35,034 bases of DNA. Source: Clostridia bacterium. GTDB taxonomy: Bacteria; Bacillota; Clostridia; Oscillospirales; CAG-382. The stretch's first letter is position 1. Every line of letters starts with the position of its first letter. The stretch covers positions 1-35,034 of the forward strand of contig JAFYUY010000080.1 in the NCBI GenBank assembly GCA_017549405.1, written 5' to 3'. Positions 1 to 35,034 of this stretch are shown one piece after another. The translations under genes and the position numbers were made by a program. Under the pieces are notes generated by a model. That model did not search any database. It was not told the origin of the DNA and worked only from the letters and a program-made list of their open reading frames with translations.

Positions 1-491
1 AATGGTATTATTTTAATATAGCTTTTCGGCCCGTCGTTGAAAAAAGCGGCGGGCTTTTTGCCGAAATTCTCCAAAGTGTATTCCGCTGTTATATAGTCGC
101 ACTCAAAAATAACATTATGCGGTGCATCTTCCTGCGAATTCAGTGCCTTTACAACGGAAAATCTGTCATCCATGTTCAAAAAAGTCATGGAATCCCCGCC
201 AAATTCAACGGAAACGGAGGGGGAAAACTCCCCTTTCAGCTTTTCGCACACAAACTGTGCAATATCACCGCTTTCCGCATCGTTGCGCAAAACACCGCGC
301 AGATCAATAAAGATCCCGGCGGGAACCGAAAACGGCTCTGTCGGTATATAAAGTCTGCCGTATGCTCCGCAAGCTTTGTCGCTGCAAGAGCAGGCGTCCG
401 TGCATTTTTCCTCAGTAATATACACTCTGTCCCCGGTGCAAATCGTATTTTTCCCGAGAAGTGCGGAAAGTATCTTCTGTGTCTGTGTCAT
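1..491 (-). CDS. Unrecognised protein coupled to thiN (3' end beyond left edge)
   Basis: An open frame of 163 codons runs from an ATG at 491 to the left edge without a stop, so only the N-terminal part is visible. The ATG follows the thiN stop by one base (TAA-A-ATG), and GGGAG inside the end of thiN is well placed as its ribosome binding site, so translational coupling is likely. It begins MTQTQKILSALLGKN and has a Cys cluster C-x3-C-x-C-x4-C at residues 30-41 (CTDACSCSDKAC), then GRLYIPTEPFSVPAG. No signal peptide or membrane segment is visible. I do not recognise the family. The Cys cluster could bind metal, but that is only inference. Absence of stops over 163 codons plus the coupled start make it a credible gene. 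Confidence 0.7.
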   Translation of the reverse strand, partial: MTQTQKILSALLGKNTICTGDRVYITEEKCTDACSCSDKACGAYGRLYIPTEPFSVPAGIFIDLRGVLRNDAESGDIAQFVCEKLKGEFSPSVSVEFGGDSMTFLNMDDRFSVVKALNSQEDAPHNVIFECDYITAEYTLENFGKKPAAFFNDGPKSYIKIIP

Positions 492-492
492 T

Positions 493-1167
493 TTAATCTC
501 CCGTTTCAACTATAAGTGCCGTTCCCTCTTCCACGGTAATATGCCCGTCACCTTCTGTTCGCAGTTCGTTTGAAATGCTTAAAAACCTGCTCCTTTCAAG
601 AGTCGCGGCATCAAGCGGATAATAAAATCCGTCCATCTTTACTCCGTGAAGAGTCTTATCCAAAGGGATAAGGGAAACATACTTGCGGCCTCCGTGCTTT
701 ACTACATTTTGACGCTTTGCAAGATAGGCAAGGTTTTTTCCGTCGGTAACGAAAGCCTCCGCTCCGCGAGCACGTATGTGCTCCAAGAGATACACTATGG
801 CAAGGGTGTGGTCAAGACGTCCGCCAAGTCCGCACACAAGTATTATTTCGAGGCACCCATGCTCCAGTGCCGTATCTACCGCAAGGGCAGTATCGGTATC
901 GTCCTTTTCGGGTGGGAATGACAAAAATTCCGCATTCGGAAAATTTTCAAGGCTCTCTTTTTTGTCAAAGGAATCCATATCGCCAAGGACTATGTGTGGC
1001 GATATTTTTTTGACCCTTTCGCAAAACTGCAAAAGTGCGGAACATCCCGAATCTGCGGCTATTACAAGGTCATCGTCATCGGGAATAAGTGTCATTTTTT
1101 CGGGGCAGAATCCTACTCCCCCCGTGAATATAAAAGCACGGTGATACTTTTTTTCAGTCCCATTCAT
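493..1167 (-). CDS. thiN: Thiamine pyrophosphokinase
   Basis: Predicted to transfer pyrophosphate from ATP to thiamine, making the cofactor thiamine diphosphate in the cytoplasm. The 224-residue length fits the family. Visible motifs are the metal-binding LGDMDSFD at about residues 61-68, DDTDTALAVDTAL shortly after, and the substrate-binding GGRLDHTLA. The ATG at 1167 lies inside the end of rsgA (14-base overlap), with GAGGAG upstream in the rsgA coding sequence. It is the last recognisable gene of the long operon, as in Bacillus subtilis, where thiN (yloS) also follows rsgA but with rpe between them. An unrecognised gene starts one base after its stop. Confidence 0.93.
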   Translation of the reverse strand: MNGTEKKYHRAFIFTGGVGFCPEKMTLIPDDDDLVIAADSGCSALLQFCERVKKISPHIVLGDMDSFDKKESLENFPNAEFLSFPPEKDDTDTALAVDTALEHGCLEIILVCGLGGRLDHTLAIVYLLEHIRARGAEAFVTDGKNLAYLAKRQNVVKHGGRKYVSLIPLDKTLHGVKMDGFYYPLDAATLERSRFLSISNELRTEGDGHITVEEGTALIVETGD

Positions 1168-2074
1168 TTTTGTTTTTCAGCTCCTCGAAAAGAAGTTTGT
1201 AGCTATCGTGACGGCTCCTTGCAACTACTCCGTCCTCTATGGCGGAAATGACCCCGCATCCATCCTCGCACACATGGGTACAATCGGTATATCTGCATGA
1301 AAAAGAGTGCTTTTCAAGGTCAGGGAACGCGCCGGTCAAACAGTCTTTTGGTATCATATTATATTGCGCGATCTCAAGCATGGAAAAACCCGGTGTGTCG
1401 GCTATGTAGGAATCTTCGCAAAGCTTAAAAAGCTCGGTCTTTCGCGTGGTGTGCTTTCCGCGTTGTATCTTTTCGCTTAAGTCTCCCGTTTCAAGGGAAA
1501 GCTTAAATTCGGGGAAAACCGCATTTATCGTGCTGGATTTTCCAACACCCGAGGCTCCCGCAAAAAAGCATACCTTGCCCCGAACTGCATCTCGGATATA
1601 CTGAGTTTTTTCGGCATAGTCATCGGCAAACTCGGCAGAAAACTGCACGGTATCATATCCCGAAAGGCTGTAAAGCTCACACAGCTCCCGCGCTCTTTGG
1701 GGATCCACATCCGTTTTATTTACGATCATCAGCACATCGATACCGTTGTGAGATGCAACGGCAAGCATTTTATCGATGAGAAAAAGATCGGGGTCGGGTC
1801 TTGCTGCCGCAACAACAAAAAGAATAAGGTCAATATTTGCGCTTGCAGGACGGATGAGCGAATTTTTTCTTTCGCAAATCGAGGTTATAAAACCCGTTCC
1901 GTCCTTCTGCCGTTCAAATTCTATAATATCACCGGGCAAAGGCTTTATGCCGTCACGGCGAAAACTACCCTTTGCTCTGCAATTTATTATTTCACCGCAA
2001 GCCTTGCCGCAACCCATTATTTCTGCGGCATAAAGTCCGCCCACGCCCTTTATTATTCGTGCTTTTTCGGTCAA
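1154..2074 (-). CDS. rsgA: Ribosome small subunit-dependent GTPase RsgA
   Basis: Circularly permuted GTPase that acts late in 30S subunit maturation. An N-terminal OB-fold (RIIKGVGGLYAAE onward) precedes the G domain. The motifs occur in permuted order: G4 NKTD at about 119-122, G1 GASGVGKSS at about 173-181, and DTPG at about 226-229. The C-terminal zinc site reads C-x4-C-x-H-x5-C (SCRYTDCTHVCEDGC). I place the start at TTG 2074 because AGAGGAAAG lies just upstream and the product then begins TEKARIIKGVGG, aligning with the family N-terminus. A GTG at 2104 would add ten residues but has no ribosome binding site. It sits directly after prkC. In B. subtilis PrkC phosphorylates this protein (CpgA), so the adjacency is functionally sensible. 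Confidence 0.92.
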   Translation of the reverse strand: MTEKARIIKGVGGLYAAEIMGCGKACGEIINCRAKGSFRRDGIKPLPGDIIEFERQKDGTGFITSICERKNSLIRPASANIDLILFVVAAARPDPDLFLIDKMLAVASHNGIDVLMIVNKTDVDPQRARELCELYSLSGYDTVQFSAEFADDYAEKTQYIRDAVRGKVCFFAGASGVGKSSTINAVFPEFKLSLETGDLSEKIQRGKHTTRKTELFKLCEDSYIADTPGFSMLEIAQYNMIPKDCLTGAFPDLEKHSFSCRYTDCTHVCEDGCGVISAIEDGVVARSRHDSYKLLFEELKNKNEWD

Positions 2075-2110
2075 TGTTTCTTTCCTCTTTCGGATAAGTT
2101 TCACACACTG

Positions 2111-3946
2111 TCAAACTTCGGATTCTTCGAAGTTTTCTTCCGTTGTGATATCTTTTTGCTCGGTTTCCTCGATTTTTTCATTTTCGTTGAGATCAGCCGA
2201 ATCAGAGTCCTGTGCTCCTCTTTCACCATCTGTATTTTCCGAAATATCTTCGGTTTTATCTTCATCATTTCCGTCATCGGGAGCATGAGGCAAAACAGCG
2301 GGGCCTCTGCTTAAGGTGAGAGAAATGGAAGTGATCTTTTCGGGAACGGATTGTCCCTCTTCGATGGAAGAAGATATAACAGTATTTGCAGGCTCGTCGG
2401 AATCCTTATAGATGATCTCACCTATACTTATACCCACCTGCTGAAGCTCTTTCTTTGCCTGCTCTGCATCAAGGCCTATGATAGAAGGAACCTTTACAGA
2501 CTTGATCTGTGCGCCGCTGCTGACATAAAGAGTAACTGTGCTGCCAACGGCAACAGTTTCCCCTGCCGCAGGTTCGGTTTCTATAACAAAGCCTTCAATG
2601 ATCGCGTTATCGGGTTTTGTAACCGTTTCACATATAAGTCCCAGCTTCGAAAGCTGTATCTTTGCAAGTCTTGCTTCGGTGTTGGAATAATCGTCCACGG
2701 GCACCTTTCCGGGCTCAGAATTTACAGTTACTGTGATAGAGCACATGCTGTTGGGGTTGCTGAGCTTTCTCGTGCTTCCGCCGTCGGGATTTTGTTCGAT
2801 TATCTCGCCTACAGACTTATCGGGGTCATATTTACCGTATTCGGCAGTAACTTCAAATCTATCGTCACGAAGGTCGAGAACAAGCTCTTCGGAATACTTT
2901 TTGCCCACAAGCTCGGGAATACGTATATCCGTACCCGTATCCGTAAGCTGAGTTTTATAGAATTTCATGCCGATATTTGCCGCAGTAACAGCCGCCACCA
3001 AAAAGAATGCGATTGTAACACCGGCAATAACGGGAAGAAACGACGAAGATCTTTTTTCTCCCGCTCTTTTGTTTTTGCCTGAAGAAGATCGGTCTGCAAA
3101 AAGAGTGGTGGGATCCTGAGACAGAAGAGAGATCGCCTTATCCATGGCTCCGCAGGACGAAAACCGCTCATCGGGTTCCTTATTCATTGCTTTGAGTATT
3201 ATCTGCTCAAGTCCGCGCGGAAGCGACGGATTCTTTGCCGTTGGCGGCTCGGGATTATCCTGCACCTGCATCATAGCGACCGCCATAGGACTTTCCGCCA
3301 CAAACGGAAGGACTCCCGTTGTCATCTCATAAAGCATTATTCCCACGGAATAAATGTCGGAATAAAATCCCACATTTTTTCCGCTTGCCTGTTCGGGGCT
3401 GATATAATCCACCGTTCCGATGGCTTTATCGGTCATGGTTATGGATTCGGAATTTATCATTTTTGCAATGCCGAAATCCATGACCTTTATCGTTCCCTCT
3501 CGGGTTATCATAATATTCTGCGGCTTCACATCACGATGGATAATGCCCACGGAATGAGCGTGTCCCAGCGCCTTTAATATCTGTGAGATATAATATACCG
3601 CTTCATTCCAGTCAAGTACTTTTTTGTAATCGATATATTCTTTTAAGGTAATGCCTTCCACATATTCCATGGCAATGTAATGAATGTCTTTTTCAAATCC
3701 CACGTCATATATTCCCACAATGTTTTTGTGGCACAGCATGGAAACCGCCTTTGATTCATTCATAAAGCGTTTTACGGCTTTTTCGTCATGGTTGAATTCT
3801 TCGTTGAGTATTTTGATGGAAACAGTCTCTCCGCTCGCTATGACCGAAGCTTTGAAAACATATGCCATTCCGCCTATGCCCAAAAGCTCTTTTATGAGAT
3901 ATTTTCCGTTAAGAGTTTTTCCGATATATTGCTCGTAGCGTTCCAT
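2111..3946 (-). CDS. prkC: PASTA-domain Ser/Thr protein kinase
   Basis: Transmembrane Hanks-type kinase that senses peptidoglycan-related signals. The kinase domain (about 12-275) shows a Gly-rich loop GIGGMAYVFKA, a lysine in VSIKIL (about 45), HRDVKPQN (about 137-144), DFGIAK (about 157-162) and the activation segment TDKAIGTVDYISPEQ. A basic juxtamembrane stretch is followed by one membrane helix at about 302-325. Three PASTA domains (about 340-412, 414-480, 483-552) lie outside. After the last PASTA comes a roughly 63-residue low-complexity tail in which 24 residues are Asp or Glu, an unusual end for this family. TTCGGAGG precedes the ATG. It follows its cognate phosphatase by 14 bases, so the pair should be co-expressed. 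Confidence 0.95.
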   Translation of the reverse strand: MERYEQYIGKTLNGKYLIKELLGIGGMAYVFKASVIASGETVSIKILNEEFNHDEKAVKRFMNESKAVSMLCHKNIVGIYDVGFEKDIHYIAMEYVEGITLKEYIDYKKVLDWNEAVYYISQILKALGHAHSVGIIHRDVKPQNIMITREGTIKVMDFGIAKMINSESITMTDKAIGTVDYISPEQASGKNVGFYSDIYSVGIMLYEMTTGVLPFVAESPMAVAMMQVQDNPEPPTAKNPSLPRGLEQIILKAMNKEPDERFSSCGAMDKAISLLSQDPTTLFADRSSSGKNKRAGEKRSSSFLPVIAGVTIAFFLVAAVTAANIGMKFYKTQLTDTGTDIRIPELVGKKYSEELVLDLRDDRFEVTAEYGKYDPDKSVGEIIEQNPDGGSTRKLSNPNSMCSITVTVNSEPGKVPVDDYSNTEARLAKIQLSKLGLICETVTKPDNAIIEGFVIETEPAAGETVAVGSTVTLYVSSGAQIKSVKVPSIIGLDAEQAKKELQQVGISIGEIIYKDSDEPANTVISSSIEEGQSVPEKITSISLTLSRGPAVLPHAPDDGNDEDKTEDISENTDGERGAQDSDSADLNENEKIEETEQKDITTEENFEESEV

Positions 3947-3960
3947 AAAAACCTCCGAAA

Positions 3961-4716
3961 TCAGTTTTTAACAAGTATGGCAGTGATATTATCGGCACCG
4001 CCCGCAGCATTTGCTTTGTCGATAAGACTTTCCACCGCAGTCTTTGCCGAATCGGCTTCTCGCACAGTTTTATCTATCTCGGTTTCGGACACAAAATTCG
4101 AAAGGCCGTCGGAACACAAAAGAAAGCTCTTTCTGTCGGGATATATCTTAAAGAAATCCGGCCTCACTTCCCTGTCGGTACCCACAGCACGCATAATGAC
4201 ATTTTTATTTGGGTGCGTGCGCGCCTGCTCTTCGGTTATCTGACCTTTATCCACAAGGGTCTGCACATATGAATGGTCATGGGTAAGGCGGCACATTCCG
4301 TCTTCGGCAATTACGTAAAGCCTTGAATCTCCCACATTTGCAATATATACAGTGTTATGAAACACCACCATTGCCACAAGAGTCGTACCCATTCCGCGAA
4401 GATCGGCATCTTTATTTGCCGCATCATACACAGCAGTGTTAGCGCATTTTACAGCATACGAAAGAATGCTTTCGGTAGTATCTGCGGGCAGATTTTCCGA
4501 AATTATATTGCGCATTCCCACTGAAAGCTCAGTTTTAAATGTTTCAATGGCAAGCGAGCTTGCAATGCTTCCGCCATTGGCTCCTCCCATACCGTCACAC
4601 ACCACAGCAAGAAAATACTGCTCGTCTGTATCGGGAAGAGTTATAAAGTCAGCAAAAAAGCTGTCCTGATTGCTGTCCCTTACAGCCCCGATGTCTGTTT
4701 TGCCGAAAAATTGCAT
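3961..4716 (-). CDS. prpC: PP2C-family protein phosphatase
   Basis: Metal-dependent Ser/Thr phosphatase expected to reverse phosphorylation by the neighbouring PrkC. PP2C motifs appear in order: TDIGAVRDSNQD at the N-terminus, VCDGMGGANGG, GMGTTLVA, ANVGDSRLYV, DHSYVQ, CSDGLSNFV and GGADNITAILV. I chose the ATG at 4716, which has ACAGGAAAAG upstream and gives the family-typical start MQFFGKTDIG (251 residues). A TTG at 4743 would add nine residues but has its AGGA only two bases away. No membrane segment is seen, so it is cytoplasmic. Confidence 0.93.
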   Translation of the reverse strand: MQFFGKTDIGAVRDSNQDSFFADFITLPDTDEQYFLAVVCDGMGGANGGSIASSLAIETFKTELSVGMRNIISENLPADTTESILSYAVKCANTAVYDAANKDADLRGMGTTLVAMVVFHNTVYIANVGDSRLYVIAEDGMCRLTHDHSYVQTLVDKGQITEEQARTHPNKNVIMRAVGTDREVRPDFFKIYPDRKSFLLCSDGLSNFVSETEIDKTVREADSAKTAVESLIDKANAAGGADNITAILVKN

Positions 4717-4752
4717 TGTCTTTTCCTGTTGTCCGAGGGACAAATCCTTTCT

Positions 4753-5850
4753 TTAAAGATGATCTGCGATGGCTTTTTCGTCCTCGCTGATTTTTGATGC
4801 TCTAAGCTGTCCGCACGAAGCATCGATATCGGATCCGAGTCTTCGTCTAACCGTTGCGGTAAAACCGCGTTTTTCGAGAATTGAAATGAATTTTTGTATG
4901 GACTCCTTCCCGCTCTTGCGGTAATCACGCCCATCAACGGTATTAAGCGGTATAAAATTTATATGACAGAGCATACCCGATAAAAGACTGCACAGTCTTT
5001 TTGCATCCTCCTCGGTGTCATTCTGTCCTTCTATCATGGTGTATTCAAACGATATTCTTCTTCCGCCATCGGCAATATATTTGCGGCAGGCATCAAGAAG
5101 CTCATCGAGGGAATATTTTTTTGCAATGGGCATAAGATGCGCCCTTGCCTCCTGGGAAGTACTGTGAAGAGATATGGAAAGGGTGATCGGGAGATTCCTT
5201 TTTGAAAGCTCCAATATTCTCGGCACTATTCCACAAGTGGAAAGTGAAATGTGACGGTAGCCTATGCACAGCCCGTCCGGATGATTTACAAGCTCCAAAA
5301 ATTTTATCACATTGTCATAATTGTCAAGCGGCTCGCCTATTCCCATCATCACGATATTGGATACCCGCTCGCCCGTATCCCGCGAGGCTGCAATAACCTG
5401 CCCCAGCATTTCAGACGGGGTAAGATTACGCGTAAAACCCGCAATGGTTGAAGCGCAAAAACGACACCCCATGCGGCATCCCGCCTGCGAAGATATGCAA
5501 ACGGTGTTCCCGTGCTCATAGCGCATAAATACACTTTCTATACATTCTCCGTCGTGGAGTCTGAAAAGGTATTTTACCGTTCCGTCAATTTTTGAAACAA
5601 GCTTTTTTTCAATTTGCGGCAAAGCAATATAAAAGCATTCGGAAAGCACGGTGCGTATGTTTTTTGATATGTTGGTCATTTCGTCAAAGGAGGAAACACC
5701 CGATGTCAGCCAGGCGAATATCTGCTTTGCGCGGAATTTTTCGATCTTAAGCCCACGTTCGGAGAAAACATTCGCCAATGTTTCGGAAAGCTCGTCGGGG
5801 GTAAGACTTGAAATGTCGATCTTATTCATGGTCATATTCACCAAAATCAT
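4753..5850 (-). CDS. rlmN: 23S rRNA/tRNA adenine-C2 methyltransferase RlmN
   Basis: Radical-SAM enzyme that methylates C2 of A2503 in 23S rRNA and A37 of some tRNAs. The 4Fe-4S cluster motif is CRMGCRFC at residues 125-132, the family Cys in TVCIS is at about 118, and the C-terminal catalytic Cys lies in [22 protein letters not shown] and LSISLHS are also family-typical, and 365 residues is the normal length. The ATG at 5850 overlaps the rsmB stop as ATGA, which suggests translational coupling. Start choice is not certain: Met6 and Met8 (5835, 5829) follow a weak GGTG, while the first ATG has no clear Shine-Dalgarno. Confidence 0.95.
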
Positions 5851-7163
5851 TCTTTGATTATTTTTGCAATGAAAAATCCGTCAGTATTATGCTCAAACGG
5901 GAAAATGGTTGCCATTCCGCATTTTTGGTCAATTATTATATCTTCGGAAAGACGGTATCCTTTATTTTTTTCAAGGAAAGCATTTACAATATCTTCGTTT
6001 TCTTTTTTGTTGAGGGTACAGGTGGAATAAATAAGTGTCCCTCCGGGTTTGAGATATCTTACCGCAGAACTAAGTATTGCGCTTTGTATTTCAGGAAGTC
6101 TTTCTGCCTCGCAAAAAGGTTTATAGCGTATATCGGGTTTCTTCGCAATAACACCAAGCCCCGAGCACGGAACATCGCATATTACGGCATCAGCCTTGCC
6201 AAGAAGCTCAGGCACACATTCTCGTCCATCCTGAGCACGAGTTTTTATACTTGTTATTCCGAGTCTTTCGGCACCATTCACCACAAGGCTCATTTTGTTT
6301 TCGTGAAGGTCAAAAGAATATATATCTGCGCAGTTTTCAAGATTTATTGCCGCCGAAAAGCTTTTGCCGCCGGGACATGAGCACACATCGATCACCGTCC
6401 CGCCTGCGGGAACTGTATTGCGGTTTATGAGAGATGATGCCAGCTGTGAAGCCTCATCCTGGACAAAAAAGAGTCCGTCGGAAAATCCGTAAAGCTCCTC
6501 CACGGGGAATGAACCCGAAAGGCATATTGCACTGTCTGCAACATCTGACGGAGATGCAATGGCGCCAAGAGCCGCAAGCATTTTCTCACGCGTGGTCTTT
6601 AAGGTGTTTACACGCAAGGTGACAGACGGTGTTGCCGCGGCAAAATGGGCGGCAATCTTCACGGCATTCTGCTTTCCGTAGGATTCCTGCCAGCAGGAAA
6701 GGATATCTTCCGGGATACTTGAGATCACGGATATTCCCCTTAAACCTTTTTCTGCACGCATTGCTTCGAAAAGCTTTTCTTTTCCTCTCGATGCATTGCG
6801 CAACACAGCATTTACATATCCGACAGAGCTTTTTGGGCAATAGCGCTTGGCAAGCTCCACGGATTCGTTAACAGCCGCAGAATCCGGCACCTTATCCATA
6901 AAGAGTATCTGGTAAATACCGGTGCGCAAAAGACACATTACCATATTGTCCATTTTTTCGGGCTTTACCGAAGAAAGCTTTGTTATGCAATAATCAATGG
7001 TAAGCATTTTTTCTACCGTGCCGTAAAAAAGTGCGGTGAAAAAGCTCTTGTCAAGCCCCTCGAACTTATATTTTTTTATTACCGAGGATAATTCTAAGTT
7101 TGTGTAACGCCCGTTGCCGATACAGGAATTGACCGACAAAAGAGCCGCTTGTCTTGGTGTCAA
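5847..7163 (-). CDS. rsmB: 16S rRNA cytosine-C5 methyltransferase RsmB
   Basis: Methylates C967 of 16S rRNA using SAM. The N-terminal NusB-like helical domain (about 1-140, including [14 protein letters not shown]) is followed by the Rossmann methyltransferase domain with the SAM loop CSCPGGKS, the motif IV active-site Cys in DVPCSGLGV and the motif VI nucleophile region [14 protein letters not shown]. Length is 438 residues, as usual. The start codon is TTG at 7163. It is well supported because GGAGGAAAG lies about eight bases upstream, in the gap after the yugP-like gene, and no in-frame ATG is better placed. The stop overlaps the rlmN start. Confidence 0.95.
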
Positions 7164-7185
7164 AATCTTTCCTCCGTTAAAAGGG

Positions 7186-7869
7186 TTAACGTCTGCGGTT
7201 GTTGTTTACTATAGCTAAAATGCGTAAAAGATTTAAAAGCGATACTGCAAGTGCTGCAACATATGTGAGTGCTGCTGCACGCAGGGTCTTTCTTGCAGCT
7301 GCAAGCTCATTATCGTGAAGATATGCGGTATTTTCAAGTGCCACCATGGCACGTGCACTTGCGTTGAATTCGCAGGGGAGAGTTACAAGCTGGAATACCG
7401 TTGCAAGGGAGAAAAATATAACTCCCAAAGATGCCAGCGGATAAAAGCTGAGTATTATTCCAAGCAATATAAGCGGCCACGCAAGGTTTGAGCCTATCTG
7501 GCACATAGGAATGATCGCCGTGCGCACCTGAATGGGAAAATAGTTCTGCGCGTGCTGAACAGCATGCCCCGCCTCGTGTGCGGCAACTCCCACTGCCGAT
7601 GCGGATGAACTTCCGTAAACATCATCGGAAAGGCGGATCACATTTGCTTTCGGATCGTAGTGGTCGGAAAGGCTTCCGCTCACACGCTCGATCCTCACAC
7701 CGTAAAGACCGTTGCTGTCAAGTATCTTTCTTGCAGCTTCAGCGCCCGTAAGTCCCGATGAGAGGTAAAGCTTTGAATATTTTGAAAAAGTCGATTTTAC
7801 GTTTATCTGCGCCCATACCGAAAAAAGCATGGCGGCAATAAGAAGCAGGTAAATAGATGATTGATCCAT
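7186..7869 (-). CDS. YugP-family membrane zinc metallopeptidase
   Basis: Predicted membrane-bound neutral zinc protease of the YugP type. One membrane helix at the N-terminus (SSIYLLLIAAMLFSVWAQI) precedes a lumenal or cytosolic region containing the zinc-binding HEAGH motif at residues 98-102 (GVAAHEAGHAVQHAQ). Hydrophobic segments follow at about 120-165 and near the C-terminus. AAGGAAA precedes the ATG. The 227-residue length matches the family. The physiological substrate is not known to me. It lies between fmt and rsmB, where B. subtilis has no such gene, so this is an insertion into an otherwise conserved operon. Confidence 0.85.
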   Translation of the reverse strand: MDQSSIYLLLIAAMLFSVWAQINVKSTFSKYSKLYLSSGLTGAEAARKILDSNGLYGVRIERVSGSLSDHYDPKANVIRLSDDVYGSSSASAVGVAAHEAGHAVQHAQNYFPIQVRTAIIPMCQIGSNLAWPLILLGIILSFYPLASLGVIFFSLATVFQLVTLPCEFNASARAMVALENTAYLHDNELAAARKTLRAAALTYVAALAVSLLNLLRILAIVNNNRRR

Positions 7870-7897
7870 AAAATTTCCTTTCTTAAAAATGTAACTT

Positions 7898-8836
7898 TTA
7901 TGAAAAAATACTATCGGGTGTTATCTTTCTTCCGTTGATGAGATCTTTAACCGAAAGGGCTTTTGAGCCTTCAGGCTTTATGGTCCGTACCTTAACGGCT
8001 TTCTTACCGCAGGCAATAACCACACCGTCGGCATCAAGCTTTACTATACTTCCGGGAACTTTTTCACCGCAATACTCCTCAACAGTGCTGTCGTAAAGCT
8101 TTGCGGGTTCACCGTCAAGAAAAGCATGTGCCGCAGGAAAAGGTGACATTCCCCGTATCTTGTTGTGAACGCATAAAGCATCAAGTGAAAAATCTATTTT
8201 GCGTTCTTCTTTTTCAATTTTTGCGGCATGTGTTGCCAAGGCATCGTCCTGGGGGACACGCGGAGCAATACCGTTTTCTATATCGTCAAGAGTCTTTATG
8301 AGAAGCTTTGCTCCCGTATCGGCAAGTCTGTCCCAAACGGAACCCACGGTCTCGTTCTGACCGATGGAGATGCTTTCGGAATATATCATGTCGCCCGTAT
8401 CAAGTCCCTTTGCCATATACATGGTGGTAACGCCCGTCACCGACTTTCCGTCAAGCACGGCACGTTGAATGGGAGCGGCACCGCGGTATTCGGGAAGAAG
8501 AGAACCGTGGACGTTTACACATCCGAATTTTGGAAAGTTAAGAACATATTCAGGCAAAAGCTTTCCGTATGCCACAACGACTATTATATCGGGGCAAAGC
8601 TCGGAAAGAAGCTCGGATATTGCACCGTCCTTTAAAGTTTGCGGCTGAAAAACAGGGAATCCGAATTCCAGCGCACATTCTTTTACTTCGGAAAAGGTCA
8701 CCTTCATTCCGCGTCCCTTCATTTTGTCTTCGCCAGTTATCACTCCCACCACATTTTCACCGTTTTTTGCAAGGGCCCGCAGGGAGCATTCGGCAAAATC
8801 GGGAGTTCCCATAAAAAGAATTCTGAGTTTACTCAT
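7898..8836 (-). CDS. fmt: Methionyl-tRNA formyltransferase
   Basis: Transfers a formyl group from 10-formyl-THF to initiator Met-tRNA. The N-terminal formyltransferase domain begins LRILFMGTPDFAECSL. The catalytic region is VNVHGSLLPEYRGAAPIQ, with the active-site Asn and His at about 108-110, followed by TGVTTMYMAKGLDTGDMI. The C-terminal OB-like tRNA-binding domain covers about 205-312. Length of 312 matches the family. GGAGG lies nine bases before the ATG. It follows def by 29 bases, the common def-fmt pairing that installs and later removes N-formyl groups. Confidence 0.96.
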   Translation of the reverse strand: MSKLRILFMGTPDFAECSLRALAKNGENVVGVITGEDKMKGRGMKVTFSEVKECALEFGFPVFQPQTLKDGAISELLSELCPDIIVVVAYGKLLPEYVLNFPKFGCVNVHGSLLPEYRGAAPIQRAVLDGKSVTGVTTMYMAKGLDTGDMIYSESISIGQNETVGSVWDRLADTGAKLLIKTLDDIENGIAPRVPQDDALATHAAKIEKEERKIDFSLDALCVHNKIRGMSPFPAAHAFLDGEPAKLYDSTVEEYCGEKVPGSIVKLDADGVVIACGKKAVKVRTIKPEGSKALSVKDLINGRKITPDSIFS

Positions 8837-8865
8837 ATTATTGTGCCTCCGGGGTGACTTTATGC

Positions 8866-9345
8866 TTATTCCACATCATCGGGATCGAGCATTTCAAGCA
8901 CCGAATCAATGTAAAGGATACCATCAAGATGGTCATTTTCATGGCAAAGGCATCTGCCGTAAAGAGCAGACCCCGTATAGGTAAAAGTCTTTCCGTTTCT
9001 GTCGGTAGCTTCTACGGTAACGGTCATGGGACGGGAGGTTACTCCGTACTTTCCGGGAACGGAAAGGCAACCCTCAACTTCCTCCTGATGACCCTTTGTT
9101 TCAATTATTCTGGGGTTTATAAATTCTATTATTTCGTGCTGATCTTCGCCTGCTCCGGCATCAATGATAAAGATCCTGCGCAGAATTCCCACCTGCGGTG
9201 CGGCAAGACCCACACCGTTTGCCTTGATGAGAGTATCTCGCATATCATCAAGCAAAGTGAGTATCTTGGGGGTTATCTCCGTTACCTCACGGCATTTTTT
9301 ACGGAGAATATCGTCTCCTTCTTCAACTATCTTAAGAATTGCCAT
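8866..9345 (-). CDS. def: Peptide deformylase
   Basis: Metal-dependent enzyme that removes the formyl group from nascent proteins. The three signature motifs are present: GVGLAAPQ (44-51), EGCLS with metal ligand Cys93, and HENDH with His135 and His139. The 159-residue length is that of the short, type 1 form. TCGGAGG precedes the ATG. It lies between priA and fmt in the conserved order and forms a functional pair with fmt. Confidence 0.97.
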   Translation of the reverse strand: MAILKIVEEGDDILRKKCREVTEITPKILTLLDDMRDTLIKANGVGLAAPQVGILRRIFIIDAGAGEDQHEIIEFINPRIIETKGHQEEVEGCLSVPGKYGVTSRPMTVTVEATDRNGKTFTYTGSALYGRCLCHENDHLDGILYIDSVLEMLDPDDVE

Positions 9346-9366
9346 TGTAATTACCTCCGAATCATG

Positions 9367-11874
9367 TCACAGCGACATAGGGTTCACATCAACGGAAAGG
9401 GAAACTCCCGATTCCGGCATTGCAAACTCGCAGAACAGCTTTTTGAAAAGCTCCCGCGTTATCTTGTCGTTGCGGCATTTTATTATGTATCTTAATCTGT
9501 ATTTTCCGTTCAGCTTATATACCGCCGCCTCGAAAGGTCCGAAAACAATAAGCCGCACGGTCTTATATTGCGTTTTTGCCATAAGATCCAGCCTTTTGCC
9601 AAATTCTTCGGCAATATTTTTTACCGTCTGTTCGTTTTCACCCGAAAACACAAAGGTCATTATATCACAAAAAGGTGGAAAGACCGAAGCGCGGCGCAAC
9701 TGTATTTCTTCGTTGTAGAAGCTGTCGTAATCCTGCGCTGCCGCAAGCTTCAGCGTTGTGTTATCCGGGGAATAGGTCTGTATCACTGCACGGCCCTTCT
9801 TATCTCCCCTGCCGGCACGTCCAAGCACCTGAGTTATCATGGAAAAGGTCTTCTCGTTGGCGCGGAAATCGTTCAGATAAAGGGAATTGTCGGCAAGTAT
9901 TACCGCTGCAAGAGTGACATTTTTAAAATCATGTCCCTTTGTCACCATTTGCGTTCCCAAAAGAACATCCGCCTTTCCCTCACGGAATTCCGAAAGTATA
10001 TCGCTGTGGGAGGTCTTTCCCGTGGTGGTATCGGTATCCATGCGCAAAAACTTTGCGCCGGGGTAGAATTTTTGAAGGTTTTCCTCAAGGGTCTGCGTTC
10101 CGCTACCTAAATACGCAATGTGTTCACTTGAACACGACGGGCAGATTTTTGGCGCGTCTGCGGAAAATCCGCAGTAATGGCACACCATCTTTCCGTTTTG
10201 CCTTCTTCCTGACTGCGAATATTTATGGAATGTGAGAGCGACCGAGCAGTTGGGGCAAGTCATGGGGAGTCCGCACGAGCGGCACGTCAGCATGGAATGA
10301 TATCCTCTGCGATTGATGAAAAGAATGCTCTGTTCACCCTTTGCAAGGTTCTCTTTAAGCTCTGCATCAAGGGTCTTTCCAATCATGCATGGAACCGCAC
10401 CCTCACCGCAGTCTCCGATATATGCGGGCTCCGACTTCATGTCATGGATCACAACATCGGGAAGAGTTGCCGTGCCGTAGCGGTTTTTCATGGGGACAAG
10501 AGTATATCGCCCCTCTTTTGCGCGGTAAAAACTTTCTACCGATGGTGTTGCCGACGCAAGAAGCATAAGTGCGTTGCTCTTTGCGCAACGGAAACGTGCG
10601 ATGTCCCGGGCGTGATATTTTGGGGACATATCGGACTTGAAAGAGCTTTCCTGCTCCTCGTCCATAACTATAAGACCTAAATTCAGCACAGGCGCAAAGA
10701 CCGCAGAACGCGTGCCGATTACTATATCCGCCTCACCCGAGGCAATTCGTTTCCACGCATCCGCCTTTTCACCGACAGAAAGAGCAGAGTGAAGCACGGC
10801 TATGCGGTCTCTGTAGCGTCCCGCAAAAATCGAAATATTCTGACTTGTCAGCGCGATCTCGGGTACAAGGTATATTACCCCGCGCCCGCTTTCAATTACG
10901 GAATCTATAAGCTTTAATATAACATTTGTTTTTCCGCTTCCCGTAACCCCGTAAAGGAGCGCTGCTTTGGGAAGACCGCTTGAATAAAGCCCAAAAAGAG
11001 TATCGTATGCGCTTTGCTGTTCATCGGAAAGCCGAAAGTCTTTTGACGGTGGGATATCCTCAAGCTTATATGGGGATCTGTAATCCTTTACCGCAAGATT
11101 TTCCACAGCTCCTTTTTTCTTTAATTCACGGATAACGGACTCACCGCATCCGCAAAGCTCAGTCAGCTCCTCCAGCGGGTTTGTTCCGCCGCATTCAAGC
11201 AGAATTTTTAAAGCGGTCAGTTGTTTTGGTGTAAAGAGCCGCGTGCCGTCGGAAAGCATTTCTGAAAGCTCGTCAGCAGATAAAAGAAGCTTTACATAAC
11301 GGCTGGTTTTGGTGTTTTCGTGAAAGCTCGCATCTGTCTTTTTTTCGACATATCCGAGTTTTATAAGAGCTGAGGTGCACATTTTTGCACCCTTTCCGAA
11401 CTGCTCGGCAAGCTGTGCGGCACTTACCCGTTCGTGCCCCGAAATATAACTCAGAATATCACATGCGGCATCGTTGAGTCCGGAATATATTTCCTCGCTG
11501 AGCTTAATGCCCTTCCTCACCGCGAAATAATCATTGGTTTTGACGGAAATTCCCGCAGGCATAACAGCTCTGACAGCCTCTCCGAAGGTGCAGTAGCATA
11601 TATCGCGGATATAGGAGCAAAGCTCTAAAAGATCGGGCTTTAAATAAAAATTGCTGTCGGGAATATCAAAAACGGGTTTTACCTTTTCATATTCACACGT
11701 TGCGGATATCGAAACTATTATGGCGGTCTTCGAAAGGTTTCCGCCGCCAAACGGCACCACGGCAAGCTTACCGGGGCAGGCTTTTCCGTAAAGTCTTTCG
11801 GGAAGCAGATATTCGTAAACACGGTCGGTTTTGAAAACCGAATCAAGGATATATACGCCAACGTATTTCGCCAT
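9367..11874 (-). CDS. priA: Primosomal replication restart helicase PriA
   Basis: DEAH-box 3'-5' helicase that recognises stalled forks and reloads the replisome. The N-terminal DNA-binding domain starts YVGVYILDSVFKTDRVYEY. A long linker or winged-helix part (about 100-270) precedes helicase motif I GVTGSGKTNV at about 310 and motif II MDEEQESSFK. Zinc-binding Cys pairs lie at about 525-585 (CRSCGLPMTCPNC and CHYCGFSADAPKICPSC), followed by the C-terminal helicase lobe with VLGRAGRG. At 835 residues it is slightly longer than the E. coli protein. AGGAGG precedes the ATG. In B. subtilis coaBC sits just upstream; here there is only a 155-base gap. Confidence 0.96.
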   Translation of the reverse strand: MAKYVGVYILDSVFKTDRVYEYLLPERLYGKACPGKLAVVPFGGGNLSKTAIIVSISATCEYEKVKPVFDIPDSNFYLKPDLLELCSYIRDICYCTFGEAVRAVMPAGISVKTNDYFAVRKGIKLSEEIYSGLNDAACDILSYISGHERVSAAQLAEQFGKGAKMCTSALIKLGYVEKKTDASFHENTKTSRYVKLLLSADELSEMLSDGTRLFTPKQLTALKILLECGGTNPLEELTELCGCGESVIRELKKKGAVENLAVKDYRSPYKLEDIPPSKDFRLSDEQQSAYDTLFGLYSSGLPKAALLYGVTGSGKTNVILKLIDSVIESGRGVIYLVPEIALTSQNISIFAGRYRDRIAVLHSALSVGEKADAWKRIASGEADIVIGTRSAVFAPVLNLGLIVMDEEQESSFKSDMSPKYHARDIARFRCAKSNALMLLASATPSVESFYRAKEGRYTLVPMKNRYGTATLPDVVIHDMKSEPAYIGDCGEGAVPCMIGKTLDAELKENLAKGEQSILFINRRGYHSMLTCRSCGLPMTCPNCSVALTFHKYSQSGRRQNGKMVCHYCGFSADAPKICPSCSSEHIAYLGSGTQTLEENLQKFYPGAKFLRMDTDTTTGKTSHSDILSEFREGKADVLLGTQMVTKGHDFKNVTLAAVILADNSLYLNDFRANEKTFSMITQVLGRAGRGDKKGRAVIQTYSPDNTTLKLAAAQDYDSFYNEEIQLRRASVFPPFCDIMTFVFSGENEQTVKNIAEEFGKRLDLMAKTQYKTVRLIVFGPFEAAVYKLNGKYRLRYIIKCRNDKITRELFKKLFCEFAMPESGVSLSVDVNPMSL

Positions 11875-12029
11875 AATTCTGCCTCCTTTTTTGTAATATA
11901 TGTGCCTTTTAGAGTAAATCGGGCACTCTTTGAAAACCTCTTAAAAAAGACATTTAAGGCTGCAAGAAAAATTTTTCTTTTGAAAAATTCTCCGTTACAA
12001 CCTTTTGCCGCCATATTTGTGAAGATTTA
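11875..12029 (-). other. Gap between rpoZ and priA with an AT-rich inverted repeat
   Basis: These 155 bases separate rpoZ from priA and hold no gene, although coaBC occupies this place in B. subtilis. An exact 8-bp inverted repeat AATTTTTC/GAAAAATT with a four-base loop lies at 11970-11989. A second possible pairing, GTGCC with GGCAC, lies nearer priA. The hairpin contains only one G-C pair per arm, so I do not call it a terminator. No convincing promoter is visible. Confidence 0.4.
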
Positions 12030-12320
12030 TCAGCCGTCAATGCCTTCGATACCGTTAAGACCCGCATTGAGTGCACGGTCAAGGGTGTCGTTATCCAGTT
12101 TTATATCTCCGGAATGAAGCTTGTTTATAGCGATCTTGACGGATTTATTTTCAAGCGATTCCTTTTTTGTAACAATGCCGTTATCACTTATTTCGTTTTC
12201 GTCATCGCCCATGGCACCTGTAACGTTGGTAATGTAACGTGCGCTTTTAGCAGCGGCAATAACAAGAATATAGCGGTTAAATTTTCCGTTTGTAAGTTCG
12301 TCAATAGACGGTTTTACCAT
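12030..12320 (-). CDS. rpoZ: RNA polymerase omega subunit
   Basis: Small subunit that assists assembly and stability of RNA polymerase around beta prime. The N-terminal signature NRYILVIAAAKSARYI (about residues 15-30) corresponds to the family's RYxLVxxAAKRAR segment, and KSVKIAINKLHSGDI near residue 60-74 is typical of Firmicute omega. A 96-residue length fits. AAAGGAGA precedes the ATG. Its position after gmk is conserved. Confidence 0.88.
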   Translation of the reverse strand: MVKPSIDELTNGKFNRYILVIAAAKSARYITNVTGAMGDDENEISDNGIVTKKESLENKSVKIAINKLHSGDIKLDNDTLDRALNAGLNGIEGIDG

Positions 12321-12353
12321 GATAAAAATCTCCTTTTGATATATGTGTTTTAT

Positions 12354-12968
12354 TTATTTTGCGTAAAAATACGTTTTAAGCTGATCGTACTGGCGTGCAG
12401 GTGTTAAGGATGCAGCACGCACTGCGGCAAAGAAATCCTCGACCGCCTTATCCTGTTCTCCCCTGCGATTGAATATTACATAATCGTAAAGCAATGCCGA
12501 TGGGATCTCGCGGTCTGCAATGGCAAGACGGCGGTTTATAACGTCTTCCTCCTCGGTTCCGCGGTTACGAAGTCTTGCTTCAAGTTCTTCACGGCTTTCG
12601 GGAGTCATAAACACGAACAGTGCGTCGGGAAGAGCTTTTTTTATCTGCATGGCACCCTGTACCTCGATCTCGAGAATAACATTCTTGCCTTGGTCAAGAT
12701 TATGATTTACAAATTCCAGCGGTGTTCCGTAGTAATTACCGTTATATTCGGCATATTCCACAAATCCGCCTTTTTGTATTATCTCTTCGAATTGGGCTCT
12801 TTCGATGAAGAAATAGTGCTTTCCGTCTATCTCACCTTTTCTGGGCGCACGTGTTGTGGCAGAAACGGAATAAACGTAATCGGGTGATTTGAGCACCTCC
12901 GCAAGGATAGTTCCCTTTCCCGAGCCCGAGGGGCCTGAAACAACAATCAATTTTCCTCTATCACTCAT
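12354..12968 (-). CDS. gmk: Guanylate kinase
   Basis: Phosphorylates GMP to GDP with ATP. The N-terminus is [20 protein letters not shown], with the P-loop at about residues 11-19. It is followed by the GMP-binding region [19 protein letters not shown] and later [13 protein letters not shown] chose ATG 12968, giving 204 residues, because GAGGAGG lies immediately upstream and the P-loop is then at the usual distance from the N-terminus. The frame stays open further upstream but would add about 30 unrelated residues. The start overlaps the end of remA by eight bases. Confidence 0.96.
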
Positions 12969-13230
12969 CGCTGTCCTCCTCTGTTTCGTCGGTCTCATCG
13001 CCCGCAATGCGGTTTGAAACGGTTTCCGGCTGAATTGCCGAAAGAATAATATGTTCACTGTCGGTAATTATGACCGAACGAGTACGTCTGCCGCAGGTCA
13101 CATCTATAAGCATTCCCGTATCGCGGGTATCCTGTATAAGTCTTTTAACGGGAGCGGAATCCGGGCTGACAAGTGCCACAACGCGGTCTGCCGACACCAT
13201 ATTTCCGAAGCCTATGTTTATAAGTTTCAT
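12961..13230 (-). CDS. remA: RemA-like DNA-binding regulator (DUF370)
   Basis: Family of small DNA-binding proteins; in B. subtilis RemA activates biofilm matrix and osmoprotection genes. The sequence [20 protein letters not shown], then [30 protein letters not shown] and [12 protein letters not shown], closely follows the RemA pattern. An acidic tail ends the 89-residue protein. GGAGTG precedes the ATG at about ten bases. It lies between yicC and gmk as in Bacillus, and its stop overlaps the gmk start. Which genes it controls here cannot be told from the sequence. Confidence 0.92.
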
Positions 13231-13260
13231 ATCAGGTTCACTCCGTAATATTTTTTAAAA

Positions 13261-14175
13261 TTATTCGACATTCTGTATCTGTTCGCGGATCTTCTCTGCT
13301 TCGCTCTTTGCATCCACAACAAGGGAGGCAACTGCAGCATCGGTAACCTTTGAACCCGTGGTATTTATCTCACGGTTTATTTCCTGGAGCAGAAAATCAA
13401 GTTTTCTGCCTATCTGGCTTTTTTCATCGGTGGTAACGCACGACATAATATCGCGGAACTGCTCAAAGTGGCTGGCAAGACGCACGGTCTCCTCATCCAC
13501 GGCAACTTTATCGGAATATATTGCAACTTCCGTAAGTATGCGGTTTTCGGCAAAGGAGATGTCCTCTGACGTAAGGTTTGCAAGAGACTCACGTATCTTT
13601 GCGGTCAGTCGCTCGCGGTAGGCTTCAGTAACTTCGGGAAGACGCTGCTTTATCTTTTCTATAATGCCTTCAAGGGTGCAAAGCTTTGAAATAATGTCAT
13701 CATGCATTTTTTTACCTTCGACGATCTTCATTTCAAGGAAAACGTCAAGTGCACGACGAAGCACCGGTTCAAGCCTTCCCCATATAACTTCGTCTTCCTC
13801 CTCGTCCGCCTTTGTGATAACAAAAATATCACGGTTCTGCGCCACGGAAGAAACTGTTATATCATCGGGAAGTCCGAATTCGTCGCGCATGGTATAAAGG
13901 CATTCCAGATAGTTTTTAAGGTAACCCTTATTGAGTGCTACGGTCTGATCATCATCATCGGTAAAATTATCGAAGCTTATAAAAAGCTCGATCTTTCCTC
14001 GTCCCGCATATTCACGTATCACCTGCTTGATGCGTTCCTCAAACCGGATGTATATTTTTGGCATCTTGCAGGTTATGTCAAGATAGCGGGAATTTACGGA
14101 TTTGAGTTCTACGGTAAGCGTCTTACCCGGAATGGGTTCAGAGGCTCTGCCGTGACCTGTCATACTTAATATCAT
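13261..14175 (-). CDS. yicC: YicC/YloC-family endoribonuclease
   Basis: Member of the YicC family, which has been shown to contain RNA-cleaving activity in E. coli. The N-terminus MILSMTGHGRAS matches the family signature MIxSMTGFGRA, SVNSRYLDI follows, and the C-terminal block reads FLLQEINREINTTGSK. Length of 304 residues is slightly above the usual 290. It is the first gene of the operon, about 67 bases after the predicted transcription start. The best Shine-Dalgarno (GGAGG at 14202-14206) lies 26 bases before the ATG, with a small GCGG/CCGC hairpin between them, so ribosome loading may be unusual. Confidence 0.92.
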   Translation of the reverse strand: MILSMTGHGRASEPIPGKTLTVELKSVNSRYLDITCKMPKIYIRFEERIKQVIREYAGRGKIELFISFDNFTDDDDQTVALNKGYLKNYLECLYTMRDEFGLPDDITVSSVAQNRDIFVITKADEEEDEVIWGRLEPVLRRALDVFLEMKIVEGKKMHDDIISKLCTLEGIIEKIKQRLPEVTEAYRERLTAKIRESLANLTSEDISFAENRILTEVAIYSDKVAVDEETVRLASHFEQFRDIMSCVTTDEKSQIGRKLDFLLQEINREINTTGSKVTDAAVASLVVDAKSEAEKIREQIQNVE

Positions 14176-14248
14176 TTTAAAATCGTGCGGATAAACCGCC
14201 GCCTCCGTACAGTATCGTTCAAATCATTCGGGTAATATATCACCCTAT

Positions 14249-14277
14249 ATTATATAACAAAACACCGTTGTTGTCAA
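14249..14277 (-). promoter_or_regulatory. Sigma-A-type promoter of the yicC-thiN operon
   Basis: On the minus strand, TTGACA (14272-14277) and TATAAT (14249-14254) are separated by exactly 17 bases, a perfect consensus. Transcription should begin near 14242. No other strong promoter was seen down to thiN, so this one probably serves the whole operon. Confidence 0.9.
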
Positions 14278-14321
14278 GGTTTGGAAAGGCTTTTTAAGCG
14301 ATTTTTAAGGCTAAGAAACGC

Positions 14322-14894
14322 TTATTTTTTGCAAAAAATGCGCGGGCGTAACATTTTTATGTATATCACTGTGACATAGCCTGTGAGAAAATCGTACATA
14401 ACAAGAAAAACATTGAGAAGTGCCGCAAAAATAAAAGCCGAAAAAGATGACAGTGAACCAAGTTCAAGTTCGCTCATCAAGGCATCAAAGCCGTATATTT
14501 TCACAAACAAAAACAGTATCAAAGCACAGGCGGAGTTAAAGCACAAAAACTTTACAGCCATGCGCAAAAATCTTTTGCCGTAAAGCTTTTTGTCAAGGGT
14601 TATCTTTAAAATGGGATAATACCCGAGCACCAGGGCAAAATAAAATACTGACGATGCCATCGGCAAAAATATGAGAGAAAGTACGGTGCTTGCCGCATAT
14701 ACCGAAAAAGCAAGCGCACCGCCAAATTCAAGATACGCAATAAGGATCGCCGCCGATGCCATTGCTGCGCATGTCATGTCAAGTATTTCAAGTACTCCGC
14801 CGATTATAAGAAGTGCCGATGCCGCAGCCGTGAGCAAAGCTCCCGCGGCAGTTTTTCTTGCAGCGGCCTTAAGTTGGTTTCTGTTGCTGTTCAA
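14322..14894 (-). CDS. Multi-spanning membrane protein of unknown function
   Basis: About 190 residues with five or six hydrophobic helices, for example ALLTAAASALLIIGGVLEIL, ASTVLSLIFLPMASSVFYFA, CALILFLFVKIYGF and FIFAALLNVFLVMYDFLTGY. The pattern of helices separated by short loops resembles small transporter components or chaperone-like membrane proteins, but I cannot assign a family. I start it at TTG 14894 because GGAGG lies seven bases upstream; an earlier in-frame TTG at 14909 precedes that GGAGG and so is unlikely. It lies upstream of the operon promoter, so it is probably a separate transcript. Confidence 0.75.
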   Translation of the reverse strand: MNSNRNQLKAAARKTAAGALLTAAASALLIIGGVLEILDMTCAAMASAAILIAYLEFGGALAFSVYAASTVLSLIFLPMASSVFYFALVLGYYPILKITLDKKLYGKRFLRMAVKFLCFNSACALILFLFVKIYGFDALMSELELGSLSSFSAFIFAALLNVFLVMYDFLTGYVTVIYIKMLRPRIFCKK

Positions 14895-15021
14895 AAAATG
14901 CGCCTCCAAAATTTTGTTATTATTATTCTACCACAAATCAGCCACTTCCACACAAAAACTGCATTAATATTTACATTTTTTCTCCAAAAAATAAAAAATA
15001 AAAGTTTTTTTCAAAAAACAC

Positions 15022-15050
15022 TTGACAAATCCGCATATTTATGGTATTAT
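15022..15050 (+). promoter_or_regulatory. Promoter of the tRNA-Gln gene
   Basis: TTGACA at 15022-15027 and TATTAT at 15045-15050 with a 17-base spacer. The mature tRNA begins about 35 bases downstream, as expected for a short tRNA leader. Confidence 0.85.
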
Positions 15051-15084
15051 AATACGCGTTCACGGAACACAACTAAATACTCAT

Positions 15085-15158
15085 TGCCGAATTGTGTAAA
15101 GGTAGCACGACAGACTCTGACTCTGTTTGTCTGGGTTCGAATCCTAGTTCGGCAGCCA
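15085..15158 (+). tRNA. tRNA-Gln (anticodon CUG)
   Basis: A full cloverleaf can be folded. The acceptor is TGCCGAA paired with TTCGGCA. The anticodon stem is ACAGA/TCTGT with loop CTCTGAC, giving anticodon CTG. The T arm contains GGTTCGAATCC. Discriminator G and an encoded CCA end the gene at 15158. It stands alone with its own promoter and terminator. Confidence 0.96.
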
Positions 15159-15160
15159 AA

Positions 15161-15189
15161 AAATCCAAGTCAAAAGACTTGGATTTTTT
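15161..15189 (+). terminator. Intrinsic terminator of tRNA-Gln
   Basis: An 11-bp perfect stem AAATCCAAGTC/GACTTGGATTT with an AAAA loop starts just after the CCA end and runs into a T tract. It separates the tRNA from the following ATPase gene. Confidence 0.9.
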
Positions 15190-15255
15190 CATTTGTGCCG
15201 CAAGTCACAATTTCATTTCGGACAAAGCAAAACAAAAATGAAAGGCGGTGCCTTG

Positions 15256-15954
15256 ATGAATGATCTTTATATTCAAGGATTGAAAATAGAATGGAGTACG
15301 ATTCCCGAAGATTCTTACGTTCACAAAATTCCTGCCATAAAAAGCATTACGGAATTGCAGTTTAAAAAGCCTGTAACATTTTTTGTCGGTGAAAACGGCT
15401 CGGGAAAATCCACTTTACTTGAAGCCATGGCAGTAGAATTCGGCTACAACTCTGAGGGCGGGACACGAAATTATAATTTCAGCACATATTATGACATCTC
15501 ATCTTTAAGTGAATCAATTACTCTTGTGAAAGGCTGGCAACGCCCAAAATCCGGATATTTTTTCAGAGCAGAAACCTTTTTCAACGTTGCAACCGCTTCC
15601 ATGTTCGACTACATGGGAGCTGATTATCATACCAACTCTCACGGTGAAGGAAATCTTAATTTTTTGGTGTATGACAAACCCGGACTTTATTTGATGGACG
15701 AGCCGGAAGCCGCACTTTCTCCGTTGCGCCAGCTAACATTGCTAAGGCACATTTATGATATGTCCCGAAAAGGGGCGCAATTCATAATAGCAACGCATTC
15801 ACCGATATTGCTGGGATGCCCCCATTCGCAAATATTATCATTTGATAACGGCAAGATTTCGCCTTGTGATTATGAAAACACACTAAGCTATCAGATCACG
15901 AAGGATTTTTTATTCAACAAAGAGAAAATGCTGAAAGAATTACTTGATGACTGA
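15256..15954 (+). CDS. Predicted AAA/ABC-type ATPase (COG3910-like)
   Basis: Small soluble ATPase of 232 residues. Walker A is GENGSGKSTLLEAMA near residue 40, an ABC-signature-like SHGEGNL is in the middle, Walker B with D-loop is LYLMDEPEAALSP, and the switch His is in ATHSPILLG. This order is that of SMC/ABC-like stand-alone ATPases, and the size fits the predicted-ATPase group COG3910. The cellular role is not known. I chose ATG 15256, after AAAGGCGG, over in-frame starts at 15193 and 15238 because the domain begins directly after it. The gene lies alone between two terminators. Confidence 0.85.
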   Translation: MNDLYIQGLKIEWSTIPEDSYVHKIPAIKSITELQFKKPVTFFVGENGSGKSTLLEAMAVEFGYNSEGGTRNYNFSTYYDISSLSESITLVKGWQRPKSGYFFRAETFFNVATASMFDYMGADYHTNSHGEGNLNFLVYDKPGLYLMDEPEAALSPLRQLTLLRHIYDMSRKGAQFIIATHSPILLGCPHSQILSFDNGKISPCDYENTLSYQITKDFLFNKEKMLKELLDD

Positions 15955-15975
15955 TGCGTCATCTGTTTTTCTTTT
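15946..15975 (+). terminator. Terminator overlapping the ATPase stop
   Basis: Stem GATGAC/GTCATC (15946-15951 with 15958-15963) with a six-base loop is followed by TGTTTTTCTTTT. The left arm includes the last codons of the ATPase gene. The stem is short, so efficiency may be moderate. Confidence 0.6.
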
Positions 15976-16020
15976 GCCAGCACCGATAAGGCACACAAAG
16001 CGACCGAACAGACAAAACTC

Positions 16021-16049
16021 AACATCTCCGCGTTTTTATATGATATAAT
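16021..16049 (+). promoter_or_regulatory. Extended -10 promoter upstream of the LytTR pair
   Basis: TGATATAAT at 16041-16049 is an exact extended -10 element (TGnTATAAT). The -35 region is poor, which is common for extended -10 promoters and for promoters that rely on an activator. Predicted start is near 16056, about 20 bases before the short upstream ORF. Confidence 0.7.
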
Positions 16050-16076
16050 GCACACAGAACGCAGGAGGTGATGCAA

Positions 16077-16097
16077 ATGAAAAGCATAAAAACGTAA
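16077..16097 (+). CDS. Six-codon upstream ORF (candidate leader peptide MKSIKT)
   Basis: ATG AAA AGC ATA AAA ACG TAA follows AGGAGGTGAT, a ten-base match to the anti-Shine-Dalgarno, at eight-base spacing. This is a far better ribosome binding site than that of the LytTR gene 50 bases downstream (AAGGAT). The stop codon is the last three bases of the left arm of a hairpin at 16088-16114, so a terminating ribosome would cover it. The arrangement resembles translational attenuation. The peptide itself is too short to interpret. Confidence 0.45.
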   Translation: MKSIKT

Positions 16098-16114
16098 CAC
16101 TGTTTTACGTTTTT
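16088..16114 (+). promoter_or_regulatory. Hairpin with T tract in the LytTR leader
   Basis: Perfect 10-bp inverted repeat AAAAACGTAA/TTACGTTTTT (16088-16097 with 16105-16114) with a seven-base loop, its right arm ending in five T. It could act as a weak attenuator or as an operator with dyad symmetry. Only two G-C pairs are present, so stability is limited. Confidence 0.5.
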
Positions 16115-16146
16115 CCGGGCAAACAAAAAACAGTAAGGATAAAGCA

Positions 16147-16590
16147 ATGAAATACAAACTTATCATCAACCAAAATGCGGAAGAAGAGATAGTTGCCACA
16201 GTGCACGCACCTTCCGCTCTTACGCAGCAGATAGAAAATCTTATCTGCAAATTTTCGGGTGCAGACAGTGTTATGGGATATGACTGTGACGGAATGCAAA
16301 AACTCGAATTTTCGCAAATAGAGTGTATTGCTGTGATAAACAGAAAAGTGACCGCCATTGACGTGAACGGAGACCGCTTTACTCTTAAAGAGCGTCTCCG
16401 CGATCTGGAGCCTGTTCTGCCGTCATATTTTATCCGCATCAACAAATCGGCTGTTGCCAATGAACATCATGTTAAACGCTTCGACACAACATTCAGCGGA
16501 GGTGTGGATGCGGTATTTATGTGCGGGTACAGAGATTATGTTTCAAGACGCTGCTTTGCCGAGATAAAAAGGAGGTACGAAAAAATATGA
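16147..16590 (+). CDS. Stand-alone LytTR DNA-binding regulator
   Basis: A 147-residue protein with an N-terminal region of about 45 residues (KYKLIINQNAEEEIVATV) and a C-terminal LytTR domain. The domain is recognised by QIECIAVINRKVTAIDVNGD, FTLKERLRDLEPVLP, FIRINKSAVANEHHVKRF and GYRDYVSRRCF. No receiver domain is present. Stand-alone LytTR proteins encoded with a membrane partner form LytTR regulatory systems, such as HdrRM and BrsRM in streptococci, in which the membrane protein restrains the regulator. Here the partner is the DUF3021 protein, whose ATG overlaps this stop as ATGA. The ribosome binding site AAGGAT is modest. Confidence 0.9.
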   Translation: MKYKLIINQNAEEEIVATVHAPSALTQQIENLICKFSGADSVMGYDCDGMQKLEFSQIECIAVINRKVTAIDVNGDRFTLKERLRDLEPVLPSYFIRINKSAVANEHHVKRFDTTFSGGVDAVFMCGYRDYVSRRCFAEIKRRYEKI

Positions 16591-17027
16591 AAAAGAATAT
16601 TTTTGAATTTTTCCGCCGCGGCTTTATCGCCTGCGGTTTGGGTCCCATTGTTTTGGCAGTATTATATCTGATACTGCAAAGTACGGGCACTGTCAACGTG
16701 CTTACAGTAAACGAAGTCTGCCTTGGAATATTTACACTTTCCGCCCTTGCCTTTATTGCGGGCGGCATGAACGTCATATATCAGATCGAAAGACTCCCCT
16801 TGGCTTCAGCAATCCTGATACACGGCACGGTTTTATACCTTAGCTATCTTTGCACTTATATTATCAATGGGTGGCTCAGATCGGGACTTACTCCGGTTTT
16901 GGTTTTTACCGCTGTTTTTGTGCTTGGATATCTTTTCGTATGGGCAATTATCTATTGCGTAACAAGAAAAAACACAAGAAAGATAAACGAGAAATTGAAG
17001 CATAAACAGCAAAGCGGAAATGATTGA
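16587..17027 (+). CDS. DUF3021 membrane protein, partner of the LytTR regulator
   Basis: A 146-residue protein with four predicted membrane helices: FIACGLGPIVLAVLYLIL, VCLGIFTLSALAFIAGGMNV, ASAILIHGTVLYLSYLCTYI and VLVFTAVFVLGYLFVWAII. A basic cytoplasmic tail ends KLKHKQQSGND. The start ATG 16587 is preceded by AGGAGG inside the LytTR gene and overlaps its stop. Size, helix layout and position match DUF3021 proteins, which usually follow a LytTR gene. The likely role, by analogy with LytTR regulatory systems, is to control the regulator at the membrane. Confidence 0.85.
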   Translation: MKKNIFEFFRRGFIACGLGPIVLAVLYLILQSTGTVNVLTVNEVCLGIFTLSALAFIAGGMNVIYQIERLPLASAILIHGTVLYLSYLCTYIINGWLRSGLTPVLVFTAVFVLGYLFVWAIIYCVTRKNTRKINEKLKHKQQSGND

Positions 17028-17054
17028 AAAATCTGATTATCATATCATAACACC

Positions 17055-17082
17055 GGGGCGGTATCAATACTGATACCGCCCC
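17055..17082. terminator. Strong hairpin between convergent genes
   Basis: Perfect 12-bp stem GGGGCGGTATCA/TGATACCGCCCC with an ATAC loop between the DUF3021 gene (plus) and the DUF2974 gene (minus). Neither side has a clean T tract, so it may work as a bidirectional terminator or mRNA 3' end stabiliser. Confidence 0.65.
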
Positions 17083-17089
17083 GCAAAAG

Positions 17090-18217
17090 TTATTTTGTCT
17101 TTATCACGGAGTTTTTAAGCTTCTCTGCAAAGGCGGGGAAACCCGTTCCGGCAGCTTTCTGGAAAAGTCCCATGGCTTCGGAAAGCACCGCTCCCGTTGC
17201 GGAATCTGCGTTTTTGAGCGACTTCAAAATAGCGATCACACTGCGGGGAGAAAATATTTCACGCACATCATCTATTCCCGCCGAAGAAATGATATTATAA
17301 AGCCCGTTTATAAAGCTTTCACGAAGCTCCTCCGGCATTGCATCCACCCAATGTTTCAGAGTTGCATCAATATATTTGCTCACATCGGATATATTTTCCA
17401 CAGGCACATAGCCGCAACGGGATATTTCCCACGTAAACGGATCATGCTGAAAGGGGGTGGCCGACGCATAACTGCGTATAACAGTAAAACTCTCGGCATG
17501 CTCAAGCAATATACCCACAATGGAAGATGCCGGTATCACCGTTTCCGTGCGGTCCAGTATCCGAACAAAACCTTCACGCGATATGACCTTTTCCGAGAAA
17601 CCCGGACCGTCAAGATTGCGCACTGCGGAAATTTTATCCTGAACTTCCTTTTCGCAAAATGCCGAGCCATACACAGCAAGATTTCCGCCCTTTGAATGCC
17701 CGCAAACCAAAAGCTTTTTATCGGGGAAGGCGCGGGATGTCTGCTCTATGTATTTCACCGCATCGAGCTGTGCAGGGACAGCATCGGAAAAAGCCATATT
17801 AAAGTCCTCTTTCCAGCCCACAAGGGTGGAATCGGTGCCTCGGAAAGCTATAAAAGGAGTACCATCGGGCAAAAGAAAAGTAACGGCACAAAACTGCTCC
17901 TGCTCCTCCACGCTGAAGATATTTCTGTAAGCACATACGGAAAGAGCGGAAAATCTTGGTGAATTTATTATTTCATGCAGAAATTCGGAATTTTCGCTGA
18001 AATTTATAATACGGTTACCGTCCTTTGAAGAAAGCCTTTCAAGCACCGCATCCGCAGCCTGACCGACGGAAAACTCGGGAGTATAGGTGTCCTTGACCAC
18101 ATCGTCAAAGGGAATATAGGCAAGCTGAGCCATGACCAGCCAGTCCGCCTCACACAGCGGAAAAGCCTCCATCGGAATATCGCCTCGCCATTTAAGATAC
18201 TCGGTCATGTTATTCAT
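17090..18217 (-). CDS. DUF2974 (Mbeg1-like) alpha/beta hydrolase
   Basis: A 375-residue predicted serine hydrolase of unknown substrate. The N-terminus (TEYLKWRGDIPMEAFPLCEADWLVMAQLAYIPFD, about residues 5-38) is diagnostic of the DUF2974 family. IAFRGTDSTLVGWKEDF precedes the nucleophile elbow CGHSKGGNLAVY, with Ser175 as the probable nucleophile. A later FQHDPFTWE segment may supply the His. No signal peptide is visible, so it is cytoplasmic. AAAGGAAG precedes the ATG. It is the only gene in its transcript. Confidence 0.85.
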   Translation of the reverse strand: MNNMTEYLKWRGDIPMEAFPLCEADWLVMAQLAYIPFDDVVKDTYTPEFSVGQAADAVLERLSSKDGNRIINFSENSEFLHEIINSPRFSALSVCAYRNIFSVEEQEQFCAVTFLLPDGTPFIAFRGTDSTLVGWKEDFNMAFSDAVPAQLDAVKYIEQTSRAFPDKKLLVCGHSKGGNLAVYGSAFCEKEVQDKISAVRNLDGPGFSEKVISREGFVRILDRTETVIPASSIVGILLEHAESFTVIRSYASATPFQHDPFTWEISRCGYVPVENISDVSKYIDATLKHWVDAMPEELRESFINGLYNIISSAGIDDVREIFSPRSVIAILKSLKNADSATGAVLSEAMGLFQKAAGTGFPAFAEKLKNSVIKTK

Positions 18218-18263
18218 AATATCATCTTCCTTTCGTGCATCCGCACGGAAAAATCATTGCTCT

Positions 18264-18292
18264 ATAATATGATATATCCTGCAAAATGTTTA
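18264..18292 (-). promoter_or_regulatory. Possible promoter of the DUF2974 gene
   Basis: Minus-strand TAAACA (18287-18292) and TATTAT (18264-18269) with a 17-base spacer. The -35 matches the consensus at four of six bases. It sits at the edge of the terminator of the upstream foldase gene. Confidence 0.45.
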
Positions 18293-18334
18293 AAAAAGCG
18301 GTTATCACCCGATTTGACTCCGGAGAATAACCGC
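18291..18334 (-). terminator. Intrinsic terminator of the foldase gene
   Basis: On the minus strand an 8-bp stem GCGGTTAT/ATAACCGC (outer arms 18327-18334 and 18298-18305), with further internal pairing TCCGGA, is followed directly by TTTTTT. Confidence 0.8.
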
Positions 18335-18365
18335 AATTTTATTTTAACAATATTGTAATTATTGA

Positions 18366-19448
18366 TTATTCCGCATCTTCGGAGAGTATCTCATTTACAG
18401 CTTCGTTATAGTCGGCAGCATAAACAGTTTCAAGTGTTGCAGCCTTTTTCACAAGCTCTGCCATATAAACATCTCCCGCAAGGGTATTCACCGCAGTAGT
18501 TCTTATGGTCTGGTCATTGAGTATATACTCGTCTTCCATTTCATATTTCTTTATGATGTGATAACCGTATGTGGATTCTACGATATCGCTTATCTCGCCC
18601 ACTTCGAGCTCAAAAGATTTTGCTTCGAATTCGGGAACCATTTCACCGTATGTGAAATAGTAACCGGTGTCAACATTCATGCCGTCTTCGCTGTATTCGG
18701 TAACAAGGTCTTCAAAAGATGCCTCACCGCTTTTTGCCTTTTCGAGAATGCTGTCCACAAGCGCTCTCTTGGATGCCTTTTCGGCTTCGTCAAGATCCAT
18801 GGTCTGGATAAGGATATGCTTTACACGCACAAAGTTCTCGTTGATATAATCAAGGATCTCTTCATCCGTAACGGTGCAAAATTCCTTGCCCTCGCTATAC
18901 TTTTCCTGGAATGTATAGCTCTGGAGCAACATATTTTCCTGAACGTCGCGGAAAAGTTTATCGGTCATATAGTAACGCTCAAGTTCTGCTTCATAGCTTG
19001 TATTTGCGTCATTATTATAGGCTTCGATAGTCTGTGCGATGGGATCGTCCACATATGTTTTTTTGATATCTGCGGGAAGGGAAAGTCCGAGCTCGTCCGC
19101 AAGAACTTTTGCTGCTACGTATTCGGTAATTGCATCTTCTGTGGTGTTTACAAGAAGATCCATATCGGAATCTCCGTACTGCGCCTTAAGGTTAAGAAGA
19201 TAATAGCGGAAAGTAGCGTAGGAAACGTCGTTTCCACCCACTGTCATAACCACTCTGTTGTCAGCATCCGTCAAAGTAGCCTCCGGCAAAGCGGGGATTT
19301 CGGTTTCGGGAGTAGTCGCAGTTTTGTCTTCGGTTTCTGTCTGAACCTGATTTTCGGTATCATCTGTTTCGGTTTTGGTGCCCGCGCATCCGGTCATTGC
19401 AGAAAGCATCATCGCAAGCGCAAGGGCAAGAGTAAGTTTCTTTTTCAT
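18366..19448 (-). CDS. PrsA-like peptidyl-prolyl isomerase lipoprotein
   Basis: Secreted parvulin-type foldase expected to assist folding of exported proteins at the outer face of the membrane. It starts MKKKLTLALALAMMLS, with a lipobox-like MTGC making Cys about residue 21 the lipid anchor. An acidic Thr-rich linker (about 22-60), an N-terminal SurA-like helical region and a PpiC domain follow (about 205-315: VRVKHILIQTMD, EASFEDLVTEYSED, FEAKSFELEVGEISDIVES, YGYHIIKK). I prefer ATG 19448, with AAAGGTG upstream, to the in-frame GTG at 19460. In this window such a foldase may serve the large secreted proteins, but this is inference. Confidence 0.88.
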   Translation of the reverse strand: MKKKLTLALALAMMLSAMTGCAGTKTETDDTENQVQTETEDKTATTPETEIPALPEATLTDADNRVVMTVGGNDVSYATFRYYLLNLKAQYGDSDMDLLVNTTEDAITEYVAAKVLADELGLSLPADIKKTYVDDPIAQTIEAYNNDANTSYEAELERYYMTDKLFRDVQENMLLQSYTFQEKYSEGKEFCTVTDEEILDYINENFVRVKHILIQTMDLDEAEKASKRALVDSILEKAKSGEASFEDLVTEYSEDGMNVDTGYYFTYGEMVPEFEAKSFELEVGEISDIVESTYGYHIIKKYEMEDEYILNDQTIRTTAVNTLAGDVYMAELVKKAATLETVYAADYNEAVNEILSEDAE

Positions 19449-19540
19449 AATTTTGTGCACCTTTCAAAGTTAATAATTTATTTTAACATGCATTTGTGAC
19501 ATTTATGTGAAAATCCGAAAGTTTTTATCATCCGTATCCT

Positions 19541-20482
19541 TCAGTCTTTGTCGGGAGGAGTTTCCAGCGACAGTCTGCCTATCTTGGCTCCTCTGAATTC
19601 GTCAAGAAGCATGACCGCCGTACGGGAATAGTCTATTTCACCGCCCGAAATAAGGAAACCGCGTTTTCTGCCGATAAGCTCGAAAAGCTCGTACGGCATA
19701 AGATCCTGTATCTCCTCGGGAGATATTTTGTACCTTTCGCACAGTTTTTCGGGATAAAGCTTGTAGAGCGTCTTGCAAAGAGATACTGCTATCTCCTCGC
19801 GGTCGAGTATCTCATCACGGATAGCACCGGTAAATGCGAGTCGCAGTCCCGTGCGCTCGTCCTGGAATTTTGGCCACAGGATACCGGGGGTATCAAGAAG
19901 CTCTATGCTGTTTTTTATTGTGACCCACTGATTTTCACGGGTAACGCCCGGTCTGTCCTCAGCTTTTACGCGTTTTGTGCCCGAAAGCTTATTTACAAGG
20001 GTGGATTTTCCCGCATTCGTAATACCTATAATAAGAACTCTGGGCATTCTGCCTATCATACCTTTTGCTTCAAAGCGGGCAAGCTTTTCTTTAAGGATCT
20101 CACGGATGGCGGGGATTATCTCGCTTATGCCCTCACCCGTCATACAGTCCGTAAAAATGGCAGTCTTGCCGATGCTTTTATAGTATTCTTTCCATCTTGC
20201 ACTGACAGCGGGGTCTGCAAGAGATGCTTTATTGAGTATGAGCAGCGAGGGCTTTCCCGAAAGTATCTCGTCTATCTGCGGATTACGGCTTGAGATCGGA
20301 ATTCTTGCATCGCAAAGCTCCACTGCGATATCCACAAGAGAAAGACTTTCGGCAATTTCTCTTTTTGCCTTTGCCATATGTCCCGGGAACCACTGAATTA
20401 TCTTGCTTACCTCGCGCGGCTGAACCTCGGGTTTTGGTTCGGGGCGTTTCTTTTTGGGTTTATAGGGCTTTTTATATGCCAT
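19541..20482 (-). CDS. rbgA: Ribosome biogenesis GTPase RbgA (YlqF)
   Basis: Circularly permuted GTPase needed for late assembly of the 50S subunit. The family N-terminal block IQWFPGHMAKA carries the conserved His (about residue 35). Motifs in permuted order are G4 at residues 84-87, G1 GITNAGKST at 153-161, G2 in RPGVTR, and G3 DTPG at 197-200. The C-terminal ANTAR-like helical domain follows. G4 reads NKAS rather than NKxD; Ser replaces the Asp that normally recognises guanine. A basic Lys/Pro-rich N-terminal extension precedes the core. GGAGA lies 11 bases before the ATG. It follows lepB and rplS, the conserved rplS-lepB-rbgA grouping. Confidence 0.92.
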   Translation of the reverse strand: MAYKKPYKPKKKRPEPKPEVQPREVSKIIQWFPGHMAKAKREIAESLSLVDIAVELCDARIPISSRNPQIDEILSGKPSLLILNKASLADPAVSARWKEYYKSIGKTAIFTDCMTGEGISEIIPAIREILKEKLARFEAKGMIGRMPRVLIIGITNAGKSTLVNKLSGTKRVKAEDRPGVTRENQWVTIKNSIELLDTPGILWPKFQDERTGLRLAFTGAIRDEILDREEIAVSLCKTLYKLYPEKLCERYKISPEEIQDLMPYELFELIGRKRGFLISGGEIDYSRTAVMLLDEFRGAKIGRLSLETPPDKD

Positions 20483-20503
20483 ATTCTGAAATTCTCCATT
20501 AAG

Positions 20504-21208
20504 TTAATATAACAAAAGGGTGTCGTATTTATCCTTGATACGCTCGATTCTTTCATCGTTTGCAGGTCTTACTGTTCCGATGTCGGAAAAGGGAAATATT
20601 CGAAAAAGTACTCTTCCCATTATCTCATCACGCTTGAACTGACCGTAATAACGGCTGTCTGAAGAATGATTTCGGTTATCTCCCAACACAAAAACACTGT
20701 TTTCTGAAACCGTTAGAGGGAATTGATAGTGGCTTCCGTTAAGGGAGATTCCACGCTCTTTTTCTTCATCGTTTATATAATCCTCGGAAAGCATTTTCCC
20801 GTCTACGGTTATCTCCCAGGTATCGAAGTTGATATCAACTACCTGTCCTTCCGTTGCAATAACACGCTTGATGATGGGTTTTCCACCCGTGGCATCATTT
20901 GAAACAACGACTATATCACCGTAAGAGGGGGTATAAAGCACATCGGATATTATAAGCTTGTCTCCGTTGTCAAGGGTGTAATGCATGGATCTTCCGTCCA
21001 CCGTGACGACACGGAAAATGAAAGTAAAGACTATAAGCACAAAAGCAAATGCAAAAGCAAATGTTTCAAGCCAGTCATATATTTCGCGGAGCATTCGGGG
21101 ACCTGTTTTGGTGCCGCAGTTCTGAGTTCCGCTCACGTTTTCATTTTCTTCGGGTGAAGGAATACCGTTTATATTTTCATTCTCGTTTATATTTTCATTC
21201 TCGTTCAT
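20504..21208 (-). CDS. lepB: Type I signal peptidase
   Basis: Membrane serine protease that cleaves signal peptides of exported proteins. One membrane helix (FAFAFAFVLIVFTFIF, about 50-66) precedes the catalytic Ser74 in VDGRSMHYTL and catalytic Lys114 in PIIKRVIA. The family box VFVLGDNRNHSSDSR is present. The cytoplasmic N-terminus is extended by about 45 hydrophilic residues, starting with a duplicated NENENI segment encoded by an 18-bp tandem repeat. AGGGAG precedes the ATG. The gene lies just after the rplS terminator hairpin, so expression may rely on readthrough. It is expected to process the secreted proteins encoded further right. Confidence 0.93.
   Translation of the reverse strand: MNENENINENENINGIPSPEENENVSGTQNCGTKTGPRMLREIYDWLETFAFAFAFVLIVFTFIFRVVTVDGRSMHYTLDNGDKLIISDVLYTPSYGDIVVVSNDATGGKPIIKRVIATEGQVVDINFDTWEITVDGKMLSEDYINDEEKERGISLNGSHYQFPLTVSENSVFVLGDNRNHSSDSRYYGQFKRDEIMGRVLFRIFPFSDIGTVRPANDERIERIKDKYDTLLLY
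21170..21205 (-). repeat. Two 18-bp tandem copies at the start of lepB
   Basis: Two exact copies of AACGAGAATGAAAATATA (minus strand) directly follow the lepB start codon and encode NENENI twice. Copy number could change by slippage without altering the frame. Confidence 0.85.
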
Positions 21209-21247
21209 GTTTTGTCATACTCCCTTCGCAATTTTGCGGGATAAAAC

Positions 21248-21275
21248 AAAAAGGAGCCGTATGCGGCTCCTTTTT
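21248..21275 (-). terminator. Terminator after rplS
   Basis: Stem AAAAAGGAGCCG/CGGCTCCTTTTT-type hairpin with a TATG-type loop, followed on the minus strand by TTTTTGTTTTAT. The flanking A and T tracts make it potentially active on both strands. It lies between rplS and lepB. Confidence 0.8.
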
Positions 21276-21335
21276 TCAAAGCGGTGTGACCGCGTTTTGT
21301 CTGCCCGGATTGGATTGTGACCGATCAGACGGAAA

Positions 21336-21680
21336 TCAAAGGATTTCCTTAAGCTTTGCGCTCTTGCCGACTCTGTCGCGGAGGTAGTAGAGCTTAGCGC
21401 GTCTAACCTTACCGTGTCTTACGAGTTCAACCTTGGCAACGTTGGGGGAGTGGAGAGGGAAAGTCTTTTCCACACCGCAGCCATATGCCACGCGTCTTAC
21501 TGTGAAGGTTTCGGAAATTCCGCCGTTCTTCTTGGCAATAACTGTGCCTTCGAAGAGCTGGATTCTTTCTCTCTGACCTTCCTTGATTCTGTTGTGAACG
21601 ATGACAGTATCACCGATTCTGAACTGAGGAACCTCAGTCTTAAGCTGTTCGTTTGCGAAAGCGTTTATGATGTTGTTCAT
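21336..21680 (-). CDS. rplS: 50S ribosomal protein L19
   Basis: Ribosomal protein at the 30S-50S interface. It starts [20 protein letters not shown] and continues [52 protein letters not shown] and ends [23 protein letters not shown], the typical L19 pattern over 114 residues. ATG 21680 has TAAGGAGG upstream. The frame stays open for 15 more codons upstream, but these belong to the leader. Transcription is predicted from 21802-21830 with a structured leader between. Confidence 0.97.
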
Positions 21681-21700
21681 AAAGCTTACCTCCTTAAAAA

Positions 21701-21765
21701 ATTCGGGGAATTCATGCACAGCCACAGAGGAATGCCCTTTTTATTGTAATATGAACCGCCCGAAT
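21701..21765 (-). promoter_or_regulatory. Structured rplS leader, candidate L19 autoregulatory element
   Basis: In the rplS 5' leader, 21759-21765 pairs with 21701-21707 (ATTCGGG/CCCGAAT), and 21751-21755 pairs with 21711-21715 (TTCAT/ATGAA), with a symmetric three-base internal loop between the helices. The base of the structure ends just before the Shine-Dalgarno. Rfam catalogues an L19 leader in low-GC Gram-positive bacteria; I cannot confirm a match by eye. Confidence 0.5.
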
Positions 21766-21801
21766 ATGCCAAAAGCGCATAAAAAGGACGATAACATACG
21801 G

Positions 21802-21830
21802 ATTATACCATATAATGCCTGAAAAATCAA
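21802..21830 (-). promoter_or_regulatory. Promoter of rplS
   Basis: TTGATT (21825-21830), 17-base spacer, TATAAT (21802-21807), with TGG before the -10 (extended -10). The leader is about 115 bases long. Confidence 0.85.
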
Positions 21831-21860
21831 TAGCGTTAAAAAAATATTTACAATTAGCCT

Positions 21861-23138
21861 TTATGAGTCACGCAAGCTCTCTTCGGAATCGGGTGAATCT
21901 TCATCGCAGGCATTTTCGGAAATGGTCACTTTTATTTCAAGCGCCCTGCGGTTTTCCGTTTTTGTAACTTCCACAAAGAGGTTTTCGTATGTGAAGCTGT
22001 CGCCCGCCTCGGCTATCTTACCCAGCTCCTTCTGAACCCAGCCGCCTATGGTAGTGCTGTCGTTTTCATCGTCTGTAAAGCCCAAAGTTTCCGAAACGGT
22101 CGCAAACTGTGCACCGCAGGAAATAATGTAAACATTATCTTCCACCTTGCGGCATTCTTCGATGACCTCGTCGTGTTCGTCCCATATTTCACCCACAAGA
22201 CCTTCAAGAACATCCTCAAGGGTAACGATACCTGCAGTACCGCCGAATTCATCCACAGCTATTGCCATATGTACCTTTGATTTCTGGAAAGTACGCAAAA
22301 GCTTTGATGTCTTCATTTTTTCGGGAACATAAACCACGCTGTGCAGAATTTCGGAAATATCGGATTTTTTTTCATAGACCATGTTATTGAAATCCTTTTC
22401 GTGCAGGATTCCGATAATGTCGTCCAGCGATTCGCGGTACACGGGTATCCTCGAAAAACGCTGGGTGCGGAATATCTCGGATATTTCCTCGACCGTTGCA
22501 TCGCAGGAGACCGCAATGATATCGACACGGGGGGTGAGTATGCCTTCGACTCCACCGTCGTTGAATTCTATGGCAGAGCGTATGAGTTCACTTTCCTGCT
22601 CGTCAAGACTGCCCTCTTCTTCGGCTTCATCGATAATGGTTATAAGTTCTTCTTCTGTTATACCCTGCTCGGCTTCAGCGCTGAAAACTTTCGTTATAAG
22701 CTTTTTCCACTGAGCAAAAATAAAGTTTACGGGTGTGAAAAGGATGTTGAGGATACTCATAGCGGGAGCACAGCGTATCGCTGTTTTCTCGGGAGCATCT
22801 TTCGCCAGAGTTTTTGGCGTTATCTCTCCGAAGATCAGTATGGCAACCGTCATCACCACAGTTGCAATGGCGGGACCTTTACTGTCAAAAAGCCTTGTGA
22901 AATAAACCGTCGCAATGGAAGATGCGGTAATGTTCACAATATTGTTTCCCACAAGCAAAGTGGAAAGCAGACTATCGAATCTTTCGGCAAGTTTGAGTGC
23001 TGTCTTTGCACCTTTTTTGCCTTCCTGAGCCATTGTTTTGAGCTTCGTTTTGCTGGCACTGGCAAATGCCATCTCCGAACCCGAAAAATACGCTGACAAA
23101 GCTATGAGAATTATCAGCCATAAGACGTCTCCGTCCAT
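21861..23138 (-). CDS. CNNM/CorC-HlyC family membrane protein with CBS pair
   Basis: Member of the DUF21-CBS-CorC_HlyC family, linked to magnesium export or divalent-cation homeostasis; older annotation calls it hemolysin. The N-terminal membrane domain (about 1-170) includes LIILIALSAYFSGSEMAFAS and LVGNNIVNITASSIATVYF. A CBS pair spans about 200-320 (GILTPRVDIIAVSCDATVEE, RIPVYRESLDDIIGILHEKD, MAIAVDEFGGTAGIVTLEDV). The C-terminal CorC_HlyC domain covers about 335-410. ATG 23138 is preferred. A GTG at 23153 lies one base after the AAGGAG and cannot be used easily. It has its own promoter. Confidence 0.88.
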   Translation of the reverse strand: MDGDVLWLIILIALSAYFSGSEMAFASASKTKLKTMAQEGKKGAKTALKLAERFDSLLSTLLVGNNIVNITASSIATVYFTRLFDSKGPAIATVVMTVAILIFGEITPKTLAKDAPEKTAIRCAPAMSILNILFTPVNFIFAQWKKLITKVFSAEAEQGITEEELITIIDEAEEEGSLDEQESELIRSAIEFNDGGVEGILTPRVDIIAVSCDATVEEISEIFRTQRFSRIPVYRESLDDIIGILHEKDFNNMVYEKKSDISEILHSVVYVPEKMKTSKLLRTFQKSKVHMAIAVDEFGGTAGIVTLEDVLEGLVGEIWDEHDEVIEECRKVEDNVYIISCGAQFATVSETLGFTDDENDSTTIGGWVQKELGKIAEAGDSFTYENLFVEVTKTENRRALEIKVTISENACDEDSPDSEESLRDS

Positions 23139-23175
23139 TAAAATAAACCACACTCCTTATATATAGTTAAAATGG

Positions 23176-23204
23176 ATTTTATCACAAAAACCGCGAAAAA
23201 TCAA
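23176..23204 (-). promoter_or_regulatory. Promoter of the CorC/HlyC gene
   Basis: TTGATT (23199-23204), 17-base spacer, TAAAAT (23176-23181) with a TGA extended -10. It points away from the promoter of the giant gene, about 100 bases apart. Confidence 0.75.
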
Positions 23205-23300
23205 GGGGTTATATCTTACATTTACCATTTGTTCATATGTACCCGTGCCAAAAATGTTTGCCTGTGATGCAAATTAATGATACTTTTTTTGATAATGGTG

Positions 23301-23329
23301 TTTACAAACCACATCTTTTGTGATATACT
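23301..23329 (+). promoter_or_regulatory. Promoter of the giant surface-protein gene
   Basis: TTTACA (23301-23306), 17-base spacer, TATACT (23324-23329) preceded by TGA (extended -10). The start would be near 23336, giving a leader of about 67 bases before the ATG. Confidence 0.7.
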
Positions 23330-23402
23330 TATAATGTATATTTGCATATATCCGGTTTTTTGTTGAATATGACAAGTTTTCTCAAAGAAAGGAACTATCG
23401 AA

Positions 23403-26400
23403 ATGAAAAAATCAACCCGTATAGCCGCGCTCATTATGTCTTTGGCGGTATCTTTGCCCGGCATAACGATTCCGGGGTTTGCCGAAGAAAACACGGTCGG
23501 CGAGGAAAACACAGCTTTGCTTGCAGAAGAAACAGTCCTGCCGGCAAAATACACCGTAAACAGGCTTGAAAGTCTGTTGCCCCTCGAAACCGCCAAAACC
23601 GGTATCACCACCATCGAAACATTAGGTGTTGACAAAACAGTTTCTCTGTCAAAATATTCCGGAGGCGATGCGGCATCAGGCGCTGTCATAGAAAATAACA
23701 TTTATGGTCTTTCTACTTTTTATCCCGATCTGTATACAAGCGAATACAAATACATTGAAGCGGTTTATTTTTACGCTTCCGACTCCAAAACCCCGTATAA
23801 CGGAAATATGCAATTTACTCTTGGATATTCCAAAAATGTCGCAACAAATGAAAGATCGAATTTTCTCAGTCTCACAATACCATCCGAAACTCCCGTTGTT
23901 ACAGACAAATGGGCATCTCAGGTGTTTGATGTATCCGAAGTTTCCGAAAACTATCCCGAGTTTTTTGAAGAAAGCTTTGCTTACGATCATGTAAGACTGC
24001 GCCCCTTTGGTTCTCTTACCAATTCTGCGGTTGATAATTCCGACAAGATATATATCAAGGAGCTCAATTTCTATAAAAACGACCCTCGCATTTTTGACAA
24101 GACATGCAATGTCTATTACTACCCGTCCGAATCATCCGCAAGGGCTGGCAGTGATAATTACCTCTATTCCGAGAGCTGGAATGCAAGGATACAAAACAAA
24201 GTAAGCAGCACTCTTATCGGTGCCGATGAATGCGACTCATGGATAAGCGTGGAAGACGGAAGAAAATATGCGTCAGGTCAGAAATATACCTACGACTGCG
24301 AAGCCGATCTCTTTCTCTATCCGAGCACGGCAAACGGATATTCCGGATACACCGCTACCTATGTCAGCGATTCGGGAATAATAGACGGTATATCCGAAAC
24401 GGTTTATTCCGATATTTCCTTGGCTTTGACAAGTGTCGGCAATAACAAAAATGTGATAGTATACGTTTCGGGTGCCACGGTTCTCCCCACAATAGTCGGA
24501 AGTGAGGATTGCGGAAGTATCATAATAAAAGGCTTTGACGGCACAAACGATATTCTTGAAGCAAGTAAATCCGGCTCAAAGTTCCTCTGCGATACAGTTA
24601 TTGAAAACATCACCATCAAAGCCCAGTCTATAGATGAACGCTGGATATCTGCCCGCAATTGCAAGCTTACCATAGACAGCTCCTGCAAATTTGAACTCAG
24701 CGATGAATACACCCACAGCGGAACGCAGACCCGCACAGGACTTTATGTGGGCATTTCCTCAAGCTCCACCGGTTACTCGCATTATTCATTCAACAATCCC
24801 GATGTGGTCTATACAATGCTTGCGCCCGTCGGTGGTTACGGATCATCAACCTATATTGCTGACGGAAATGTTGTATTTGATCTTAATGACGGTATATACA
24901 GTTCCATATACGGTGCTGTGCGCAACGGTAACCCGAGCACTTCAAACTATCAGATACTGAATGGAGATGCCGATTTCAACCTTAACGGCGGTACATACAA
25001 AAGCATTACCTCCAACAGCACTACCGGCGGATATGTTAACGGAAACATCACTTTCAACATCAACGGAGGTAGCTACACATCCTCCAAATTCATATTCGGA
25101 AACTCACAGTCCAAAGGCACGCAATATTCTTCCGCAAACAGTGTTTCACTTATCGTGAATGCGGATAAGCTCTCCGAGGCGGGTCAAAGCGCATCCGCTC
25201 TCACAGTTACCGAAAACAGCACTTACGCTTCCATCGATATCGGAAAGACCATATTGATATTCAACAGGACCGACATTTCCGGTGTTCTCCCCACCTCCGT
25301 TTCGGTACCGTCGGCAGATTATTTTCTTAAGGTCAACGGTGGCAGTGCCGTACCTGTATTTGCCGCACAGAATTCCGATGTTCCCGGAGAATTTCTGGGA
25401 TTTGACATAAAGTGCACAAACCGCGGCTACGCCCCTTACATTGGTGACACACGACTCTGGAAAAACAAATACGGTTACTATGATATCCCCGAAACCCAGA
25501 ACGGGCAGGCTACTGACATAACCTTCAGAAACAGCCTTGAGGGCGTATATTTCATGCTCCACTTTGATTCAAACGGCGGAGCAGGTACTGTACAAAGCCA
25601 AAAACATGAGGGTAATACCGTAACAAATCTTCCGGACTGCTCTTTCACAAAGAACGGATATGTGTTTGCAGGCTGGCAGTATAACGGGAATATGTATCCC
25701 GAAGGAGCTGAATACACCGTTGAAAGCGACGCGGTATTCAGTGCGGTATGGGCCGACCCCAACGAGATATCAACCATTTATGTGGACGGAACATACGGAA
25801 AAGATACAAACTACGGCGGTAGCGCATCAGCGGCTCTGAAAACCTTTGATGCCGCAATAGCAAAAGCACATAGCATCTCTGTGAACAAGATCGTTGTGCT
25901 GTCTACTGTCAAATCAACGCTGACAGCCATCCCCTACTCTTCCGAACGTCTTTATATTTCTTCTTCGGACGAAAGAAAGAACTACGGCGGAAGCCTTATC
26001 ATCTCCTCTCCCCTTGCCGTTATGCGCCCCGTAACCTTTGAAAATATGGGGCTTGGCTGCGATGCTTATCAGCATATAAGCACACGCAGCAGCCATGTGA
26101 TATTCGGCGAAGGGCTTTATGCCGCTGAGGGAACAAACGGAATCTATCTCCATGCAGGCGCCATAGCTTCCGCGGTCACCGGTATAAATACCGAAATACA
26201 CAGCGGAAAATTTGCGGCAGCATATTTCGGAGGCGCATATTTCCTGAACGATGGCGAGATCGCAGTCAGGGGCGATTCTCTGCTCACCGTTAACGGAGCC
26301 GTTGATTTCTCTCCCATCTTCGGTTTTGACGGATATACCGGACGCAACGGAAACGCCGTATTTGACGGCAGCGTGGCATTCATCGTCAACAAAGGCTCTG

Positions 26401-29400
26401 TTTCAAAAGTGCAAAGCACACGTATTTCAGATATAACCGGTGCTTTATATGTGATATACAGATCGGACTGTCCCGTTCCCGCTCTTTCTTCCTTCCCCGA
26501 GGCTTCACGCGGAAACTACGGCATACGTATTGTTGGCGAAGGAAGCGTGACTCCGGCATATGGTGCAGACGGAAAAATCATACCCGGAAGCATCCATGCT
26601 ACCTCGAGCAACAATATGTTGGTAAAAATAACCAATTCAAACGGCTTTGAAACAGTTTATCCCCAGGGCGATATTGCACTTGTACCCGGAAGCTACACGG
26701 CTGAATTTATTGAAACTAAAGTTATTGCCTCGGAAAACTTTAACGTCACAGCCCCCATGCCCGGCTTCTATGCAGATGAGAAATTATTCACCTCTTCCGC
26801 TTATTACGCAAGAACAAAATGGTATAGCAATGACTCCGAAGTGACAAAATTCGCAAGCGGAAACAGTTATACAGTTAAAATAACCGTTTACCCTTATTCG
26901 TATGCTGACACTTCAAGTTTTTCATCCGCAACAGTAAACGGCAATGCCGCGCAGGTAATAAAAAATGCAAACGGCACTTTCACGGTATCCTACTCCTTCC
27001 CCGCTATATTTGTTGAGTATAAAAAATATGTAAGTTCCCAAAACGGCAGTGACTCCGGAAACGGATCGCAGTCAAAGCCCTTTGCCACACTATCCGCAGC
27101 AATAAAATCGCTTGCATCGACCGGCGGTACCATATATATATGTGACAAAGTATTCTGCGACAATTCCATCCCCACCTCATCAAAGCCCATACTCATAACA
27201 TCCGAAGGATTTAAAAACGGTGAACTTGTACTTCGCGACAATGCCGCTTTCCCGGCAAGCGGAGACGTGATGTTCAACAATATAAAGATCACCATGGGCG
27301 AAGCCTCACACTTCGATGACCGCGGTCACAAGATCGTATTTGGCGACGGTGCGATCATTGAAAAAGGAAAGATATTCCATGTGGGTCCTTATGCCGCTTA
27401 CCAAAACTACCCCACCATAGATTCCTGCGATATAACGCTCGGTGCTTCTACCTCCATGTCCTCGCTTTATGTGGGTGGTGCATATCTGAGAAACAGCGCA
27501 TCCGGCATAAAGGGAGATGTGAAGATAACCTTGAACGGTGCCACTGTATCTTACTTCAATTTCGGTCCCGACAAGTATCTCCCCGAACACACCAGCGCTT
27601 ATATGGGCGGAAATCTTCTTGTTACCATAAACAGCGGAAGCATCGGAAGCATTAAAAACAGCAAGGTTGAGCTTGATGTTTCCGAAGACACGGTATATCA
27701 GTTCATTTACAACAACGGCACCCCTGATTCCTCTCAGGGAATAGCCGACGCCGTTCCTCCCGCAAAACTTTATACCATATATTCCGGAGTCGGTGGCCGC
27801 GTTGAACACGCATATGATGAAAACGGAAACTCGATTGCCGGCACATTTGATATCATCCCGAACGAAGATCATATAGCGATAATCACAAGAAACAACAGCT
27901 ACACCACGGTTTCTTACGGCGGAAGATATACTCTGCCTGCCGGAAGTGCCGTGAAAGTAGACTATGTTGAAAACGCTTATGCTTTCAAAAATTACAAGGT
28001 GGATCTCGGCGGAGGTAAAGCCGTATACGGAATGTTCTCTGTGAATTCCGAAGGTATTATCCATTTCAACACTTCTCCCGAAAAATCGGGTTACATATTC
28101 GAAGGCTGGTATGCCGATGAAAACTTCACGGAGCTTGTGAGAGACGGCGACTTTATCGGTGATGAGCTTGTGCTTTATGCAAAGTATTCCGCATTCACCA
28201 CAAGCACCATCGTTCCCAAATTCTCGGTGCGCGGAGTTCAGATGCGCGTTCCGCTGAAAGAAGGAGACGAGGCTCAGGGCTTGCGCTTCATAACATCTCT
28301 CAGCAACGATATTGTAGATACCATATGCAGCTTCTCAAACAAAAACAGTTCGGGACTTCGTCCTTCATTGACCTCAGACTCATGCTACGGAACAGTGGTT
28401 ATTCCCACCGAAAAGCTTGGCGGAAAAGCACTTCTGGACGGAGGAATTTATTACTACAACGGCAAAAATTATAAAGCAAAAACAGTTCCTGCCGTGAATC
28501 TTTATTCCAAAAACGCAGAAATCACAGAATACACCGCATGTGTTGTAAGCATCACCGAGGATAACTATCTGCGCAACTATTCAGTACGTCCTTACATCAA
28601 GTATTACACACGTTCCGGAAACCTCACCACGGTTTACGGTGATGAATACAGCGTAAGCGTTATCGATACCACATATGCGATCCTTGAACAAAGCGCGGAA
28701 AGCGTTGCGGTACGTGAATATCTGCGCAACAACATCATGGCATCCTATGCAGAGCGTCTCGGAATTGAGTTTATTCCTTCCGATCTTCTTGAAGAAATCA
28801 AGGAAAAGACTGCTCAGTATAAATCCAACATAGTAAACAGCGCAAACCTTTCTTTGAGTTCCATAAAGGGTACGGTTTATTACGTATCCCCCGACGGAAG
28901 CGATGATAACAACGGAAAATCTCCCTCCACCGCATGGAAATCCATTGCAAAGGTAAACTCCAACCTTGCGGCAGGCGATGCCGTTCTCTTCCGCCGTGAT
29001 GCCGAATACCGAGGCAGGATCACTGCAAGGCAGGGTGTGACCTATTCCGCATACGGAACAGGCGCAAAGCCCATTATAAACGGTTCGTTGAGAGATTATG
29101 CCGATCCGTCACTCTGGACCGAAACAGGAATAGAAAACGTTTACAAGCTCTCTACCCGCATAAACAACGTGGGAATCATCGCATTTGACCACAACGACAT
29201 AATCGGAGATTACGACCAGCTTGTGGGAACCATGCGTGTTTCGGGCGTTTTGTATGACGGAGAGATGTTCATTAATCAGCATAACTTAAAGCGCGATCTT
29301 GAATTCTATTCCAACTTCTCAAACGGCGATCTTTACCTTTACAGTTCCGAAGGAAACCCCGGTTCAAGATTCTCATCCATCGAAATCGGAGGTTACGGCA

Positions 29401-30215
29401 ACCTTCTTACTCCCAGCAGCAACGTTGTGGTGGATAACCTCACATTTGTTTACGGCGGTTCACACGGTGTGGGTGGCGGTGGCGGTCTTGCTACCTATGA
29501 CGCTGACGGCAACTTCATAAGCATCGGCGGAACAAAGAACCTTACCGTTAAGAACTGCATATTCGCATGGGTCGGTGGTTCCATCCTTCCCGGATATAAC
29601 GAAGGCAACACCACTCGCTACGGAAATGCCGTTGAAATGTACGGAAGTGCCGACGGATACACTGTGGATAATTGCTGGATCTATCAGATATATGACACGG
29701 CTGTAACTCACCAGGTTTCCGCCAAGACCACCGGAAACACCATGCAGCAAAACGTTACTTACCGCAACAACCTTATCGAATACTGCCATTGGTCCATAGA
29801 ATTCTACAATGCTCCCTGCTGTAATGACCACCTCAGAATAACCCGCCACATCCTTTCGGAAAACAACATCGTCCGTATGGGCGGTTACGGTTGGGGAAGT
29901 GTACTCCGTCCCACGGGTGCCACACTTTACAACAGCTTCGGTCTTTCAAGAATTCCCGAGCAGACATATGACTTTGTGGCAAAAAATAACATCTTCTTCC
30001 GTTCTGCAGGTCCCATCTTCCGTATAAACGCAAATGCCAGTGAAGATAATCTTGAATTTGAAAACAACCTTTACGTTCAGGATTACGGAAATCATTTCAG
30101 CTGGTATAAGGGCTCGCACTATCCTTACGATGAAAACGTAAGCTCGCTTCTCAGCGGTGAAGGTTCTCAGATCAAAGAAGTCAATACCCGCGGAGTTTAT
30201 TACTACGCACCTTAA
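23403..30215 (+). CDS. Giant secreted multi-module beta-helix protein (2,270 aa)
   Basis: Secreted protein with a signal peptide (STRIAALIMSLAVSLPGIT, cut probably after GFA). An N-terminal jelly-roll-like region covers about 40-290. Three related beta-helix-type modules follow at about 320-700, 788-1200 and 1205-1535. The second and third open with YVDGTYGKDTNYGG and YVSSQNGSDSGNGS plus a (K)xFAT/DAAIxxA line, and share Gly/Asn-rich turns (NLNGGTY, TINSGSIGS) and tails of the type GxVxxAYxxxGxxIxG. InlB/Flg_new-type repeats lie at about 716-785 (GYVFAGW) and 1545-1598 (GYIFEGWYADENF). A domain beginning RGVQMRVPL (about 1609-1800) precedes the C-terminal right-handed beta-helix (about 1823-2270, YVSPDGSDDNNGKSP, YRNNLIEYCHWSIEF). 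No LPXTG, SLH or dockerin anchor is visible. The fold suggests a polysaccharide lyase or hydrolase, but no catalytic residues can be assigned. Confidence 0.9.
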   Translation: MKKSTRIAALIMSLAVSLPGITIPGFAEENTVGEENTALLAEETVLPAKYTVNRLESLLPLETAKTGITTIETLGVDKTVSLSKYSGGDAASGAVIENNIYGLSTFYPDLYTSEYKYIEAVYFYASDSKTPYNGNMQFTLGYSKNVATNERSNFLSLTIPSETPVVTDKWASQVFDVSEVSENYPEFFEESFAYDHVRLRPFGSLTNSAVDNSDKIYIKELNFYKNDPRIFDKTCNVYYYPSESSARAGSDNYLYSESWNARIQNKVSSTLIGADECDSWISVEDGRKYASGQKYTYDCEADLFLYPSTANGYSGYTATYVSDSGIIDGISETVYSDISLALTSVGNNKNVIVYVSGATVLPTIVGSEDCGSIIIKGFDGTNDILEASKSGSKFLCDTVIENITIKAQSIDERWISARNCKLTIDSSCKFELSDEYTHSGTQTRTGLYVGISSSSTGYSHYSFNNPDVVYTMLAPVGGYGSSTYIADGNVVFDLNDGIYSSIYGAVRNGNPSTSNYQILNGDADFNLNGGTYKSITSNSTTGGYVNGNITFNINGGSYTSSKFIFGNSQSKGTQYSSANSVSLIVNADKLSEAGQSASALTVTENSTYASIDIGKTILIFNRTDISGVLPTSVSVPSADYFLKVNGGSAVPVFAAQNSDVPGEFLGFDIKCTNRGYAPYIGDTRLWKNKYGYYDIPETQNGQATDITFRNSLEGVYFMLHFDSNGGAGTVQSQKHEGNTVTNLPDCSFTKNGYVFAGWQYNGNMYPEGAEYTVESDAVFSAVWADPNEISTIYVDGTYGKDTNYGGSASAALKTFDAAIAKAHSISVNKIVVLSTVKSTLTAIPYSSERLYISSSDERKNYGGSLIISSPLAVMRPVTFENMGLGCDAYQHISTRSSHVIFGEGLYAAEGTNGIYLHAGAIASAVTGINTEIHSGKFAAAYFGGAYFLNDGEIAVRGDSLLTVNGAVDFSPIFGFDGYTGRNGNAVFDGSVAFIVNKGSVSKVQSTRISDITGALYVIYRSDCPVPALSSFPEASRGNYGIRIVGEGSVTPAYGADGKIIPGSIHATSSNNMLVKITNSNGFETVYPQGDIALVPGSYTAEFIETKVIASENFNVTAPMPGFYADEKLFTSSAYYARTKWYSNDSEVTKFASGNSYTVKITVYPYSYADTSSFSSATVNGNAAQVIKNANGTFTVSYSFPAIFVEYKKYVSSQNGSDSGNGSQSKPFATLSAAIKSLASTGGTIYICDKVFCDNSIPTSSKPILITSEGFKNGELVLRDNAAFPASGDVMFNNIKITMGEASHFDDRGHKIVFGDGAIIEKGKIFHVGPYAAYQNYPTIDSCDITLGASTSMSSLYVGGAYLRNSASGIKGDVKITLNGATVSYFNFGPDKYLPEHTSAYMGGNLLVTINSGSIGSIKNSKVELDVSEDTVYQFIYNNGTPDSSQGIADAVPPAKLYTIYSGVGGRVEHAYDENGNSIAGTFDIIPNEDHIAIITRNNSYTTVSYGGRYTLPAGSAVKVDYVENAYAFKNYKVDLGGGKAVYGMFSVNSEGIIHFNTSPEKSGYIFEGWYADENFTELVRDGDFIGDELVLYAKYSAFTTSTIVPKFSVRGVQMRVPLKEGDEAQGLRFITSLSNDIVDTICSFSNKNSSGLRPSLTSDSCYGTVVIPTEKLGGKALLDGGIYYYNGKNYKAKTVPAVNLYSKNAEITEYTACVVSITEDNYLRNYSVRPYIKYYTRSGNLTTVYGDEYSVSVIDTTYAILEQSAESVAVREYLRNNIMASYAERLGIEFIPSDLLEEIKEKTAQYKSNIVNSANLSLSSIKGTVYYVSPDGSDDNNGKSPSTAWKSIAKVNSNLAAGDAVLFRRDAEYRGRITARQGVTYSAYGTGAKPIINGSLRDYADPSLWTETGIENVYKLSTRINNVGIIAFDHNDIIGDYDQLVGTMRVSGVLYDGEMFINQHNLKRDLEFYSNFSNGDLYLYSSEGNPGSRFSSIEIGGYGNLLTPSSNVVVDNLTFVYGGSHGVGGGGGLATYDADGNFISIGGTKNLTVKNCIFAWVGGSILPGYNEGNTTRYGNAVEMYGSADGYTVDNCWIYQIYDTAVTHQVSAKTTGNTMQQNVTYRNNLIEYCHWSIEFYNAPCCNDHLRITRHILSENNIVRMGGYGWGSVLRPTGATLYNSFGLSRIPEQTYDFVAKNNIFFRSAGPIFRINANASEDNLEFENNLYVQDYGNHFSWYKGSHYPYDENVSSLLSGEGSQIKEVNTRGVYYYAP

Positions 30216-30222
30216 AACAAAC

Positions 30223-30249
30223 GGGGACGTAAAACTTATTTACGTCCCC
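30223..30249 (+). terminator. Hairpin between giant gene and deacetylase gene
   Basis: Perfect 11-bp stem GGGGACGTAAA/TTTACGTCCCC with loop ACTTA eight bases after the stop codon. There is no T tract after it, so partial termination or 3' end protection with readthrough into the deacetylase gene is more likely than full termination. Confidence 0.55.
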
Positions 30250-30279
30250 GGAATATATAAAGGCAAGGAGGATCACGAT

Positions 30280-31104
30280 ATGATAATGAAATTCCCCGGC
30301 AAAAAACTGAAAGCCGTAACCTTAAGCTATGACGATGGTGTACGTGATGACATAAGATTGGTTGAGACCATGGCAAAATACGGTCTGCGCGGCACATTCA
30401 ACCTTAACTCAGGCATATTTTCCAAAAAGAGCGGCGAACGCAGACTCACGGCGGATGAAGCGGCAGATCTCTACGAAAAGAACGGAATGGAAATTGCTGC
30501 TCACGGACTTTTTCACCGCTTCCCCACACAGCTTGATTCAAATCTGTGTACCTATGAAATGTTGAAAGACCGCGAAAATCTTGAGGCTCTTACCGGCGGA
30601 ATAATTCGCGGATTTGCCTACGCTTACGGAAACTATAACGATGATGTTGTACGCGTGCTGGGTGACTGTGGCTATGCCTACGCAAGAACAACGGTATCCA
30701 CCGAAAAGTTCGACATCCCGATGGACTGGCTGAGAATGCCTGCCACATGCCATCACAGAAACCCAAGACTTCCCGAACTTGTTAATGAGTTTCTTAAGAG
30801 TGATGTGGATATTCCGGACTGGAGAAAAAAGCCTTCGCTCTTCTATCTTTGGGGGCACAGCTACGAATTTTCCGATAACAACAACTGGGAGATAATTGAA
30901 CGCTTTGGCGACACAGTGGGCGGCAGAGATGATGTGTGGTATGCCACAAACATTGAAATCTATGACTATGTTACAGCATACAGACGCTTGCATTACAGCT
31001 GTGATGCAAAAACCGTTATGAACCCCACATCCGCCACCATTCATCTTTATGAAAACGGTGAGGATTACACGGTACATCCGGGCGAAACAATCAAAATAAA
31101 ATAA
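30280..31104 (+). CDS. Polysaccharide deacetylase (NodB/CE4-type), cytoplasmic
   Basis: Predicted metal-dependent deacetylase of 274 residues. The NodB motifs are visible: the catalytic/metal Asp pair in SYDDGVRDD near residue 16, the metal His pair in AAHGLFHRF near residue 75, and RGFAYAYGNYNDDV for motif 3. LFYLWGHSYEF near residue 190 is typical of a Firmicute subgroup of this superfamily. AAGGAGG sits seven bases before the ATG at 30280; the frame stays open upstream into the giant gene, but those codons belong to that gene's end and the spacer. There is no signal peptide, so the substrate is probably an imported or intracellular acetylated sugar. It is likely co-transcribed with the giant gene. 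Confidence 0.85.
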   Translation: MIMKFPGKKLKAVTLSYDDGVRDDIRLVETMAKYGLRGTFNLNSGIFSKKSGERRLTADEAADLYEKNGMEIAAHGLFHRFPTQLDSNLCTYEMLKDRENLEALTGGIIRGFAYAYGNYNDDVVRVLGDCGYAYARTTVSTEKFDIPMDWLRMPATCHHRNPRLPELVNEFLKSDVDIPDWRKKPSLFYLWGHSYEFSDNNNWEIIERFGDTVGGRDDVWYATNIEIYDYVTAYRRLHYSCDAKTVMNPTSATIHLYENGEDYTVHPGETIKIK

Positions 31105-31123
31105 ATTATTAAAAACAACCTTA

Positions 31124-31161
31124 CCGGGGAGCAAAGACTATCTTGCTCCTCGGATTTTTAA
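31124..31161 (+). terminator. Terminator after the deacetylase gene
   Basis: Stem CCGGGGAGCAA/TTGCTCCTCGG (one G-U pair) with an eight-base loop, followed by ATTTTTAATT. Confidence 0.85.
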
Positions 31162-31191
31162 TTAAACTCTGCTTTTTTATGCTGAAAAGCA

Positions 31192-31220
31192 TTGATTTTA
31201 TGAAGAGAATGTGATAGAAT
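31192..31220 (+). promoter_or_regulatory. Promoter of the dockerin-protein gene
   Basis: TTGATT (31192-31197), 17-base spacer, TAGAAT (31215-31220) with TGA before the -10. The predicted leader is about 75 bases. Confidence 0.75.
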
Positions 31221-31301
31221 TATTGTTAAAGCCAATGCGGTTATTTTTTTGCAGAAATTGTTTTCCGCATAAAGTGAATCTCACCCAAAAGGAGAAAAAT
31301 C

Positions 31302-34300
31302 ATGAAAATCAAAAACCTGGTATCCATTATTGCAGCAATCGGTCTTGCAGTGGCCGGAAGCGTATTTGCCAACGCTGACAATCGCCATATCAGCCTTGAC
31401 GAAAACGGCAGGGTCATCCGCGAATATAACACAGCGGAAACGCATCCCGCACTTCGTTCCGGTACGGAAGCCATAGTTACTCAGCTCCCCATTGTTCCGA
31501 TCGGGGATACTGCCGAAGACGAAAACACGGCAGAGCTTATGGCAGACAGTGATCTTGTGGCTCACGAAATAGAAAAGTGCACCATACTTCTGTCGGAGGA
31601 TACAGCACAGCTTATCGTAAGACTCAATGAATTTTACGATGCAAAATATAAGCTTTGTGCCGAGCTTGTGGACAGAAACGACAATGTTGTTGCCACACAA
31701 ACAGGCTGCGAATACGATTTTGAAAGCCGCTGGAACTGTCAGCTTATATACGACCTTGAATACATTCCCGGCTTTGAGCTTAACGTAAGCGAAAACTATT
31801 TTGTCAAGTTCACATATTCGGGGGATTTCAACTTTGTGAATGAAACCGGCAGAGTAGGCTTTATGGTCAACGACGACCCGTATCTCAGATCCGGTGAGAT
31901 GATCGATGCAGATGCAGGTAATTTCAAATTACATGTTGCCAACTTCAATCCCGATTACACGTATTATGTGGGAATTGACGGTGTAAGATACGAGCCCACA
32001 GATATTTCCGACGGATATCTCTATGTAACGGCAGAAAATCTTGACAACTATCCTTATGATTACATACCCGTATCGCTTTATGCGCATAACGGCAGCTTTG
32101 AACGCTACTGTGGCGAGATTGAAATACCATTCATTGTTTACGGCAGTGATGCCTATGATGAACATTACAACGGACTTTATATAGAAAAAGCGATAGGTCT
32201 TGATACAAGAGCTCTCTTTTTTGATATTTACAACAAAGAAAACGGTGCGGTTTATACAGCACAGGAGGCAGCAAACATCAAGATCCATATGCTGGATACC
32301 GTAACAGGCGCAAATGTCGGTAATGCAACGGTTCAGCATTACCCAAGCGACAACTTTGTTGAAGCAAAAATAAACATCACAACCACTCCCGTAAATAACA
32401 GAGCATATCTTGTGATAGTTGACGACGGCTATACCATAAGAACTGTAACCATATATGCCACAAATTCCCCCGGCTTCAGATTCTGCGCAGTTGACGATGG
32501 CTACGGTTCGTATTCTTCTTATGATATTCCCGACCGTCAGAACTATACCGGTATGATCTTTGATTCATACAATATTTCCGACATTTCCAAGCTTGACATT
32601 TCAATTACCGATTATGACGGAAACACGGTAGTTGCGTTAGATAAAGGAAGTCTCAGATACAGAAACAATGTTACATGGGCAAATAATGTTATAAATTTCA
32701 CCATGACACGCAAGATACGCGTGGATTACGATTCAGAATATTTGTTTACAGTTAACTACAACGGTGAAACGATCAGTGTTAACGAATGTTATTTTTACCC
32801 GCTCTACGGCTCTTCAAGCAGCTATTACATAGACGGATACATAACCGATTCATTTGCCACCGAAACCAACACTTATATAGTTTTCGGGCGTCGTGTGGAG
32901 GGCTTTAACGAAGCATCTCTTAAATATGCCCTTTATTCCCGCGCAAACGGACAAAAGTATTTCGGAACAGTCGAAAGAGTGATTTGTGATGACGGTTGGT
33001 ATAAATACCTCGTGCTCAAATTTAACCATGTACTTCCCGACGGAAATTACGGTGAATGGGAACTCTTGGTATGCGATGAGTCGGGCGGAATAGTTTATCG
33101 TGAGGACGGATACGACATTCATACCGATACATTACCTTATATATATAGCTATACATATACCGATGAAAGCGGTATTGTCCACCTGTTCTGCGAAGGACTC
33201 ACCGCAGGAAACTACAAAATGACGACATTTGATACGGCACAAAACAAAGCGGTTTCCTTCCCGCTCACTTATACGGGAACAAAGGGAGAACTCACCATAT
33301 CTACCGACAAGCTTTGTTCTGTCTTGCCCAAAAACGATTGCTTCTATATCGAAGGCAACGGAAAATGGATAGGCGAGGTAGACGCATGGTTATTTAATCT
33401 TCCGTTTATTCCCGATAATGCTTTCTATGCAAAACACAAAAAACTCACCCACCATACCGCAATACTTTGCCTCCCCTTCGGTGAATACACTCAGTACAGA
33501 GTTTCCGAAGACCGCGATGCGCTTACTTCTATCCCCTTCAACGCCATGAAGCGCAATATTCTGTTTACCCTTTCCGCAGGTGATGGTCAAAAGACTGTCT
33601 ACGGTCAGTTCAAAAAGGCGGATGGTACTCTTTCCGAAATAATGTCAACAAAAATAACCTGCGATGCCATAGCTCCCATTCTTTCAAACTTTGTGGGGCT
33701 GCCCGGAAAATTAGTTAAAGAAAATGATGACTATCTGACCTTTGAATTTTCTTTCGATTCCACGGAAGCCGGCATGATCTCCATGTCATATTATGACGCA
33801 AACGGCAATCCCATAACCGATAACACCACCTACTGCTATGATATAGTTGAGGGTCAAAACCAAAAACAAATATCTCTTTGGTGCTATGAGGACGAAGACT
33901 TTTCAAAGACAGCAAAAATAAAGCTTTTTGCCATTGACGCTTCCGGAAACCAGTCGGAAATATACGAATTTGATGTGAGTGTAATTGAGCTTTATTCCAA
34001 TGTAGACGTTGCGGGCGGATATATCAAAGTGAACAATCAGACGGGATATATCGAATATGCTGAAATAACCGCTGATGAGCTCCGTATTCCCTCCAATGCC
34101 AACGGCATTACTATTACAGGTATCGCACCCTACGCTTTTTCAGATTGCAACAATATAACAAAGGTCACTATTCCCGCAACTATAACAGAGATCCCCACAG
34201 ATGCGTTCTATGGTCTTACCATTACCGAGATCGTGGGCAAAGAAGGCTCTGCTGCACAGACATTTGCAAATAATTACGGCATCGGTTTTGAAGCAATTAC

Positions 34301-34496
34301 AGTGGAACCGGGTGACGTAACAAGTGACGGAAATGTAAACCGCCAGGACCTCCTCCGCCTTGCAAAGTACTTTGCGGGCTGGGATGTGGAAATTGATGAA
34401 ATGGCATCCGATGTAACAGCAGATGGAAATGTCAACCGCCAGGATCTTCTCCGCCTTGCAAAATATTTCGCTGGCTGGGATGTGTCACTCGGCTGA
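31302..34496 (+). CDS. Secreted dockerin-containing surface protein (1,064 aa)
   Basis: Secreted protein with a signal peptide (IKNLVSIIAAIGLAVAGSVF, cut near FANA). About 870 residues follow in which I recognise no named domain. They are rich in Tyr, Asp and Asn, with many beta-strand-like stretches such as YLVIVDDGYTIRTVTIYA, which suggests Ig-like or similar beta modules. Residues about 900-1000 contain a BspA/LRR_5-type repeat (ITGIAPYAFSDCNNITKVTIP, TEIPTDAFYG). Residues about 1004-1064 are a type I dockerin with two nearly identical halves, each DVTxDGNVNRQDLLRLAKYF plus AGWDV, showing the Asp/Asn calcium ligands. A dockerin implies docking to a cohesin on a scaffold or cell-surface protein; none is encoded in this window. 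AAAAGGAG precedes the ATG. Confidence 0.9.
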   Translation: MKIKNLVSIIAAIGLAVAGSVFANADNRHISLDENGRVIREYNTAETHPALRSGTEAIVTQLPIVPIGDTAEDENTAELMADSDLVAHEIEKCTILLSEDTAQLIVRLNEFYDAKYKLCAELVDRNDNVVATQTGCEYDFESRWNCQLIYDLEYIPGFELNVSENYFVKFTYSGDFNFVNETGRVGFMVNDDPYLRSGEMIDADAGNFKLHVANFNPDYTYYVGIDGVRYEPTDISDGYLYVTAENLDNYPYDYIPVSLYAHNGSFERYCGEIEIPFIVYGSDAYDEHYNGLYIEKAIGLDTRALFFDIYNKENGAVYTAQEAANIKIHMLDTVTGANVGNATVQHYPSDNFVEAKINITTTPVNNRAYLVIVDDGYTIRTVTIYATNSPGFRFCAVDDGYGSYSSYDIPDRQNYTGMIFDSYNISDISKLDISITDYDGNTVVALDKGSLRYRNNVTWANNVINFTMTRKIRVDYDSEYLFTVNYNGETISVNECYFYPLYGSSSSYYIDGYITDSFATETNTYIVFGRRVEGFNEASLKYALYSRANGQKYFGTVERVICDDGWYKYLVLKFNHVLPDGNYGEWELLVCDESGGIVYREDGYDIHTDTLPYIYSYTYTDESGIVHLFCEGLTAGNYKMTTFDTAQNKAVSFPLTYTGTKGELTISTDKLCSVLPKNDCFYIEGNGKWIGEVDAWLFNLPFIPDNAFYAKHKKLTHHTAILCLPFGEYTQYRVSEDRDALTSIPFNAMKRNILFTLSAGDGQKTVYGQFKKADGTLSEIMSTKITCDAIAPILSNFVGLPGKLVKENDDYLTFEFSFDSTEAGMISMSYYDANGNPITDNTTYCYDIVEGQNQKQISLWCYEDEDFSKTAKIKLFAIDASGNQSEIYEFDVSVIELYSNVDVAGGYIKVNNQTGYIEYAEITADELRIPSNANGITITGIAPYAFSDCNNITKVTIPATITEIPTDAFYGLTITEIVGKEGSAAQTFANNYGIGFEAITVEPGDVTSDGNVNRQDLLRLAKYFAGWDVEIDEMASDVTADGNVNRQDLLRLAKYFAGWDVSLG

Positions 34497-34520
34497 AAAT
34501 CCACAACAAAAAAGCTTTTT

Positions 34521-34555
34521 CCCGCGGGCTTTACCGCCTGCGGGATTCTTTATTG
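34521..34555 (+). terminator. Terminator after the dockerin-protein gene
   Basis: CCCGC and GGC pair with GCC and GCGGG around a TTTACC loop, followed by ATTCTTTATTGTTTT. Confidence 0.8.
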
Positions 34556-34584
34556 TTTTATTAATTGCAAATGTTTGAAAGGTA

Positions 34585-34613
34585 TTGACTTTTGGCAAAA
34601 AAAATTGTATCAT
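34585..34613 (+). promoter_or_regulatory. Promoter at the head of the 34.6-35.0 kb leader
   Basis: TTGACT (34585-34590), 17-base spacer, TATCAT (34608-34613). The predicted start near 34620 lies about 355 bases before the next start codon, leaving an unusually long transcribed leader. Confidence 0.65.
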
Positions 34614-34619
34614 AATATT

Positions 34620-34853
34620 ACCACATACTATAAACCATTATAAAATTCGGGTATTTTTGTTTTCAAAAATACCCTCACTCTGCCTGCCCGTGAATAAATC
34701 AAAACCCGTAACAATGTGTAAAAAACGCAGGCATTGATATTTTTCAATTTTGGGTTGAGAATATTCCCGGGGGGTTATAGTGTGTGGTAACATTGAATCC
34801 TATGCCTCGTTTTTTTTGCGTGGTGCAGGTTTCTCTGTTGCCACGCATTTTTT
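34620..34853 (+). ncRNA. Candidate structured leader or small RNA, family unknown
   Basis: About 234 bases from the predicted start to an intrinsic terminator, with no ORF of note. An 11-bp hairpin lies at 34649-34674 (GGGTATTTTTG/CAAAAATACCC). A perfect 7-bp stem TGCCTGC/GCAGGCA joins 34681-34687 to 34727-34733. CAATGT at 34712-34717, inside that loop, is complementary to ACATTG at 34790-34795, a possible pseudoknot. AACCC at 34703-34707 can pair with either of two GGGTT copies (34752-34756, 34772-34776). The terminator loop carries GCAGG, able to compete for CCTGC at 34683-34687. This fits an attenuating leader or a stand-alone small RNA. I could not match it by eye to 6S, SRP, c-di-GMP or other known RNAs. 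Confidence 0.45.
34817..34853 (+). terminator. Intrinsic terminator inside the leader
   Basis: Perfect 7-bp stem TGCGTGG/CCACGCA (34817-34823 with 34841-34847), 17-base loop, then TTTTTTA. It lies 123 bases before the next start codon, with no clear new promoter after it, so the following gene would need readthrough. Confidence 0.75.
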
Positions 34854-34975
34854 ATCGTGTGAGTTTTTTGAGAAAGGTGATGAACTTTAAACATTTTGTA
34901 TATCGAAATCGCAGAAATGAATTTCATGCGCATTTTTTCAACCCGAACTATATTAAATGAAAAGGAGACTTTTTA

Positions 34976-35034
34976 ATGAAAAAACTCATCAGCATTTTAA
35001 TAACAGTTTGTATGTTATCTTCGATGATTCAGCT
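34976..35034 (+). CDS. Start of a secreted protein, cut by the right edge
   Basis: ATG 34976 follows AAAAGGAG at a nine-base spacing. The 19 complete visible codons read KKLISILITVCMLSSMIQ after Met, which is the basic and hydrophobic part of a signal peptide. Function cannot be inferred. It continues the run of secreted-protein genes in this region. Confidence 0.75.
   Translation, partial: MKKLISILITVCMLSSMIQ

Follow-up and report, generated by a model that had tools for sequence, protein, structure and literature searches.

The question raised by this locus is why a leader of about 355 nt separates a promoter from the start of a gene for a secreted protein, and whether this leader controls the gene. 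The window, that is, the whole stretch of 35,034 nt that was analysed, corresponds to a contig (G000:C74) from an incomplete genome (completeness 58.9%). Within it, a dockerin-bearing gene (31302-34496) is followed by its own terminator (34520-34545) and then by a sigma-70-type promoter (34585-34613) matching the consensus at 10 of 12 positions, from which the leader extends to the ATG at 34976. The promoter, the structured leader with its internal terminator and the secreted-protein gene after it had been proposed in the original prediction and have been borne out. As regards the surroundings, large proteins of surface type are encoded upstream: the product of 31302-34496 combines BspA-like repeats with the dockerin, and 23403-30215 encodes a protein of 2270 aa with Listeria-Bacteroides repeats. 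The leader is far more stably folded than its dinucleotide shuffles (z = -5.8 for 34620-34853 and z = -6.1 for 34614-34800), none of which equalled either value. The features to which the text refers, with the evidence for each, are the following:

34585-34613, forward strand: promoter, with -35 TTGACT (34585-34590), a 17-nt spacer and -10 TATCAT (34608-34613)
34618-34633, forward strand: 5' strand of the closing stem P1, TTACCACATACTATAA (inverted repeat, folding)
34649-34674, forward strand: 11-bp hairpin within the P1 domain, a subtype-dependent arm (folding and repeat search)
34720-34734, forward strand: strand b, AAAAAACGCAGGCAT, an apical loop strand able to capture c (pairing comparison)
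34775-34790, forward strand: 3' strand of P1 (P1'), TTATAGTGTGTGGTAA (inverted repeat, folding)
34791-34810, forward strand: x and the first part of c, forming the 5' strand of the antiterminator hairpin (folding, half-swap comparison)
34802-34815, forward strand: strand c, ATGCCTCGTTTTTT, whose partner is either b or, within the antiterminator, the 5' arm of the terminator
34817-34853, forward strand: intrinsic terminator, with stem-loop 34817-34847 and U-run (T6) 34848-34853
34818-34837, forward strand: 3' strand of the antiterminator hairpin, that is, the terminator 5' arm and loop y (folding, covariation)
34962-34967, forward strand: Shine-Dalgarno AAGGAG (sequence)
34976-35034, forward strand: start of the putatively regulated gene, with signal peptide MKKLISILITVCMLSSMIQ..., truncated at 35034, where the contig ends

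The main element of this fold is P1, a 16-bp stem which begins 4 nt past the -10 and joins the first transcribed bases to those just before the terminator. Its region is the strongest repeat in the leader (a 23-nt inverted repeat, 87%), and it was missing from the stems first listed. Among those stems, the 11-bp hairpin was exact and the terminator real, although longer than had been stated. Moreover, the 7-bp stem TGCCTGC/GCAGGCA, the pseudoknot CAATGT/ACATTG and the competition for GCAGG can all be found in the window, but the first and the last have no counterpart in the relatives read and the second is not among the important stems; the conserved partner of GCAGGC is GCCTCG downstream. The pairings of consequence are those of b with c, on the 3' side of P1, and of x and c with the 5' arm and loop of the terminator. 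In the window leader, the x-c antiterminator hairpin and the terminator are mutually exclusive by pairing, and when folding of the growing RNA is computed, P1 appears first, the antiterminator at 34836 and the terminator only at 34852. The antiterminator of the window has several mismatches. Furthermore, P1' has an alternative partner in this leader and its subfamily, namely the 3' arm of the terminator; at full length this pairing gives a large terminator-like fold, and for this reason the subfamily may switch somewhat differently.

The window leader is not an isolated case. No copy was found by blastn in the same genus, and the same search over 63 genomes of the family gave two strong relatives and a weak one in another genus (L032, L033, L034), with E down to 7e-14, so that the homology search proposed at the outset did yield relatives in other genera. 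These three show the same order as the window: promoter, P1, inner arm with an A-rich strand, P1', GCCTCGTTTTT (in L034, GCCGCGTTTTT), terminator and signal-peptide gene. A covariance model built from the four sequences (R1) gave strong matches in further families of the order, together with numerous weaker matches; of the latter, those that were read had the same architecture except for the lowest-scoring (L064). The commonest form, described by the pattern CAATCGGAGN{1,4}GCRTTTTTNGTGCG, occurs in at least 119 stretches of GTDB genomes, with a chance expectation below 1 by our own estimate; among the matches listed, 80 of 80 come from uncultured Clostridia, mostly of the guts of ruminants, deer and rabbits. 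Finally, a sequence-only model of 43 relatives, from which the window and its near relatives were excluded, finds the family core at 34717-34853 (forward strand) in the window with E = 1.4e-6 in 62 kb, and also recovers six of six near relatives. The window leader thus belongs to a large family of RNA leaders which the Rfam library does not contain. As for subtypes, type 2 elements (e.g. L091, L108 and L143) have GAAUUUG/CAAAUUC flanking the A-rich loop. Often they bear in addition a GGG..CCC arm, to which the GGGTATTTTTG hairpin of the window may correspond.

The helices of this family covary. The distance from the end of the -10 to P1 is 4-5 nt in 86 of the 104 elements having a -10. Across 110 distinct elements, most positions of P1 show 2-5 standard pair types, and the strands of one element pair at a median of 14 of 14 positions, against 11 for strands from different copies, the finder's choice of the best complement inflating the percentage paired. 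In strand b, AAAAA is nearly invariant among 53 diverse elements, and the pairing of b (GGUAAAAAUGCANGCUC) with c (GGAGCNNUGCGUUUUU) is present in nearly every copy, with duplex scores of 29 for own, 25 for swapped and 16 for shuffled partners. In the 53-sequence alignment, 10 of the 18 pairs in b:c and the terminator are altered in both partners (32 double-change cells vs 9.6 in shuffles), as are 6 of the 9 pairs of the antiterminator helix x:y, which shares bases with c (23 cells vs 6.5); in both cases the cells paired exceed all shuffles, of which there were 500 for the former. The controls for covariation were shuffles and register shifts, and the statistics take no account of kinship. Bases common to two competing helices stay compatible with both partners, and this is the signature of a switch.

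The energies and the order of folding point the same way. The antiterminator, x against y, folds before the 3' arm of the terminator is complete in 113 of 113 distinct elements, and the median energies of its partial fold and of the terminator are -15.4 and -15.5 kcal/mol, respectively. Antiterminator halves fold better with their own partner than with swapped ones (p = 7e-13; p = 9e-8 for copies without canonical x), the values for the window being -13.1 own, -7.1 swapped and -6.8 shuffled. At the level of sequence, then, P1, b:c, the antiterminator and the terminator are established, together with the exclusion of the antiterminator both by b:c and by the terminator. Two marks by which riboswitches are recognised are found here: a conserved and structured 5' leader domain and, as judged only from sequence, covariation and energies, mutually exclusive folds of an expression platform.

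The element is probably a cis-acting, riboswitch-like transcription attenuator of a family not in Rfam, a reading to which we give a probability of about 0.75. According to this model, the transcript would begin with the 5' strand of P1 or slightly upstream of it; P1 would close a domain containing the variable arms and the A-rich strand b, with x, c and the terminator coming after P1'. In the OFF state, b would capture c in a pseudoknot through P1, c would be lost to the antiterminator and the terminator would fold. In the ON state, b would be kept in a hairpin of its own, x and c would pair with the 5' arm and loop of the terminator as they emerge and, with the terminator blocked, the polymerase would read into the gene of the secreted or surface protein. 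Read-through would thus occur when the antiterminator forms first, b:c being the presumed OFF state. The balance may be tipped by a small molecule, most simply as a ligand of the P1 domain, or possibly by a protein or RNA partner. The attenuator as such is supported by the evidence, since homologs are found in many genera, the stems covary, antiterminator and terminator are conserved, genes lie close by and Rfam gives no match; it had been foreseen in the original prediction together with the want of a recognised class, but the switching strands named there are not the conserved ones.

Of the other explanations, the one which keeps most of this model has the same attenuator worked in trans, with an antiterminator protein that binds RNA, or a small RNA that base-pairs with b or c, in place of a small molecule. 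Strand b, which is A-rich, near-invariant and single-stranded in one state, is what contact with a protein or RNA would call for, and the diversity of the genes downstream would suit such a factor; the large domain closed by P1, with its conserved junction bases, exceeds what protein sites usually need, and this makes a trans-acting factor rather unlikely.

The genes that follow the element bear on both its function and its signal. A gene with a ribosome-binding site comes next in 75 of 81 named copies, with a median of 23 nt between the terminator and the start. By a crude rule, 45 of the 75 downstream genes (60%) encode signal-peptide-like sequences, compared with 25% (70 of 276) of the remaining genes of the same stretches (p = 6e-8). 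Of 69 downstream proteins searched with Pfam, 19 have BspA-type leucine-rich repeats and 4 a dockerin, while M23 peptidase and collagen repeats are found in 3 each; 72 neighbouring genes taken as a control were mostly housekeeping, and their 25 commonest families include none of these. The remainder are small proteins, zinc ribbons, helix-turn-helix proteins and a few enzymes, and this functional mixture means that no ligand suggests itself.

Some individual loci deserve mention. The element precedes small proteins beginning MKVAVIGSRS... or MKTAVIGSRK... at G000:C137:18497-18616 (L212) and at L103; their likeness by eye to the nucleotide-binding SLOG/DUF2493 proteins is a possible clue to the signal. 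In G055:C15 (L034, L065), the element and a lipoprotein gene lie shortly upstream of a ZTP riboswitch (Rfam RF01750), beyond which one gene resembles, by its translation, a purine-biosynthesis enzyme. Recurrent tiny proteins (MYYHLFNAVTDA... and similar) stand directly 3' of the element in different genomes (L119, L150, L165, L166).

The placement of these genes also speaks to the second half of the original prediction, an independent small RNA, roughly 234 nt long, which would end at the terminator and leave the downstream gene to some other control. An own promoter and terminator, a stable fold and some tandem copies without a clear gene immediately after them would fit such an RNA. Nevertheless, most copies lie directly before a ribosome-binding site and gene, at the short distance given above, one kind of downstream gene is enriched, and the antiterminator that has been kept would be useless in a plain small RNA. 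This makes it less likely than the attenuator and, in our judgement, improbable.

The family is both abundant and narrowly distributed. A model of 53 sequences (R2, cut-off E<=1e-5) matched 96 of 391 genomes of the class, and twelve carrier genomes that were counted hold 7-29 copies each; since only a few candidates were scored in each genome during the large scans, the prevalence and copy numbers obtained from these are lower bounds. Across a phylum sample of 299 genomes, R2 matched only the window's own genome and none of the 298 others. Six copies lie in the window's genome. Three of these form a tandem array (G000:C53:9203-9967; L208, L244), in which every copy has a promoter and a terminator; the array is followed by a small gene and then a tRNA, and tandem copies likewise occur in L055, L072 and L131. 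Such numbers and arrays would also be expected if a promoter-terminator cassette moved or duplicated, its structure serving its own spread and not regulation. Against this, a pattern search of 2.9 million viral contigs did not find the commonest form, blastn of the window element against plasmids and phages gave no match, copies within one genome diverge in sequence while retaining their pairing, and most loci are gene-proximal, so that a cassette is slightly less probable again than the small RNA. A polysaccharide-deacetylase protein search of the viral contigs found nothing.

The covariance check against Rfam proposed at the outset has been carried out: in Rfam 15, with the window and 20 relatives, no family matches the element, the sub-threshold hints (mir-1303, Fusobacteriales-1 and preQ1) being due to chance or on the wrong strand. 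No description of the motif was found in the literature searched, although the supplementary lists of metagenome screens may hold an unnamed version. That a described class (c-di-GMP, T-box or leader-peptide attenuator) was missed by its Rfam model is the least probable explanation of all, since the wide surface regulon resembling that of c-di-GMP-I and the terminator/antiterminator pairs shared with T-boxes are outweighed by the lack of an Rfam match to such a class at E<=1, by a T-box core UGGNACC in 1 of 120 elements, by a candidate upstream ORF in only 22 of 120, not conserved, and by genomes with 12-29 copies and no GGDEF match.

It is somewhat favoured, on balance, that the family constitutes a new riboswitch class confined to Clostridia, reaching about 29 copies per genome, responding to a signal other than c-di-GMP and governing a surface and secreted regulon in gut bacteria. 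To our knowledge, few RNA classes reach tens of copies per genome, and we know of almost nothing on the control of host or fibre contact in rumen and gut Clostridia. In these largely uncultured organisms, the family picks out a regulon that comprises adhesin-like, leucine-rich-repeat, dockerin and lipoprotein genes; knowing the ligand would tell what the signal is, and the element is sufficiently compact for study in a laboratory host.

As regards known systems, c-di-GMP was the first suspect, because c-di-GMP-I (GEMM) riboswitches also serve wide and mixed surface regulons (PMC7266159). Both occur in many copies, and the regulons of both range widely over surface, membrane and environment genes; however, the present element has a different fold, the c-di-GMP-I/II aptamer models have no match in the window or 20 relatives, and GGDEF (E<=1e-10) is absent from the many-copy carriers G430, G570, G610, G625, G658, G678 and G777, of which G678 has 29 copies and G430, G610 and G777 have 12-14. 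Other carriers have GGDEF, and c-di-GMP as the common ligand was rejected, being unlikely on these grounds.

T-box leaders are likewise long leaders of Clostridia in which terminator and antiterminator compete, whereas the present family does not precede aminoacyl-tRNA or amino-acid genes. With preQ1 and other pseudoknot aptamers it shares A-rich and U-rich strands and the pairing of a loop strand with a tail that follows the closing stem on its 3' side, but it is far longer (108-221 nt from the start of P1 to c), its consensus is different and the only preQ1 hint was on the opposite strand. Finally, a domain closed by P1 and mutually exclusive antiterminator and terminator are found in transcription-attenuating riboswitches such as those of SAM-I and lysine type, which gave no Rfam match, whereas here an inner strand would take the 5' strand of the antiterminator by means of a pseudoknot formed outside P1.
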